Origin: Rhodothermales bacterium | Lineage (GTDB): Bacteria > Bacteroidota > Rhodothermia > Rhodothermales > VXPQ01 | DNA: 64,000 bases | Reading direction: 5' to 3' | Assembly: GCA_951812345.1 (NCBI GenBank) | Contig: OX638295.1 | Coordinates: 1,894,965-1,958,964, forward strand | In this document: positions 1 to 64,000 of the stretch, piece after piece | How the letters are laid out: every line of letters starts with the position of its first letter | How positions within the stretch are numbered: the first letter of the stretch is position 1 | Program-made: the position numbers and the translations under genes | Notes under the pieces: generated by a model | Database searches by the model: none | Seen by the model: only the letters and a program-made list of their open reading frames with translations | Told to the model about the DNA's origin: nothing

Positions 1-1787
1 AGTACGGCAAAAGCATCCGACTGAAGGATATTCCGCTGGACGACCCGGAAACCTTCGAGCTGTTCCAGCGGGGCGACACGGCCGCCGTCTTCCAGTTCGA
101 GTCCTCCGGCATGAGAGAATGGCTGCGCAGCCTGAAGCCGACCCGGCTGGAGGACGTCATTGCCATGAACGCGCTCTACCGGCCGGGTCCGATGGACCTT
201 ATCCCAAGCTTCATTGCGCGTAAACACGGTAAGGAAACCGTCGAGTATCCACACGAGATGCTCGAACCCGTCCTGAAGCCCACCTACGGCCTGCCCGTAT
301 ATCAGGAACAGGTAATGCAGATAGCGCAGGTCATGGGCGGGTATTCGCTCGGCAGCGCAGATATCCTGCGGCGCGCAATGGGCAAAAAGAAGAAGGCGGA
401 GATGGACAAGCAGCGCAGCATTTTCGTCGAGGGTGCGGTAGCGCGAGACGTTACAGAAAAAACCGCCCATGAAGTGTTCGACATGATGGCGAAATTTGCG
501 GGCTACGGCTTCAACAAAAGCCATAGCGCGGCCTATTCCGTCCTGGCCTATCAGGCCGCCTGGATCAAGGCGCATTACCCGGCCGCCTTCATGGCCGCCG
601 TCATGACCAGCGAGCAGGGCGATACGAAAAGGCTGTCGGGCATGCTGCAGGAAGCCAAGCATATGGGCCTGGATATCCTGCCCCCCTCCATCCACCGTAG
701 CCGCAAACATTTCACCGTGTCCGAGGGAAGCATCTGCTTTGGACTCGCAGCCATCAAGGGGGTGGGTTCCTCCGCCGTCGACCATATCGCCGAGATGCGC
801 GAGGAACACGGCCCTTTCCGGGATTTCTTCGGGATGGTGCGGGAACTGGACCCGCACATCGTGAACAAAAAGGCGCTGGAAAGCCTCGTGCGGGCCGGCG
901 CCCTCGACGAACTCGAAGGACATCGCGCCCAACTGTTCGAAGCGATCGATCTTGCCGTCCGGTATGCGAAACAGGTGCATGGAGACCGCGCAGCCGGGCA
1001 AAACAGTCTCTTCGGAACGGACACAGGAAACGAGACCTCGACGCCAGCTCTCCCCTCCGCAGAGCGATGGAAGCGTTTCAGGATTCTGAAGGAAGAGCGG
1101 GAATTGCTGGGATTTTACGTATCCGGGCATCCGCTCGAAGAATTCGCACCGGAAGCACGAGCTTTCGCGACCGCCAGCCTGGGCCATATCAGCGAGGAAG
1201 ACCTGGCGCAGAACGGCAAGCGCGATCATGCCGGACGAAACGGTTTCGCGCGCCACAACGCCCGGCGGCATACGTTCTTCGGGATCGTCACCGACGTGCA
1301 GCGGCGCACGAACAAGTCCGGCAAACCGTTCGGATTCGCTACCATCGAGGACTTTACCGGACAGGGCGAAGTCATATGCTTTGCCGACGTCTACGACAAA
1401 GCGCAGAATTATCTGAACCCCGATGAAATCGTGATGGTCACGGGCGAACCTGAACTCCGGGGAGGCAAGGTCAAGATCATTGCCCGGGACGTGCTGCCCA
1501 TGTGGAAAGTGCGCGCCACGATGGTAAAAGCCATCGTGCTGCGCATCGAAAGCGACCGCGTCAAGCAGGAAACCATCGGCGCCTTGCGGGAACTGTGCGA
1601 ACAGAATCGGGGAAAGTGCGGGTTGTATTTCGACATACAGGCGGACGATCTCCCCGGCCGGACACCGCGTATACACAGCCGCTCCTGCGTGGTTGACCCT
1701 ACCCCGGAGCTGATGAATGGTATGGCGCGACTTATCGGCAGCGCCAACGTGGCGGTGGAGGGTCGAAACGGGCACGAAAGAATATGA
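1..1787 (+). CDS. dnaE: DNA polymerase III alpha subunit, 3' part (5' end outside window)
   Basis: This is the C-terminal part of the replicative polymerase subunit that extends DNA at the replication fork. The frame is open from base 3 to the left edge, so the N-terminal PHP domain and the catalytic aspartates lie outside. Visible are the fingers region (ALYRPGPMDLIPSF, then YQEQVMQIA and RRAMGKKK), the GYGFNKSHSAAY motif, a helix-hairpin-helix part (IKGVG) and a C-terminal OB-fold (FGIVTDVQRR to GGKVKIIA) near the end. The stop codon overlaps the next gene's start as ATGA, suggesting translational coupling. Identification is secure from these family motifs. Confidence 0.95.
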   Translation, partial: YGKSIRLKDIPLDDPETFELFQRGDTAAVFQFESSGMREWLRSLKPTRLEDVIAMNALYRPGPMDLIPSFIARKHGKETVEYPHEMLEPVLKPTYGLPVYQEQVMQIAQVMGGYSLGSADILRRAMGKKKKAEMDKQRSIFVEGAVARDVTEKTAHEVFDMMAKFAGYGFNKSHSAAYSVLAYQAAWIKAHYPAAFMAAVMTSEQGDTKRLSGMLQEAKHMGLDILPPSIHRSRKHFTVSEGSICFGLAAIKGVGSSAVDHIAEMREEHGPFRDFFGMVRELDPHIVNKKALESLVRAGALDELEGHRAQLFEAIDLAVRYAKQVHGDRAAGQNSLFGTDTGNETSTPALPSAERWKRFRILKEERELLGFYVSGHPLEEFAPEARAFATASLGHISEEDLAQNGKRDHAGRNGFARHNARRHTFFGIVTDVQRRTNKSGKPFGFATIEDFTGQGEVICFADVYDKAQNYLNPDEIVMVTGEPELRGGKVKIIARDVLPMWKVRATMVKAIVLRIESDRVKQETIGALRELCEQNRGKCGLYFDIQADDLPGRTPRIHSRSCVVDPTPELMNGMARLIGSANVAVEGRNGHERI

Positions 1788-2491
1788 TTCGCATTGGAAT
1801 TACCACATCGTTCGAGCACGGCGAACAGCGGTTGCGGCACGACTACGTACGTGCCGTGGAATGTGCGGGGGGTATTCCTGTGATCGCCCCCATGGCCGGA
1901 AAGGAAGCCATGCATTCCTTCGCCAACATGCTTGACGGCCTGATCGTCACTGGAGGACCTGCCATTACGCAAGGCCTTATCGGGGATCTTCCCGACGACA
2001 TAGCAGAACCCGACCCTGTGCGCGCCTCCTCCGACGCCGCACTGCTCCGCGCCTGCCTGAGCATGCACCGTCCCGTTCTGGGCATCTGTTACGGAATGCA
2101 ACTGCTCAATGCCCTGTACGGAGGCAGCATATACGCCGATGTAGAACGGGATATGGCGGGCTCCCTCGTACACAGCGAAAAACGGGGAGCAAGCGACCAT
2201 GCCGTCGAGCTGGAGAAAGGTTCGCACCTGCGCAACATACTGGGCGTAGACAGTCTCGTAGTCAACACCCGCCACATTCAGGCCCTTGCCGGCGTGGCGC
2301 CCCATTTCCGCATAGCGGCCCGCGCCCCCGATGGGGTTATAGAGGCTATCGAAAACGAGGACGCCACCATGCTCGGCGTACAGTTTCACGCCGAAAGAAT
2401 GGGGGAAATCATGCAACCTCTCTTCAAATACTTTGTAAGCGAGGCCGACCTCGCCAAACAAAAACGGAAAGACCCGATTCATGCCGCGTAA
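1784..2491 (+). CDS. Class I glutamine amidotransferase / gamma-glutamyl-GABA hydrolase-like (peptidase C26)
   Basis: A 235-residue stand-alone glutaminase-type hydrolase. The nucleophile elbow GICYGMQ places Cys at about residue 102, and the QFHAE motif near residues 200-204 supplies the His-Glu pair, so the triad looks intact. The family hydrolyses gamma-glutamyl amide bonds (PuuD acts on gamma-glutamyl-GABA); the exact substrate cannot be read here because no putrescine-pathway gene is nearby. It starts in the dnaE stop (ATGA) and its own end overlaps the next gene by 11 bases, so the three genes are probably one transcript. Confidence 0.85.
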   Translation: MIRIGITTSFEHGEQRLRHDYVRAVECAGGIPVIAPMAGKEAMHSFANMLDGLIVTGGPAITQGLIGDLPDDIAEPDPVRASSDAALLRACLSMHRPVLGICYGMQLLNALYGGSIYADVERDMAGSLVHSEKRGASDHAVELEKGSHLRNILGVDSLVVNTRHIQALAGVAPHFRIAARAPDGVIEAIENEDATMLGVQFHAERMGEIMQPLFKYFVSEADLAKQKRKDPIHAA

Positions 2492-4226
2492 CCCGCTTCG
2501 CTCCAGTGTATTCCGGGCCTCTACAGGAGCAGTAGGCGCCATCCTGCTCCTGCTTCTTGTTTCGGGCGAACTGGCCCCGCTCGCGGGGCGCACCCTGCAT
2601 TTCATAGACTCGCGGGATGAAACGGACGAGAAAAGCTTTACCCTCGAACAACTCGACATGCACCCGGATGCGGTTTTCCCGTCCTGGTTCAGCGACCCGC
2701 TGCTTGACGAAGAAGATGGGGCCGGAGAGCACGAAGCGTCCGTCCGCAACCGGCTTGTTCGCGATTTCCGGGACTTCCTTACCCTGTATGTCCAACGTCA
2801 GGGAGAAGACGATAACTTCACGTTGCGCGTGGTGGACAACCGGACCGACGAACTCCTCGAAATTCACGAACTGAATCGGGAAGATTGGGAACAACGTGCG
2901 CCGGACGCCCCCTGGGACTGGGACCTTGTCGACGAACAGCGACGGCGGCAAACGCGGGTACTCGTGGACAAATACGTGGACCAGGGTATACCGCGCAAGG
3001 CCGTCACCGTAAAATGGGGACGCAGGAATCAGGTGGTCGAGGCCCGTACGCGGGAACTGGGGTACATCGAGTACGAGATTCGTCTGGCGAAACTGCTCGG
3101 CTTGAGCCTGCTGGCCACCGAAACGGGCACCGTGGAAACCTTCAACCGGGACGATCGCGTGTCCGCGGCGGGCGCGCGCGGCCGCTACCAGATCATGCCC
3201 TTTCTGCTGCGCATGAACGATATCCACCGGTACCGGCTCTCCACAGCGACAGGAAATACCATCCGGGTGTACGAAGAACGGCACCCCCTCCTGACCATGG
3301 AAACGGCGTTCACGACCATTGCAGGCTACCGCAACGCCGTCGGGCACGAAATACCCGGGCTATCGGCCTACCATTCAGGTCCCGGCAACATCTTCATGGT
3401 ATACCGCACCTTTCTTGAGAAAGGCAGAGATTTTCACACACGGGAGTCCACCGTCATGGACGCATACGCGTGGGCCATCACCGACGGGTTCGAAAAGCTG
3501 TCCTCCAGCAGTTTCCGGACGCACTCGCGAGGCTATGTGGCGTCCGCCTACGGTTCGCTGCGCGCTACAGAATCCCTTCCTGTAGATAAAACCGCCACCT
3601 TGCAGGTGGAACGCGTACAACTTCGCGACGGGGAACGCATCAACCTGAGCCGCCTGCTGGAACTCCTTCCCGGCGCGGATCTTACGGAAACGAACGCCTA
3701 CGACCGCTTCCGCGAACATAACCCGCACTTTCTGCTGCCGGAACGCTCCGAAAACCAACCGGGCGCACCGCCCCGGGGCGATGTACAACTCGTTTCCCGC
3801 TCCGGACAAACCCCTGTGCGCTTCTTTCTGCCAGCGGGCTCGATCAAAGCCCTGTTCGCTGCGGGTTTCGACGGCATCGATCCGGAAAAAACCTTCCACT
3901 TCGGGCAGGATACATATGGTGGAGCGCCCTGGTCCTACGGTGAACCTGACTCGCCTGATGCATTTCCGGGCACCGTCTGGGATCGGCAGTACGACGAACT
4001 GGTTCAGGAAATCGCCGGATTCGGCTTTACGAACGAAAACAGGGAACGCCTTGCGGCGCTTACCGAACGTTTCGAGGCCCTGGCCAGGGAACAGCCTTCG
4101 TCCTACAGAGACATGCAATTGAAGATCATCCGAACGCACCACCGCCTGTGGCATTCGGAAGTGTTCGACCGGCTTGCCGCCGTGGTACGCGCAACCGCCC
4201 TGTCCGAAGAGATGGGATCGGAGTGA
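2481..4226 (+). CDS. Secreted or membrane-anchored lytic transglycosylase-like protein
   Basis: A 581-residue protein with an N-terminal hydrophobic segment (about residues 14-36) that would act as signal peptide or anchor. The SLT-type core is visible in order: a candidate catalytic Glu in ATETG (about residue 215), AGARGRYQIMP (about 230-240) and YHSGPGN (about 295). These match the ES.., GlmQimP and AYNaGpgn motifs of soluble lytic transglycosylases, which cleave the glycan strand of peptidoglycan in the periplasm. The long N- and C-terminal parts are not recognised. The catalytic region is diverged, so family assignment is firmer than activity. Confidence 0.72.
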   Translation: MPRNPLRSSVFRASTGAVGAILLLLLVSGELAPLAGRTLHFIDSRDETDEKSFTLEQLDMHPDAVFPSWFSDPLLDEEDGAGEHEASVRNRLVRDFRDFLTLYVQRQGEDDNFTLRVVDNRTDELLEIHELNREDWEQRAPDAPWDWDLVDEQRRRQTRVLVDKYVDQGIPRKAVTVKWGRRNQVVEARTRELGYIEYEIRLAKLLGLSLLATETGTVETFNRDDRVSAAGARGRYQIMPFLLRMNDIHRYRLSTATGNTIRVYEERHPLLTMETAFTTIAGYRNAVGHEIPGLSAYHSGPGNIFMVYRTFLEKGRDFHTRESTVMDAYAWAITDGFEKLSSSSFRTHSRGYVASAYGSLRATESLPVDKTATLQVERVQLRDGERINLSRLLELLPGADLTETNAYDRFREHNPHFLLPERSENQPGAPPRGDVQLVSRSGQTPVRFFLPAGSIKALFAAGFDGIDPEKTFHFGQDTYGGAPWSYGEPDSPDAFPGTVWDRQYDELVQEIAGFGFTNENRERLAALTERFEALAREQPSSYRDMQLKIIRTHHRLWHSEVFDRLAAVVRATALSEEMGSE

Positions 4227-4246
4227 CAAACAGGCGCCGCCGGATA

Positions 4247-6430
4247 TTAACGAGCCTTTATAGCTTGTTTCGCCTGCCGGATCAACACTTCCTGCACCCC
4301 ATCCTCCTCGTCCCTTGACGTCGGCTGCCGCTGCACATACCGGCCGTCAGGGCCAAGGTCCCAGGCAAGGCGCCGGTCTTCGAAATACAATTGCAGAAGA
4401 TCTATGCACCGCTGCCGCAGCGCAGGCTCTTCGACCGGAACGATGACTTCCACACGGTCTTCCAGATTCCTTCGCTGCCAATCGGCGCTGCCCAGGTACA
4501 CAAGCGGGTCGCCTGCGTTATGGAAACAGAAAATCCGGCTGTGCTCGAGAAATCGGCCCACCACGCTGCACACCCGGATGTTTTCGCTATAGCCCGGCAA
4601 CCCAGGGCGTAAACGGTTATGGCCCCGCACAATGAGATCAATCTTCACACCGGCCTGGGATGCTCTGTATAGCTTTCGGATCATCCCCGTATCGTCGAGC
4701 GCATTCATCTTGGCGACGATGCGCCCGTTGCCGTGCGCCTTTTGATGCGCCACCTCCTGTTTCACGAGCGCGGCGAACGTATTGCGCATGTCCCGTGGCG
4801 CGATCAACAATTTTTTGTAATGCTGCTCCGGGGCGTATCCGGTCAGAAAATGGAACAGGTTAATCGCGTCGTAACCGATATCCGCCTGGCAAGTAAGTAG
4901 CCCTGCATCCGTGTAAAAACGGGCCGTAGTCGGGTTATAATTACCCGTGCCGATGTGACAGTACGCGCGCAGACCCCCATCTTCCTCGCGAATCACGAGC
5001 GTCACCTTGGCGTGCGTCTTGAGACCCACAAGGCCATAGGTGACATGGACTCCCGCATTTTCGAGCCGTCTCCCCCATTCAATATTGTTTTCTTCGTCAA
5101 ACCTTGCCTTGACCTCAACCAACACGGCCACTTGCTTACCCCGCTCGGCAGCGTGAATCAGGGCGTCGATAATCGGGGATTTTTCGGAGGTGCGGTACAA
5201 CGTCTGTTTGATGGCCAGCACGCTAGGATCTTCTGCGGCCTCCTCGACGAATCGTTGCACGCTACCCCGAAACGATTCATAGGGATGATGTACAAGGACA
5301 TCTCCGTTGCGAATGACCGAAAAAATGTCGGGGCTGTTCTCGGATTCGCCCTCAAACTGTAACCGCGCTGGTATCACGGGACGAAATGGCTTGTACTTGA
5401 AGCCGACTCCATTCAAATGAGCGAAAAACGCACAGTCCGAATGATCGATCAGACCGGTACTCACGTACACATCGTCGGCTGAAAGACTCAATTCGCGCAT
5501 GAGTAATTTCCGGACACGAGGGGGCATGTCCTGCTCGACTTCGAGCCGGACAACGGGGGCGAATCGGCGCTCGCGTAACTCATCGGACATCATCTCGATC
5601 AGGTCGTCCGCTTCTTCCTCATCCCGACTGATGTCGGCATTGCGCGTAATCTGAAAGGCATGCGCATGTTCGACTTCCATACCGCGAAGCAATTCATGCA
5701 GGTTGTGCTGAATAACCTGTTCCAGCGGCACGTAGTGATTAGGCTCTTCCAGCGGCACCCACCGCCCCTGACTGGTCGGCACTTTGACGCGGGCAAAGTG
5801 TTCGGTGCCACGCTTGGGGTGGCGTAAAAGAATGGCCAGCGAGAGGCTCAGATTGGAGATGAAAGGAAACGGATGCCCAGGATCTACGGCAAGAGGCGTC
5901 AGGATAGGGAAAATATTGGCCTCAAAGTGCCGGTACAATCGCTCCTCCTGCTGCTGCGAGAGGTCGTCGTAGGACAGAATACGAATGTTTGCATATTCGG
6001 CCAACTGCGGACGCAACGACTTCTCCCATAAGGAAGTCATGGTTGCGTACATGGGTAACACCGCCTTCCGTATAAGTTGCAACTGCTCCTGGGCCGTCCG
6101 CCCATCCGGAGACAAGGCATGCACCCCGGCAGCTTCCTGCCGTTTGAGGCCACCTACCCGCTTGCGAAAAAATTCGTCGAGATTGCTTGAAACAATAGAA
6201 AGAAAATGTACACGCTCCATGAGCGGGATACGCTCATCGATGGCCTGATACAACACCCGCCAGTTGAAATCAAGCCAACTCAACTCCCGATTGAAGAACA
6301 GATGCGGGTGTTTCTCCACCCGGCCTTTCGGCGCCGGGCGAGGAGATGTGGCGTGCGGCACAGGAAAAACCGGCGCCGCACCATCGCCGGAAGATATGCT
6401 ATTCGCGATAACCGGAGTTTGGCTACTCAT
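4247..6430 (-). CDS. ppk: Polyphosphate kinase 1
   Basis: A 727-residue PPK1, which reversibly transfers the gamma phosphate of ATP onto polyphosphate. The N-terminal domain opens with FNRELSWLDFN; the catalytic C-terminal domains show VKARFDEENNI, the GLKTHAK motif carrying the His that is autophosphorylated in characterised PPK1, HIGTGNYN, and the second phospholipase-D-like segment with CFHNAG and SADWQRRN. Length fits the family. It starts only 6 bases after the dnaG stop on the same strand, so the two are probably co-transcribed. A polyphosphate-dependent glucokinase lies just beyond dnaG on the other strand. Confidence 0.96.
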   Translation of the reverse strand: MSSQTPVIANSISSGDGAAPVFPVPHATSPRPAPKGRVEKHPHLFFNRELSWLDFNWRVLYQAIDERIPLMERVHFLSIVSSNLDEFFRKRVGGLKRQEAAGVHALSPDGRTAQEQLQLIRKAVLPMYATMTSLWEKSLRPQLAEYANIRILSYDDLSQQQEERLYRHFEANIFPILTPLAVDPGHPFPFISNLSLSLAILLRHPKRGTEHFARVKVPTSQGRWVPLEEPNHYVPLEQVIQHNLHELLRGMEVEHAHAFQITRNADISRDEEEADDLIEMMSDELRERRFAPVVRLEVEQDMPPRVRKLLMRELSLSADDVYVSTGLIDHSDCAFFAHLNGVGFKYKPFRPVIPARLQFEGESENSPDIFSVIRNGDVLVHHPYESFRGSVQRFVEEAAEDPSVLAIKQTLYRTSEKSPIIDALIHAAERGKQVAVLVEVKARFDEENNIEWGRRLENAGVHVTYGLVGLKTHAKVTLVIREEDGGLRAYCHIGTGNYNPTTARFYTDAGLLTCQADIGYDAINLFHFLTGYAPEQHYKKLLIAPRDMRNTFAALVKQEVAHQKAHGNGRIVAKMNALDDTGMIRKLYRASQAGVKIDLIVRGHNRLRPGLPGYSENIRVCSVVGRFLEHSRIFCFHNAGDPLVYLGSADWQRRNLEDRVEVIVPVEEPALRQRCIDLLQLYFEDRRLAWDLGPDGRYVQRQPTSRDEEDGVQEVLIRQAKQAIKAR

Positions 6431-6436
6431 GTTGCT

Positions 6437-8392
6437 TCAACGTATGACTTCCCCCTTCTCCAAACGACGCCGCAAAGCTTGTAACTGGATAATGTCCTGC
6501 TGGTACGTACGAATGTCATCGCCACTTGTCTCAGCTCGGGATTGTTCTTCGGCTCTGCGCGCTATAGCTTCATCCACACGAACAATCTTCAGGCGTTTCA
6601 TCGCTTGGCGGGCTGCCTCTTCGGGGTTTTCATCCAGACGGGGTACGACCACGCCCCTTTTTTGCTCCCAATTCTCCGACGGTTCTTCCCTGCGGATAGC
6701 CACCTCTGCAATGAGTTGCTGCACCTCCGCACCATAGGCGCCGTCAAGAAATGCCTGCCGGTTCATGGATCCGGCCCGGTGTTGCTCGGCAAAACCTTCC
6801 ACCGCACGACGCGATGCCCCCGGAGAAAATTCGTTCAGGCTCGTGTTCCCCAGAATGTAGGTAACCATCGGCAGCCCCTGCTCGAACATCAGGCGAATCA
6901 GTATCTTTTCGGTGGCAAGCGCCGAAAAAACGGACGGCCTTGCGCCGGATGCCGGTCCGCGAGACTTTCTGACAGATGGATCGTCGCTCCGCCTGGCGGA
7001 TCTGCCCGTTGGCTGTCCGCCTGCTCCCGATACCGGGCGCCCCGTACGAGCAGATCGCCGGAATTCCTCCCGTTGGCGGGAAGTTGCCATGCTTTCCAGC
7101 ACATCGTACAGCCGACCCTCTGGTATGCCGAACACCTCGCTTGCCCGGGGTAGCCATGCCTCTCGGGTCAGCGCATCGGGAATACACGCAATGGCCTGGA
7201 GTACGGCTCGCATGCCGGCGGCTCTTCCCTCAGGGGTATCGAGTTGCCCGGCGCGGTGAGCGGTATCATGTAACCAGCGCACGAAATCAAGCCGGTGTTT
7301 TACCAGATAATCCTTGAGAGACGCTCCTTCCCGCTGCGCAATGGAATCGGGGTCCTCGCCTGCAGGAAGTTCAACCACGTAGACACTCATTCCCTCGGCG
7401 AGCACCATGTCAATGGCGCGCCGCGCCGCTTTTTCACCTGCCCCGTCTGCATCGAACACAAGCACGATACGCGGTGCATAGCGGTGTAACAACTGCACCT
7501 GCTCACGTGTCAGCGACGTGCCGCAAGACGCCACGGAGTTCCGAACGCCGGCCTGGTGCAGCGACATCACATCCGTATAGCCCTCGACAAGCACCGCTTC
7601 TTCCTGCTCCCGGACGACCTGACGGGCCTGACGGAGCCCGTACAATACCCGCCGCTTGTCGTATACCAGCGTTTCCGGAGAATTGATGTATTTCGGCTGG
7701 GGATTTTCCTGCTCGCCGGCGGCGGCGTCAAGCAGCCTGCCCCCAAAGCCCAGGACCTTGCCCATGTGAGAAAAAATGGGAAACATGACCCGGTCCCGGT
7801 AGCGATCGTAATACCCCTCGCCGCTTTTCCGGGAAATGACGAGCCCGGCCTGCTCCAGCGTTTCGGCGGATATATGTTTCGCCTCGGCCTCCTTAAGCAA
7901 TCGATCCCAGTCATCCGGAGCGTATCCGACGCCAAACCCCCTGATCGTAGCCTCCGAATACCCTCGGCGTTGCATATACGCCAGCGCCTTTTGGCCGGAA
8001 TCGGCCCGGGTCAGTTCGTCGTGAAAGAACCGGGCAGCGAAACGCAGGGCGCCGTAGACCGCTTCCATGGCGTCGGCTCGCTCGCGGGACGTTTCCCCCT
8101 CTTCCGGCAATTCGATACCCGCTTTTTCCGCCAGAGTACGCACCGACTCCGGAAACGACATCCCTTCCACTTCCCGCACGAACCGGAACACGTCGCCCCC
8201 GGCGCCGCAACCGAAACATTTGAAAATCCCCAATTCGGGGTTCACGCTGAACGACGGCGTTTTCTCCTGGTGAAAAGGACACAACCCGAAAAAATTGGAG
8301 CCTTTCTTCTTCAGGCGCACGTAGTCGCTCACGACATCGACGATATCCGACGCCGCGCGCACTTCAGCAATGATGTCGTCCGAAAAATACAT
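6437..8392 (-). CDS. dnaG: DNA primase
   Basis: Primase that makes RNA primers for replication. The start is placed at MYFSDDII because family members begin there; the frame is open further upstream to 8458 without a better start signal. The CHC2 zinc finger is present (Cys38, His41, Cys59, Cys62 counted from this start), followed by the Toprim core with LVEGYTDVMSLHQAG and VFDADGAG, and a C-terminal helical region expected to bind the replicative helicase. Upstream of it and diverging is the polyphosphate glucokinase gene; downstream is ppk. Confidence 0.95.
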   Translation of the reverse strand: MYFSDDIIAEVRAASDIVDVVSDYVRLKKKGSNFFGLCPFHQEKTPSFSVNPELGIFKCFGCGAGGDVFRFVREVEGMSFPESVRTLAEKAGIELPEEGETSRERADAMEAVYGALRFAARFFHDELTRADSGQKALAYMQRRGYSEATIRGFGVGYAPDDWDRLLKEAEAKHISAETLEQAGLVISRKSGEGYYDRYRDRVMFPIFSHMGKVLGFGGRLLDAAAGEQENPQPKYINSPETLVYDKRRVLYGLRQARQVVREQEEAVLVEGYTDVMSLHQAGVRNSVASCGTSLTREQVQLLHRYAPRIVLVFDADGAGEKAARRAIDMVLAEGMSVYVVELPAGEDPDSIAQREGASLKDYLVKHRLDFVRWLHDTAHRAGQLDTPEGRAAGMRAVLQAIACIPDALTREAWLPRASEVFGIPEGRLYDVLESMATSRQREEFRRSARTGRPVSGAGGQPTGRSARRSDDPSVRKSRGPASGARPSVFSALATEKILIRLMFEQGLPMVTYILGNTSLNEFSPGASRRAVEGFAEQHRAGSMNRQAFLDGAYGAEVQQLIAEVAIRREEPSENWEQKRGVVVPRLDENPEEAARQAMKRLKIVRVDEAIARRAEEQSRAETSGDDIRTYQQDIIQLQALRRRLEKGEVIR

Positions 8393-8470
8393 GCCGGGGC
8401 GCATGTCTTGAAGAATCGGAAAGTTTCTGCCCGGCAGACTTGCCGGGACCACTGCCATCCCTTAAAATGG

Positions 8471-8514
8471 GGTAGGAAGGGATAAGGCGCTACGCAGCGC
8501 TGCATCCGCCTACC
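8471..8514. other. Nested inverted repeat between dnaG and the glucokinase gene
   Basis: GGTAGG at 8471-8476 pairs with CCTACC at 8509-8514, GAT at 8481-8483 with ATC at 8504-8506, and GCGCT at 8487-8491 with AGCGC at 8496-8500. The structure fills the divergent intergenic gap between dnaG and the glucokinase gene. It has no T tract, so it may be an operator or a 5' UTR hairpin; no function can be assigned. Confidence 0.35.
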
Positions 8515-8549
8515 TTCATACATCCGTAAGGCCAAGATACGATTCCACC

Positions 8550-9302
8550 GTGGAAATTTTCGGGATTGATGTCGGCGGTTCCGGAATCAAGGGCGCTCCG
8601 GTAGACGTCCGCACCGGTCGCCTCACTGCAGAGCGCCTGCGCATACCGACCCCGGAGGGGGCCTCGCCGAAAGAAGTCGCCGCCGTGGTGGTGTCCATGC
8701 TCGATCATTTCGGCTGGAACGGCCCGGTCGGCTGCGGCATTCCTGCCCGTGTCAAGCAGGGTATGGCGCATACGGCCGCAAACATCAGTGATTCCTGGAT
8801 CGGTAAGAATGCCGCCCGGCTTTTCTCCAAAGCATCCGGCCGGCCGTTTGCCATTATCAACGACGCCGACGCAGCCGCCTTGGCGGAAATGCATTTCGGA
8901 GCAGGCCACGGCCTGAAAGGCGTCGTCCTGATGCTCACCCTCGGTACAGGGATCGGGTCGGCGCTCTTCGTGGACAATACCCTGATCCCGAACACGGAAT
9001 TCGGGCATTTCTGGCTGCGGGGCCGCGTCGCCGAGCATTACGCCTCCGACCGGGTGCGCAAGGAGGAAAATCTGGATTGGGAAACCTGGGCTGCGCGCAT
9101 GCAGGAATATCTGAGCCACATCGAGCGCCTGCTGGATATCGACACGATCATCCTCGGGGGCGGCGTCAGCAAACCCAGTCGGAGTGAAAAATTCCTGCAT
9201 TTGCTCGACACGAAGGCCGATCTCCTGACCGCCGAACTCAGAAATGAAGCGGGTATTGTGGGGGCCGCATGGACGGCCCGCCGCCTGATTGCAAACACAT
9301 AA
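8550..9302 (+). CDS. ppgK: Polyphosphate glucokinase, ROK family
   Basis: A 250-residue sugar kinase beginning at GTG. The ATP/polyphosphate-binding motif [12 protein letters not shown] at the N-terminus, [11 protein letters not shown] with the sugar-binding region, [11 protein letters not shown] and the NTEFGH motif match ROK-family polyphosphate glucokinases, which phosphorylate glucose using inorganic polyphosphate (and often ATP). The short length without extra zinc-binding cysteines favours this subfamily over ordinary ROK kinases. Its position opposite a dnaG-ppk pair links polyphosphate synthesis and use. Donor preference is inferred from subfamily resemblance only. Confidence 0.82.
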
Positions 9303-9343
9303 TCCGACTTGTACGAAATTCATTTAGGAATTCCTTTCTGTAT

Positions 9344-10186
9344 ATGACCATTTCCGAACTCGAAATCCGCATCGATGAACTGGCCGGTATCCATGCAAAC
9401 GAGGCGCCCCCGGACATCGCGCGAGAAGCCGTAAACGAAGTGCTGGCGGCGCTTGACCGAGGGGCTGTACGTGCCGCGTCGCGAGACAAAGAGGGTGCAT
9501 GGAGCACGCATGCCTGGGTAAAACGCGCTATCCTGCTGGGCTTTCGCATCGGCATACTCGCCGACTATTCGAGCGGCCCCTTTTCATTTCTCGATAAGGA
9601 TACGTATCCGCCAAGGACCTTCGATGCAGCGCACAGGGTACGCATTGTACCGGGTGGTTCCACCGTTCGAACCGGGGCCTACCTCGCTCCCGGCGTCGTT
9701 TGCATGCCGCCCATGTACGTGAATACGGGCGCCTACATAGACGAAAACACCATGATCGATTCCCATGCGCTCGTGGGAAGTTGTGCGCAAATCGGTAAAC
9801 GTGTCCACTTGTCGGCAGCGGCACAGATCGGAGGCGTACTCGAACCGGTCGGAGCCGTACCCGTCATTGTCGAGGATGATGTGTTCGTGGGAGGTGGGTG
9901 CGGCATATACGAAGGGTGTCTTATCCGGGCAGGAGCCGTGCTCGCACCGGGTGTTGTGCTTACCGGATCGACGCGCCTCTACGACCTCGCGCGGGAAAAT
10001 ATCATCGGACGCAACGAGCAAGGTATCCTCGAAGTGCCCGAAAATGCAGTCGTGGCGCCAGGCGGGCGCACCGTTTCGGGACCCTTCGCCGACCAACATG
10101 GGCTCTCGCTGTACACCCCCGTCATCGTAAAGTACCGGGACCGGAAAACAGATGCCGCCACTGCACTTGAAGAGGTTCTTCGATGA
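9344..10186 (+). CDS. dapD: 2,3,4,5-tetrahydropyridine-2,6-dicarboxylate N-succinyltransferase
   Basis: Enzyme of the succinylase branch of lysine and diaminopimelate synthesis, transferring succinyl from succinyl-CoA to tetrahydrodipicolinate. The ATG at 9344 (MTISELEIRID) is chosen since the open frame from 9269 overlaps the preceding gene and adds unlike sequence; TAGGA lies upstream. The N-terminal helical domain is followed by left-handed beta-helix hexapeptide repeats (GAYLAPGVV, VNTGAYIDENTMIDSHALVGSCAQIGK, VIVEDDVFVGGGC) as in DapD. At 280 residues the length fits. It is the only lysine pathway gene visible here. Confidence 0.93.
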   Translation: MTISELEIRIDELAGIHANEAPPDIAREAVNEVLAALDRGAVRAASRDKEGAWSTHAWVKRAILLGFRIGILADYSSGPFSFLDKDTYPPRTFDAAHRVRIVPGGSTVRTGAYLAPGVVCMPPMYVNTGAYIDENTMIDSHALVGSCAQIGKRVHLSAAAQIGGVLEPVGAVPVIVEDDVFVGGGCGIYEGCLIRAGAVLAPGVVLTGSTRLYDLARENIIGRNEQGILEVPENAVVAPGGRTVSGPFADQHGLSLYTPVIVKYRDRKTDAATALEEVLR

Positions 10187-10391
10187 GCTTGTTCGATCCC
10201 CTCAATGTCTGTTTGTAAAATAGAAAGGGATTTATATAGAAATGGTCCGAAAAAACCGAACCACCTCTTAAAGATAGTACGTGGGGAAACTGCAAAAAAC
10301 AGAAAGGCAGGCCGTATTGCTAAAAAGCGATACGACCTACCTGAGGTTTAGGCATAGTATACGTGATCACGTCTTTTTCGCAAACTCCGTC
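10187..10391. other. Intergenic stretch between dapD and a convergent small gene
   Basis: AT-rich relative to its neighbours. It holds the terminator of the minus-strand gene (listed separately); I see no convincing dapD terminator or small gene in it. Confidence 0.5.
10291..10341 (-). terminator. Intrinsic terminator of the 106-residue unknown gene
   Basis: Read on the minus strand, a 15-base arm (10341-10327) pairs with 10320-10306 across a 6-base loop with two G-U pairs and one mismatch, and is followed by a T-rich tract (TTTCTGTTTTTTG). It sits about 50 bases after the stop codon of the minus-strand gene. Confidence 0.65.
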
Positions 10392-10712
10392 TCACGCCTT
10401 CTTCGCGTAACTCCGTTTCGGCGGCAAATCCTGGCGGAAAATGAAGGCCGTCACATCCTCTGCGCTTTTCGGCGCGGTTTTGACCGTGAATACACGCCCG
10501 TGATGCTTTATCAAGTACGCCTTCAACGGTTGCACCTGCTTCTTGGGGATAACAACCCGAAGAACGGTATCTTCCGTTAACAGAGCGGCTCTTTCGGATA
10601 TGCCGGCATACTTGCTCCGGCGGCCAGGACGAGCACTGCCGCTGCGCGAACGCATGGATGCAAGTTGTGACAGTGCATCATCCTTGGAAAGCGTAGAAGT
10701 ACGAAATGCCAT
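10392..10712 (-). CDS. Small basic protein of unknown function
   Basis: A 106-residue protein I do not recognise. It is rich in Arg, Lys and Ser, with a Ser/Arg-rich N-terminal half (RSRSGSARPGRRSKYAG) and a more regular, predicted mixed alpha/beta C-terminal half (TVLRVVIPKKQVQPLKAYLIKHH). There is no signal peptide, membrane segment or cysteine. A good intrinsic terminator follows it, and it stands alone between dapD and a lipoprotein gene, which supports it being a real gene. The charge suggests nucleic-acid or ribosome contact, but that is only a guess. Confidence 0.6.
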   Translation of the reverse strand: MAFRTSTLSKDDALSQLASMRSRSGSARPGRRSKYAGISERAALLTEDTVLRVVIPKKQVQPLKAYLIKHHGRVFTVKTAPKSAEDVTAFIFRQDLPPKRSYAKKA

Positions 10713-10894
10713 GGTCGGGATAGATAAATGAATATGGAATGCGAGATGTGTTATCGGGTGTGATATCCAAAGTGATGCCCTGGTTGGAACAACTCTGCAA
10801 GATTTTCACACATTCACTCCACAAAACGCCTTGACAATTGCCTAATATAAAACACGCCCGCAAACGGCGCAAATAGTTAGAACAGTAAGGAACC

Positions 10895-10902
10895 ATACTT
10901 TT
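10895..10902 (+). promoter_or_regulatory. Weak -7-like box upstream of the SPOR lipoprotein gene
   Basis: TACTTTTT resembles the Bacteroidota TAnnTTTG box, about 70 bases before the chosen start. No clear -33 TTG is seen at the right distance, so this is tentative. Confidence 0.2.
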
Positions 10903-10970
10903 TCTTTAACCATACCATAAAAGTGTTTCTTCTGGGCAACAAGCGTGATTATCGGGGCCTGAAAACAGTG

Positions 10971-11504
10971 ATGAATATGATGCGATGCGGCGCTGTAGCG
11001 CTGCTGATTACGGGAACATGGGGCTGCGCTTCTTCCGAGAGGAGCACTACCGTTGATGTACGTGCTCTACCGGCGCCGGTTATCGATATATCCCGCTATG
11101 AGAGTTTCGATCCTTCCCTGTACCCCGACGCACCCCTCGACACGCTGGCAACCGTCACACACGATGTTCCGGCCCATCTAATGGAAGGCCGTGCAGCCGA
11201 GGGACTCCGATCGGAAGTACCAGGATTCCGGGTACAGATATTTTCGTCTATCGAACGCAACGCAGCCACGGAAGCGCAGGAAAACGTACAGATATGGTGG
11301 CGGAAACAGCATGACGAGGGCACTGTTCCTGAGGAAATTTTCCCCGAGGGACTCCCTGTTTACAACGTATACAGCCAGCCGTATTACCGGATTCGCGTCG
11401 GGAATTTTTTGTCACGCGAGGAAGCTCAGATATTACACAGCGTGCTTGCCCGACATTTTACCGACGCATTCATTGTACCGGACACGATCGTCATTACCCG
11501 GTAA
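10971..11504 (+). CDS. SPOR-domain lipoprotein
   Basis: An envelope lipoprotein with a signal peptide ending in a lipobox-like TWGC, so the mature protein would start at that Cys and be lipid-anchored. The C-terminal half resembles a SPOR domain (FRVQIFSSIERNAATEAQ ... YYRIRVGNFLSREEAQ), a fold that binds denuded peptidoglycan at division sites in known members. The ATG at 10971 gives a 19-residue signal up to the Cys; an in-frame GTG at 10923 would add 16 residues. No partner gene is adjacent, the next gene being an isoprenoid synthase. Confidence 0.78.
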   Translation: MNMMRCGAVALLITGTWGCASSERSTTVDVRALPAPVIDISRYESFDPSLYPDAPLDTLATVTHDVPAHLMEGRAAEGLRSEVPGFRVQIFSSIERNAATEAQENVQIWWRKQHDEGTVPEEIFPEGLPVYNVYSQPYYRIRVGNFLSREEAQILHSVLARHFTDAFIVPDTIVITR

Positions 11505-11704
11505 TGCACGGCATGGGCATTGCCGGCATATCGTGCCTTCCAGGATACGATGTGCGAACCTGCAGGAGAACCGGTAACACACCAGCCCGCGCAACAACCC
11601 GTTTTTCTTTCCGCAGGGCAGGCAACCATCTGCAGAAAACCGGCGTATATAGTACCTTTCGTTCTGGATAAGCTGCACAGCAACTCTTCGCATTTCATTT
11701 CTGC

Positions 11705-12739
11705 ATGCCGGAAACGGATACTCTCTTGCCCGAACGTTCCGATACGCTGCCGGCCGTCGGGGATATTCCCAGCACGCTACGGGACATTCGAGCTGCAGTC
11801 GATGAGGAACTCGGCGTCTTCCGTCGGTATTTTCGAGACTCCGTACGTTCCGACGCCAACCTGCTTGACAAGGTCACGCAGTATATGCTGCGTCAGAAGG
11901 GCAAAGAAATTCGCCCCATGCTTGTTCTTCTGTCGGCGAAAATGTGCGGAGGCATCAACGAAACCACCTACAGGGCGGCGGCGCTTGTCGAATTGATGCA
12001 TACCGCCACACTGGTGCACGACGATGTAGTGGACACCGCCGAACGACGGCGAAGCGCCTTCTCTGTCAATGCACTCTGGAAAAACAAGATCGCCGTCCTC
12101 TTCGGCGATTTTCTGCTCAGCCGCGGGCTACTGCTGTCACTCCGTTACGGGGACTACGAACTGCTCCATGCGCTCTCCGATGCGGTACGCCGCATGAGCG
12201 AGGGAGAACTGCTTCAGATCGAAAAGACCCGTCGTCTCGACATCGACGAAAAAACCTACTTCCGGATTATCTCGGACAAAACGGCTTCGCTCATTGCAGC
12301 CTGTATGGAATGCGGCGCCCTGAGCGCTTCCGCCGACCGCAACGTATTGCACACTATGCAGGAAGCCGGCGAACATCTTGGACTGGCTTTCCAGATACGG
12401 GACGACCTGTTCGACTACGGAGGCAAAGACATCGGCAAGCCTATCGGGATCGATCTGCAGGAAAAAAAGATGACGCTCCCGCTTATTCACGCACTGGCGG
12501 AAGCTCCCACCAGGGAACGACGCGATATTCTGCGCATTGTCCGTAAAAAAAGGAAGACGCGCCGCGACAGACAGACCATATATGCCTATGCCGAACGCCG
12601 GGGCGGCATAGCCTATGCCCGCCGGAAAATGCGCGAACACGCCGATACGGCCCGCAAATTACTCCAGGATATGCCCCCGACAGGAGCGCGGGACGCCATG
12701 CTCGGCCTGGTCGATTATACCATCCGCCGCGACAAATAA
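11705..12739 (+). CDS. Polyprenyl (octaprenyl-type) diphosphate synthase
   Basis: A 344-residue trans-isoprenyl diphosphate synthase, which lengthens allylic diphosphates with isopentenyl diphosphate. The two Asp-rich motifs are present, LVHDDVVD and FQIRDDLFDY, with the upstream GKEIRPML and the KPIGIDLQEKKMTLPL region typical of the IspB/HepT/ menaquinone side-chain group. In this lineage the likely product is the menaquinone tail, but chain length cannot be read from sequence alone. The preceding 200 bases contain no recognisable gene. Confidence 0.88.
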   Translation: MPETDTLLPERSDTLPAVGDIPSTLRDIRAAVDEELGVFRRYFRDSVRSDANLLDKVTQYMLRQKGKEIRPMLVLLSAKMCGGINETTYRAAALVELMHTATLVHDDVVDTAERRRSAFSVNALWKNKIAVLFGDFLLSRGLLLSLRYGDYELLHALSDAVRRMSEGELLQIEKTRRLDIDEKTYFRIISDKTASLIAACMECGALSASADRNVLHTMQEAGEHLGLAFQIRDDLFDYGGKDIGKPIGIDLQEKKMTLPLIHALAEAPTRERRDILRIVRKKRKTRRDRQTIYAYAERRGGIAYARRKMREHADTARKLLQDMPPTGARDAMLGLVDYTIRRDK

Positions 12740-12795
12740 GCCGGCCCGCGCAATACCGCTGGATACTAAACAAACCCGAACAGTTCTTCGTAAAA

Positions 12796-13422
12796 ATGAA
12801 TCAGCTCACCGATCATACTACAGGGACGAAACGCAAAAACCGCTCCCGGCAGTCCATGCATTGCTCCGGCGCCCCCTCTTCCCGGCGCAAAAAACTCGCA
12901 ACCCTGTTCCTGGCAGGCCTCGTGGGACTGATCGGTTCAGGGGCCGTCTTTATGGATCGCCCGGCGCCGTCTAATCCCGTAAGCCCGGCGACGGAATATT
13001 CCGAAAGCAAAAAGCATCCCGATCCAATCTCTGCTCCGCAGGACGGCGCCGAGATTTACCTGACGCGCTGCATGGCATGCCACCAGATGAACGGGGGCGG
13101 CGTGCCGGGCGTATTTCCTCCGCTCACCGGAACCGACTGGGTAACGGGCAGCGAGGAAGTGCTCATCCGGATCATCCTGAACGGAATGACCGGGGAGATC
13201 GAGGTGAATGGCATGGTGTATACTGGCGCAATGCCGCCCTGGGGAGCCTTTCTGAACGACGAAGAGATGGCGTCTCTTCTCACCTATATCCGGACGGAAT
13301 GGGGCAACGACGGCACAGAAATCACGCCCGAAACGGTAGCGCGGGTGCGGGAAGCCGTAGCGGAGCGCGAAGAGCCCTGGACGGTCGAGGAATTGGAGGC
13401 GATGAGGGAGGCGGAGGAGTAA
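12796..13422 (+). CDS. Membrane-anchored class I cytochrome c
   Basis: A 208-residue monohaem cytochrome c. A positively charged N-terminus is followed by one hydrophobic anchor (about residues 34-53), then the haem-binding RCMACH (Cys92, Cys95, His96) and a distal YTGAMPPW segment whose Met is the probable sixth ligand; a Glu-rich tail follows. The domain would face the periplasm and carry electrons to an oxidase or from a dehydrogenase. No oxidase gene is next to it, so the partner is unknown. It converges with the next gene, leaving only 8 bases between stops. Confidence 0.85.
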   Translation: MNQLTDHTTGTKRKNRSRQSMHCSGAPSSRRKKLATLFLAGLVGLIGSGAVFMDRPAPSNPVSPATEYSESKKHPDPISAPQDGAEIYLTRCMACHQMNGGGVPGVFPPLTGTDWVTGSEEVLIRIILNGMTGEIEVNGMVYTGAMPPWGAFLNDEEMASLLTYIRTEWGNDGTEITPETVARVREAVAEREEPWTVEELEAMREAEE

Positions 13423-13430
13423 CTCCCCTA

Positions 13431-13461
13431 TCACATCACCGGGTAGTACCGAGCCAGCATC
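13431..13461. repeat. Inverted repeat, left arm (gene 3' end)
   Basis: The first 17 bases (13431-13447, TCACATCACCGGGTAGT) are perfectly repeated in inverted orientation at 16305-16321, and 27 of 31 bases match over the full arm. The arm is the 3' end of the four-helix membrane protein gene. Confidence 0.75.
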
Positions 13462-13877
13462 AGCACGAGCACGAACAGCCAGATGAGGTGTCCGGCTCCG
13501 ATGCTCATGGCGAACCGCTTGCGAGCCGCTTGCCGGGATTCTTCGTCGCCATCCGCGGCCAGCGTTCCCCAGGCAGGGCGTATCACAAAGAACTGGATGC
13601 CCACCAGGACCAGCATGAACAGCAAGCTCGTGTGATATTCCGGCCCGTAGGACCCGAATCCTCCCCCGATCAAAAACGCGGCAAGCCCGAACAGGAACGT
13701 AAGCACGGCGAACATGCCCGTGAGGCTTACGGCCTTGGCTCCTATCTCGCGCACGGCGTCGCCGGGAGACGAAACCGCAGCGGCGCGAGCGATGCGGCCC
13801 AGAAGAAGCGCAACGCCAAACCATCCGGCGGCGGTCACGACGTGAAACAGCACAAAAAGATTCTTGATCGTCAGCAT
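13431..13877 (-). CDS. Four-helix integral membrane protein, possibly haem-linked
   Basis: A 148-residue protein with four hydrophobic segments (about residues 5-28, 48-72, 82-100 and 124-144). The start LFVLFHVVTAAGWFG has the His..Trp-Phe/Gly pattern seen in the first helix of CopD/HemJ/DUF2269-like proteins, but the rest is too diverged for a firm name. It diverges from hemY, which makes a haem-related role worth considering; this is inference. The last 30 bases of the gene recur in inverted orientation at 16291-16321. Confidence 0.7.
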   Translation of the reverse strand: MLTIKNLFVLFHVVTAAGWFGVALLLGRIARAAAVSSPGDAVREIGAKAVSLTGMFAVLTFLFGLAAFLIGGGFGSYGPEYHTSLLFMLVLVGIQFFVIRPAWGTLAADGDEESRQAARKRFAMSIGAGHLIWLFVLVLMLARYYPVM

Positions 13878-14039
13878 GGCGGTACGGGAAATCGGTGCGT
13901 TTTACGTAGTAGCCGTGCGGATACGGCCTGAGGCGGTGGGCAAGCGGGTATACGACCGCATTTCTGCCCTGTATATGGGCAGGGCATCGTTTAAAATACT
14001 ATTTTTTGACGCGACAAACACACAAGACAAGCTCGAACG

Positions 14040-15437
14040 ATGCGCGTGGCGGTAATAGGAGCAGGGATTGCCGGACTGACGGCTGCGTTCCGGTTGCGTC
14101 TGGCTGGCGCAGAACCCGTCGTGTTCGAGGCGCAGGCGCGGGCAGGGGGCGTAATCGGTACGGAGCGCATAGAGGGATTCCTTGTCGAATTCGGATCTAC
14201 CACCATTCAAACGGCGAATCCGGTCCTTGACACGCTCATTCGCGACGCCGGCCTGGATATGGACCTCCTTCCCGCCTCAAAGACCGCCCGAAAGAGATAT
14301 ATCGTACGCGGCGGCAAGCCGGTTGCCGCACCGGGTTCCCCGGCTGACCTTGTCACAAGCCCCTTGTTTTCCGCCCGTGCCCGACGGCGGGCGCTTCGCG
14401 AGCCTCTTATACCCAGGTCTCGCCCGACCGAAGAGGAAAGCGTGGCCGATTTTGCGCGCAGGCGCTTCGGGCCCGAGGCGCTGGACTATGGGATGGATCC
14501 GTTTGTCGCGGGGGTCTACGGAGGGGATCCGAAACGTCTTGCAATCCGCCATGCCTTTCCGCGCATCTGGCGCATGGAGCAGGAGTCGGGTTCTATCGTC
14601 CGGGCGCTGCTTCGAGGGCGCAAGGACAAGAAAAACCGGATGGCGGGCGGCATGTTTTCTTTCAGGAAAGGCCTTGGGCAATTGCCGGAGGCGCTTTCCG
14701 ATGCCTTGGGCGATCGCCTGCGCCTGTCCGCTCCCGTGCGGCGCATCGAGCGGCAAGGGGCCCGCTGGATCGTTTCCGGAGACCGCCTCCTGGCCGGACA
14801 TGCACAAACCACATGGAGCGAACCCTTCGACGCGGTGGTATATGCCGCCCCGCTTCACGCACTGGCCTCCATTGCGTTGCCTGAAGGACCTTCCCTCGAA
14901 CCATTGAGCCGTGTGGTTTACGCCCCGCTTGCCGTCACGGCAATGGGCTTCCGGCGCGAACACGTAGGACATCCGCTCGACGGATTCGGGATGCTTGTTC
15001 CAAGTGTAGAACGAAGTATCCGTATCCTCGGCACGTTATTTACGTCGTCCATTTTTCCGGGCCGATCCTCCGCTTCATCGATGTTCCAGTCGGATATCGC
15101 GCGAGCCCCGGCGGAACATGTACTGCTTACCACTATGATCGGCGGGATGCGAAATCCGGCACTGGCTTCGCTGCCGGAAAAGGAAGCGTATGACCTGGTA
15201 CTGGGTGATCTGCGGCGCCTGCTGAATATTTCCGGGGAACCCGTTTTCCGGTGGCATACCGCATGGGAACGGGCCGTTCCCCAGTACGATATCGGGTATG
15301 GGGATACACTCGACGCCATAGACCGGCTCGAGGCAGCCTGGTCCGGCTGGTTTATGGCGGGCAATTACCGCATGGGGGTTTCCATCGGCGACGCCGCGAA
15401 ATCCGGGGAAGAGGCGGCGCGTCGATGCCTTTTATGA
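14040..15437 (+). CDS. hemY: Protoporphyrinogen oxidase, FAD-dependent HemY type
   Basis: A 465-residue flavoenzyme that oxidises protoporphyrinogen (or coproporphyrinogen in the alternative haem pathway) to the porphyrin. It begins with the FAD-binding Rossmann motif VAVIGAGIAGLTAAFRL, then FEAQARAGGVIGT, and carries the family signature DPFVAGVYGGDPKRL around residue 160 and a C-terminal GNYRMGVSIGDAAKSG flavin-contact segment. No other haem synthesis gene is in the window. Upstream is a divergent membrane protein gene; downstream, in opposite orientation, is the toxin-antitoxin pair. Confidence 0.93.
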   Translation: MRVAVIGAGIAGLTAAFRLRLAGAEPVVFEAQARAGGVIGTERIEGFLVEFGSTTIQTANPVLDTLIRDAGLDMDLLPASKTARKRYIVRGGKPVAAPGSPADLVTSPLFSARARRRALREPLIPRSRPTEEESVADFARRRFGPEALDYGMDPFVAGVYGGDPKRLAIRHAFPRIWRMEQESGSIVRALLRGRKDKKNRMAGGMFSFRKGLGQLPEALSDALGDRLRLSAPVRRIERQGARWIVSGDRLLAGHAQTTWSEPFDAVVYAAPLHALASIALPEGPSLEPLSRVVYAPLAVTAMGFRREHVGHPLDGFGMLVPSVERSIRILGTLFTSSIFPGRSSASSMFQSDIARAPAEHVLLTTMIGGMRNPALASLPEKEAYDLVLGDLRRLLNISGEPVFRWHTAWERAVPQYDIGYGDTLDAIDRLEAAWSGWFMAGNYRMGVSIGDAAKSGEEAARRCLL

Positions 15438-15470
15438 CAAAGTAGCGCCAGGAGGCACGGGGCCAGGGGC

Positions 15471-15797
15471 TTACGCTTCAACGCGGAGCCTACCCCGTCG
15501 CGGGGAGCGGGGTTCTCGAATAACGATTTTTACGTCACGCCCAAGCACCGTCAATAGGCGTAGAAGGCGCTCCATGGAATACTCTCGAAAACTCCCCCGC
15601 AAGAGGCGCGAAACGTCGGGTTGGGATAGTCCAAGCAATTTTGCCGCCTCGACCTGTTTGAGTCCACGCTGACGGATAATCCTGTCAATGCGGGTAACGA
15701 GTTCCGCCTTTAGCAAGTGAGCCTCAGCATCGGGGCGCCCCAGATCCGCGAATACGTTTCCGGCACCCTGTTCGATCTTTATTTCGTCTGTTTTCAT
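15471..15797 (-). CDS. HigA-type antitoxin with XRE helix-turn-helix
   Basis: A 108-residue DNA-binding protein. The C-terminal half has a clear XRE/Cro helix-turn-helix, RGLKQVEAAKLLGLSQPDVS, followed by a third helix. Its start lies 4 bases after the stop of the toxin gene, the toxin-first order of higBA-like modules. The family protein neutralises its toxin and represses the operon. The N-terminal 35 residues, which would contact the toxin, are not characteristic. Confidence 0.85.
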   Translation of the reverse strand: MKTDEIKIEQGAGNVFADLGRPDAEAHLLKAELVTRIDRIIRQRGLKQVEAAKLLGLSQPDVSRLLRGSFREYSMERLLRLLTVLGRDVKIVIREPRSPRRGRLRVEA

Positions 15798-15801
15798 GAA
15801 T

Positions 15802-16170
15802 CTACCCTTTGCCGTATTTATCGGCGTAATGGCGCTGTGCCGCCTTCAGTCTCTGTTTAACGAGATCAAGTTCCTGTTTCGGTGTGGCAATGCCCCGTTT
15901 GGACTTCTTTTGGAAGGCATGCAGGACATAGATAGCTGCTTTGAATCGGACCGTGTATACCGTCCGGTAGGTGTTCCCGTCATGACGTGATACAATCTCC
16001 AGGACATTGGCCCCCAATCTCGTGAGTGGTTTGGCATCGCGGTGTTTGAGCCCGGTTTGTGCCTGATACAGAGCAAAACCGACCTGGTCCTGCACGGTGG
16101 CCGGAAACTTCTTCAAGTCCGCTCTGCTCGACCCTACCCATTCTACAGGTTTCAGTACATCTGTCCCCAT
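15802..16170 (-). CDS. RelE/HigB-like toxin (phage Gp49-like family)
   Basis: A 122-residue basic protein of the RelE superfamily. Recognisable elements are VEWVGSSRADLKKFP, YQAQTGLKHRDAKPLTRLG, VLEIVSRHDGNTYRTVYTV and the conserved tail YVLHAFQKKSKRGIATPKQE, as in Gp49-like toxins that cleave mRNA on the ribosome. It is the first gene of a two-gene operon with its antitoxin. A sigma70-like promoter ends 5 bases before the ATG, so the mRNA would be essentially leaderless. The module is the only clearly accessory item in its neighbourhood. Confidence 0.87.
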   Translation of the reverse strand: MGTDVLKPVEWVGSSRADLKKFPATVQDQVGFALYQAQTGLKHRDAKPLTRLGANVLEIVSRHDGNTYRTVYTVRFKAAIYVLHAFQKKSKRGIATPKQELDLVKQRLKAAQRHYADKYGKG

Positions 16171-16175
16171 GCCCG

Positions 16176-16204
16176 ATTATAGTGATTTCGCCATATTTAT
16201 GCAA
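16176..16204 (-). promoter_or_regulatory. Sigma70-like promoter of the toxin-antitoxin operon
   Basis: On the minus strand TTGCAT (16204-16199), a 17-base spacer and a consensus TATAAT (16181-16176) precede the toxin ATG at 16170. The predicted start site falls on or within a base or two of the start codon. Confidence 0.6.
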
Positions 16205-16289
16205 GCCTATGAAGAGACGCGAATCGGTCTGACTCGGGTGGTAGACAGCAGCCTCTTCATCCCGTGCATCAGTAACTCGCCCTGCAGGC

Positions 16290-18776
16290 TTATGCTGGCG
16301 CGACACTACCCGGTGATGTGACGGGAGCATCTGCACTCCCCCGCATCGCCGCGTACTCCTCGAAGGTGAACGCATCTACCTCTATGTAGGCTGCGCGGGC
16401 GGTTTCCGCCTCCTGCACGAGATCGCATTCCTCGGCGGAAATCACGCCGGCTTCGCGAGCCGCGTCAAGGGCCTGTTCCGGGCGGCTGCGCGCCAGCGTA
16501 CCCTGGCGCATCGTGCTTCGAATCCGGGCCAGCACCGGTTCCGCCTCCACCGAAAGCCGGAAAGCCCGTTCCAGCCTGCCAAGGCTGCCGGTCTCGTCTT
16601 CCTCGTCCGGACGGTATATCCCCGCCGTGAACCGATCCCGTTGCTCGCCGGGCGTTTGCAAGGCCTGTGCCACCTTGCGCCCAAGACGGTCGGAAGGATA
16701 CCCGCCGAAGCGGTTTATCCGAAACCAGAGTGCGCAGGGGCCGCGGAGCAGCCAGGAAGTCCCGAGCGGCAGGGGCAGATTCCCAAAAAGTCCCTCGAAA
16801 CCGGCCTGAATCCGGAACAGGGCATGCTGCATGGCCCAGTGCATAAACGGGGCATCCTCCTTGCGGCGCCCATCCGCCTCGAAACGGCGAAGCACCGCAG
16901 TCCCGATATACAGCGACGAAAAAATGTCCGCGAACCGACCGGTGAGTTTCTCCTTGCGCTTGAGGTCCCCGCCAAGGACGCCCATCGCCAGATCCGCCAT
17001 GAACGCAAACGTAGCGGACGCCCAGTTCAGCTTCCGCACATAGCGCGCCGACGGTCCTCGCACAGGCGAGCGGCTGAGCCTCCCCCGGGTGACGTAGAGC
17101 GCCTTCATCCGGCAACCGTTGCGGAACACATGGCCCACATGTTTCCAAAGATTCCGGTCGAAAGCGGCAAGATCGCCCCGTCCCAGCGCATCGATTTCCG
17201 CATAGGCGTACGGATGGCACCGGATCGCCCCCTGCCCGAAGATCATAAGCGTGCGCGTGAGAATGTTGGCTCCCTCGACGGTAATCCCTATCGGAGCCGC
17301 CATGTACATATGGGCCAGCAGGTTGCGCGGACCGCACGATATGGCATTCCCCCCGAGGATATCCATGGCGTCGTTCACGATCCGGCGCTGCATCTCCGTC
17401 GCGTTGTATTTGGCGATAGCCGTCACGACAGCGGGCTTCGCCCCCTGGTCTATGGCCCCGCAGGTATAGCGGCGCATAGCCTCCATAGCATACGTGTACC
17501 CTCCGATACGGGCCAATGGCTCCTCAATGCCCTCGAACCGTCCGATCGGTAACCCGAACTGCTTGCGCACCGCCGCATGCGCCGAGGCCACATCGCACGC
17601 AAGCTGCGCCCCGCCGGTGCTCATTGCCGGGAGCGAGATGCCCCGTCCCGCAGCCAGCGACTCTACGAGCATGCGCCAGCCGCGACCGGCCCCCTCCTTG
17701 CCTCCAATGATGGCGTCCACCGGCACAACGACATCGTGCCCCTCCGTCTTCGAGTTGATAAATGCGATGCCAAGAGGGTCGTGCCGCCAGCCGGTCTCCA
17801 CGCCGGGAGTATCCGTCGGAATAAGCGCACACGTAATACCTGGGTCGGTCCCTTTGCCAAGCAGGTTTTCCGGGTCTTTCAGGCGAAAGGCCAGCCCCAG
17901 AATGGTCGCTATCCCCGCCAGCGTAATGTACCGCTTGTTCCAGTTCAGGCGTAACCGGATCGATCCGTCGTCCGCCCGGAATACCACGCCTTCGGAGGTA
18001 ATCGAGCCCGCATCGGAACCGGCCCCCGGTTCAGTGAGCGCAAACGCCGGAATCTCCTCGCCGCAGGCAAGACGCGGGAGATAATAATCGCGCTGGGCCT
18101 GCGTACCGTAGTGAATAAGCAATTCGGCAGGCCCCAGCGAGTTCGGCACCATGACCGTAATCGACAGCGGCGACGACCGGGTCGCCGTTTTCATCACGAC
18201 CGTACTGTTGGCGAGCGCCGAAAAACCCAGACCGCCGTATTCCCGGGGGATGATCATGCCGAAGAAACGCTCTTCCTTGAGCGCATCCCACACGGCTTCG
18301 GGAAGGTCTCCGCGACGGTGCACCTCCCAATCGTCCGTCATGGCGCACAACCGCTCCAGCGGCCCTTCCATGAATGCGCGTTCCTCATCCGTCAGGGCGG
18401 GGTACGGCATATTCAGCAACTTCCCGAAATCGGGCCGTCCGGAAAACAAGTCCCCGTCCACCCATACATCTCCCGCTTCAATGGCCATCCGTTCGGTTTC
18501 GGAAATCGCGGGCAGAAAACCCGAGGAACGAAACACCTGCATCACCGGGCCGGAAACAAGGGCGCGACGCAGTGCGGGCACATGAAAAACCAGCGCCAAC
18601 ACACCGAGCGGTATCCAGAGCCAGACAGGAGCGCCCAGCCCGTAAAGCAGGGCCGACCACAGGAGGGTATGCACGAGCAACGGCGCGCCCGCATACCCCG
18701 CCGCGAAAAACGCCAGAACAAATACGATCACTACCCAGACGATCGCCACATCCTGCAGAAAATGGTAATAAGGCAT
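16290..18776 (-). CDS. fadE: Acyl-CoA dehydrogenase, FadE type
   Basis: An 828-residue acyl-CoA dehydrogenase catalysing the first, FAD-dependent step of beta-oxidation. Unlike usual 380-residue members it has an N-terminal membrane region (about residues 8-70) and a long C-terminal extension, the architecture of E. coli FadE. The core shows FALTEPGAGSDAGSI, the KQFGLPIGRFEGIEE region and VEGANILTR, whose Glu corresponds to the catalytic base position of the YEGTN-type motif. It is the last gene of the fad operon, 18 bases after fadA. Its 3' end overlaps an inverted repeat. Confidence 0.93.
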   Translation of the reverse strand: MPYYHFLQDVAIVWVVIVFVLAFFAAGYAGAPLLVHTLLWSALLYGLGAPVWLWIPLGVLALVFHVPALRRALVSGPVMQVFRSSGFLPAISETERMAIEAGDVWVDGDLFSGRPDFGKLLNMPYPALTDEERAFMEGPLERLCAMTDDWEVHRRGDLPEAVWDALKEERFFGMIIPREYGGLGFSALANSTVVMKTATRSSPLSITVMVPNSLGPAELLIHYGTQAQRDYYLPRLACGEEIPAFALTEPGAGSDAGSITSEGVVFRADDGSIRLRLNWNKRYITLAGIATILGLAFRLKDPENLLGKGTDPGITCALIPTDTPGVETGWRHDPLGIAFINSKTEGHDVVVPVDAIIGGKEGAGRGWRMLVESLAAGRGISLPAMSTGGAQLACDVASAHAAVRKQFGLPIGRFEGIEEPLARIGGYTYAMEAMRRYTCGAIDQGAKPAVVTAIAKYNATEMQRRIVNDAMDILGGNAISCGPRNLLAHMYMAAPIGITVEGANILTRTLMIFGQGAIRCHPYAYAEIDALGRGDLAAFDRNLWKHVGHVFRNGCRMKALYVTRGRLSRSPVRGPSARYVRKLNWASATFAFMADLAMGVLGGDLKRKEKLTGRFADIFSSLYIGTAVLRRFEADGRRKEDAPFMHWAMQHALFRIQAGFEGLFGNLPLPLGTSWLLRGPCALWFRINRFGGYPSDRLGRKVAQALQTPGEQRDRFTAGIYRPDEEDETGSLGRLERAFRLSVEAEPVLARIRSTMRQGTLARSRPEQALDAAREAGVISAEECDLVQEAETARAAYIEVDAFTFEEYAAMRGSADAPVTSPGSVAPA
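16291..16321. repeat. Inverted repeat, right arm (fragment of a membrane protein gene end)
   Basis: Matches the arm at 13431-13461 in inverted orientation. Read on the plus strand it would encode LMLARHYPVM and a stop, almost the same as the end of the four-helix protein, LMLARYYPVM. It overlaps the 3' end of fadE and no further part of the gene is found upstream. Confidence 0.75.
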
Positions 18777-18794
18777 AGAATCTTCCTCGCTACG

Positions 18795-19976
18795 TCAACC
18801 CCCAAGGTACTCGATTACTCCGGCGGCGCCCATTCCCCCGCCGACGCACATTGTGCACAGGCCATACCGCACCTTGCGCCGCGCCATTTCGCGAATCAGC
18901 GTAGCCGTCAACTTGGCGCCCGTACAGCCCAGCGGGTGCCCCAAGGCAATGGCGCCCCCGTTCACATTCACGATATCCTCATTGAGCCCAGCCTCGCGAA
19001 TCACCGCAAGCGCCTGCGCGGCAAAGGCTTCATTCAGTTCCACCAAGCCTATATCCTGGAGGCTCAAACCCGTCTGCGCAAGCACCTTACGTATCGCAGG
19101 CACCGGGCCCATACCCATGATTTCAGGCGCTACGCCCGCAACCGCAAATCCTGCAAGCCGGGCCTCGGGCGCTACGCCCAGTTGCTTCACGCGATCCCCG
19201 CTCATAAGGACCACCGCAGCAGCCCCGTCGGAGCGCTGCGACGTATTGCCCGCAGTCACCGTGCCGCCGTTGCGAAAAACCGGATGCAGGCGCCCCAGGG
19301 CTTCGAGGCTGGTATCGGAGCGCGGTCCCTCGTCCGTATCGAACGTCCGGCGGACGGTTTGTGCGGCGCCATCTTCATAGCGCGTCTCCTCTATCTCCAT
19401 TGGGAGAATTTCGTCCGCAAAACGCCCCGCCTCAATGGCGGCGAGCGCCCGCTCGTGAGAACGCAGCGCAAACCGGTCCTGATCTTCCCGCGAAACGCCG
19501 TAGCGTTCGGCCACGTTCTCCGCCGTAATGCCCATCGAAACGTAGACATCCATGTCCTCGGCCGACAACACGGGATCGGGCTGAAAAAAGAAACCGGTCA
19601 TAGGCACCATGCTCATCGACTCGACGCCCCCGGCCACGACCACATCCGCCGTGCCCGCGTGAATCGCCTGACTCGCCATAGCAATCGTTTGAAGGCCGGA
19701 GGAGCAAAATCGATTCACCGTGGCGCCGGGCACTTCGTCCGGCAAGCCCGCTTTCTGTGCAATCAGCCGCCCGACATTCTGCCCTTGAGCGCCCTCGGGG
19801 AAAGCACACCCCATCAGCACATCCTCGACCGCGCTCGCTTCGAGTCCTTCGACGCGGTGAATAGCTTCGCGGACGACCGAAGCGCCCATCTGTTCAGGGC
19901 GGACATACCGGAATGCTCCCCGGTCGGCCTTGCCGACGGCAGTACGTACGCTGCGGACTATGAAAGCGTCTTGCAT
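18795..19976 (-). CDS. fadA: Acetyl-CoA acyltransferase (3-ketoacyl-CoA thiolase)
   Basis: A 393-residue thiolase that cleaves 3-ketoacyl-CoA to acetyl-CoA and a shortened acyl-CoA. The nucleophile lies in VNRFCSSGLQT (Cys91), and the C-terminal motifs GGAIALGHPLGCTGA and CVGGGMGAA provide the catalytic His and second Cys. Its start is 2 bases after the fadN stop, as expected for the subunit partner of the hydratase-dehydrogenase. Length and motifs are complete. Confidence 0.95.
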   Translation of the reverse strand: MQDAFIVRSVRTAVGKADRGAFRYVRPEQMGASVVREAIHRVEGLEASAVEDVLMGCAFPEGAQGQNVGRLIAQKAGLPDEVPGATVNRFCSSGLQTIAMASQAIHAGTADVVVAGGVESMSMVPMTGFFFQPDPVLSAEDMDVYVSMGITAENVAERYGVSREDQDRFALRSHERALAAIEAGRFADEILPMEIEETRYEDGAAQTVRRTFDTDEGPRSDTSLEALGRLHPVFRNGGTVTAGNTSQRSDGAAAVVLMSGDRVKQLGVAPEARLAGFAVAGVAPEIMGMGPVPAIRKVLAQTGLSLQDIGLVELNEAFAAQALAVIREAGLNEDIVNVNGGAIALGHPLGCTGAKLTATLIREMARRKVRYGLCTMCVGGGMGAAGVIEYLGG

Positions 19977-19978
19977 GG

Positions 19979-22393
19979 TTAATTCCTCAACGGCTTTTTC
20001 GTCTTCAACATGTGGGCAATGCGGGCCTGCGTTTTCTTCTCACGGATCAGTTCGAGAAACACGCTGCGTTCGAGGTCGATGAGATATTGCTCGTCCACTT
20101 CCTGAGGCGCGCTCAGCTCGCCTCCGGTCATCACGAAGGCAAGGCGTCCGGCAAGCAACGCATCGTATTCAGATATGAACCGGCCCTCGACGAATTGCCG
20201 CACCATGATCTCCAGCGCTGCGCCTCCGGGCCGCCCCAGCACCCGGATGCTTTGCGGGACAGGGGGACGATACCCTGCGGCGGAAAGACGCAGAACCTCT
20301 TCTCTGGCCACATGGAGCCGCCGATCGTCGTGCATGACGATGCGGGCATGCGGCGCCAGAAAGCCCAGTTGCCGGGCTTCCACAGCGCTCGACGAGACGC
20401 GGGACATCGCTACCGTCTCGAAAAATTGCCGGATCCAGGATTGAATTTCGGAAGGATGACCACTCGCCGCCCGCCGGGACGCCTCTGCCGCCAGGCGCAT
20501 CGTCCCTGTTCCTCCGGGGATCAGGCCTACGCCCAGCTCTACCAGACCGGCATAGCACTCCGCCGACGCCACCTGATTCGGACAACCCATGAGCAACTCG
20601 CACCCGCCGCCAAGCACACGCCCGTGGGCCGCGACGACCACCGGCTTGCGGGCATAGCGCACGCGCTGGATCGTGCCCTGAAATGCCTTGATGTGCCGAT
20701 CGACCACCTTGATGCCCCTCAGTTTCAAGGCGGCCCCCAATTCCAAAAGATTCGCCCCCACCGAAAAATTGCGCCCCTCGTTCCCTATCACAAGTCCCTT
20801 GAGCAAGCGATCCGCTTCAACGTGTTCGATCGCATGCACGACGGCCTCCATCACGCCTTTCCCCAGCGTGTTCGCCTTCGAGCGAAACTCCAGCAACGCG
20901 ACCCCGTCTCCGAGATCAAGCAGTCCGGCATCGCCCGATTCCCACAATGTCCGCCCTGCCTCCGACCGGATCGAAGCAAGCGCCACATAATCTTCCGGAA
21001 CAGGATCGGATGCATACCCCTCGCTTGCCGGCACATAGACCGTACGCGCTCCCGCGTCGTCCCGGTAAAACCCGCCGGCCCGCACGGCATCGTTCACCCA
21101 GGCAGGCGCCTCCAGTCCGGCATCGCTCAAATCATTCAGGACCCGCTCCACACCAATCACGTCCCACATTTCAAACGGGCCCAGTTCCCAGCCGAACCCC
21201 CAGCGTACGGCGCGGTCCACATCGGCAGGCCGATCCGAAATTTCAGGAATTCTGCGGGCGGCATACGCCAATAAATCCAGTGTCGTGCCGCGAACGAAGG
21301 CTCCGGCGCGTCCCCTGGACTCGTACAGCGCCCGCAGCCGGTCGCCTGTGGTGCGCAGCTTGCGTATTTTCTTCAGGCCGGGCAGGAGGATGGGCCTGGC
21401 GGAAGAATATTCCAGGGTTTCCGGGTCCACGGACTTTATTTCGCCGTCCTCTTTCCTGTAAAACCCGGCGCGGGTCTTCTGCCCAAGCCTGCCTGCCTGC
21501 ACAAGCCGGCCCAGCAATTCCGGAGGACTGAACGCGGCGCGGCTTTCGTCGTCCGCCACGGCCTCGTGCAGATTGCGGGCCACAGCCCACAGCACATCCA
21601 GACCCACCACATCCGCGGTTCGGAACGTGGCGGACCGGGGACGCCCAACCAGCTGCCCGGTCAGGGCGTCGATCTCTTCGATCGCGTAGCCCTGTTCCGT
21701 GAAGCCCCGGACCGCCTGCATCATGCCGTACACGCCGATGCGATTCCCGATGAAATAGGGCGTGTCCTTTGCTACGACGATGCTTTTACCAAGATGAATG
21801 CGTCCAAAATGGGCAATGCGGGCAAGAATGTCCGGATCCGTATCCGGAGAAGGAATCAGTTCCAATAGCCGCAAATAGCGAGGAGGATTGAAGAAGTGCG
21901 TGCCGAGGAAAGCGCGCCGGAACGCCTCGCCGCGTCCGGCAGCGATCTGTTCCACGGGAAGCCCGCTCGTATTGGTGGACACGATGGTCCCGGGCCGGAT
22001 GATCGACTCGACCCGCTCGAACAGGGCGCGTTTGACGTCCAGTTGCTCCACGACGGCCTCGATCACCCATTCCACGTCGGACAGCCGGTCGAGGTGGTCC
22101 TCGAAATTGCCGGGCTCGACACGGCGCAACGCCGCCTCGTCGAAGAACGGCGCCGGTTTGAGTTGGGAGACCGCTTTAAGTCCCCGCTCGACGATGGCAT
22201 TCCGGTTTTTCCCTTCTCCTGCCGGCACATCGAACAGGAACACCTGCAGGCCCGCATTGGCGAGGTGCGCCGCAATCTGTGCGCCCATGGTCCCGGCCCC
22301 CAATACAGCGGCCTTGCGAAACGGGAGATGGACATGGGGTGGAGCGAATGCGCCCGAAGCGCAGTCGCTGGATGCAGTCGAATGTGCGTCCAT
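19979..22393 (-). CDS. fadN: 3-hydroxyacyl-CoA dehydrogenase / enoyl-CoA hydratase, FadN-like
   Basis: A roughly 804-residue bifunctional beta-oxidation protein. The NAD-binding motif VLGAGTMGAQIAAHLANAG is near the N-terminus, followed by the dehydrogenase C-terminal domains, and the crotonase part (AAHGRVLGGGCELLMGC, GLIPGGTGTMRL) is at the C-terminus. This dehydrogenase-first order is that of Bacillus FadN rather than E. coli FadB. The start at 22393 (MDAHSTASS) is chosen because the longer frame to 22525 runs into fadD and adds unlike sequence. It sits between fadD and fadA on one transcript. Confidence 0.92.
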   Translation of the reverse strand: MDAHSTASSDCASGAFAPPHVHLPFRKAAVLGAGTMGAQIAAHLANAGLQVFLFDVPAGEGKNRNAIVERGLKAVSQLKPAPFFDEAALRRVEPGNFEDHLDRLSDVEWVIEAVVEQLDVKRALFERVESIIRPGTIVSTNTSGLPVEQIAAGRGEAFRRAFLGTHFFNPPRYLRLLELIPSPDTDPDILARIAHFGRIHLGKSIVVAKDTPYFIGNRIGVYGMMQAVRGFTEQGYAIEEIDALTGQLVGRPRSATFRTADVVGLDVLWAVARNLHEAVADDESRAAFSPPELLGRLVQAGRLGQKTRAGFYRKEDGEIKSVDPETLEYSSARPILLPGLKKIRKLRTTGDRLRALYESRGRAGAFVRGTTLDLLAYAARRIPEISDRPADVDRAVRWGFGWELGPFEMWDVIGVERVLNDLSDAGLEAPAWVNDAVRAGGFYRDDAGARTVYVPASEGYASDPVPEDYVALASIRSEAGRTLWESGDAGLLDLGDGVALLEFRSKANTLGKGVMEAVVHAIEHVEADRLLKGLVIGNEGRNFSVGANLLELGAALKLRGIKVVDRHIKAFQGTIQRVRYARKPVVVAAHGRVLGGGCELLMGCPNQVASAECYAGLVELGVGLIPGGTGTMRLAAEASRRAASGHPSEIQSWIRQFFETVAMSRVSSSAVEARQLGFLAPHARIVMHDDRRLHVAREEVLRLSAAGYRPPVPQSIRVLGRPGGAALEIMVRQFVEGRFISEYDALLAGRLAFVMTGGELSAPQEVDEQYLIDLERSVFLELIREKKTQARIAHMLKTKKPLRN

Positions 22394-22433
22394 GAATTCG
22401 TCCCTTACTGGCTTAAATCGTAACGGACGACGA

Positions 22434-24356
22434 TCAGTTATCGCGGTCCTGTCTCTCCTTGTCCACAACCACGACCGCTGCAGGCAGATCCCCATCGCCG
22501 TACATCTCCCTGATATCTTCTGCAAATGCTTCCTCGACCTGCCGGCGGCGCACCTTCAGCGTGGGCGTAAGGAGATTGTTTTCCGTCGTCAGCGAAGCAA
22601 GCACGATGCGAAATCTTTTTATGCGGTTCCAGGGGTCCATGCCCGCGTTCGCCTCCTCAACCAAATGGCGCAGATGCGATTGCACGTCGGGCAGGGCGAT
22701 CAGGTCCTCCCCCGATACGCCTTCCCCTGCACCGACGGATCGGGCATAGTCTCCCAGCTTGTCCATATCAGGGAAAACAAGCGCGGTGCAATACCTGAAT
22801 CCGCTGCCCAAAACCATCGCCTCTTCAATCGCCGGATGGGCCCGAAGCCGGTTCTCGATAGGCTGGGGAACCACATATTTCCCGGTCGAGAGCTTGAAAA
22901 GAGATTTTTTCCGGTCCGTAATCCGCAGGTATCCCTCCGGCCCAAACTCCCCTATATCGCCTGTATGGAACCATCCTTCCTCGTCGATTACCTCGCTCGT
23001 CAAGGCCTCGTTCTTGTAGTATCCCTGCATGACGTACGGGCCGCGCGTCAGAATCTCTCCATCTTCCGCAATCGTTACTTCCGCCCCCGGAATAGCTTCT
23101 CCCACCGTACCGGGCTGAACGCGCCCTTTCCGGTTAAAGGAAATCACCGGGCTGGTTTCCGTGAGACCGTATCCCTCCAGCACCGCGATGTCCGCCGCAG
23201 CGAACAGATTCGTCAGCTTTGCGCCCAGCGCCGCACCGCCCGAAATAAGAAAGTGTACGCGCCCGCCCAACGCCTTCCGCCATTTGCTGAACAGCAGGCG
23301 ATCCGCCACCTTGAGCGACAACGCATACATTCCGCCCGGCTTCGACAATACGTCGTAGCGTTCGCCTGTAGAAAGCGCCCAGGAAGCAATGGCCTTTTGA
23401 ACCCCGCTCATGCCGGCAATGCGTGTCAGCACGGCTGCATACACCTTCTCCAGCACCCGCGGCACCGTGGCGAATATCGTGGGCCGCACCTCGGCAATAT
23501 GCTGCATAAGGAACTCCTGCGACGTGAAATACACAGACGAGCCGCGATACACAAAGCCGTAATGAAGCGCCCTCGCAAAGATATGGGTCAACGGCAAAAA
23601 CGAAATGATCTGCTCGCCATCCTCGCCTGTACGATAATCCGGCATCCCGGAAAAGGACGTAACGGCATTGGCGCTGATATTTTCATGCGTCAGCACGACG
23701 CCCTTCGGCTGCCCGGTCGTGCCGCTCGTATAGAGAATGGTGGCTATATCCTGCGGTCCGACCCGTTCGCGCAATCCCGCGATGGCCTCTGCGTTCTCTT
23801 GCAGCCGACGACGGCCGGATTCCTGCACCTCATCCAGCGTGTATGCTTTTACGCCGTCCGGAAGAGACGCCCCGTCAGGAATACCTCCTTCCGCTACAAT
23901 CACAGCAGAAACCGCAGGGCATGCAGACAGCGCGTCCCGGATTTCTTCCAGATGTTTTCCGCTCGAAACGGCTACTACCTTAGCCTCCGAATGCACGAGA
24001 ACATACCGGATCTGTTCGGGCGCATGCGCAAGGTACAGGGGCACGTCGATCACGCCGGCAAGCAAGCAAGCCATGTCCACCACACAGAACGACACGTCGC
24101 TCTCCATATAGAGCGCAAGACGATCCCCGTGGGACAAACCCAGACCGGAAAGACCCAGCGCCACCTCCTCGGAATAGCGCATATACTCCTCCAGTGAAAG
24201 AGACTTCCAGCCATCTCCATCCGGCTGATTGAGCGCCCGGCGATTCACGTACCGGCCCGATGCCTCGCACAGCAGATCCGGCAAGGTTTTTCCCAGCGTA
24301 AGTGTGCCGCTGCCCGGCGGCGCAATGTATACGTTTTCTGATGAGATGTCCGACAT
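22434..24356 (-). CDS. fadD: Long-chain acyl-CoA synthetase
   Basis: A 640-residue AMP-forming ligase that activates fatty acids to acyl-CoA, feeding the three genes downstream. Motifs in order: the phosphate-binding loop TILYTSGTTGQPKG, GYGLTETSPV, HTGDIGEFGPEGYLRI and DRKKSLFKLSTGKYV with the C-terminal lysine region. It is the first gene of the fad operon and is preceded by a good Bacteroidota-type promoter candidate. The N-terminus begins with short unremarkable sequence and no signal peptide. Confidence 0.95.
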   Translation of the reverse strand: MSDISSENVYIAPPGSGTLTLGKTLPDLLCEASGRYVNRRALNQPDGDGWKSLSLEEYMRYSEEVALGLSGLGLSHGDRLALYMESDVSFCVVDMACLLAGVIDVPLYLAHAPEQIRYVLVHSEAKVVAVSSGKHLEEIRDALSACPAVSAVIVAEGGIPDGASLPDGVKAYTLDEVQESGRRRLQENAEAIAGLRERVGPQDIATILYTSGTTGQPKGVVLTHENISANAVTSFSGMPDYRTGEDGEQIISFLPLTHIFARALHYGFVYRGSSVYFTSQEFLMQHIAEVRPTIFATVPRVLEKVYAAVLTRIAGMSGVQKAIASWALSTGERYDVLSKPGGMYALSLKVADRLLFSKWRKALGGRVHFLISGGAALGAKLTNLFAAADIAVLEGYGLTETSPVISFNRKGRVQPGTVGEAIPGAEVTIAEDGEILTRGPYVMQGYYKNEALTSEVIDEEGWFHTGDIGEFGPEGYLRITDRKKSLFKLSTGKYVVPQPIENRLRAHPAIEEAMVLGSGFRYCTALVFPDMDKLGDYARSVGAGEGVSGEDLIALPDVQSHLRHLVEEANAGMDPWNRIKRFRIVLASLTTENNLLTPTLKVRRRQVEEAFAEDIREMYGDGDLPAAVVVVDKERQDRDN

Positions 24357-24418
24357 AACAATTTCCTGTTCTGAATAAGAAGCTTACAACCTGTTAGGAT
24401 ACCCCCTGAAAGAAAAGG

Positions 24419-24450
24419 AAAAACTATGACAGGAAAAGACCTCACGCAAA
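24419..24450 (-). promoter_or_regulatory. Candidate promoter of the fad operon
   Basis: On the minus strand TTTG (24450-24447), a 20-base spacer and TAGTTTTT (24426-24419) match the Bacteroidota TTTG-N19-21-TAnnTTTG pattern except for one base. It lies about 63 bases before the fadD ATG and just after the upstream terminator. Confidence 0.5.
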
Positions 24451-24463
24451 GAAAATTGCATAG

Positions 24464-24495
24464 AAAAAGGACCGCCCAATCTCCTCGGACGGCCC
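24464..24495 (-). terminator. Intrinsic terminator after the DUF4097-like gene
   Basis: On the minus strand GGGCCGTCC (24495-24487) pairs with GGGCGGTCC (24477-24469) with two G-U pairs, followed by TTTTTC. It separates the DUF4097-like gene from the fad operon. Confidence 0.7.
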
Positions 24496-24539
24496 TTGTT
24501 TGCCTGTGTTCAAAAAGCGGAAGCACTATGCTCCGATCG

Positions 24540-25460
24540 TTACCTCTTTCGTAAGGTCACATTGCCCACGGCGGCATACAGGCGCAGGTCCGGGCCACCG
24601 CCATTCACGCTGCCGGAGAAAGATTTTCTGGCCCACTTGCCTTCCACCTCCAGTGGATAATCCGTGCTCGCCGATCCTACAGCGCACTCCGCATCGACAT
24701 CCACGCCTACGCTGCCTGCCAGATACACCATCACATTCCCGGCTCCCGTGCTGAAATCAGACGCTCCCTCCGGTTGTTCGGTGATGAACACCTCAATGTT
24801 TCCGGCGCCCGCCTTGACAGTGGCTTCGCCGCGTACGGACCGGACATCCACGTTGCCGGCGCCCGTATGCACTTCCACCTCTCCTCCCGCACCTTCGATA
24901 ACAATATTACCGGACCCCGACACCACATTGACCGACCCGCCGACCGCACCGATCCTGATGTTGCCCGCCCCGGTCACGCCGTAAATATCTCCGGCAAAGG
25001 ATCCTAACTCGACACTACCGGCGCCCGCCTTGAATTCAATGTTGTAATCCTCCGGAACCCTGGCCCGCACCCGAACCACGAGGCGACCGGTGGTGGAGCG
25101 GATACGGTTCCAGAAAGTATCCTCATTGTCGAAGCGCGACCCAACGTAGATACCACCATCGCGTTCCTCAATCTGCAGATCGTGCCGTTCGAAGATACTT
25201 TCGGCCTTCGACCGATCGTCGGTCGTTACCTTCCGTTCCACCTCAATGAGCACCTCCCTGCCGGGCCCGGGTAGTACCTCAACCCGGCCCCGATCTATGT
25301 CCAACTCCAACGTACCGCCGGGTCGAACCTTGTAGGAACGCTTGACCGTATCCTTGATATCGATCAGGTCAGGGACGCCGGCGTAGGCATTCGCCGCAAT
25401 CAGCAACGCAGCGACGAGCAGGGGCAACGTTCCGGTGCATCGGGGGAAGCGTTTCTGCAT
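24540..25460 (-). CDS. Secreted DUF4097-like beta-repeat protein
   Basis: A protein of about 306 residues with a signal peptide whose probable cleavage follows ANAYA. The mature part has a repeated GAGN-type pattern (FKAGAGSVE, GVTGAGNIRI, VSGSGNIVI, HTGAGNVDV, KAGAGNIEV, STGAGNVMV), as in DUF4097/DUF2807 putative adhesins that fold as a right-handed beta-helix. The repeats have about 20-residue spacing. The function is unknown; such proteins are surface or periplasmic. The start at 25460 (MQKRFP) is preferred over 25490 because it gives a normal signal peptide. Confidence 0.8.
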   Translation of the reverse strand: MQKRFPRCTGTLPLLVAALLIAANAYAGVPDLIDIKDTVKRSYKVRPGGTLELDIDRGRVEVLPGPGREVLIEVERKVTTDDRSKAESIFERHDLQIEERDGGIYVGSRFDNEDTFWNRIRSTTGRLVVRVRARVPEDYNIEFKAGAGSVELGSFAGDIYGVTGAGNIRIGAVGGSVNVVSGSGNIVIEGAGGEVEVHTGAGNVDVRSVRGEATVKAGAGNIEVFITEQPEGASDFSTGAGNVMVYLAGSVGVDVDAECAVGSASTDYPLEVEGKWARKSFSGSVNGGGPDLRLYAAVGNVTLRKR

Positions 25461-25485
25461 GGTGCGACCCTCGTCGTTTTGGCAG

Positions 25486-25558
25486 AGCAATTTTTGGGGC
25501 GTTACTCCGTAATACGGGATATTTTTCCCAGAGTTACGGAACGCTGCAAAAAATTGCT
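25486..25558. repeat. Long interrupted palindrome between rpoC and the DUF4097-like gene
   Basis: AGCAATTTTT at 25486-25495 matches the complement of 25549-25558, with further pairing of GGCGTT/AACGC and TCCGTAA (25506-25512) with TTACGGA (25534-25540), and GGGA/TCCC inside. No T tract follows on either strand. It could be a 3' UTR processing or termination structure for rpoC, or an operator. Confidence 0.55.
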
Positions 25559-25599
25559 ACAAAGCCTCTTCGCACTGCAAAACCTGGCGGAAGAATACC

Positions 25600-28500
25600 T
25601 TATACCCCAACTTCCTCTGTCTTTTCGTCGGGCGCACCGGGCCCTGCCGCAACCCCATCTCCATCGCCGCCCAGCGCTGCCTGCAACTCGGCAAGTTCGG
25701 TCTTCGAACCGACGACCACGTCGCGGAAACGGCGCTGGCCGGTTCCTGCCGGGATCGGATGCCCAACAATCACATTTTCCTTGAGTCCGTAAAGCGGATC
25801 CACCTGCGCCTTGATAGCTGCGTTGGTGAGTACCTTGGTAGTCTCCTGGAATGAGGCTGCCGACACGAACGAATCGGTCGAGAGTGCAGCCTGCGTGATG
25901 CCGAGAAGAATCGGTTGCGCCACGGCCGGTTGCGTTTCGCGCACCTCCACCTGCTTAAGGTCCTGGCGCTTCAGAGCCGAATTCACTTCTCTCATTTGCC
26001 TCCGGCTTACGATATCACCGACCGTCAGGTCGGAATCGCCCGCATTGGTGACCACGAACCGGTCGTAGAGGCGATCATTGAGTTCCTCCATGGAAAACCG
26101 GTCCACCGTATCGTCTTCCAGCAACGTCGTATCGCCCGGATCCGCTACGCGCACCTTCTGCATCATTTGGCGGACAATCACTTCGATATGCTTGTCGTTG
26201 ATCGTCACACCCTGCATCCGGTACACTTCCTGTATCTCGTTCACGAGGTACTCCTGCACGGCACGCGGGCCCTTGATGGAAAGAATATCCTGCGGGGATA
26301 CCTGCCCGTCCGAAAGCCGTCCTCCCGCGCGTACGAAGTCATGCTCGTGTACAAGCATGTGCCTCGAAAGCGGCACGAGGTACGTCCGGCTTTCCGAACC
26401 GTCGCGAGAAGTGACGATGATTTCCTGTGCGCCGCGTCGACGCCCTCCAAAACGAACTACGCCGTCGATCTCGGAAACGACTGCCGGATCGACCGGCATC
26501 CTGGCCTCGAACAACTCAGTCACGCGAGGAAGACCACCCGTGATATCGCCCGTCTTGGCGGACTGGCGCGGAATCTTCACCATGACCTGCCCTGCCTGAA
26601 TTTTCTCCCCCTCATCAACCTGAATACGCGCCCGCACAGGAAGCGTATACTCGCGCTCCGTATCCTTCTCCCTCTTGACGATGAGGGCCGGTGTCAGCAA
26701 GCGCTCACGGCTTTCGGTAATAACCTTTTCCTTGTGACCGGTCTGTTCGTCTGATTCTTCCCGGTATGTGGTACCCTCAACAATATCCTTAAAGGATATC
26801 GTACCGGAGACTTCCGAGAGAATCACACTGTTGTAGGGGTCCCAGCTGGCCAGTACACTTCCCTTTTCGACGATCTCCCCATCAGAAATCAGCATCTCGG
26901 CGCCGTACGGAATCACATACGAAATCAGGCGCCGACCTGCATCTTTGGGGTCAACGATCCATACCTCGCCCTGGCGGGTCAGCACCACATCTTTCTCCCC
27001 TTCGCCATCATCAAGCGTGACGGTCCGCAGGTTTTCGTACACCGCCTTGCCCGCGAATTTCGTCTGGAGGGTACTTTCAGCGGATATGAGACTTGCCGTG
27101 CCTCCAATATGGAAGGTCCGGAGCGTAAGCTGCGTACCCGGCTCTCCAATGGACTGCGCAGCGACCACGCCGACCGCTTCGCCTGTTTCCACAAGGTGCC
27201 CGGAAGCAAGATTCCGCCCGTAGCACAAGGCGCAGACACCGCGACGCGATTCGCATGTCAGAGCCGAACGTATTTCGACTTGCTCGATCGACGTTTCGGA
27301 AATCTGGCGGGCCCGCGGCTCATCGATCATCTCATTGGCCGCAATGATGAGTTCATCGGAAAGCGGGTCGCGAACGTCGTGCATGGAGACGCGCCCCACG
27401 ATACGATCGGCCAGCGGCTGGACAATCTCCTCATTATCCTTCAGGGCCGATATCCGTATTCCGCGCAGCGTGCCGCAATCCTCCTGGGTGATCGTCACAT
27501 CCTGGGAGACATCCACCAGACGACGAGTCAAGTATCCGGCGTCGGCCGTTTTCAGGGCCGTGTCGGCAAGCCCCTTACGGGCGCCGTGCGTCGAAATAAA
27601 GTATTCAAGTACAGAAAGCCCTTCCTTGAAGTTAGAAATGATCGGGTTCTCAATAATCTCCCCTACCGAACCCACAAGACTCTTCTGCGGCTTGGCCATG
27701 AGACCACGCATGCCCCCGAGCTGACGAATCTGCTCCTTGGAACCACGCGCACCCGAATCCGCCATCATATAAATGGCGTTGAATCCTTCCTTGTCATTCT
27801 GGAGGGTTTCAAAAAGCGTTTCGGATACCCGATTGTTGGTCTTCGTCCAGATGTCGATCACCTGATTGTAGCGCTCGCTCTCGAACATGAAGCCCATTTC
27901 GTAATTGCCGCGCACACGGTCCACTTCGGCCTGCGCATCCGAGATGATCTTCTCCTTCATGTCCGGCACGATGATATCGGCCAGCGAGAACGTGAGCCCT
28001 GCGGTGGTAGCCTGTTCGAAGCCCAACTGTTTGATGTCGTCGAGGAAACGGGCAGCCTTCTTGAACCCGCTGGCCTTGAGTACGCGTGCGATGATCGGGC
28101 GCAGATTGCGCTTCGTGAGCACTTCGTTGATGAAACCGACTTCTTCCGGAACCACCTCGTTGAAGAGAACACGCCCTACCGTCGTTTCCTCCATCTTTCC
28201 AGGCGCTATGCGCACATGGACACGGGCATGCAGATCGAGCTGGTCCTGGTCATATGCCTGACGCACTTCTGCAACACTCGCGAACCGCATGCCGTTCCCT
28301 TTCTGGTTCGGCCGCATTTTCGTGAGGTAGTACAAACCAAGAACCATGTCCTGCGTGGGCACGGCGACCGGGCCACCGTGGGCGGGACTGAGAATGTTGT
28401 GACTCGAAAGCATGAGCACCCAGGCCTCCAGGCAGGCGTCATGGCTGAGCGGTGCATGCACCGCCATCTGGTCCCCGTCGAAATCGGCATTGAAGGCCGT

Positions 28501-29904
28501 ACATACCAACGGATGCAACCGGATGGCTTTACCCTCGATGAGAATCGGCTGGAATGCCTGTATGCCGAGGCGATGCAACGTGGGGGCCCGGTTCAACATG
28601 ACAGGACGCCCTTCGATCACCTTCTCGAGAATATCCCAGACGTCAGCGGTGCGCCGGTCCACCACTTTTTTGGCGCTTTTGACCGTCTTGACGATACCCC
28701 GTTCGATAAGCTTGCGAATAACAAAGGGCTTGAACAGTTCGACAGCCATCTCCTTCGGCAAGCCGCACTGGTGGATGTCGAGTTCGGGGCCCACAACGAT
28801 CACCGACCGACCCGAATAGTCCACACGCTTGCCGAGCAGGTTCTGCCGGAACCGTCCCTGCTTACCCTTGAGCATATCGCTGAGCGACTTCAGGGCCCGG
28901 TTCGAATCGCTGCGCACCGCGTTTGCCTTGCGGCTGTTGTCGAACAGCGAATCGACCGCCTCCTGCAGCATGCGCTTCTCGTTGCGCAAAATGACTTCAG
29001 GGGCCTTGATGTCGATAAGTCGTTTCAGACGATTGTTGCGGATGATTACGCGACGGTACAGATCGTTCAGATCGGAGGTCGCAAACCGTCCACCCTCGAG
29101 CGGAACCAGCGGGCGCAGCTCCGGCGGAATAACCGGAATGACCCGCATAACCATCCACTCGGGCCGATTTTCGAGCCGTGTGTTGGCGTCACGGAACCCT
29201 TCGACGACTGCAAGACGCTTCAAAGCATCGGCCTTACGGGCCTGGCTTGTCTCGGTCTTGATCTGGTGACGCAGCTTTTGCGACAGAGACGATAGCTCCA
29301 GGCGCCGCAGGATCGTTTCCACCGCCTCGCCCCCGATCCGGGCGATGAACTTGTTCGGATCGTCGTCGGAAAGCCGATTGTTGTCTTCCCGTATCTGGTA
29401 CAGAATGTTGAAATAATCGTCCTCGTTCAGCAACTGGTTTTCCTGGACACCGAACTCTGCGGCGCTTCCCGCCTGAATGACGACGTAGTTCTCATAATAA
29501 ATGATTTTCTCGAGGTCTTTCGACTTGAGACCAATGAGATGGCCGATCTTGTTCGGCAACGTCTTGAAATACCAGATATGCACGACGGGCACGCTAAGCG
29601 TGATATGCCCCATGCGCTCGCGGCGCACTTTTTTCTGCGTTACTTCTACACCGCAGCGGTCGCAGACAATGCCTTTGTAGCGTATGCGCTTGTACTTGCC
29701 GCAATGGCACTCCCAGTCCTTGACAGGCCCGAATATTTTCTCGCAAAAAAGACCGTCCTTTTCCGGCTTGAAAGACCGGTAATTAATGGTTTCGGGCTTG
29801 AGCACTTCTCCATGAGACCGCTCCAGCACACTTTCCGGGCTGGACAAACTTACGGTGATCCGGCTGAAATGCTTCTTGATCTGCTGCGTCTTTCCGTAGG
29901 GCAT
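25600..29904 (-). CDS. rpoC: RNA polymerase beta' subunit
   Basis: The 1434-residue largest subunit of RNA polymerase. The N-terminal zinc site ([20 protein letters not shown]), the catalytic [12 protein letters not shown] that chelates the active-site magnesium, and the second zinc site ([13 protein letters not shown]) followed by [18 protein letters not shown] are all intact. Domain order is that of a single-chain Bacteroidota-type subunit. It follows rpoB after 75 bases and ends the rpl-rpo cluster; a long palindrome lies beyond its stop. Confidence 0.99.
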
Positions 29905-29979
29905 ATTGGCTCTTTCGCAATTCTGAATGCTGGAACGGGGGCATGACGCCTTCCCGTGCAGGGCAACTACGGTGAGTGG

Positions 29980-32900
29980 TTAATCGAGGCGGACTTCAAG
30001 GCCAAGTCCCTGAAGCTCTCGAACGAGCACCTGAAAGCTCTCCGGCATACCGGCTTCGGGCATGTTCTCCCCCTTGACGATTGACTCGTATGCTTTCGAG
30101 CGCCCCTGGACGTCATCCGACTTGTAGGTCAGCATCTCCTGCAAGGTATGTGCGGCGCCATAGGCATACAGTGCCCACACCTCCATCTCTCCCAGGCGCT
30201 GCCCGCCAAGCTGCGCCTTGCCGCCCAGCGGCTGCTGCGTAATAAGGCTGTACGGTCCAATGCTGCGAGCATGAATCTTGTCCTCCACAAGGTGACTCAG
30301 CTTCAGCATATAGATGTAGCCCACTGTGGTTTTTTCATCGAACTCCTTGCCGGTACGTCCGTCGTAGAGCTGAGCGCGCCCGTCGATCGGCAGACCCGCT
30401 TCTTCGAGTTTAGTCCGGATCTCGTCCATTGTCGCACCGTCGAAAATGGGCGTCGCGAACGAAGTGCCGAGTTTTTTGCCGGCCCATCCGAGGAGCGTCT
30501 CGAATATCTGACCGAGGTTCATGCGCGAAGGCACGCCAAGCGGATTGAGCACGATATCGACCGGTGTTCCGTCTTCGAGGAACGGCATATCTTCCACGGG
30601 AACGATGCGGGCAACCACCCCCTTGTTTCCATGGCGGCCAGCCATCTTATCCCCCACCTGCACCTTACGCTTGCGCGCCACATACACCTTCGCAAGCTGC
30701 ACGATACCCGGAGGCAGTTCATCCCCCATCTGCACCTGATGCTTGTCGCGCTTCATTTCGCCGTCAAGGCGACTGCAGGTACGCGCATAATTGCGAAGCA
30801 ATTGACGAATGCGTTCGTTCGTTTCCTGATCGCTCGTCATATCCTTGGCGGAGCTGAGCTGGTCAGGTGTAATATCCTTGAGTGCGGTCTTCGTGAATTT
30901 TGCCCCCTTCGAAAGCAGCACAGCGCCTTCGCGGTCTTCCACACCGGCGGATGATTTCCGACCCACGATCCGGAAAAATTTCTCCCAGAAAAGCCTGTCC
31001 AGTTCTTCTTTCTCGCGACCGAATCGCGCCTCGATCTCGGCAAGGCGTTTCCCTTCCACCTTCTTCGAGGCGGAATCCAGCTTGCGCCGGCCAAACAGTT
31101 CCGTAGCAATCACCACGCCCTTCATACCCGGAGGCGCTGTAAGGGAGGCATCTTTTACATCACCGGCCTTGTCGCCAAAAATGGCGCGAAGCAGTTTTTC
31201 CTCCGGCGTGGGGTCCGTTTCGCCCTTGGGCGTGATTTTGCCCACAATGATATCGCCGGCATTCACCTCGGCGCCTACACGGATGATACCTCGCTCATCG
31301 AGATCCTTTGTGGCTTCTTCCGAAACGTTCGGGATCTCGCGGGTAAGCTCTTCCTCGCCACGCTTCGTGTCGCGCACCTGCAACTCGAATTTCTCGATAT
31401 GTATAGACGTGTATACATCTTCGGTTACGAGTCGCTCGGACAGCACGATGGCGTCCTCAAAATTGTAGCCGTGCCAGGGCATGAACGCAACCAGCACATT
31501 CTTACCCAATGCAAGGTCGCCGTTTTCCGTTGCAAACCCATCCGTCAGCACCGTACCCGCAGAGACGCGCTGTCCCTTGGTAACGATCGGTTTCTGATTG
31601 ACACTGGTATCCTGATTCGTTCGGCGGAACTTCACAAGCCGGTACTCGCGCACAGAGCCTTCGAAACCCAGATCTGCATCCTTTGCGCTTTGATCGTAGC
31701 GTACAACGATGCGCGTAGCGTCGACATACTCAACCACGCCCTTGCCTTCCGCAACGAGAACCGCACGCGAATCTTTCGCAACGCGTCCTTCAAGGCCCGT
31801 TCCGACCAGAGGAGCCTCCGCACGCAACAAGGGAACAGCCTGACGCTGCATATTCGATCCCATGAGGGCGCGATTGGCATCATCATGCTCGAGAAAAGGA
31901 ATCAGACTTGCCGCGGGAGACACGATCTGGTTCGGAGCAACATCCATATACTCGACATTGTCCGGCGGCTTGATGGGGAAATCGCCCCGGTGGCGACACT
32001 TCACGTAGTCATTGACGAAATTGCCCTTTCCGTCGATCGGGGCATTCGCCTGGGCAATGACCGCATTGTCTTCCTCCTCTGCAGAAAGAAAACGGATTTT
32101 CTTGGTCACCTTACTGTTCTCAACGACCCGGTACGGCGTTTCGATGAAGCCGAAATCGTTGATGGTGGCATGTACGCAAAGCGAGGAAATCAGACCAATA
32201 TTCGGACCCTCGGGGGTTTCGATAGGACACAACCGCCCATAGTGTGTGTAATGCACGTCGCGGACTTCGAAACCGGCGCGTTCACGCGTTAACCCGCCCG
32301 GCCCCAGCGCTGACATGCGGCGCTTGTGCGTCAACTCGGCCAGCGGATTCGTCTGATCCATGAACTGGCTAAGCTGATTGGTTCCGAAAAAGGTGTTGAT
32401 CACACTCGAAACCGTACGGGCATTTACCAGGTCTTGTGGCGAAAACTTGTCCGCGTCGCGCAAGTTCATGCGTTCCTTGATCGTACGAGCCATACGTGCA
32501 AGGCCCAGCGAGAATTGGGTTCCAAGCTGTTCGCCTACAGTGCGCACCCGACGGTTGCCGAGGTGGTCAATATCGTCTACACTGCTTCTGCCGTTCTGCA
32601 GATTGACAAGCTCACGAATAATCGCCACGATGTCGTCGGGCGTCAACGTCAACGTATCCGAAGGCGTATCGAGATTCAGGCGGGTATTAATGCGGTACCG
32701 GCCTACCTCACCAAGATCGTAACGCTTTTCACTGAAAAAGAGCCTGTCGAGAATGCCCCGTGCACTCTCCAGGTCAGGCGCCTCGCTGCCTCGAAGCTGC
32801 AGGTACATGTATTCCAGCGCCTCGGCATACGAATGCGCAGGGTCCTTACGCAGGGTTTCGATCAGTGTGGACTTGTCAAGTTGCTCCTGTTCATCCTTCT

Positions 32901-33813
32901 TCAGTAGCCAGACGGTCTTGATGCCCGCTTCCTTCAGCTTTGCATAATCTTCCTCATGAAGCACATGATCGGCAGGAAGGATGATCTTGCGATTTTTTTT
33001 CTCCTCAAGAATCTCTCCGGTGTCCTCATCAACGATCTCGTGCACTTCTTCGACAGTAATCGAGGCCGCCAGATTGCGATCGACCCACTTGCCGAACGAC
33101 CGCTTCGTCGAAACGTCCCCTTCGTCAGCCAGATCGAATATTGTCAGGATTTCATCGTTGGACGAATGTCCCAGTGCACGCAAAAGCGTCGTCACCGGAA
33201 GTTTCTTCTTCCGATCGATATAAGCCCACATGACGTTGCTTACATCGGTCGAAAATTCAATCCAGGAGCCGCGGAAGGGTATTACGCGAGCTGAAAAGAG
33301 CTCCGTGCCGTTCGGATGAATGCTTAACCCGAAAAACACCCCGGGACTACGGTGCAATTGGGAAACAACGACACGCTCCGCGCCATTGATGACGAAGGTG
33401 CCCTGCCGCGTCATGAACGGCAGATTACCGAGGTATACCTCCTGCTCAATCGCTTCTTCCGGTTCGTCCTCATCCTCGTCCTCCTTACTCGAAAGGCGAA
33501 GCCGCGCCTTCAACGGCACGGCATACGTCAGACCCTGCGCGATACACTCCGACACCGAATGCTTCGGAGCATCCAGGTCGTAGTCTATGAATTCGAGGGT
33601 ATACCGCTCACGGCTGTCCTGAATCGGAAAATGCTCCTTGAAAACCCCCTGGAGTCCAATATCCTTTCGTTCTTCCGGTGACACATCAGGCTGCGCAAAA
33701 TCCGCGAACGACTGGAGTTGGATATCCAGAAAATCCGGGTATTCGTGTATGGTCGGAATGCGAGCATAGGATATGCGCTTGCCTTTCGTTGCTTGACCGT
33801 TCGTATGGGGCAT
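29980..33813 (-). CDS. rpoB: RNA polymerase beta subunit
   Basis: The 1277-residue second subunit of RNA polymerase. The rifampicin-binding cluster reads [16 protein letters not shown] and SALGPGGL; Asp516, His526 and Ser531 (E. coli numbering) are the sensitive-type residues, while position 522 is Ala and 518 is Thr. Other core motifs include [14 protein letters not shown]-like [37 protein letters not shown] and [11 protein letters not shown]. It lies 87 bases after rplL and 75 before rpoC in the usual order. Confidence 0.99.
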
Positions 33814-33900
33814 GGATGGAGTGGCTGGAAAGGAGAAAAACGTGTCGAACGATAACGATGCAAAAGATGCGTGACGTACAAGGCGCCACGCCGCTCCCGT

Positions 33901-34284
33901 TTACTTGAGCTCGACTTCTGCGCCCGCTTCTTCAAGCTTGGTCTTTATCTCCTGCGCCTCGTCCTTGCCGACAGCTTCCTTGACGGTGTTCGGCGCACCG
34001 TCCACAAGTTCCTTCGCTTCCTTGAGACCAAGACCGGTGAGGCTGCGCACTTCCTTGATGACGGCAATCTTGTTGCCCCCGATGCCCTTCAGCACCACAT
34101 CGAATTCCGTTTGCTCCTCGGCGCCGGCTGCCCCGTCGCCTCCGGCAGCGGGTCCAGCTATGACTGCCGCGGCCGCTGCGGCCGGCTTGATACCGTACTC
34201 TTCCTCGAGAAGGGTGGCCAAGTCATTGGCGTCCTTGACCGTGAGGTTGACAAGTTCTTCTGCGATTTTCTTGATGTCCGCCAT
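33901..34284 (-). CDS. rplL: Ribosomal protein bL12 (L7/L12)
   Basis: A 127-residue stalk protein that recruits translation factors to the ribosome. The start is the ATG at 34284 ([11 protein letters not shown]); a longer open frame upstream is not protein-like. The N-terminal dimerisation helix, an Ala/Gly/Pro-rich hinge ([17 protein letters not shown]) and the globular C-terminal domain ([35 protein letters not shown]) are complete. It follows rplJ after 118 bases. Confidence 0.98.
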
Positions 34285-34402
34285 ATTTGGATTCGTTCTC
34301 CTGCGAGCAGTCTCTGCCGCCGTACTCCGGCAACTGTGCCGCGCATTAAGGATGGATGATGAAAGTGACGATGATTGTTTCGGGATCAGGCATGACGCAC
34401 GG

Positions 34403-34924
34403 TCATGCGGCGCGATCTGCGATCTCGCGAATCGCAGCGGCCAGGTTGCGGGCAGGCGCCTGCACCTTGCCGACCACATTCGAAATAGGAGCAAGCAGCA
34501 AGCCGACTACATCGCCTATGAGCTCATCTTTCGACTTAAGCGATGCCAGTACATCCAGGGAGCCCTCCCCGTAAAAAGCGCCGTCTATGTAAACGGCCTT
34601 GACTTCGGGGCGGGTCACTGATTCGTCTTTCAGAAAATCCCGGATGACGCGGGCCGGCGCCGACGGCTCCCCCCCGAATGCGATTGCCGTTGGACCTTTC
34701 AGGTATGCCAGCAATTCGCTATACGCGGGACGCTCCTCCATAGCAAGGCGTACCAGGGTGTTTTTATACACCTTGAACGACACGCCGGCATCGCGGAAAC
34801 GATTGCGCAAATCGTTTGCCTGACCGACAGTCAGCCCGGAATAATTGGTCAGGTACACGATCGTGTTTGCATCGAGCATCTGCGCGATTTCCGCAACGAC
34901 CGTTTCCTTGTCTGTTTTTGTCAT
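34403..34924 (-). CDS. rplJ: Ribosomal protein uL10
   Basis: The 173-residue base of the ribosomal stalk, which binds 23S rRNA and carries the bL12 dimers. N-terminal [12 protein letters not shown], the central [21 protein letters not shown] and [11 protein letters not shown] segments are typical, and a C-terminal helix for bL12 ends the protein. The ATG at 34924 is preferred; one two codons upstream (34930) is also possible. The 100-base gap to rplA is where L10 leader structures usually lie. Confidence 0.97.
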
Positions 34925-34930
34925 GGGCAT

Positions 34931-35030
34931 GTCGGCGCCTCGCTATCTCAATCGGTTGCTCTCGGGCTTTCCGGCATGAACCGGGTGTAACACTTGCACT
35001 TGGATATAGGGATGAACGGGCGAAAAATCG
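34931..35030 (-). other. rplA-rplJ gap, possible L10 leader
   Basis: A 100-base gap just before rplJ, the place of the autoregulatory L10 binding site in many bacteria. A CCGG-TTCATG-CCGG hairpin is visible, but I cannot confirm the kink-turn of a true L10 leader. Confidence 0.25.
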
Positions 35031-35741
35031 CTATCGCAGCGCACTCACGACCTGGACGCGATCCAGCGGAATCGGCGGCCCCATCGATGTCGAGATCGAA
35101 GCCGAACGAACGTATGTACCTTTCGCCGACGCGGGACGCAGCCGAAGCACTTCCTTGAGAAACACCTCTGCATTTTCCCGGAGATGGTCTGCAGAAAACG
35201 ACATCTTCCCGATCGGTGTATGGAGATTGCCGGATTTGTCCACGCGAAAATCGATTTTACCCGCCTTGACCTGTTCCACAGCCGCACCGACATCCATGGT
35301 GACCGTGCCGCTTTTAGGGTTAGGCATAAGTCCTCTCGGCCCCAGAACGCGCCCGAGCTTGGCAACATCACGCATCACATCAGGCGTAGCAACCACCACA
35401 TCGAAATCGGTCCACCCTTTCTTCTGGATACGTTCGATAAGGTCTTGCAGGCCGACATGGTCGGCGCCAGCTTCTCTGGCCTCTTCCTGTTTACCCTCGC
35501 TGGCCAGTACAAGCACGCGAACCTCCTTGCCCGTGCCGTGAGGCAGGGCCGCCGTACCCCTCACCATCTGGTCGGCGTGACGCGGGTCAACCCCGAGCCG
35601 CAGGTCGATATCAACCGATTCATCGAATTTGGCGCCGCCTGCCTTTGTAACCAGGGTACAGGCATCTTCAAGTGTGAAGGGGCCTCCTGCCTCTTTGACA
35701 ATCTCGGCTGCCTGCCGGTAACGTTTTCCTTTTTTCGCCAT
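35031..35741 (-). CDS. rplA: Ribosomal protein uL1
   Basis: A 236-residue L1 stalk protein that binds 23S rRNA at the E site and, in characterised bacteria, represses its own operon by binding the mRNA leader. [13 protein letters not shown] at the N-terminus, the [16 protein letters not shown] region and [14 protein letters not shown] in the second domain are characteristic. It sits 91 bases after rplK, in the normal rplK-rplA order, with no gene between. Confidence 0.98.
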
Positions 35742-35832
35742 CCGATACGTAGCGGACGTAGTGCTTGTGTCAACGATGATGGAATGTGCCGGATGCAGGA
35801 GCCCTGTCCCGGCCGCACAATAACTCCCCCGT

Positions 35833-36267
35833 TTAAGAGGGTCTGCCTTCGACGCGTACTCCCATCGAACGCGCCGTGCCGGCTATCATGGAGGCCGCCT
35901 TGTCTATATCGAATGCGTTGAGGTCCTCCATTTTCTGCCCGGCAATATTGCGGCAATCCTCCCAGGTTACCGTTCCTACCTTGTTCCGCAAGGAATCGTC
36001 AGATCCCGACGGAATCTTCGCGGCAGTCTTCAGAAGCACCGCCGCAGGGGGGCTCTTGACGATGAAACTGAAGGTTTTATCGGTATACACCGTGATCACT
36101 ACAGGAAGGACAAGCCCCATCCTGTCCTGCGTCGCTGCATTGAATTGCTTGCAGAAATCCATGATGTTCACCCCTTTCTGTCCCAATGCGGGGCCTATAG
36201 GGGGAGCCGGATTCGCCTGTCCGGCCTTGATCTGCAGCTTGATGTACCCGTCGATTGGCTTCGCCAT
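35833..36267 (-). CDS. rplK: Ribosomal protein uL11
   Basis: A 144-residue protein of the GTPase-associated centre. The conserved [22 protein letters not shown]-type N-terminus and the C-terminal [20 protein letters not shown] region that binds 23S rRNA are present. In most bacteria nusG lies close upstream; here 369 bases separate them, about half of it a palindromic repeat element. Confidence 0.98.
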
Positions 36268-36420
36268 AAACTATAACGCGCGGTGCAAACGCCAGAAGAA
36301 TCGTACCCTTTTGTACGCCCGGCTCCCGCTTTCTGTTAATTGGGGCAACAAAACTCAGCCAATTAATATCGGAATTTTTCGGGGAATATTCCACAAAAAG
36401 TAGAACAACACACACGGGTT

Positions 36421-36428
36421 CAAATATA
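36421..36428 (-). promoter_or_regulatory. Candidate -7 box upstream of rplK
   Basis: TATATTTG on the minus strand matches the Bacteroidota TAnnTTTG box exactly. The expected -33 region falls inside the adjacent repeat element and no clear TTG is found at 19-21 bases, so the promoter is tentative. Confidence 0.3.
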
Positions 36429-36439
36429 ATTCACAATTG

Positions 36440-36626
36440 GGATACTCTGATTAAGTCCGCAAAGCTCAGAGGCTGCGAGAAGTGGGCTGGCAAGGAATGA
36501 CGAAGCAGTGTGGCAGGCTCCACATAATGAGGAATGACGCAGCCAGCGTGCTTCTCGCAGCCTCCCGAAGGGCGCTTCACGCACGAACGTGAAGTGCTGA
36601 GCGAAGCGGTTTTGATCAGAGTATCC
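36440..36626 (-). repeat. Terminal-inverted-repeat element, copy 1 (between nusG and rplK)
   Basis: A 187-base element bounded by GGATACTCTGATTAAGTCCGC at 36440-36460 and its imperfect complement ending GAGTATCC at 36626. It contains nested palindromes: a perfect 12-base pair GGCTGCGAGAAG (36471-36482) with CTTCTCGCAGCC (36551-36562), and CTTCACG (36575-36581) with CGTGAAG (36588-36594). No coding frame of note. Together with the flanks it makes the 369-base nusG-rplK gap (36268-36636). Related copies are at 47608 and 55409. Confidence 0.85.
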
Positions 36627-36636
36627 TAATAAAGGG

Positions 36637-37191
36637 TTAATCGTCCCGCTCCACCTGCAAATAATCCAGTTCAAGGGGCGTCTTGCGCCCAAAAATAGAT
36701 ACCATCACCTTGACTTTCATTTTGTCGGGATATACCTCCTCGACAAAACCGCTGAAATTGTTGAACGGGCCATCCACCACCTTCACAAGATCTCCGTTCT
36801 TGAACGGCATCTCAGGCTGTTCGCCCGCCTCCCGGACCTCGTTCATTTTGCCCATGATCCGGTTTATTTCGTCGGGTCGCAGCGGGGTGGGCTCGTCGCC
36901 TGTGGTCAGAAAACCAATCACCGAGGGAAGATTGGAAATGACATGCTGCAACTCGGTATCCAGGGCGATATGCAGCATAACATATCCCGGGAAAAACGTC
37001 TTCTCACGCGTACGCTTTTTGCCGCTGCGCATCTCGAAAACGGTTTCGGTAGGGATCATGACTTCATTGATCCTGTCCTGTAGATTGAGACGCTCGATCT
37101 CCTTCTCGAGATAGTGCTTGACCTTTTTTTCGTGGCCCGAAAACGTGCGAAGCACGTACCATTTGCGGATGATTTCCTTTTCCTTGACCAT
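36637..37191 (-). CDS. nusG: Transcription termination/antitermination factor NusG
   Basis: A 184-residue elongation factor that binds RNA polymerase and couples it to ribosomes or Rho. The NGN domain (KWYVLRTFSGHEKKVKHYLEKEIE ... FFPGYVMLHI) is followed by the KOW domain (FKNGDLVKVVDGPFNNFSGFVEEVYPDKMKVKVMVSIFGR). It lies 55 bases after secE, as in most bacteria. The repeat element begins 10 bases past its stop. Confidence 0.98.
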   Translation of the reverse strand: MVKEKEIIRKWYVLRTFSGHEKKVKHYLEKEIERLNLQDRINEVMIPTETVFEMRSGKKRTREKTFFPGYVMLHIALDTELQHVISNLPSVIGFLTTGDEPTPLRPDEINRIMGKMNEVREAGEQPEMPFKNGDLVKVVDGPFNNFSGFVEEVYPDKMKVKVMVSIFGRKTPLELDYLQVERDD

Positions 37192-37246
37192 CTCTCCTTG
37201 TACCTGAGAAAAATGTCTCGACGAGATATGCTTCGGCGCAACCGGA

Positions 37247-37426
37247 TCAACTGTATATGAACTCCAGTATCCGGCTAATGATCTGATCGGCTCCCCAAAT
37301 GTACAGGGAAATGATCATCGACGCCAGCAGAGTAATTAGTGTGTTACTGACCAGCTCGTTACGCGCCGGCCAACTGACCTTGCGCATCTCCTTGCTTACG
37401 TCGCCCAGATATTCGGCCACTTTCAT
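37247..37426 (-). CDS. secE: Preprotein translocase subunit SecE
   Basis: A 59-residue single-span membrane protein, the clamp of the SecYEG translocon. It starts at ATG 37426 and reads MKVAEYLGDVSKEMRKVSWP, the amphipathic helix with the conserved VSWPxR motif, followed by one hydrophobic helix (about residues 29-46) and a short tail. Position between tRNA-Trp and nusG is the canonical one. The short length is normal for non-enterobacterial SecE. Confidence 0.97.
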   Translation of the reverse strand: MKVAEYLGDVSKEMRKVSWPARNELVSNTLITLLASMIISLYIWGADQIISRILEFIYS

Positions 37427-37469
37427 GTTTGATCCTGGTTACGGCGTGTCACGCCATGAATGATGCGGG

Positions 37470-37542
<73 letters not shown>

Positions 37543-37602
37543 GTGTACGGCGATGATTACTGCTGCATGATTCGTATGCAAAAAGGTGCGTCGCATCGCA
37601 TG

Positions 37603-37674
37603 AGCCGCCTATCGGATTTGAACCGATGACCCCTTCCTTACCATGGAAGCGCTCTACCACTGAGCTAAGGCGGC
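37603..37674 (-). tRNA. tRNA-Thr (anticodon GGT)
   Basis: A 72-base cloverleaf with acceptor GCCGCCT/AGGCGGC, anticodon stem CTTCC/GGAAG around loop ATGGTAA, and T-loop TTCAAAT. Only 60 bases separate it from tRNA-Trp, leaving no room for the tuf gene often found at this point. Confidence 0.95.
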
Positions 37675-37697
37675 CGAAACCGGCATGCGCTTGCTGG

Positions 37698-37770
37698 AGC
37701 GGAAGACGGGATTCGAACCCGCGACCCTCAGCTTGGAAGGCTGATGCTCTACCATCTGAGCTACTTCCGC
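37698..37770 (-). tRNA. tRNA-Gly (anticodon TCC)
   Basis: A 73-base cloverleaf with acceptor GCGGAAG/CTTCCGC, anticodon stem TCAGC/GCTGA with loop CTTCCAA, and T-arm GCGGG/CCCGT. Confidence 0.95.
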
Positions 37771-37854
37771 TACGATACATCATACGGTACTTTGGTCGGG
37801 AAGGCGCACCACACGGGCGCCCCCCGTCACATAAAGCCGTCGAACGAAAAAGGG

Positions 37855-37936
37855 TGGGCAGGGGAGGATTCGAACCTCCGAACCCTGAGGGAGCAGATTT
37901 ACAGTCTGCCGCCTTTGACCACTCGGCAACCTGCCC
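37855..37936 (-). tRNA. tRNA-Tyr (anticodon GTA)
   Basis: An 82-base class II tRNA with a long variable arm. Acceptor GGGCAGG/CCTGCCC, anticodon loop containing GTA in ACTGTAAATC, and T-arm GGAGG/CCTCC. Confidence 0.95.
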
Positions 37937-37995
37937 GGTACTGCCGGAGAACACGCTCCGCAAATATCTTCTCAAGAACACCTGTTCAAATGAAG

Positions 37996-38068
37996 AGCTG
38001 GCGAAGGGACTCGAACCCCCAACCTGCTCATTACAAGTGAGCTGCTCTACCGGTTGAGCTACGCCAGC
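37996..38068 (-). tRNA. tRNA-Thr (anticodon TGT)
   Basis: A 73-base cloverleaf with acceptor GCTGGCG/CGCCAGC, anticodon stem GCTCA/TGAGC with loop CTTGTAA. It is the first gene of the tRNA-secE-nusG transcript and follows a promoter candidate by about 25 bases. Confidence 0.95.
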
Positions 38069-38098
38069 CTCGCCGCCTTCCGAGCGACCCCAGTCTTT

Positions 38099-38129
38099 CA
38101 AATTACGTATTCGCGGCGCACGGTGTCAA
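38099..38129 (-). promoter_or_regulatory. Promoter candidate of the tRNA-secE-nusG operon
   Basis: On the minus strand TTGACA (38129-38124), an 18-base spacer and TAATTTG (38105-38099) precede the first tRNA. It fits both a sigma70-like and a shortened Bacteroidota pattern. Confidence 0.5.
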
Positions 38130-38181
38130 CCTGGATGCCGCAAACAGAGGCAGCATATCCCGCAGAGACATCAAAGTTTCC

Positions 38182-38838
38182 TTACCGGGGTTTGCTTTTT
38201 GCATTTTCCCCTGATTTCTTTGAGGAATGCTTCTTCTTTCGGACATATCGGCGCACCCCGCCTGCGAGCAAGGCCAGGCCGATCAGGCCGAGAACGGCTC
38301 GCCCGTAGTCCCGAAGCCAATAGCCGACTTCCTGCCAGTTGTCACCCACGGCGTATCCGGCCCAGACAATCAGCAATACCCACGCAAGAGCGCTCAGCGC
38401 AGCTATCGCCGCTGTACGCAAGCCGTCAAGACGGGCCATGCCGACCACGAGCCCGACGACTCCGCGGAGCCCCGCCAAAAACCGGTTGGCCGCTACAAGG
38501 CCATACCCCCAGCGGTCCAGTTGACGCCGGGCCCCGTCAATCCTCTCCGGGGGAACCCATCGAAACCAGCGTGATCGCAGCACCGCATCGCCAACCAGAT
38601 ACCCGACAAGATACATGGTCATAAACCCCATAACACTGCCCACCGTCGCCACGCCGGCCACGAGCACAAAATGCAGCTTGCCAACGCCGACAAGATATCC
38701 GCCGAATACAACCGCCATATCACCGGGAACAGGAGGAAGCACATTCTCCGCATAGGCAACCAGCAAAATGCCGGTATAGGCCCATGCCGGGGACAACCCG
38801 TCCAGCCACATCACCAGGTCCTGCAGCAGATCACCCAT
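38182..38838 (-). CDS. DedA family membrane protein
   Basis: A 218-residue polytopic membrane protein of the DedA/SNARE-associated (VTT) superfamily, whose known members act as lipid flippases for undecaprenyl phosphate or phospholipids. The family patterns ENVLPPVPGD near residue 31 and NRFLAGLRGVVGLVVGMARL around residue 118 (an F/Rx3G-x-R motif) are clear. Four or five hydrophobic helices and a Lys-rich C-terminal tail are present. It overlaps the ispF stop by 8 bases, so it is translated from the same mRNA. Confidence 0.9.
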   Translation of the reverse strand: MGDLLQDLVMWLDGLSPAWAYTGILLVAYAENVLPPVPGDMAVVFGGYLVGVGKLHFVLVAGVATVGSVMGFMTMYLVGYLVGDAVLRSRWFRWVPPERIDGARRQLDRWGYGLVAANRFLAGLRGVVGLVVGMARLDGLRTAAIAALSALAWVLLIVWAGYAVGDNWQEVGYWLRDYGRAVLGLIGLALLAGGVRRYVRKKKHSSKKSGENAKSKPR

Positions 38839-39316
38839 TCCGGTCCGTCGCTACGATGGTGCACATGGCAAACGCAGACGCTCCTTCCCCTCTCCCCATA
38901 GCATCCATTTTCTCGTGTGTCGTGGCTTTCACGGAAACAGCATCCTCGTCAACGGAAAGACAGCGGGCAATGATTGCACGCATCCGGGGAACGTGGGGCT
39001 GAAGACGAGGGCGTTCAAGCACGACCGTTGCATCGATGTTATGCGTCCGGTACCCGGCTTCCAGGAGTTTACCGGCCACCCTGCCCAACAGATCGACCCC
39101 CGCTATACCTGCCCAGCGCTCATCCGTATCGGGAAAATGGGTGCCTATATCCCCGAGGGCCGCAGCACCCAGCAGCGCATCGGCTACGGCGTGCAGGAGC
39201 ACATCGGCATCGGAGTGCCCATCAAGCCCCTTCTCGAAAGGGATATCTACCCCCCCGATAACCAGAGAACGGCCTGCAACGAGGCGGTGTACATCGTATC
39301 CGAAACCGATTCTCAT
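38831..39316 (-). CDS. ispF: 2-C-methyl-D-erythritol 2,4-cyclodiphosphate synthase
   Basis: A 161-residue enzyme of the MEP isoprenoid pathway. The metal-binding YDVHRL near the N-terminus, GHSDADVLLHA and the DIGTHFPDTD motif are intact, and KATTHEKMDAMGRGEG is at the C-terminal active-site loop. It follows ispD by 11 bases; the fifth pathway step is thus encoded beside the third. Confidence 0.97.
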   Translation of the reverse strand: MRIGFGYDVHRLVAGRSLVIGGVDIPFEKGLDGHSDADVLLHAVADALLGAAALGDIGTHFPDTDERWAGIAGVDLLGRVAGKLLEAGYRTHNIDATVVLERPRLQPHVPRMRAIIARCLSVDEDAVSVKATTHEKMDAMGRGEGASAFAMCTIVATDRNG

Positions 39317-39327
39317 GAATCTGCGGA

Positions 39328-40047
39328 TCAGGTTCGTTCGAATGAAGACTGAATGATCCCGGCCAACTCGTAGTCTGCCTGCGTAGTCACCTTGATATTC
39401 AATGCACTACCCTCCACCAGGGCTACCGGCCGGCCGATATACTGGACAAGCGTCACATCGTCGGAAGCTTCACGTCCCTCGCTGCGAGCCAGACGGTGCG
39501 CCTCTTCAAGCCAAGCCCGGCGAAATGCCTGCGGCGTCTGCATGCGACAGAGCTGTTCCCTGTCGACGGTTTCTGAAAATACACCCTGAGATACTGCGCG
39601 CAGCGTGTCTGTAACGGGCAACGCAAGGGACGCTGCACCTTCCCTGAGGGCCGTAGAAATCACGGCGTCGATGCGATCTGCGGGGACAAAGGGACGCACC
39701 GCATCATGCACAAGCACAATGTCCTTATCGGAAGATACGGATCTACCGGGAAGCGCTGTATCAAGAGCTGCCGCAACAGAGGCCTGCCGGCTGTCTCCGC
39801 CCGGTATCACCGTATGGACTTTCCGAAATCCGCGGGTATGCAGATCCGAGGCCAGCCACTCCGTATCATCCTCCGGAGCCGCTACTACAATATGATCAAC
39901 CCGGGGATGCCTTTCAAATACACGGAGCGTTTGTATCAGTAGAGGCGCTCCGCCGAGATCCCGATATTGCTTACGTGGGCCGCCCATGCGTACGCCGCGG
40001 CCCGCAGCCGGAACGAGTACGGTAACGATAGGCAATGCTTTCTTCAC
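39328..40047 (-). CDS. ispD: 2-C-methyl-D-erythritol 4-phosphate cytidylyltransferase
   Basis: A 239-residue nucleotidyltransferase that makes CDP-methylerythritol. The nucleotide-binding PAAGRGVRMGGPRKQY motif, VHDAVRPFVP and the C-terminal EGSALNIKVTTQADYELA region match IspD. It lies 66 bases after queA and directly before ispF. Confidence 0.97.
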   Translation of the reverse strand: MKKALPIVTVLVPAAGRGVRMGGPRKQYRDLGGAPLLIQTLRVFERHPRVDHIVVAAPEDDTEWLASDLHTRGFRKVHTVIPGGDSRQASVAAALDTALPGRSVSSDKDIVLVHDAVRPFVPADRIDAVISTALREGAASLALPVTDTLRAVSQGVFSETVDREQLCRMQTPQAFRRAWLEEAHRLARSEGREASDDVTLVQYIGRPVALVEGSALNIKVTTQADYELAGIIQSSFERT

Positions 40048-40113
40048 AGGGACCTCAGTATCCGCAGGCGGCTATGCGCCCGTGCATCGTTAAAGGATAT
40101 GCGATGCGCCGGA

Positions 40114-41160
40114 TCACAATATGAGCATGGCGTCTCCGAAGGAGAAAAGGCGGTACTTTTCTTCAATAGCGAGCCGGTAGGAATCCATAACGAAATCGTA
40201 GCCGGCAAACGCCGCTGTGAGCATCAGAAGCGTACTTCCAGGCTGGTGGAAGTTCGTGAGCAGCCGCTCGGTGATTCTGAATTTATAGGGCGGACAGATG
40301 AACTTGTCGGTCCATCCACTGCCTGCCTTGCACAAATACGAGGCGGAAAGACTCGATTCGATGGCTCGAACCACGGTTGTACCAACCGCCGTTACCGTAT
40401 TGTCCGGGGACTCCAGCGCCTCGTTCACGGCGCTGGCAGTGTCGTCCGAAATCATAAAGCGCTCCGAATCCATCCGGTGTTTCGTCAGATCTTCCACTTC
40501 AACCGGACGAAAAGTGCCCAGTCCGACATGCAGCGTGATGGGCACGATCCGAACCCCTTTGGCGCGCAGCGTTTCGATCAACTCCGGGGTAAAATGCAAA
40601 CCTGCCGAAGGAACGGCGACCGCTCCCCGATTCTCCGCAAAAACGGTCTGATAGCGCTCCCGATCCTCCTCCTCGACATCGCGCTTCACGTACGGCGGCA
40701 AAGGGGTCTGTCCGATCTCGTCTATCTTCGCATAAAGATCCCGGTTCGTCCCCTCAAACACAAAACGAATGGTTCGGCCCCGAGAGGTCGTATTATCAAT
40801 CACCTCGGCAATCAGGCCCCCGTTGAAATACAACTTGTTGCCGATGCGAATCTTCCGGGCAGGATCAACAATAACATCCCACAACCTGCTTTCGGGATTC
40901 AATTCCCGAAGCAGAAACACTTCGATTTTCGCTCCTGTCTTTTCCTTGTTCCCATACAGACGAGCCGGAAAAACCTTCGTGTCGTTTACGACAACGACGT
41001 CCCCTTCCCTGAAATATTGTGGGAGATCACTGATATGCCGGTGCCGGATCGTCCTGTTTGTGCGATCAACCACCATGAGTCGAGCCGCATCGCGCGGTTC
41101 GGCAGGGTACTTCGCTATATGCTCCCTTGGATAATTGTACTTGAAATCCGATAGTTTCAT
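40114..41160 (-). CDS. queA: S-adenosylmethionine:tRNA ribosyltransferase-isomerase
   Basis: A 348-residue enzyme of queuosine biosynthesis that transfers and isomerises ribose from SAM to preQ1 in tRNA. The start is the ATG at 41160 (MKLSDFKYNYPREHIAKYP), matching the family N-terminus; the longer frame is spurious. VVNDTKVFPARLYG, PLPPYVKR, AVPSAGLHFT and the C-terminal FHQPGSTLLMLTAAFAG are present. First gene of the queA-ispD-ispF-dedA run. Confidence 0.97.
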   Translation of the reverse strand: MKLSDFKYNYPREHIAKYPAEPRDAARLMVVDRTNRTIRHRHISDLPQYFREGDVVVVNDTKVFPARLYGNKEKTGAKIEVFLLRELNPESRLWDVIVDPARKIRIGNKLYFNGGLIAEVIDNTTSRGRTIRFVFEGTNRDLYAKIDEIGQTPLPPYVKRDVEEEDRERYQTVFAENRGAVAVPSAGLHFTPELIETLRAKGVRIVPITLHVGLGTFRPVEVEDLTKHRMDSERFMISDDTASAVNEALESPDNTVTAVGTTVVRAIESSLSASYLCKAGSGWTDKFICPPYKFRITERLLTNFHQPGSTLLMLTAAFAGYDFVMDSYRLAIEEKYRLFSFGDAMLIL

Positions 41161-41321
41161 GCAGGATGTACATAGCCAGGAAGAAACAGGAACGCGCCGA
41201 AAACGCCCGAACGGGCATGGTGTTTCCAACACGGCACAGAACCAATCCGAACAAACCGCCCTTTCACGACAAGAATGTTTTTGATATTTTTTGACAATAT
41301 CCGTCTCGACGCCCCTTAGTC

Positions 41322-41876
41322 GTGCCGGCATTACTTTGCCCGTGCATTCCCCCCGCTTCCTTTTCGACCGTGCTGCGACGCACATTCTTTCTTGCCTGCC
41401 CCATCATCCTGCTGCCGGCGGTACTAACGCTGGCCGTCTTTCTTGCGGCCTGCGACCTGGGTTTCGCCCCGCCCGACGACCCCCCAACCGGTACACTCGT
41501 TGTAGGTATTACCTACGAAAATTACCCGGAGACCTGGCCCCCTACCGAGGAAATCTATGAACTGCTGTTCGTCGCCCTGCGGTTCGTTCCAAAAGACACG
41601 GCCGACTTTCTGCAACTCAACCGGCTTATTTTCAGCGAGCGTCTGCAGTTTCATGTGGAGCAACAGACTGTGACACTTGACAGCGTTGGAACCGGACTTT
41701 ATCCCTACGCCGGGGTTGCCCACAAATACAGTCCTGACCTGTTCGCCTGGCGACCCATCGGGCTTGTGGAAGAAGGCGGCGGCGTAATCGTCATCTCCCC
41801 CGGGCAAACCACCCGGATATCCATGTCGGCCGATTTTCTCAATCCGCCCCCATTCCCCCCTCCTGAAACCCCATGA
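41322..41876 (+). CDS. Small lipoprotein of unknown function, coupled to a TonB receptor
   Basis: A lipoprotein with a long hydrophobic signal segment ending in the lipobox LAAC. The mature 140 residues are not recognised; there is a Pro-rich ending (FPPPETP). A start at the GTG at 41370 (LRRTFFLACP) would give a normal 28-residue signal, and the frame is open to 41322. The stop overlaps the receptor start as ATGA, so the two are coupled. A role as a surface or periplasmic partner of the receptor is inference. Confidence 0.72.
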   Translation: MPALLCPCIPPASFSTVLRRTFFLACPIILLPAVLTLAVFLAACDLGFAPPDDPPTGTLVVGITYENYPETWPPTEEIYELLFVALRFVPKDTADFLQLNRLIFSERLQFHVEQQTVTLDSVGTGLYPYAGVAHKYSPDLFAWRPIGLVEEGGGVIVISPGQTTRISMSADFLNPPPFPPPETP

Positions 41877-44122
41877 ACATCCGGAAAACATGGAGGAAAT
41901 TCGCCGTCTGCCTGTGCGTGTCGTGGGCACTCGCCGGAACGAATGCGGCCGGAGCACAGGACGGCGCCGTTGCAGGCCGCGTGACCAGTACTACAGGCGA
42001 TCCGCTGCCAGGAGCCAATGTCGTGCTCCTCGACACGACGTATGGAGACGCCACGTCGGAAGATGGAACGTATCGTATCGGGCCCGTACCGATCGGATCC
42101 TACCGCATACAAGCCTCCAGCGTGGGATTCGCGACGGAAATCCGGCAAATCGACGTGGTAGCGGACGAAACGGTTTATGTCGATTTCTTCCTTGAACCCA
42201 TCGCCGTCGAGTCCCGGGAAATCGTCGTCACCACCACGCGCCGCACCGCGGACGCCGGTGATATCGCCGCCAGCGTAAGCGTGCTCACTGCCGACGATCT
42301 GGTAGAACGCAACATACTGGCGCTGGACGACGCCCTGCAGTACGTCCCCGGCGTACAACTGACCGGCAACGAAGTGAATATCCGGGGGTCGTCGGGGTTC
42401 TCATACAATACGGGAAGCCGGGTCCTGCTGCTTGTGGACGGTATGCCCATGTTGAGCCCCGATGCGGAACGTATTCCGTTTGACCTGATCCCCGTACATC
42501 AAATCGAGCGGATCGAGGTACTCAAGGGACCCGGCTCGGCCCTGTACGGGGGCGGGGCGCTTGGCGGGATCATTCACGTCATCACGAAAACATACCCTGC
42601 CAAACCCGAAACGTTTGTTGAAATCTACGGGGGGGCGTACCAGCCGGCGCACCACGATATATGGCGCCGACAGTGGAAAGATGGGGAAAACCCGAGGCCT
42701 CTGGGCGGCATCGCCATCAACCACGCCCGCCCCTTAAGCCCAAATACGGGCTTTTGGACGAACCTGACCTACCGGTACGACGCAAGCCACCTGAACATGA
42801 ACAGTTCACGAAGTCTCCAGGGGTTCTCCAAATTTACCTGGCGCACCTCGCCCGATTCCCATGTAAATATCCTCGCGGGCGTCAATCGAAAAACGAGCGA
42901 CACCTTCATCTACTGGAATGGCGCCCGCGATGCACTGAATCCGGGCAGCACCAACCTCGGCGGCTCGATTTCCTCGTCAGGAACGAGCGATAACCTGACG
43001 CAGCACGCCAGCCTGCTGCCGGCATATACGAACGCACTATCCGCCAGCACGCTTCTTCAGGCGAAAGCACGCCTGTTCGGCATCTTCATCCAGCCGCTCG
43101 ACGACGATAAAAACCCGAAGCCGCTATCGAAGGGAACGATCGGGTTTCGGTACGGCGGCGAGGTGCAACTCGATTACGAACCGGCCCCTGGACGATATAT
43201 CATTGCCGGCCTCTCCGGCGACGCCAATCTCACGAATTCAAGCTTCACCGGCGCCGACGCGCCCCGCAGCCAACCCGAAGTGGCGGCGTTCACGCAATGG
43301 GAAGAAGAAATCGGGCGTGTCAAAATCACTGGCGGCCTGCGTTTCGACACATACCGCATCCGGCAAGGGGAAACCTTGAGCAAGCTCAGCCCGCGCACCA
43401 GTGCAACGATCAGTATGGGGCCGTCGTGGACCGTCCGGCTTGCTTACGGTGAAGGATTCAGGGCGCCCAGTGTACTGGAACGATTCGTCGAAAGCAGTGA
43501 CCACCTGCCCATCGTATCGAATCCGGACTTGAAGCCCGAAACCAGCCGGAGCTACGAAGTCGGGGTACGGGGGCAACCTTTGTTTGGCGACGCCCCGTTA
43601 TTCACTATCGACGCCGCCCTGTTTCTGAGCCAGTACCGGGAACTCATCGAACCGAAGTTCACCCCGGAAGAGCGCGCCTTCCGGTTTACGAATTTCACGA
43701 GAGCCCGCATCCGCGGCGGTGAACTGGAATTGCGCGCCGACATACTGCCCGGGCGCGCCTCGTTGCATACGGGCTACACGTACCTCGATGCGAAAGACCT
43801 CGAAACAGAAGAATCTCTTGCATTTCGCTCAACCCACCTTCTCAAGGCAGGCGCCACCTTGACGGTCGGGCCGCTTGAATCCGGCGTGGATCTGCGACTG
43901 GCGTCCGCCCCGGAACGGGTCGCTTCCGACTTTGCCCGATTCATCCGCGATGCGGAATTGAGCAGTCCCATCCAAGTCATGGATGTACGAATCGGTGCGT
44001 CCTGGCGCGGAATCCGGGCCACGCTGCATATCCGAAATGCGCTCAATTACCACTACTTATCTCGGCCTGCACTCCTCGGTTCCCCAAGACACGCTTTTCT
44101 GCAAATCTCGACCCGGATGTGA
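41873..44122 (+). CDS. TonB-dependent outer-membrane receptor
   Basis: A 749-residue receptor. After a signal peptide comes a carboxypeptidase-like regulatory domain (GAVAGRVTSTTGDPLPGANVVL to about residue 105), then the plug (VSVLTADDLVE, VNIRGSSGF, LLLVDGMP, IERIEVLKGPGSALYGGGALGG) and the 22-strand barrel ending with the aromatic-rich ISTRM. This resembles vitamin, siderophore or copper receptors more than SusC, lacking the long SusC size. The ligand is unknown; no SusD follows. Confidence 0.9.
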   Translation: MNIRKTWRKFAVCLCVSWALAGTNAAGAQDGAVAGRVTSTTGDPLPGANVVLLDTTYGDATSEDGTYRIGPVPIGSYRIQASSVGFATEIRQIDVVADETVYVDFFLEPIAVESREIVVTTTRRTADAGDIAASVSVLTADDLVERNILALDDALQYVPGVQLTGNEVNIRGSSGFSYNTGSRVLLLVDGMPMLSPDAERIPFDLIPVHQIERIEVLKGPGSALYGGGALGGIIHVITKTYPAKPETFVEIYGGAYQPAHHDIWRRQWKDGENPRPLGGIAINHARPLSPNTGFWTNLTYRYDASHLNMNSSRSLQGFSKFTWRTSPDSHVNILAGVNRKTSDTFIYWNGARDALNPGSTNLGGSISSSGTSDNLTQHASLLPAYTNALSASTLLQAKARLFGIFIQPLDDDKNPKPLSKGTIGFRYGGEVQLDYEPAPGRYIIAGLSGDANLTNSSFTGADAPRSQPEVAAFTQWEEEIGRVKITGGLRFDTYRIRQGETLSKLSPRTSATISMGPSWTVRLAYGEGFRAPSVLERFVESSDHLPIVSNPDLKPETSRSYEVGVRGQPLFGDAPLFTIDAALFLSQYRELIEPKFTPEERAFRFTNFTRARIRGGELELRADILPGRASLHTGYTYLDAKDLETEESLAFRSTHLLKAGATLTVGPLESGVDLRLASAPERVASDFARFIRDAELSSPIQVMDVRIGASWRGIRATLHIRNALNYHYLSRPALLGSPRHAFLQISTRM

Positions 44123-44138
44123 CGCCGGTCTCCGGCGT
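44122..44138. other. Hairpin between convergent receptor and transketolase genes
   Basis: ACGCCGG (44122-44128) and CCGGCGT (44132-44138) form a perfect 7-base-pair stem in the convergent gap. It lacks a T tract, so it is a weak bidirectional terminator candidate. Confidence 0.3.
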
Positions 44139-44161
44139 ATCGCGACGGCAACACGATTCCC

Positions 44162-46183
44162 TCACTCCGCAAGCAATGCCTGTGCTCGGGCCAGCACGTT
44201 TTCGGCCGTGAAGCCGAATTTCTGCATGGTTACACCACCCGGTGCAGACGCCCCGAACCCGGTCATCCCGATCACGGCCCCTTCAAGGCCTACATAACGT
44301 TCCCATCCCGTCGTCACACCGGCTTCCACAGCAAGGCGTTTGAGAACCGCACGGGGAAGCACCTCTTCCCGGTATGCTGCCGGCTGTTGCTCGAAGAGTT
44401 CCCACGAAGGCATACTGACAACCTGCACTGCTACGCCGGTTTCCTGCAGCATCGTTGCCGCAGCCACTGCGTGTTGCACTTCGCTTCCCGTTCCGATCAA
44501 CACGATGTCAGGAGTTCCCTCGCAAGCAAACACGACATAGGCGCCTTGCCGAAGTCCCTCGCCGGTTCCTTCAAGCACCGGTAACCCCTGCCGGGTAAGG
44601 ATCAGCGCAATGGGCCCATTCTTCCTCTCAACAGCCAGTTTCCAGGCCTCAGCCGTCTCGACGGCATCAGCAGGACGAATCACCGTAAGATCTGGAATGG
44701 CCCGCAGAGACATGACATGCTCTATGGGCTGATGCGTCGGGCCATCTTCCCCAAGACCGATGGAGTCGTGCGTAAATACATAGATGACGGGCGCCTTCAT
44801 AAGTGCACTCAGGCGCACGGCGGGCCGCATATAGTCGCTGAACACCAGAAACGTCCCGCAATAGGGTCGCATGGCGCCATGCAATGCAATGCCGTTACAG
44901 GTCGACGCCATGGCGTGCTCTCTGACCCCGAAACGCAGGTAACCGCCCGTCGGTGATGTCTTCTGAAAATCCTCCCGATCCTTCACGGCCGTATTGTTCG
45001 AGGGTGTCAGGTCTGCGGAGCCGCCGATGAGAAACGGTACGGAAGGAGCCAAGTCATTCAGGGCCTTCCCACTTGCCGCGCGCGTGGCCTGTACGGTCCC
45101 CACGTCGGGGGTCTCGACACGCTTTGCCCAGCCTTCTTCCGGAGATCCGCTGCGCCATGCATCAAACACCTCCGCCTGCTCAGGATAACGATCCCTGTAG
45201 GCAACAAGCCGATCCTCCCAAGCAGTATAGGCCGTACGCCCGGCTTGCAAGAACGCATCGCGCATGTGCACATAGACCTCGTCCGGCACAAAAAATGTTT
45301 TATCCTCGGGCCATCCGAGGTAACGTTTGGCAAGCACAACCTCCTCTTCTCCCAAAGGCGATCCATGCGAAGAGGCGGATCCTGCCTTGTTGGGGCTGCC
45401 GTACCCGATCACGGTGCGCACAGCGATCAGTGACGGGCGGTCCGTCTCGGCGCGTGCTCTGTGCAACGCCTGATCGATGGCTTCGAGGTCGTTCCCGTCG
45501 GCAACCCGATCCACATGCCACCCATAGGCTTCGAAGCGTTGCGGCACGTTTTCGGTGAAGGCAAGGTCCGTACCGCCATCGATGGAAATACCGTTGTCGT
45601 CGTACAGAAAAATGAGTTTGCCCAGTCCAAGGTGTCCGGCCAGCGACGCCGCTTCATGCGAAACCCCCTCCATAAGATCTCCATCCGAGCATATGCCATA
45701 CGTGAAATGGTCAACAATCTCGAAGCCGGGCTCATTGAAACGCGCGGCAAGATGCTTTTCGGCCATGGCCATGCCCACGGCATTCGCGAAGCCCTGACCC
45801 AGCGGGCCGGTCGTCGTCTCAACTCCCTCTGCAAGAAAGTTTTCCGGGTGACCGGGCGTGATGCTCCCCCACTGCCGAAATTGTTTAATCTCCTCCATCG
45901 GCATGGCATAGCCGGCGAGGTGCAGCATACCGTAAAGAAGCATGGAGCCGTGTCCGGCGGAGAGCACGAACCGGTCCCGGTCGAACCAGTCCGGGTGCGC
46001 GGGACTATGCTTCATGTGGCGCTTCCAAAGCACATAGGCCATGGGGGCGGCCCCCATGGGCATACCGGGGTGTCCGCTGCGAGCCGCTTGCACGGCGTCA
46101 ACGGCGAGAAAACGCAGGGTATTGATCGAAAGGTGAGCAAGGTCTTCGCCCGCGGAAGCAGATGATGGAAATGGGGTACTCAC
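44162..46183 (-). CDS. tkt: Transketolase
   Basis: A thiamine-diphosphate enzyme of the pentose phosphate and Calvin-type sugar interconversions. Visible are [18 protein letters not shown], the ThDP motif [16 protein letters not shown] ending in [22 protein letters not shown] and the C-terminal GWERYVG region. The start is taken as GTG at 46183, which overlaps the upstream stop as GTGA and gives about 673 residues, the family's usual size; an ATG at 46219 would give 685. Confidence 0.95.
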
Positions 46184-47526
46184 TGGGCGGCAGCCTCCTC
46201 GATCATACTTTGAAGACATTCGACGGTTTGGGATTCGAAGGCAACGAAACGTCCGTTGATCAGGACAGTGGGCGTATGAGTCACGCCGACCTCGATCGCC
46301 TCGTTTTTTTGTTGCTCCAGCGTGCGGCGGTACAGCCGGCTTTCCAAACGCTGCATGAGCACATCCGGATTCATCCCGATATTTTCGGCAATCTCGCGCA
46401 ATTGCTCCAGGGACAGGCCCGTTTGCGGATTCTGCATTTCGTACTGCGCCTCAAGCATCGGGAAAAACTTCTTTTCGCGGGTAGCCGCATACAGCGCTTC
46501 CGACTGCACAATGGAATGACTCCACAACACAAACGGCTTGAACACGAAGAATGCGCGGTCGGCATGAGACCGCACAACGGGCGTTATCACGTCGTGAAAG
46601 CTCTTGCAGCCGGGGCAATTGGGATCGAAATACTCGATTACCGTAACCGGGGCATCTGCTTCCCCTACGGTCGGATCGAAAAGGTTGATAAGGCGCCGAA
46701 AGTCCTCCACCGGTTCTTTCTCCGGATCGTACGGGCATTCGGCAAGCGCCGAGTCCGGCACAACGTCTACGAGAGGTTCTTCCTCTGCAGGCGCCAGCGG
46801 GAGAGCTTCCGAAGAAGCTGCCGCATCCATCTCTGCTTCGGCGGCAAATACATCGGGAAATTCCGGTTCGGAATTGCTGAAATACACGGCGTCTGCCGCT
46901 ATGAGCGTTCCCAGAAGCAGCAGAAGCCCACCCATCCAGGCTATTTCACGCAAGGGTTTGAAAATCATGTTACTGGAAGGTTCGGGGGAAGAAACGGGGG
47001 ATAATTTTACATCAATACCATGCAAGATAGCAAGCACAACGACAATCCCTGCGGAAACGAGACAGAGAATGCAGAGTTGCTCCAGCACGGCCACCTGATA
47101 ATAGACAAGATAGGCTGTGTATGCCAACCCGCCTGCCACGAGCACCGTGCGGGCTGCCTTGTACAAGGCTCGCTTCTCCCTGAAATTCCAGGCGGTCGCC
47201 ACCGTCAAGGCCGCTACTGCTGCGTAGAACAGCAAGCCCCATATTGCATTGGATACGCCGAGAAAAACGCCGGCCTCGCTGCCGGTTACTGCAGCGCAAT
47301 CGAAAACGGAACCGGTGAGCGCCGAGGAAGAGAACCCCGTACAGCCTTGTCCGAATCCGCCTCGCTTCTGGATCGCTATATGCGCTGCGTCAAGTATGCC
47401 GACGAGAGCAAGGCCGTACACCGTGCGGTCGAGCGGAGCGCGCCAGGAATCGAAACGATACAGATAACGGTGCATGGAACGCGCTGCGGAGAAGGCATTC
47501 GCGAAATATGGACTCGACGGATGCAA
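46180..47526 (-). CDS. VKOR-DsbA fusion protein (disulfide bond formation)
   Basis: A 448-residue fusion. The N-terminal part is a vitamin K epoxide reductase-like membrane domain of four or five helices with loop cysteines Cys62 and Cys77 ([12 protein letters not shown]) and the redox pair CILC (Cys152-Cys155). After another membrane helix (about 193-212) and an acidic linker comes a DsbA-like thioredoxin domain with CPGC (Cys304-Cys307) and the cis-Pro motif [10 protein letters not shown]. By family knowledge VKOR reoxidises the thiol oxidase using quinone; the fusion does both. Start may be 47475 (MHRYLY). Followed by tkt with a GTGA overlap. Confidence 0.9.
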
Positions 47527-47905
47527 AATTCAACAACAACGGCGCACCCGGTTATGATCCCGCCGGAACCCAAAGATAAAACCGTATCATGCCGGGATTT
47601 GGGTTAAGGATACTCTGAGCAAAACCATTTCGCTCAGCACGTCACGTTCGCAAGTACAAGACATCACGATTCCATCGCCGGAATTAGGGGAAGCACTGCG
47701 GATTGGGGCATCGCGGGTTACAACTGAGCAAAATAACATCCCTTTATTACAATATCCCATAGCATTTCGCCCCACAGCACCCGGAACCCGGCGCCTTCCG
47801 TTTTTTAGAGGATTACCGAGACAAATACACCTTGTCGGCTTTCCTCCTGCCCCCTTTCTTATCCGGATTTCGTACTTTGGCAATGAGCGAAAAGGGAATT
47901 AAGGC
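47527..47905. other. 379-base intergenic region between the VKOR fusion and mscS genes
   Basis: A divergent gap with a copy of the GGATACTC element (47608-47742) in its centre. The rest is plain AT-richer sequence with a TACTTTG box at 47873-47879 that could serve mscS, but no gene or terminator that I can support. Confidence 0.5.
47608..47742 (+). repeat. Terminal-inverted-repeat element, copy 2 (one end degenerate)
   Basis: Begins GGATACTCTGAGCAAAACC and remains about 80% identical to the copy at 55409 for about 113 bases (to about 47720, through CACTGCGGATTGGGGC). The right terminal repeat is missing or heavily degraded; the limit at 47742 is approximate. Confidence 0.75.
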
Positions 47906-48838
47906 ATGTCTTTCAGAGATTTTCTCCAGAGCGAACGGTTTCAATCCTTCCTCACCGGGGGCGCAGCACAGGATATCTGGATTTCTGCGTTGCTGGTGCT
48001 GGGTGCGTTGATCCTGATATACGCCCTTCGGCGCCTGCTCGCGCGCTATATCGAAGAAGCGGACCGGCGTTACCGGGCGTCCAAAATTGTCGGGCGAATG
48101 CTCGGCCTGTTCACGGGTCTTGCGATTCTCTTTGTATGGTCGGCAGGGCAGGGACCCGGGCCAGCCACGATTCTCACGGTCGTCGGTGCAGGGATCGCCA
48201 TTGCCATGCGGGAAGTGCTCCTTTCTTTCGCCGCGTGGATCCACATGCTGATTCGCGCGCCCTATAAAAGCGGAGACCGCATTGAAGTAAATGGCTTGCA
48301 GGGGGATGTGATCGATATTCGCCCCCTGCACAGCACACTGATGGAGATAGGGGAATGGGCCGAAGCCGGTCAAAGTACAGGTCGCATTGTGCATATTCCG
48401 AACAACTGGTTTTACCAGTACGGGGTGTATAATTACACGCAGGGCTTCCAGTTTGTGTGGAATGAAATCCCTTTTACCGTCACCTTTCGTTCGGACTGGA
48501 AGGCGGCGCGCGATATCCTCTTGCAACTGGCTTCCGAAATGACCGGTTCTATAGAGCAACGGGCTCAGGAAGAAATCCGGGAAATGGCGCGTGAATACCT
48601 CGTTTATTACGAGGTGCTGACTCCATTCGTATATGTATGCGTAACGCAAAACGGCATCCGCCTGTCCCTCCGGCACCTTGCCGAAGCGCGGAGACGCCGA
48701 CAGATCAAACATATGCTCACGATGCGCGCCCTGGAAGCATTCCAGGAACACGGGGGCATCGAACTCTCGTACACAATGATCGGTTACGAATCCGGAGACG
48801 GTGAGCAAAAAAGAAGGGTAACAGAGGTGCTTTCGTAA
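47906..48838 (+). CDS. Small-conductance mechanosensitive channel (MscS family)
   Basis: A 310-residue channel protein opened by membrane tension, protecting cells in osmotic downshock. Two hydrophobic helices are followed by the pore helix and beta domain: LTVVGAGIAIAMREVLLSFAAWIHMLIRAPYKSGDRIEVNG matches the family TM3 and the start of the C-terminal vestibule, and HIPNNWFYQYGVYN follows. AAGG lies just upstream of the ATG. A single three-helix MscS rather than a large MscK is indicated by length. Confidence 0.9.
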   Translation: MSFRDFLQSERFQSFLTGGAAQDIWISALLVLGALILIYALRRLLARYIEEADRRYRASKIVGRMLGLFTGLAILFVWSAGQGPGPATILTVVGAGIAIAMREVLLSFAAWIHMLIRAPYKSGDRIEVNGLQGDVIDIRPLHSTLMEIGEWAEAGQSTGRIVHIPNNWFYQYGVYNYTQGFQFVWNEIPFTVTFRSDWKAARDILLQLASEMTGSIEQRAQEEIREMAREYLVYYEVLTPFVYVCVTQNGIRLSLRHLAEARRRRQIKHMLTMRALEAFQEHGGIELSYTMIGYESGDGEQKRRVTEVLS

Positions 48839-48864
48839 TTAAGGATCCAGTTCCTTGCATGTCC

Positions 48865-48893
48865 TTGCTTTTCACTGGTTCGAGGTATATCTT
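48865..48893 (+). promoter_or_regulatory. Candidate promoter of the trp operon
   Basis: TTG at 48865-48867, a 20-base spacer and TATCTT at 48888-48893 match the Bacteroidota -33/-7 pattern. The start site would fall near 48900, just before the leader peptide start codon. Confidence 0.5.
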
Positions 48894-48902
48894 ATGGCCT
48901 GT

Positions 48903-49001
48903 ATGATCGGACTACGTATACATAGCAGCATCCACATTCATGCCGGCGGCTGGTGGCGCAGGTCGCCGGACAGTGGGGGTCTCCCTGTACGCACGTCGTA
49001 G
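48903..49001 (+). CDS. trpL: trp operon leader peptide
   Basis: A 32-residue ORF, MIGLRIHSSI-HIHAGGWWRR-SPDSGGLPVR-TS, with two adjacent Trp codons (TGG TGG at 48951-48956) and a TAG stop at 48999-49001. An in-frame ATG at 48894 would add three residues but lies at or before the predicted start site. The peptide is a sensor of Trp-tRNA charging, not expected to have its own function. Tandem rare Trp codons in a short ORF just before an intrinsic terminator and trpE are the hallmark of ribosome-mediated attenuation. Confidence 0.8.
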   Translation: MIGLRIHSSIHIHAGGWWRRSPDSGGLPVRTS

Positions 49002-49063
49002 ATTGCCATGCCGACATGCTGCAACCCTGCTGTTCGCACAGAACAGTGGGGTTTTTTGTTTTA
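48970..49063 (+). promoter_or_regulatory. trp attenuator: antiterminator and terminator stems
   Basis: The 9-mer ACAGTGGGG occurs at 48970-48978 (strand 2) and again at 49043-49051 (strand 4), and CCCTGCTGTTC at 49025-49035 (strand 3) can pair with either. The 2:3 pairing is the antiterminator, 3:4 the terminator. CCCTGT at 48983-48988 can also pair with strand 2, releasing strand 3. Strand 2 begins 14 bases after the tandem Trp codons, so a ribosome stalled there leaves it free. Confidence 0.75.
49025..49061 (+). terminator. Intrinsic terminator of the trp leader
   Basis: An 11-base-pair stem (49025-49035 with 49041-49051, two G-U pairs) with a 5-base loop, followed by TTTTTTGTTTT. It lies about 110 bases before the trpE start. 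Confidence 0.85.
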
Positions 49064-49169
49064 CGTTAATTTCATGCCGCCATTCGATATCGACCCTGAT
49101 CATATCCTCCGATCATTGCGCAAACACACCCGGGAAAGCCGGATTGGCCGCCGCGCCATTCAATAAACC

Positions 49170-50654
49170 ATGTCGCTTGAAGACTTCATACGCCTTATTG
49201 ACGCCCATCGGGATAAGGGCAATCTGGTCGTGCCGATCTGCCGGCGCCTCAGCGCCGACCTTGTGACGCCCGTCTCGGCTTTCCTCGCATTCCGCGAAGG
49301 AAGCCGGTATTGTTTTCTGCTGGAGAGCGTCGAAGGCGGCGAGAAACTGGCGCGCTACTCATTCCTCGGAAAAAACCCGTTTCGTATTGTACGCGCTTTT
49401 GGTTCGCGTACGATCACCGAAGACGCCGATGGAACCGTTCGCGAACCGAAGGGGAATATTTTTGAGGTGATGCAGCGGGAAATGGACCGGTATACGGAAG
49501 TCCGAACAAACGGCCTCCCCAAGATCGCAACCGGTGCTGTGGGATATCTGGGTTACGACGCAGTACGCCTCGTCGAACGCCTGCCCAATGTACCGCCTGA
49601 CGACCTGCATATCCCGGACGCCATCTGGTGTTTTTACGATACGCTGGTCGCCTTCGACCACGTAAAACACCAGTTGGTCCTGATCTCCTGCGCATTCGTG
49701 AACGAAGGGGACGAGCCCGCCGACGCCTACTTCGAAGCATCCGGACGTATAGACGTACTGGAGGAAGAGCTTTTGGAAACCACCCTGTCAAAACCGGAAT
49801 CCATACGGATTACGCAGGAGAAAATGGACTCCAACTTCGAGCGGTCGGAATTCGAGGGGGCCGTTGAGAAGGTCAAGCAGTATATCTACGAGGGAGATAT
49901 TTTTCAGGCTGTGCTATCACAGCGTTTTTCCATGCCGTACGAGGGGGATCGCATCAACCTGTATCGCACGCTGCGACAGGTGAATCCGTCCCCGTATCTG
50001 TTCTATCTCGATTTCGACGATTTTTCGCTGATAGGCTCCTCGCCCGAAGTGCTTGTACGTATCGAGGGCGATACGGCAGAAGTATTGCCCATTGCAGGTA
50101 CACGACCACGGGGCGCCACCGAAGAAGAAGATCGACGGCTCGAAGCAGATCTGCTGGCCGACCCCAAGGAGCGTGCAGAACACCTGATGCTTGTCGACCT
50201 TGGCCGGAACGACCTCGGACGGGTTTGCCGGCACGGTTCCGTCAAAGTAGACAAGTACGCCTACGTGGAACGGTATTCGCATGTCATGCATATCGTGTCA
50301 TCGGTATCCGGCAAACTGGATCGCAGAAGAGGAGCAATGGATGTACTCGCGGCCTGTTTCCCGGCAGGCACCGTAAGCGGAGCGCCCAAGGTGCGCGCCA
50401 TGGAAATCATCGACGAACTCGAACCGTCCGCAAGAGGGCCCTATGCCGGCGCTGTCGGCCATGTGGATTATTCGGGCAACATGGACACCTGCATTGCTAT
50501 CAGAACCATGCTCGTTCAAAAAGATCGGGTCTACGTACAAGCAGGATGCGGTCTGGTCGCAGACAGCAAGCCGTCCAGCGAATTTGAGGAAACTGTCAAC
50601 AAGGCACGCGCTCTGAAAGAAGCGATCCTCCTTGCCTCAGAGGGATTGCTATGA
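49170..50654 (+). CDS. trpE: Anthranilate synthase component I
   Basis: A 494-residue enzyme that converts chorismate and ammonia to anthranilate. The N-terminal LLESVEGGEK carries the LLES element that forms the Trp feedback-binding site in known TrpE, so allosteric inhibition is expected. The catalytic half shows GDIFQAVLSQRF, NPSPYLFYL, IAGTRPRG, HLMLVDLGRNDLGRV and FPAGTVSGAPKVRAMEIIDELE, all conserved. It is first in the attenuated operon; its glutaminase partner trpG is three genes further on. Confidence 0.98.
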   Translation: MSLEDFIRLIDAHRDKGNLVVPICRRLSADLVTPVSAFLAFREGSRYCFLLESVEGGEKLARYSFLGKNPFRIVRAFGSRTITEDADGTVREPKGNIFEVMQREMDRYTEVRTNGLPKIATGAVGYLGYDAVRLVERLPNVPPDDLHIPDAIWCFYDTLVAFDHVKHQLVLISCAFVNEGDEPADAYFEASGRIDVLEEELLETTLSKPESIRITQEKMDSNFERSEFEGAVEKVKQYIYEGDIFQAVLSQRFSMPYEGDRINLYRTLRQVNPSPYLFYLDFDDFSLIGSSPEVLVRIEGDTAEVLPIAGTRPRGATEEEDRRLEADLLADPKERAEHLMLVDLGRNDLGRVCRHGSVKVDKYAYVERYSHVMHIVSSVSGKLDRRRGAMDVLAACFPAGTVSGAPKVRAMEIIDELEPSARGPYAGAVGHVDYSGNMDTCIAIRTMLVQKDRVYVQAGCGLVADSKPSSEFEETVNKARALKEAILLASEGLL

Positions 50655-50700
50655 CCGCCGTGCATCGTATATCTGTATCACTGGTTATTTGCCTTGTGTC

Positions 50701-51165
50701 ATGGAAATAAAACACCTTTTTCTGAACAAGGGGTGGGCAGGGAAAACCCTCTCCCGCGAAGAAACCACCGCACGGCTGAATCCCGTTATTCATTCTCATT
50801 GCGCACTGAACCATTCGCATGAATATGCAGTGCGTTCTCTCGAAGACCGGGATGCTGCCGAGGAACTGTCCGCGCTTCAAAGAACGGCCCGCATGGATGT
50901 AGGGAAACTGAGCGAGGTGGTACTCAGTGCGGGAGGCGTACCGTTCAACGGTACCGAGATGGAACCAGAGGATTTCGACCTCGGAAAATGCGACAGCGAC
51001 ATCGTGAAAGCGCTCAGAAATATGGAGAACGACTTCGAAAAGCTGCTCCATGCCGAGCTTGGCATAGAGCACCAGATGCGCACACGGGCCATCCTCGACG
51101 CTGTCCTGAAAAACACCCGTATGCGGCTGAAGTATGTACGAGAACTGGTTTTGCGGCATCGCTGA
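50701..51165 (+). CDS. Unknown helical protein inside the trp operon
   Basis: A 154-residue protein I do not recognise. It starts at ATG 50701 (MEIKHLFLNK), 46 bases after trpE; a longer frame from 50632 overlaps trpE. Four long amphipathic helices can be read (about residues 20-45, 50-75, 98-125 and 125-150), with HSHCALNHSHEYA in the first and LLHAELGIEHQ in the third, which is reminiscent of DUF2383/ferritin-like four-helix bundles but lacks a clear di-iron pair of ExxH motifs. No signal peptide. Its place between trpE and trpS puts it under trp control. Confidence 0.7.
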   Translation: MEIKHLFLNKGWAGKTLSREETTARLNPVIHSHCALNHSHEYAVRSLEDRDAAEELSALQRTARMDVGKLSEVVLSAGGVPFNGTEMEPEDFDLGKCDSDIVKALRNMENDFEKLLHAELGIEHQMRTRAILDAVLKNTRMRLKYVRELVLRHR

Positions 51166-51199
51166 TCTCTCCAGCCAACCTTTTGCTCCTGTCACACTC

Positions 51200-52252
51200 A
51201 TGTCTTCCGAACGCATCGACACATCTATGCCCTCCCCCGTTCTCCGCAAAAGCAGCGACGTGATCGTTTCCGGCATTCAACCGTCGGGCGCATTGCACCT
51301 CGGGAATTATTTCGGGGCGCTCCGACAACACATCCAGCTTCATGAAACACATGAAGCGTACTACTTTATCGTCAACTACCACACCCTGACGACGCTTCGG
51401 GACCGGGACAAACTGAGGCGCTATACACTGGATGTAGCGCTCGACTACCTTGCGCTCGGATTCAATCCCCAGGCCGCATACCTCTTCATGCAGAGCGACG
51501 TGCCGGAAGTCACCGAACTGGCATGGATTTTCAGCAACCTTGCCACGGTATCCCAACTGGAGAAAGGGGTGGCCTACAAAGACAAGATTGCACAGGGCTT
51601 ACCTGCAAATGCGGGCCTGTTTACCTATCCCGTACTGCAGGCAGCGGATATTCTGATCTACGGAGGTACGCTGGTGCCGGTGGGCGCGGATCAGAAACAG
51701 CATATCGAAATGACGCGGGTCCTGGCGGAACGGTTTAACCGTACGTATTGCCCGGAGGACGATCCGGTCTTTCCCGTACCCGAACCCTACATCCTTTCCG
51801 ACGTGGCGGTCGTGCCCGGACTGGACGGCCGAAAAATGTCCAAGAGTTACGAAAATGCGATCGGCATCTTCGAAGAAGGAAAAGTCCTGAAGAAAAAAGT
51901 GATGAGCATCGTGACCGATTCGACGCCGCTGGAAGCGCCGAAAGATCCGGAGCACGACAATGTATTTACACTCATCCGGCTGTTTGCCGACAGCGAAACG
52001 CGGGAACGTATTGCAGAGGCTTACCGCGCAGGTGGATTTGGATACGGGCATGCGAAAAAGGAATTGCTCACCCTCATCGACGAGCATTTTGCGGAAGCGC
52101 GTATCCGGCGCAAGGAACTGGCCCGGCACCCGGACGATGTCTTCGACATTTTGCGCGAAGGGGGCCGCAAGGCCCGGGAACGGGCCGGTGAATACATGGA
52201 ACGCGTACGGGAACACGTTGGGCTGATCACTACCTATGAGGCAGCGCCATGA
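51200..52252 (+). CDS. trpS: Tryptophanyl-tRNA synthetase
   Basis: A 350-residue class I synthetase charging tRNA-Trp. The HIGH-like PSGALHLGNYFGA and the KMSKS motif (GRKMSKSYENAIG) are intact, with PVGADQKQHIEMTR and DILIYGG typical of TrpS. The ATG at 51200 is chosen over 51134. It is inside the trp operon and its stop overlaps the trpG start as ATGA, so its synthesis is coupled to tryptophan enzymes. A rarely seen arrangement, since trpS is usually unlinked. Confidence 0.96.
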   Translation: MSSERIDTSMPSPVLRKSSDVIVSGIQPSGALHLGNYFGALRQHIQLHETHEAYYFIVNYHTLTTLRDRDKLRRYTLDVALDYLALGFNPQAAYLFMQSDVPEVTELAWIFSNLATVSQLEKGVAYKDKIAQGLPANAGLFTYPVLQAADILIYGGTLVPVGADQKQHIEMTRVLAERFNRTYCPEDDPVFPVPEPYILSDVAVVPGLDGRKMSKSYENAIGIFEEGKVLKKKVMSIVTDSTPLEAPKDPEHDNVFTLIRLFADSETRERIAEAYRAGGFGYGHAKKELLTLIDEHFAEARIRRKELARHPDDVFDILREGGRKARERAGEYMERVREHVGLITTYEAAP

Positions 52253-52863
52253 TTCTCGTCATCGACAACTATGATTCGTTCACATACAACCTCGTGCATC
52301 TCGTGGGACGCCGCACGAGCGACCTCGAGGTGGTGCGAAACGATGTGCTCGGTGTAGATGCCATACGTGATCGGGCGCCGATGGGTATCCTCATTTCGCC
52401 CGGACCAGGCCGCCCTGCCGATGCAGGTATAACGGAGGAGATCGTGAAAGCATTGGGACCCTCCGTGCCGATCCTCGGTGTATGCCTCGGACATCAGGCG
52501 ATCGGTGAGGTATACGGTGGACGAATCGAATACGCCCCCACGCTAATGCACGGAAAAACGAGTGAAATAGAACACGACGGACGAGGCATATTCCGGAACG
52601 TCAGTAATCCGTTCACGGCTACACGGTATCATTCCCTTGTGGTGGACCGTGCCAGGGTACCTGCCTGTCTGGACATATCGGCGGAAACGAAAGACGGTGT
52701 TGTCATGGGCCTGCGGCACCGGGAGTATCCGGTCGAAGGCATCCAGTTTCACCCGGAAAGCGTGCTGACGAACGAAGGGCCTCGTATCCTTGACAATTGG
52801 CTGGAAGAAGTGCTGGGCAGCACGGTGTATAGTGCAATGGGGAACCCGGCAATGATTTCCTGA
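52249..52863 (+). CDS. trpG: Anthranilate synthase component II (glutamine amidotransferase)
   Basis: A 204-residue glutaminase subunit delivering ammonia to TrpE. DNYDSFTYNLVH at the N-terminus, SPGPGRP, the nucleophile GVCLGHQAIGE (Cys79) and GIQFHPES for the His-Glu pair are complete. TrpG may also serve p-aminobenzoate synthesis, as no separate pabA is visible. It follows trpS with ATGA overlap and precedes trpD by 27 bases. Confidence 0.96.
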   Translation: MILVIDNYDSFTYNLVHLVGRRTSDLEVVRNDVLGVDAIRDRAPMGILISPGPGRPADAGITEEIVKALGPSVPILGVCLGHQAIGEVYGGRIEYAPTLMHGKTSEIEHDGRGIFRNVSNPFTATRYHSLVVDRARVPACLDISAETKDGVVMGLRHREYPVEGIQFHPESVLTNEGPRILDNWLEEVLGSTVYSAMGNPAMIS

Positions 52864-52890
52864 CCCGATCCATTCTCTTCCACTCGTATC

Positions 52891-53925
52891 ATGCAAGAAT
52901 ACCTGAATGTCCTCGCCGGCGGAGGTACGCTGCAAAGCGAAGAGGCCGAGAACGCAATGCGTCTGTTAATGGAAGGTGCATCGGAACCGGAATGCACGGC
53001 AGCCTTTCTGCTGGGTCTGAGGGCGCGTGGCGAATCGCTGGACGAACTGGTCGCCTTCACGAAGATCATGCGCGAATACGCCGTCCCGGTAGAAACCGGT
53101 GATCCGGAAGCCATTGACCTGTGCGGAACGGGTGGTGACGGCACGGACACATTCAATATCTCTACCGCCGCTGCTATCGTGTGTGCTGGCGCCGGGGTTA
53201 CCGTAGCCAAGCACGGCAACCGATCTGTTTCGTCGAAATGCGGCTCGGCGGATGTGCTGGAAGCACTCGGCGTGAAAACGGCGCTGGGTAAGGAAGGCGT
53301 TGAATACTGCTTCGAAAAAGCAGGCCTTGCGTTTCTGTTCGCCCCGTTCTTCCATCCAGCGATGAAGCACGTGATGCCCGTGCGCAGAAAACTGGGGGTA
53401 CGCACTTTCTTCAATATTCTGGGGCCTTTGTGCAATCCCGGTGGGGTGCGACGCCAGTTGACCGGGGCTTTCGATGAGCAAACAGCGAAGATCATGGCGT
53501 CCATTCTTGAGCGTCTCGGCGCCCGGCATGTCCTTGCCGTGCACGCGCGGGACGGACTGGACGAGATATCGCTGGGGGATGCAACGAGGGCGTTCGAAGT
53601 ACATGGAGACACACCTGTCCCGGACGGACCTGTAGAACGCCTCTTGCGACCTGAAGACCTTGGTTTCGCTCGCTGCGCCCGAAATGCGCTTGCGGGCGGT
53701 GACAGCGACGAGAATGCACGCATCGTGCAGGCGATTCTTGCCGGCGAGTCGGGACCGCGCCGCGATGTGGTCGTGCTCAATGCAGCCTATGCCCTGTCGG
53801 TTTCAGGAAAATTCGAGAACCTTGCCGCCTGTCGTAGCGCTGCTGAAAAAAGCATTGATTCAGGGATGGCGCAGGACACACTGGAACGGCTGACCCATGC
53901 TTCGCACACCACACCCGCCCCATGA
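52891..53925 (+). CDS. trpD: Anthranilate phosphoribosyltransferase
   Basis: A 344-residue enzyme joining anthranilate to PRPP. The PRPP-binding CGTGGDGTDTFNIST, the KHGNRSVSSKCGSADVLEALG segment and GPLCNPGG are conserved. It ends in an ATGA overlap with trpC. Not fused to trpG, unlike the enterobacterial arrangement. Confidence 0.97.
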   Translation: MQEYLNVLAGGGTLQSEEAENAMRLLMEGASEPECTAAFLLGLRARGESLDELVAFTKIMREYAVPVETGDPEAIDLCGTGGDGTDTFNISTAAAIVCAGAGVTVAKHGNRSVSSKCGSADVLEALGVKTALGKEGVEYCFEKAGLAFLFAPFFHPAMKHVMPVRRKLGVRTFFNILGPLCNPGGVRRQLTGAFDEQTAKIMASILERLGARHVLAVHARDGLDEISLGDATRAFEVHGDTPVPDGPVERLLRPEDLGFARCARNALAGGDSDENARIVQAILAGESGPRRDVVVLNAAYALSVSGKFENLAACRSAAEKSIDSGMAQDTLERLTHASHTTPAP

Positions 53926-54716
53926 CTATTCTCGACCGCATCGTAGCGGACACCCAGGACGTCGTGGCCACGCGGAAAACCGCTGTGCCGCGGGGGCAGC
54001 TTGAAAATATGGTGGGATTCGACCGGGACCGGCGCTCCCTCGAAGAAGTTCTGCGGAAAAACGGGCCTTCGATTATTGCCGAGATCAAAAAAGCTTCGCC
54101 ATCAGGCGGTGTCATCCGGGACACCTTCCGGCCGCTGGAGGTTTCCCGGCAATACGAAGCCGGTGGCGCGGTCGCCGTTTCCGTTCTGACCGAGCCTCAT
54201 CATTTTCAGGGCTCACTTGACGATCTATCTGTTGTCTGTCAATCCGTTTCTATCCCTGTATTAAGAAAAGACTTTGTTATCGACACGTATCAGCTCATCG
54301 AAGCGAGGGCCTACGGTGCGGATGCAGTGCTGCTGATTGCCGCCATACTTCACAAGACACATCTGCGGGACCTGTTGCAGGCCGCGCACGAATTGGATCT
54401 TGATGTACTGGTGGAGGTGTACGAGCCGCAAGAGTTGGACCGCCTCGATTTTGACGAGACACGCATCGTGGGCGTGAATAACCGCGACCTGCGCACCTTC
54501 GAAGTAGACATCGAGCATTCCATCCGGGTGTTTGCGGAGGTCCCGGACAGCGTGGTGCGCGTGTCGGAAAGCGGCCTTACCTCAGGGGCGGAACTGCGAT
54601 TTTTGCATGAACGCGGAATCGACGCTTTTCTGATCGGCGAAACCTTCATGCGATCCGAACGACCAGGGGATGCATTGGCAAGACTCAGGAACGAAGCGGA
54701 AGGAATCCAGGCATGA
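53922..54716 (+). CDS. trpC: Indole-3-glycerol phosphate synthase
   Basis: A 264-residue TIM-barrel enzyme. PSIIAEIKKASPSGG with the catalytic Lys, VLRKDFVIDTYQ, LIAAIL, GVNNRDLRTFEVD and SESGL mark the family active-site strands. Single-domain, unlike E. coli TrpC-TrpF. Its stop overlaps the trpF start as ATGA. Confidence 0.97.
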   Translation: MTILDRIVADTQDVVATRKTAVPRGQLENMVGFDRDRRSLEEVLRKNGPSIIAEIKKASPSGGVIRDTFRPLEVSRQYEAGGAVAVSVLTEPHHFQGSLDDLSVVCQSVSIPVLRKDFVIDTYQLIEARAYGADAVLLIAAILHKTHLRDLLQAAHELDLDVLVEVYEPQELDRLDFDETRIVGVNNRDLRTFEVDIEHSIRVFAEVPDSVVRVSESGLTSGAELRFLHERGIDAFLIGETFMRSERPGDALARLRNEAEGIQA

Positions 54717-55399
54717 CGACCAAACTCAAAATATGCGGCATAACCCGGCTGGAGGATGCCCGGTATGCTGCCGCTGCCGGCGCCGATTACCTTGGATTCA
54801 TACAGTATGCCGGCAGCCCCCGCTACATTGCACCGGAGCACGTGCGGGACATTGTCGAATGGATACATGGACCGCAGCCGGTCGGTGTGTTCGTGAATGC
54901 CCCTGCTGATGTGGTCAACCGGACCGCCGAAAAGGCGGGGTTCGCCTTTGTGCAGCTCCATGGCGAGGAACCTGTTTCCGATATCCTGCGCATCGAATGC
55001 CCGGTTATCAAAGCGTTCCGCATCGCTCCGGACACGACCCCCGACAGGTTATATCGCCTGATGCGGACATACGAGGATGTGGTAGCGCATTTTCTGCTGG
55101 ATGCGTACAACGACAAGGTATACGGCGGTAGCGGTCAGACTTTCGATTGGCATGTAGCGAGTTCCTCTGTGGAAGGCGCTCGTGAGCCGATCGAACAGCC
55201 CACTCGCCCCGGAAGCCCCGGTATCTTTCTCGCAGGGGGCATCCATGCAGACAATGTGGCCGAGGCGATCCGTACGCTGCGCCCATTTGCCGTGGATGTG
55301 TCGAGCGGTCTCGAATCGGCCCCTGGGGAAAAGGATTTCTCCAGAATCGACGCCTTTATGCAGGCATTCCGGTCCGTACATTCCGAACTCGAGACCTGA
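54713..55399 (+). CDS. trpF: Phosphoribosylanthranilate isomerase
   Basis: A 228-residue TIM-barrel enzyme catalysing an Amadori rearrangement. KICGITRLEDA with the catalytic Cys, the ADYLGFI strand, LLDA and a FLAGGIHADNV phosphate-binding strand are present. In most close trp operons trpB follows at once; here 227 bases with a repeat element intervene. Confidence 0.96.
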   Translation: MTTKLKICGITRLEDARYAAAAGADYLGFIQYAGSPRYIAPEHVRDIVEWIHGPQPVGVFVNAPADVVNRTAEKAGFAFVQLHGEEPVSDILRIECPVIKAFRIAPDTTPDRLYRLMRTYEDVVAHFLLDAYNDKVYGGSGQTFDWHVASSSVEGAREPIEQPTRPGSPGIFLAGGIHADNVAEAIRTLRPFAVDVSSGLESAPGEKDFSRIDAFMQAFRSVHSELET

Positions 55400-55403
55400 T
55401 TAT

Positions 55404-55630
55404 CCATAGGATACTCTGATCAAAACCGCTTCGCTCAGCACATCACGTTCGCAAGTACAGAACATTATGATTCCATCGTTGCAATCAGCGGGAAATACTG
55501 CGGATTCGGGGCGTCGCGGACGTGAAGCGCCCTTCGGGAGGCTGCGAGGGGTGCGGACTTAATCAGAGTATCCTAATTAGTGCGCGCGGTAGCGCGCATC
55601 GCCATACGGCACAAACAGAGTATCCTATGG
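55404..55630 (+). repeat. Terminal-inverted-repeat element, copy 3, with duplicated right end (between trpF and trpB)
   Basis: The main element runs 55409-55573, starting GGATACTCTGATCAAAACC and ending GGACTTAATCAGAGTATCC, flanked by TA on both sides. A second right-like end lies at 55616-55630, so that CCATAGGATACTCTG (55404-55418) is perfectly inverted there, including the trpB start codon. A hairpin TGCGCGC-GGTA-GCGCGCA (55581-55598) lies between the two ends. Confidence 0.85.
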
Positions 55631-56817
55631 AAAAAACACATCCCCTTCCCGACGAACGCGGGCATTTCGGGTTGTACGGCGGCGTGTTTGTGCCTGAAAC
55701 GCTTATTCCTGCCGTCGAGGAGCTCCGGAAAGCCTATGAAGCTGCTCGTAAGAACCCGGCTTTCCGGCAAGAGCTCGATACGATGCTCACCGACTATGCC
55801 GGACGTCCCACGCCGTTGACCTTTTGCAAACGGCTCACCACAACGCTCGGCGGACCAAAGATTTATCTCAAACGAGAAGATCTGTGTCATACGGGGGCAC
55901 ATAAGATCAACAATACGATAGGGCAGATATTGTTGGCGCGTCGTATGGGCAAAACGCGCATCATCGCAGAAACGGGGGCCGGACAGCATGGCGTGGCGAC
56001 CGCCACCGTTTGTGCACGATTCGGCCTGCATTGCATTGTCTACATGGGGGAAGAAGACGTCGAACGACAGCACCTGAATGTGCTGCGCATGCGACTGCTC
56101 GGCGCCGATGTACGACCCGTATCCAGTGGCAGCCGTACGCTGAAGGATGCTACTAACGAAGCCATTCGGGATTGGGTCACCAACGTACGGGATACGTTCT
56201 ATATCATCGGTTCAGTCGTAGGCCCGCATCCCTATCCGATGATGGTTCGTGACTTTCACCGGGTCATCGGGGACGAAACCCGACGGCAATTACGTGAGAT
56301 GGAGGGGCGCTCTGCGCCAGATGCGGTGGTGGCCTGTGTGGGCGGCGGCTCGAATGCAATCGGGCTTTTTTATGCCTTCCTGAAGGATCCAAATGTACAG
56401 CTCTATGGCGTGGAGGCTGCCGGCGAAGGATTGAACGGCCGACATGCGGCCACCCTTACGCAAGGTTCGCCGGGCATTCTGCATGGAGCCATGAGCTATC
56501 TGTTACAGGACGAAGATGGACAGGTGCAACTCGCGCATTCTATCTCGGCGGGACTGGACTACCCGGGGGTAGGACCGGAACATGCCTGGCTGCGGGATAC
56601 GGGACGCGTGCATTATGCCTCCGCAACGGATGCCGAAGCCATCGAGGGGGTAAAACTGTTGTCGAAAACGGAAGGGATCATTCCAGCTCTGGAGACCGCA
56701 CATGCCATAGGCTGGCTGCCTGAAGGAATACGCGGCATGGCGCACAATGAAGTAGTTGTTGTCAATTGCTCCGGGCGTGGCGACAAGGATATGGGTACGA
56801 TCGCAAAGCACCTCTGA
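55627..56817 (+). CDS. trpB: Tryptophan synthase beta subunit
   Basis: A 396-residue PLP enzyme that condenses indole with serine. The PLP lysine lies in [13 protein letters not shown], with [12 protein letters not shown] and the phosphate-binding [12 protein letters not shown]. The start at ATG 55627 ([15 protein letters not shown]) fits the family; the longer frame from 55522 reads the repeat element. The start codon lies inside an inverted-repeat end, CAGAGTATCCTATGG. Confidence 0.97.
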
Positions 56818-56822
56818 AAACC

Positions 56823-57656
56823 ATGCAACGACTTCAGGAAAAGCTGGCGGCCTGCATACAACGTGGCGACAAAGCCATGGGCTTGTTTATGACCAGTGGC
56901 TTCCCCGACCCCGAAAGTACGCTTCCTGTCCTGCGCGAGATGGATCGGGGGGGCGCCGATTTCATCGAACTCGGTATGCCCTTCAGCGATCCGCTGGCGG
57001 AGGGGTTGCCTATCCAACGCTCAAGCGAACGAGCCCTGCAAGCCGGCGTGCGTATGAAGGATACCTTCCGCACAGCAGCCGCCTTCTGTGCCGAAAGCAA
57101 CACCCCCCTCCTTCTGATGGGATATGCCAACCCGATCCACCAATACGGCATTGCTGCATTCTGCAGGGACGCGCGCAACGCTGGAATAGAGGGGTTTATT
57201 CTCGCTGACGTACCCCTTGAAGAACATCTTCCCTTTGCGGGCGAGGCTGCAGCCAGCGGACTGGGACTGGTTCACCTGATTGCCCCGAATACCCCTGACG
57301 AACGCATTCGGGAGATCGATAGAGCCACGACAGCGTTTGTGTATGCAGTATCCATAACGGGATTGACCGGCTCGGGCCTCGGCGCCATCGAACACGTGGA
57401 AACCTATCTGAAGCGCGCGCGAAGCATGGTGCGCACACATCCCCTGCTGGCCGGATTCGGTATCAGAACCCATGAGGACGCGGTACGCCTGAGCCGTCAT
57501 ACCGACGGGTTCATTGTCGGGTCGGCACTGATCGAAAAGGTGGAAACACTGTGGAATCATGAATCTAAACCCCCAAAAACACACTATGAAGAAATTCGCC
57601 GCTTCGTACGTGCCCTGAAGAACGGCGACAAGGGTGCAGAGGAAGAGAACCCATAG
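56823..57656 (+). CDS. trpA: Tryptophan synthase alpha subunit
   Basis: A 277-residue TIM-barrel partner of trpB that releases indole from indole-3-glycerol phosphate. The catalytic Glu is in DFIELGMPFSDPLAEG and the Asp in GFILADVPLEE; YAVSITGLTGSG and GFGIRTHED complete the phosphate site. The start at 56823 (MQRLQEKL) follows trpB by 5 bases and is the last trp gene. Confidence 0.97.
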   Translation: MQRLQEKLAACIQRGDKAMGLFMTSGFPDPESTLPVLREMDRGGADFIELGMPFSDPLAEGLPIQRSSERALQAGVRMKDTFRTAAAFCAESNTPLLLMGYANPIHQYGIAAFCRDARNAGIEGFILADVPLEEHLPFAGEAAASGLGLVHLIAPNTPDERIREIDRATTAFVYAVSITGLTGSGLGAIEHVETYLKRARSMVRTHPLLAGFGIRTHEDAVRLSRHTDGFIVGSALIEKVETLWNHESKPPKTHYEEIRRFVRALKNGDKGAEEENP

Positions 57657-57739
57657 CGTTTCGTACGGCAACCGAAACCGATCACAGACGTTATTAGTTG
57701 AGGGATGTTTTTGTTTCGGACCATCTTTCTCAACAGATT

Positions 57740-58870
57740 ATGACATGTTACCCGAGGGGAATCGCGCGATTCCGTACCACAATCGCTCTCCTTACCGCAA
57801 GTCTTTTGGTCTTCGCCGGCTGTAGCGGCGAAAGTGATTTTCGTCCGAGAGCTGTCGGGCTGGATACCGAAATCCTCGTGGTCGCCGATTCGATGGACTG
57901 GAACGGCGACATCGGAAAAGCCCTGCGCGAGACCGTCGGGCAATTCATCAGCACGCTGCCCGCCCCCGAACGACAGTTCGAGCTACGGCACGCACCGCTT
58001 GAAACGGAAAACGACCTCGAAGCGGCGCGCCGGCGAAAGAATGTGATTTTTGTGGCGGCATTCAACGATTCCACCAACGAAGCAGCATACATCCGGAACG
58101 TATTCGATTCAACCGCCCAGGACGCCATCCGCGAGGAAGGCGGGGTCGCCGTCTCACGCGAAAACATTTTCCGGCGGGATCAGCAAGTCTACTACATCGC
58201 CGGCGAGGACAAGGAAGATGTCATTGACGCGATCTACAGCCAGGCTGAAGGAGTATCCCGCGACTTCAACAGGGCCGCCCGGCGACGGCTTGCGGAAGAA
58301 ATGTTTGATCGGGGACGCCAGGTTGATGTCGAGGAAGAACTGGCGGCAATGTATGACTTCGCCGTGAACGTACAACACGATTACCTGATCGCTGTGGATA
58401 CAAGCGACTTCGTCTGGCTTCGTCGTATCCTTCCCGAAACCTGGCGCAGTGTTTTCGTGCACTTTGTTGACTACGCCGACCCCGAGCAGCTTTCTCCTGA
58501 ATGGATTTACAACACGCGTGATTCGCTTGCCCGCCAGTACATTCAGGGTAACCTCGGAGGATGGATCGAGATTGACCGCCGGGAAAACAGACCGCTTGAA
58601 ACGAAAAACATCGATTTTCTGGGACGGTATGGCTTTGAAACGCGCGGACTCTGGCATATGGTCGGCGTCGAGGAGGGTCGAAAAGTGGAATTCGGGATGG
58701 GCGGACCTTTTATAACCTATACGTTTTACGATCAGCCGACAGGACGGCTATACATGATCGACGGAATGGTTTTTGCCCCGGGATACAACAAAAGAGAGTT
58801 TCTGCGCCAGATGGAAGCGATCGCCTATACGTTCCGCTCCCGGAACGTTTCCGCAGAAAGCAGCGGATAA
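57740..58870 (+). CDS. DUF4837-like lipoprotein
   Basis: A lipoprotein of about 376 residues, resembling the Bacteroidota-specific DUF4837 family of unknown function. A signal peptide ends in the lipobox FAGC. The mature protein starts with [24 protein letters not shown], the pattern of this family, and is otherwise soluble, with many Trp/Tyr toward the C-terminus. The ATG at 57740 gives a normal lipoprotein signal. It is in the same direction as trpA but 83 bases away, and a terminator-like hairpin follows it. Confidence 0.75.
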
Positions 58871-58909
58871 CAAGCCGACTATCCGGCACGCCCTATATTC
58901 TGTGCTCCC

Positions 58910-58937
58910 GGCGCCGTCATACCCCACTGACGGCGCC
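58910..58937 (+). terminator. Hairpin after the DUF4837-like gene
   Basis: GGCGCCGTCA (58910-58919) and TGACGGCGCC (58928-58937) form a perfect 10-base-pair stem with an 8-base loop. Only TCCTTATT follows, so termination is plausible but weak. Confidence 0.5.
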
Positions 58938-58983
58938 TCCTTATTGCATAACCATACCCCCCACGCGAGCAGCGAACGCATCC

Positions 58984-59904
58984 ATGGCAACCGATCCCGG
59001 GACCAGCGCCGAAAAATCGGCACAACCTTCCCCCATATTACGCCTCGGGCTGCCCAAAGGCAGCCTTCAAACCGCTACACTGGAGCTCTTGCACCGTGCC
59101 GGATATAATTTCTCGACGCGCGAGCGGTCATACTTTCCATCTACGGACGATGAGGAGCTGCGGGCCATGCTGGTTCGCGCCCAGGAGATGGCGCGGTATG
59201 TCATGGACGGGGTATTCGACGCGGGCATTACAGGCAAGGACTGGGTACTCGAAACACAGTCGGACGTGCACCCGGTAAGCGACCTGATCTATTCGAAAAC
59301 GAGCATGCGCCCCGTACGATGGGTGCTCGCCGTTCCCGAAAATTCCGATATCCGATCCGTAAAAGACCTCGAAGGAAAGCGCATAGCCACCGAGGTCGTT
59401 CACATCACACGGGCATGGCTTCGCAAACATAACGTGAATGCCGATGTCGAGTTCTCATGGGGAGCGACTGAGGCAAAATGTCCCGATCTCGTGGACGCCA
59501 TTGTCGAAGTGACCGAAACGGGCTCGTCGTTGCGCGCCAACAAACTTCGCATCGCGGATGTCCTGATGCACTCGAATACGCAGCTTATCGCCAACCGGGA
59601 AGCATGGAAATATCCGTGGAAGCGCCAAAAGATCGAAAACATTGCGCTGCTGATGCAAGGTGCGATCCGGGCTGAGAGCCGCGTCGGACTCAAACTCAAT
59701 GTGCAGCGCGATCGCGTAGAGCGTATCATCGGGTTGCTCCCCGCCATGCGCATGCCGACCGTTTCTCCCCTGGCGAACGGGGAAGACTGGGTAGCCATCG
59801 AGACAGTCATCGAAGAACGGCATGTACGGCGCCTCATCCCCGAACTCAAGCGACTCGGTGCTGAAGGCATCATTGAGTACGCACTGAACAAAATCATTCC
59901 GTAG
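58984..59904 (+). CDS. hisG: ATP phosphoribosyltransferase, long form
   Basis: A 306-residue first enzyme of histidine synthesis, coupling ATP with PRPP. The N-terminal [14 protein letters not shown], the [10 protein letters not shown] segment and [19 protein letters not shown] for PRPP binding are present, and about 80 C-terminal residues form the regulatory domain that binds histidine in long HisG. No other his gene is in the window, so it is detached from an operon here. Confidence 0.95.
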
Positions 59905-59927
59905 CGCGGCGGCCTGCCGCAACAGGC

Positions 59928-60347
59928 ATGACGCATCCGGTTCTCTCTCCGCTGTACAGGCTGCCTGGAGTGATCGTCCTTCCCCGGCGCCTTGTAGCAG
60001 GCATCTCATGCCTTGCGGTATCTGCGCTTGCCGCATGCGGCGGTAGCGCACCACCTCCCGTCTCTGATGCCACTATGGTGGCCGTGCTGGCTGAGATGCA
60101 CCTCCTGCAAGCCCAGGGAGAACTAACGGAGATCAACACCAGGGAGGTACAGGACTCTCTCCTCGCTGCCCACGGCCTCGACAACACCGCCTGGACGGAC
60201 GCCATTGCCTGGTACACCGCGCATCCGGGAACTTTTGCCGGAATATACGGGCGGGTCGTCGATACGCTTCAGGTACAGCAAATGCTTGAGACCGAAGCGG
60301 ATTCGGTCATGAAGATGCCTCAAGTATCGATGTTGCCTTCGCCGTGA
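59928..60347 (+). CDS. DUF4296-like small lipoprotein
   Basis: A 139-residue lipoprotein with a signal peptide ending in the lipobox LAAC, resembling the Bacteroidota DUF4296 family (VLAEMHLLQAQG early in the mature part, a Trp-Tyr helix in the middle and a coiled C-terminus). Function unknown. It converges with recQ and its last 41 bases overlap the recQ 3' end on the opposite strand. Confidence 0.7.
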   Translation: MTHPVLSPLYRLPGVIVLPRRLVAGISCLAVSALAACGGSAPPPVSDATMVAVLAEMHLLQAQGELTEINTREVQDSLLAAHGLDNTAWTDAIAWYTAHPGTFAGIYGRVVDTLQVQQMLETEADSVMKMPQVSMLPSP

Positions 60348-62265
60348 GTTCAAAGGCATCTCCCAGGGGCCGGGACTGTAAAAGATACCCCTCGTTGATC
60401 AGCCAACCGAGTAACTGATCGATCCGGTACACAGGGGTATGTGTACCTTCCAGCCATTCTCCGCGCGGCTTGCCCTCGGCAATCTGCCGAAGTAATCGTT
60501 GGACAATGAGTGCATCCAGGGAAGGGGGCTGGAATGCTTCGTGGCGTCCAAGACACACGTCACATGTACCGCATCGCTCCGGAACGGTCTCTCCGAAGTA
60601 CGTCAGCAGGAAATGACGGCGGCACGTCGTCGAACACGCAAAACGGATCATTTGGTCGAGCTGTGCTTCCGCGCGCTTGCGAGAGGCGCGCACTTGGTCG
60701 CCGTCGATAGGAAGGCGAGCGCTGCGAGCATGCAAAAAGTCGACACGCACGACCTGATCCGGAGGAATCCAGTCCAGGAATTGGCGTTCCTGCAGGTATT
60801 CCATGCCTTTCAGTAGACGCTCCGGGGCAAGCCCCGTCCGGCGAACAAGCATCCGGATGTCGATCTCCCTCCAATCCGAAAAAGCCCCCGCGTCCACGGT
60901 ACGCAACAGTGCCTGGACAAACTTTGCCAGAGAAGCATTGGCATGGTCCTCAGTGTATTCCCGGAATGCAGAGACGGGGCGCTGGTAACGAATCAGCCCG
61001 GTATGCCCCCGCTGCGGGAGTACCCGCCATGCGTCCTGACGCGCAAGGAGGGTCACCGCCGTGTTTATTTTCCCCACAGAAAACCCCGTGAGTCGAGCAA
61101 CCGGCCCGGCCCGAACAGGCACAGGCGAATCCATCTCACCCCCCACTGCCACCTGCGCCAGATTGCACACCGCATCATAGACCTTTCTCACTTCCTTTGG
61201 CGTCGGATGACTCTCTTCAACGAGCCTGCGCGGCGTTTCCTCGTCACCCTGATGGTACAAGAGCGTGGCCCAGGACGTTTTTCCATCCCTTCCTCCACGC
61301 CCTGCCTCCTGGTAATATCCCTCGAGCGTGCCGGGCAGATCGACATGAATGACGAAGCGAACATCCGGTTTGTCAATGCCCATGCCAAAAGCATTCGTCG
61401 CAACCATGATCCGCTGATCGCCGCGGATCCATCCGTTCTGTACGCGCTCGCGCACGGAACCCTCCATGCCGCCGTGATAAAATGCACAAGACTGATTGCG
61501 TCGTGTAAGCCAATCGGCCCACCGCTCGACGCCCTTTCGGGTACCCGAATACAGAATGCCGGAACCCGGAACGCCATCAAGGATGTCAAGCACCTTTGAT
61601 CGCTTGTTTTCAGTCCGAAAAACGGACCAGACAATGTTCGGGCGGTCAAACCCCCGAACGATGCGTTCCGGGCGACGCAGCGTTAGGTGTTCGACAATGT
61701 CCTTGCGCACATTGGGCGTAGCCGTCGCGGTGACGGCAATCGTCGGCGGATCTCCCATATGCTTGCGCGCAGCGGCAATCTGCAGATAGGAAGGCCGGAA
61801 GTTATGCCCCCACTCGGAAATGCAGTGTGCTTCGTCCACAGCGAGCAGAGAAATATTCATGCGGGAAGCCCGCGCAGCGAATGCCTCCGAAGAAAGCCGT
61901 TCGGGAGCGAGATAAAGAAGGCGATACTTCCCGTGCTCAGCGGCAAGCCATCGCTGTTCTATCTCGCGTCGGGACAATGCACTGTTGATGTACGTAGCCT
62001 TGACACCATGAGCATTCAGCGCCGCCACTTGATCCTGCATGAGTGCGATCAACGGAGAAATCACGAGGGTGAGGCCCTCGTGCATGAGAGCAGGGACCTG
62101 ATAGCAAATGGATTTTCCCCCGCCGGTAGGAAGAATGGCAAGCACATCCCGTCCTTCGACAATGGGTCGAATGATGTCCCACTGGCCAGGACGAAAGTCG
62201 TCGTACCCCCAATGCTCCCGGAGGACGCGACGGGCGTCTTCGTATGATGGATACCTCCCTGCCAT
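60307..62265 (-). CDS. recQ: ATP-dependent DNA helicase RecQ
   Basis: A 652-residue superfamily 2 helicase for recombination repair. Start at 62265 (MAGRYPSYEDARR); a longer frame reaches 62367. Helicase motifs: RPGQWDIIRPI, LPTGGGKSICYQ (Walker A), LLAVDEAHCISEWGH, TATATPNVRKDI and QEAGRGGRDGK. The zinc-binding subdomain (CSTTCRRHFLLTYFGE ... CGTCDVC) is present, followed by a winged-helix part. No HRDC domain is evident, so it is a short RecQ. Confidence 0.94.
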   Translation of the reverse strand: MAGRYPSYEDARRVLREHWGYDDFRPGQWDIIRPIVEGRDVLAILPTGGGKSICYQVPALMHEGLTLVISPLIALMQDQVAALNAHGVKATYINSALSRREIEQRWLAAEHGKYRLLYLAPERLSSEAFAARASRMNISLLAVDEAHCISEWGHNFRPSYLQIAAARKHMGDPPTIAVTATATPNVRKDIVEHLTLRRPERIVRGFDRPNIVWSVFRTENKRSKVLDILDGVPGSGILYSGTRKGVERWADWLTRRNQSCAFYHGGMEGSVRERVQNGWIRGDQRIMVATNAFGMGIDKPDVRFVIHVDLPGTLEGYYQEAGRGGRDGKTSWATLLYHQGDEETPRRLVEESHPTPKEVRKVYDAVCNLAQVAVGGEMDSPVPVRAGPVARLTGFSVGKINTAVTLLARQDAWRVLPQRGHTGLIRYQRPVSAFREYTEDHANASLAKFVQALLRTVDAGAFSDWREIDIRMLVRRTGLAPERLLKGMEYLQERQFLDWIPPDQVVRVDFLHARSARLPIDGDQVRASRKRAEAQLDQMIRFACSTTCRRHFLLTYFGETVPERCGTCDVCLGRHEAFQPPSLDALIVQRLLRQIAEGKPRGEWLEGTHTPVYRIDQLLGWLINEGYLLQSRPLGDAFELTAKATSILEASS

Positions 62266-62351
62266 ATCGTTCGAACGATACTGCGCGCAACTCGTTGGAT
62301 ACTTGCGAATGCCTGCCCGCTCCGCCGGATTCGCAGCGAAGATACGACCCC

Positions 62352-63437
62352 ATGAAAGAAAGCCCAATCGATATGGCGGACGTACGCCCCCGCGTGTCCA
62401 TTATCGTCGTTACCTGGAATGCATTGCCGCTCCTGAAGCAATGCTTCCCTTCCGTAGCGGCGACCGACTACGAAAATCTGGAGATTATTCTGGCCGACAA
62501 TGCTTCGGACGACGGCTCGGTCGAATGGATTCGCAAGCATTTCCCGAACATCCGGGTGCTGCGCTATACGGAAAACACCATGTTTTGCCGAGGTAATAAC
62601 GAAGCGATCCCGCATGCTACGGGAAAATATGTATTGCTACTGAATAACGACGTAGCTGTGCCGCCCGGTTGGCTCAACCCCCTCGTGGATGAATTGGAAG
62701 CATGTGAAGACATCGCTGCCGTACAGCCCAAGATATTGCAATACGAGGACCGGTCCATGTTTGAATACGCTGGTGCTTCGGGAGGTTTTATGGATCGGTT
62801 GGGGTATCCCTTTGCCCGCGGGCGCATTCTTTTTCGGTTGGAAAAGGATCTCGGACAATACGACGAGCCCCGCGACATCTTCTGGGGTACGGGCGCCGCG
62901 CTGCTGCTCCGCCGATCTGCCCTTGACAAGGTGGGATTGCTCGACGAGCGATTCGAAATGCACATGGAAGAAATCGACTTGTGCTGGCGGCTCCAGCGAG
63001 CCGGGTACCGAATCCGCGTACAACCCGCCAGCGAAGTGTACCATATCGGCGGCGGATCACTGCGCCGGGGAAGCGCCCGGAAAGTCTATCTGACATTCCG
63101 GAATAACCTGTTGATGCTGTACAAAAACCTGCCGGAATCCGAATGGAAACGGATCTTTGCGGAACGGTGTGCGCTGGATGCGGCAGCAGCGGCACGCGCA
63201 CTTGCGTCAGGACACCCCACCGAATCCGCAGCGATCATGCGAGCCTATACCGATGCACACCGAATAAAGGACTCCTGGACCTGTGGCGCCATCCGACCGA
63301 AAACACTTTCGGAAACCGTGCTGCCCACCTACAGGAACAGTATTGTCGCCGATTATTTCGTACGGAAACGCCGGCGATTCGACATGCTGCCGAAGAAGGC
63401 CTTCGTGTACCCTTTGCACGGAGTCCGGCATAGATAG
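62352..63437 (+). CDS. Family 2 glycosyltransferase
   Basis: A 361-residue GT2 enzyme, resembling rhamnosyltransferases of O-antigen or polysaccharide assembly. RVSIIVVTWNALPLLKQC at the N-terminus, LADNASDDGSVE, the LLLNNDVAVPPGW nucleotide-sugar DxD-type site and the acceptor region EMHMEEIDLCWRLQRAGY are clear. It starts at 62352 (or 62373). No other polysaccharide genes are next to it, so donor and acceptor are unknown. Divergent from recQ. Confidence 0.88.
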   Translation: MKESPIDMADVRPRVSIIVVTWNALPLLKQCFPSVAATDYENLEIILADNASDDGSVEWIRKHFPNIRVLRYTENTMFCRGNNEAIPHATGKYVLLLNNDVAVPPGWLNPLVDELEACEDIAAVQPKILQYEDRSMFEYAGASGGFMDRLGYPFARGRILFRLEKDLGQYDEPRDIFWGTGAALLLRRSALDKVGLLDERFEMHMEEIDLCWRLQRAGYRIRVQPASEVYHIGGGSLRRGSARKVYLTFRNNLLMLYKNLPESEWKRIFAERCALDAAAAARALASGHPTESAAIMRAYTDAHRIKDSWTCGAIRPKTLSETVLPTYRNSIVADYFVRKRRRFDMLPKKAFVYPLHGVRHR

Positions 63438-63479
63438 ATTGGCCATTCCCCGTCGTGTGTGTGTCTCCCCCCTTCTATG

Positions 63480-64000
63480 TCAGTCTGTTGTCGGAATGAC
63501 GGGCTGGGTACGCTTGTAGTATAGTACTACGAAAGAAATGGCAATCAGCACCACCAGCATCCCGACTATGGCGATCGTGCTCGGCAACTCGTCGAATATC
63601 ACGTACGCGAGCAGGGAGGCGCCGACCGGCTCAATGAGTCCCAGTAATCCAATCAGGGCTACCGAAAAATAACGTACGCCGTAATTAAAGGACCCATGCC
63701 CCATCACTTGCGGTCCCAACGCCAGGCCCGCACACAGTACGTAAAATAGCGGGGGGAAACCCCACAAGGGGGCATTAAGCAAGAGAGCAATGACCAGTGT
63801 TGTAGCGGCGGCAACGGTATACAATGGAAACACGTAGGCCAGCCAGGAACGCTTCTGGCGTACAACCCGACCCACAAGAAGGTACACACTGAAAAATAAC
63901 GAGCCGGTCAGAGCCAAACCATTGCCGAAAAGCGTTCCGGCAGTCCCTCCTTCGAGCATGTCCCCCACACCGATTGTGGCCGCCCCCGCCACGGCCAGCA
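63480..64000 (-). CDS. EamA-family (drug/metabolite) transporter, partial
   Basis: The C-terminal half of an integral membrane transporter. The frame is open to the right edge, so the N-terminal five helices are missing. Five hydrophobic segments are visible, with GSLFFSVYLLVGR, GHGSFNYGVRYFSVALIGLLGLIEPVGASLLAYVIFDE and a final helix, matching the second EamA repeat (EPVxAxLLAxxxFxE). Substrate is not predictable. Confidence 0.88.
   Translation of the reverse strand, partial: LAVAGAATIGVGDMLEGGTAGTLFGNGLALTGSLFFSVYLLVGRVVRQKRSWLAYVFPLYTVAAATTLVIALLLNAPLWGFPPLFYVLCAGLALGPQVMGHGSFNYGVRYFSVALIGLLGLIEPVGASLLAYVIFDELPSTIAIVGMLVVLIAISFVVLYYKRTQPVIPTTD

Follow-up and report, generated by a model that had tools for sequence, protein, structure and literature searches.

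The window, a stretch of 64,000 nucleotides of a Rhodothermales genome, contains a tryptophan operon that runs from trpE to trpA and is preceded by a leader region (Table 1). An MscS-like gene on the same strand ends at 48838, just upstream of this leader. NCBIfam matches indicate genes for the complete Trp pathway in the operon, together with trpS, the gene for the tryptophanyl-tRNA synthetase, which also follows trpE in most relatives tested. As trpS lies within the operon, the synthetase that charges the sensed tRNA would itself be under the control of an attenuator in the leader. Between trpE and trpS lies a gene for a protein of about 155 amino acids that is kept 3' of trpE in most order loci tested, with 38-88% identity, and for which no Pfam family was found above cut-off.

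By direct reading of the sequence, every element listed in the original prediction was found at its position, that is, a 32-codon ORF with tandem TGG codons, a duplicate 9-mer, a terminator with a T tract and a TTG-N20-TATCTT promoter. The latter reads TTGCTT-N17-TATCTT from 48865 to 48893 and was not reported under the stricter sigma-70 rule of the promoter search, though both boxes are visible. The leader ORF extends from an ATG at 48903 to a TAG stop codon at 48999-49001. A second in-frame ATG is located upstream at 48894, adjoining the -10 box, and is probably not the start in use. The sequence ACAGTGGGG occurs twice, at 48970-48978 and at 49043-49051, and each copy is able to pair with 49025-49033. 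In this leader, the first copy, designated strand 2, begins 14 nt 3' of the last TGG. The terminator is composed of AACCCTGCTGTTC-GCACA-GAACAGTGGGGTT, a 13-bp stem followed by Ts, and it is the sole terminator-like site found in 48600-49300, for which shuffled sequences gave a mean of 0.5.

Table 1. Features of the trp leader and operon (positions in the window)
Feature	Position	Strand	Basis or remark
-35 element TTGCTT of the trp leader promoter	48865..48870	+	TTG-to-TAnnnT spacing kept in order leaders
-10 element TATCTT	48888..48893	+	box position recurrent in 56/59 leaders
Putative transcription start	48899..48903	+	no more than about 4 nt from the leader ATG; from the -10 position
Leader peptide ORF, 32 codons, MIGLRIHSSIHIHAGGWWRRSPDSGGLPVRTS	48903..49001	+	58 other leaders have a Trp-rich ORF
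Tandem Trp codons TGG TGG (candidate sensor)	48951..48956	+	direct reading
Strand 2, antiterminator 5' arm ACAGTGGGG, within the ORF	48970..48978	+	duplex against shuffles; swap test
Strand 3 AACCCTGCTGTTC, common to antiterminator and terminator	49023..49035	+	terminator search, duplex, folding
Strand 4 GAACAGTGGGGTT, terminator 3' arm	49041..49053	+	13 pairs; dG -19.8 kcal/mol
T tract of the intrinsic terminator	49052..49057	+	direct reading
trpE, anthranilate synthase component I, first regulated gene	49170..50654	+	TIGR00564 above cut-off
Conserved operon protein of unknown function	50701..51165	+	follows trpE in the order
trpS, tryptophanyl-tRNA synthetase, start uncertain	51134..52252	+	TIGR00233 above cut-off
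trpG, trpD, trpC, trpF, trpB, trpA	52249..57656	+	NCBIfam matches

The leader among relatives

The trpE gene was located in 54 of 60 related genomes, and the regions upstream of it were read at 50 loci of the order and 20 from the rest of the class, as well as at L031, L032 and L161. A Trp-rich leader ORF accompanied by a terminator and an antiterminator strand was observed in 36 of the 50 order regions and in all 20 regions taken from other parts of the class. The order ORFs carry WW, WWW or W.W, with the exception of L012 in which the two Trp codons are further apart. In the combined set of 59 leaders, which come from 19 groups, WW or WWW is present in 56 leader peptides; these are otherwise divergent in sequence and the order of the strands is constant. 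Judged from sequence, the trp attenuator thus appears to be conserved across the class Rhodothermia. Salinibacter ruber and Rhodothermus marinus (G018, G021) presumably have it too.

The attenuator is absent from 11 of the 50 order loci, two of them from the genus of the window (L004, L005) and nine from other genomes, and the element is therefore dispensable. In L004 and L005, trpE lies directly 3' of the MscS-like gene. The same arrangement without attenuator, next to what is apparently the same gene, was noticed in L016, L117, L118 and L123; the identity of the gene was confirmed by tblastn in L004, L005 and L016 and judged by eye in the three others. This looks like repeated loss at one gene junction.

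A related terminator that lacks a WW or W.W leader ORF was found in L017, L020 and L022, which belong to one family. By eye, the leader ORFs of L017 and L022 have just one Trp each (MVKHYISPVVNWQRLPTT for L017) and keep the promoter spacing of the leaderless type, and L020 looks degenerate. In the same way, inspection by eye of five loci from one genus (L013, L014, L015, L018, L019) revealed no terminator and a conserved TGCGTATAAG-like motif shortly 5' of trpE, possibly a promoter adjoining this gene.

Pairing of the leader strands

In the window, the duplex of strand 2 with strand 3 was stronger than in shuffled sequences, with p = 0.006 for the left arm of the terminator alone and p = 0.015 for an extended strand 3. 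In 27 of the 36 order leaders, strand 3 pairs more strongly than in dinucleotide shuffles (p <= 0.05) with the stretch that separates the last Trp codon from the terminator. When one leader per family, picked by list order, was retained, the combined Fisher p was about 5e-13.

Co-variation was measured without alignment by exchanging strands among 19 family representatives. This swap test was used in place of a covariance model because the loops are too variable and because it answers the same question. For the antiterminator, own strands gave a mean of -20.8 kcal/mol vs -15.5 kcal/mol with strands of other families, and for the terminator arms the values were -18.9 and -12.5 kcal/mol for own and foreign strands, with a permutation p of about 2e-4 in each case. 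Comparison with relatives had been proposed as a check on the original prediction, and the leaders compared do hold both the Trp codons and the co-varying helices. Together with the Trp-rich peptides and the constant strand order, they bear out its central proposal of leader-peptide attenuation of the trp operon.

The spacing of the strands was also found to be regular. In leaders of the class, the first paired base of strand 2 mostly lies 9-16 nt 3' of the last TGG and the leader stop codon usually ends 33-45 nt 3' of it. A ribosome that has stalled at the last TGG is expected to have its front edge where strand 2 begins. Strand 2 had been placed inside the leader ORF in the window, correctly so, and this location is the rule across the class.

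Folding gave the two states that had been predicted, as RNA 48970-49044, downstream of a stalled ribosome and reaching to strand 4, folds as the 2:3 helix and the longer RNA 48970-49060 as the 3:4 terminator. Since the longer RNA adopts the terminator, the latter would be the stable end state and the antiterminator would have to form first, as in E. coli. In the stalled fold, at least 5 bases of strand 3 are paired in 58 of the 59 leaders, but about 40-80% of shuffles also attain 5 pairs and the counts of paired bases are weakly above them. For this reason the stalled-fold count was not used as evidence, and support for the antiterminator comes from the duplex energies and the swaps.

In the window, the region of the Trp codons folds into a local hairpin. 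In the leaders of relatives, pairing of strand 2 with an upstream strand 1, located 5' of the Trp codons, was not above shuffles. The suggestion that 48983-48988 acts as a local substitute for strand 1 was not supported, as the hairpin reaches 4 bp at best.

The position of the MscS-like gene, on the same strand and just upstream of the terminator, raises the question of whether this terminator simply ends the MscS-like transcript or is constitutive, in which case the WW ORF and the strand duplication would be coincidental; its absence in some relatives would suit such a dispensable terminator. However, a promoter lies between the MscS-like gene and the terminator, the Trp-codon ORF, strand 2 and terminator co-occur in 59 differing leaders of which many have another upstream gene, and the complementarity of strands 2 and 3 goes far beyond shuffles. 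We therefore consider this explanation highly improbable compared with attenuation by a leader peptide.

Start of the leader peptide

That the leader ORF apparently has a leaderless start had escaped the original prediction. For the order leaders, the start codon was set to the closest ATG lying seven or more codons ahead of the first Trp, a rule that does not presuppose a promoter box. With this rule, a TAnnnT box was found to end 6-10 nt 5' of the start codon in 34 of the 36 order leaders. In nearly all of those having the box, a TTG is located 20 or 21 nt before it. In the whole set, in which the start codons of 23 later-added loci were chosen by eye with the box in view, the interval from the end of the box to the start codon is 5-10 nt in 56 of 59 leaders, vs 31 of 348 control windows with a box so placed. 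In Streptomyces lividans, the mean distance from the -10 box to the transcription start is 6.3 nt (PMC8079986). A sigma-70 promoter of such geometry starts about 5-9 nt past the -10 box, which would place the start of the RNA at the AUG or a few nt away from it. As far as promoter geometry can tell, the mRNA from which the leader peptide is translated is thus probably leaderless or nearly so.

Alternatively, the same attenuator could be part of an ordinary mRNA that has a 5' UTR, in which case the TAnnnT box close to the ATG would not be the working -10 element. L165 shows such a layout: its -10 box sits a long way 5' of the ATG, which is preceded by the purine run AAAGGGG, and the leaderless form is therefore not found in every leader. 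In RF01692 leaders of the flavobacterial type, the distance from TAnnTTTG to the ATG is mostly about 17-20 nt. Against this stand the recurrent TTG and TAnnnT spacing described above and the lack, in the leaders compared, of any other conserved TAnnnT box placed so as to leave a 5' UTR. A leadered transcript is accordingly rather unlikely, and a start at or close to the AUG is preferred.

A stronger version of the leaderless reading can be formulated, in which the attenuator of Rhodothermia works obligatorily via leaderless mRNA as the class-wide default, within a phylum whose mRNAs are rarely leaderless in other respects. The ribosome would load on the 5' AUG once this is free of RNA polymerase, which would synchronise translation and transcription without a strand 1:2 pause hairpin. 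This proposal is tentative and we hold it to be rather doubtful.

Leaderless mRNAs were reported to represent 3.7% in Bacteroides and 5.5% in Flavobacterium (PMC7366714, PMC9723704). In the genome of the window, the pattern TATCTT-N6-9-ATG has 56 matches vs 36 for the reversed pattern. When 30 matches were inspected for other leaderless starts, a single one had a properly spaced TTG and it was not a leader peptide. Recurring GGTTAAC repeats around TATCTT, ending in GGTTAACATG, were observed in six genomes (G007, G021, G031, G040, G052, G057), which is suggestive of a further leaderless gene whose promoter is overlapped by an operator. Finally, in three flavobacterial-type Bacteroid-trp leaders (L191, L193, L194) the promoter box lies merely 4-7 nt before the leader ATG, and leaderless trp leaders may occur in other Bacteroidota too.

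Attenuation model and known trp leaders

The locus presents the features of leader-peptide attenuators: an ORF with consecutive Trp codons before trp genes, an intrinsic terminator between this ORF and the first gene, and an antiterminator that, according to duplex, swap and folding analyses, is exclusive with the terminator and would be left free by a ribosome stalled at the Trp codons. We propose that a ribosome-mediated attenuator governs the trpE to trpA operon and that its leader peptide is probably read from leaderless or nearly leaderless RNA, a reading to which we assign a probability of about 0.93. RNA polymerase would start at or next to the leader AUG, so that the peptide would be made from this RNA. 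When charged tRNA-Trp is scarce, the ribosome would stall at the tandem Trp codons with its leading edge just before strand 2. Strand 2, being free, would pair with strand 3 ahead of the synthesis of strand 4, and the operon would be transcribed as no terminator forms. When Trp is plentiful, the ribosome would cover strand 2 and reach the stop codon, strand 3 would pair with strand 4, and the 3:4 terminator thus formed would end transcription at the T tract.

In other phyla, trp genes are found under the control of T-box or TRAP elements. As the terminator/antiterminator pair sits in a trp leader, a T-box, a TRAP-type site or a riboswitch could act on the same terminator. Nevertheless, an Rfam scan of the window, at the gathering score as well as at E <= 10, gave no relevant family, T-box included, and only unrelated weak matches fell in the region. 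Moreover, the Trp codons are placed at a nearly fixed distance before strand 2, a spacing that none of these mechanisms needs. Control by another RNA element is accordingly regarded as highly improbable, and ribosome-mediated attenuation is retained.

Attenuators of this kind had been described in the original prediction as best known from Proteobacteria and Actinobacteria. This is fair, but a Bacteroidota class is already known and is represented by the Rfam family RF01692, Bacteroid-trp (PMC2864571). RF01692 shares with the present leaders the phylum, the association with trp genes, a short WWW ORF and a terminator 3' of it, whereas most RF01692 leaders have longer 5' UTRs. Its model matched neither the window nor any of the 60 order relatives; across the phylum it matched 10 of 118 genomes, all from one family. 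In the same way, RF00513 (Trp_leader) had no match in the window or the 60 order genomes, with E. coli positive as a control. The E. coli attenuator resembles the present one by its tandem Trp codons, a strand 2 slightly more than 10 nt further on, exclusive 2:3 and 3:4 helices and an intrinsic terminator before trpE. On the contrary, strand 2 follows the stop codon in E. coli and lies inside the ORF here, where no 1:2 hairpin is supported and the leader mRNA is apparently leaderless.

Leaderless trp leaders have been described in other lineages. In Sinorhizobium meliloti, the attenuator RNA trpL/rnTrpL begins at the trpL ATG (PMC7298713); this lineage is unrelated, the peptide has 14 amino acids, and the start site and trans activity are experimental there, while the start is deduced from promoter position here. 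In Streptomyces lividans, trpL1 encodes a leaderless leader peptide with WWW (MFAHSTRNWWWTAHPAAH) and is followed by a terminator before trpE (PMC8079986). It and other actinobacterial attenuators (PMC1262725) share the Trp-rich leader and the terminator before trpE, but they belong to another phylum, with a monocistronic trpE and a different conserved strand core. In a literature search that covered papers readable without subscription, no description of a trp attenuator from Rhodothermus or Salinibacter was found.

The mechanism proposed here is classic; what is new is its lineage-wide form, which was not caught by either of the two Rfam trp leader models. It would extend leader-peptide attenuation, in an apparently leaderless version, across a whole class of Bacteroidota. 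The probable presence of the attenuator in Salinibacter ruber and Rhodothermus marinus makes it testable in cultured strains. Considering that leaderless mRNAs are rare in Bacteroides and Flavobacterium (about 4-6%), a conserved leaderless regulatory ORF would provide a clear case for ribosome start on leaderless RNA. If true, it suggests that synchrony between ribosome and polymerase may be possible without a pause hairpin.
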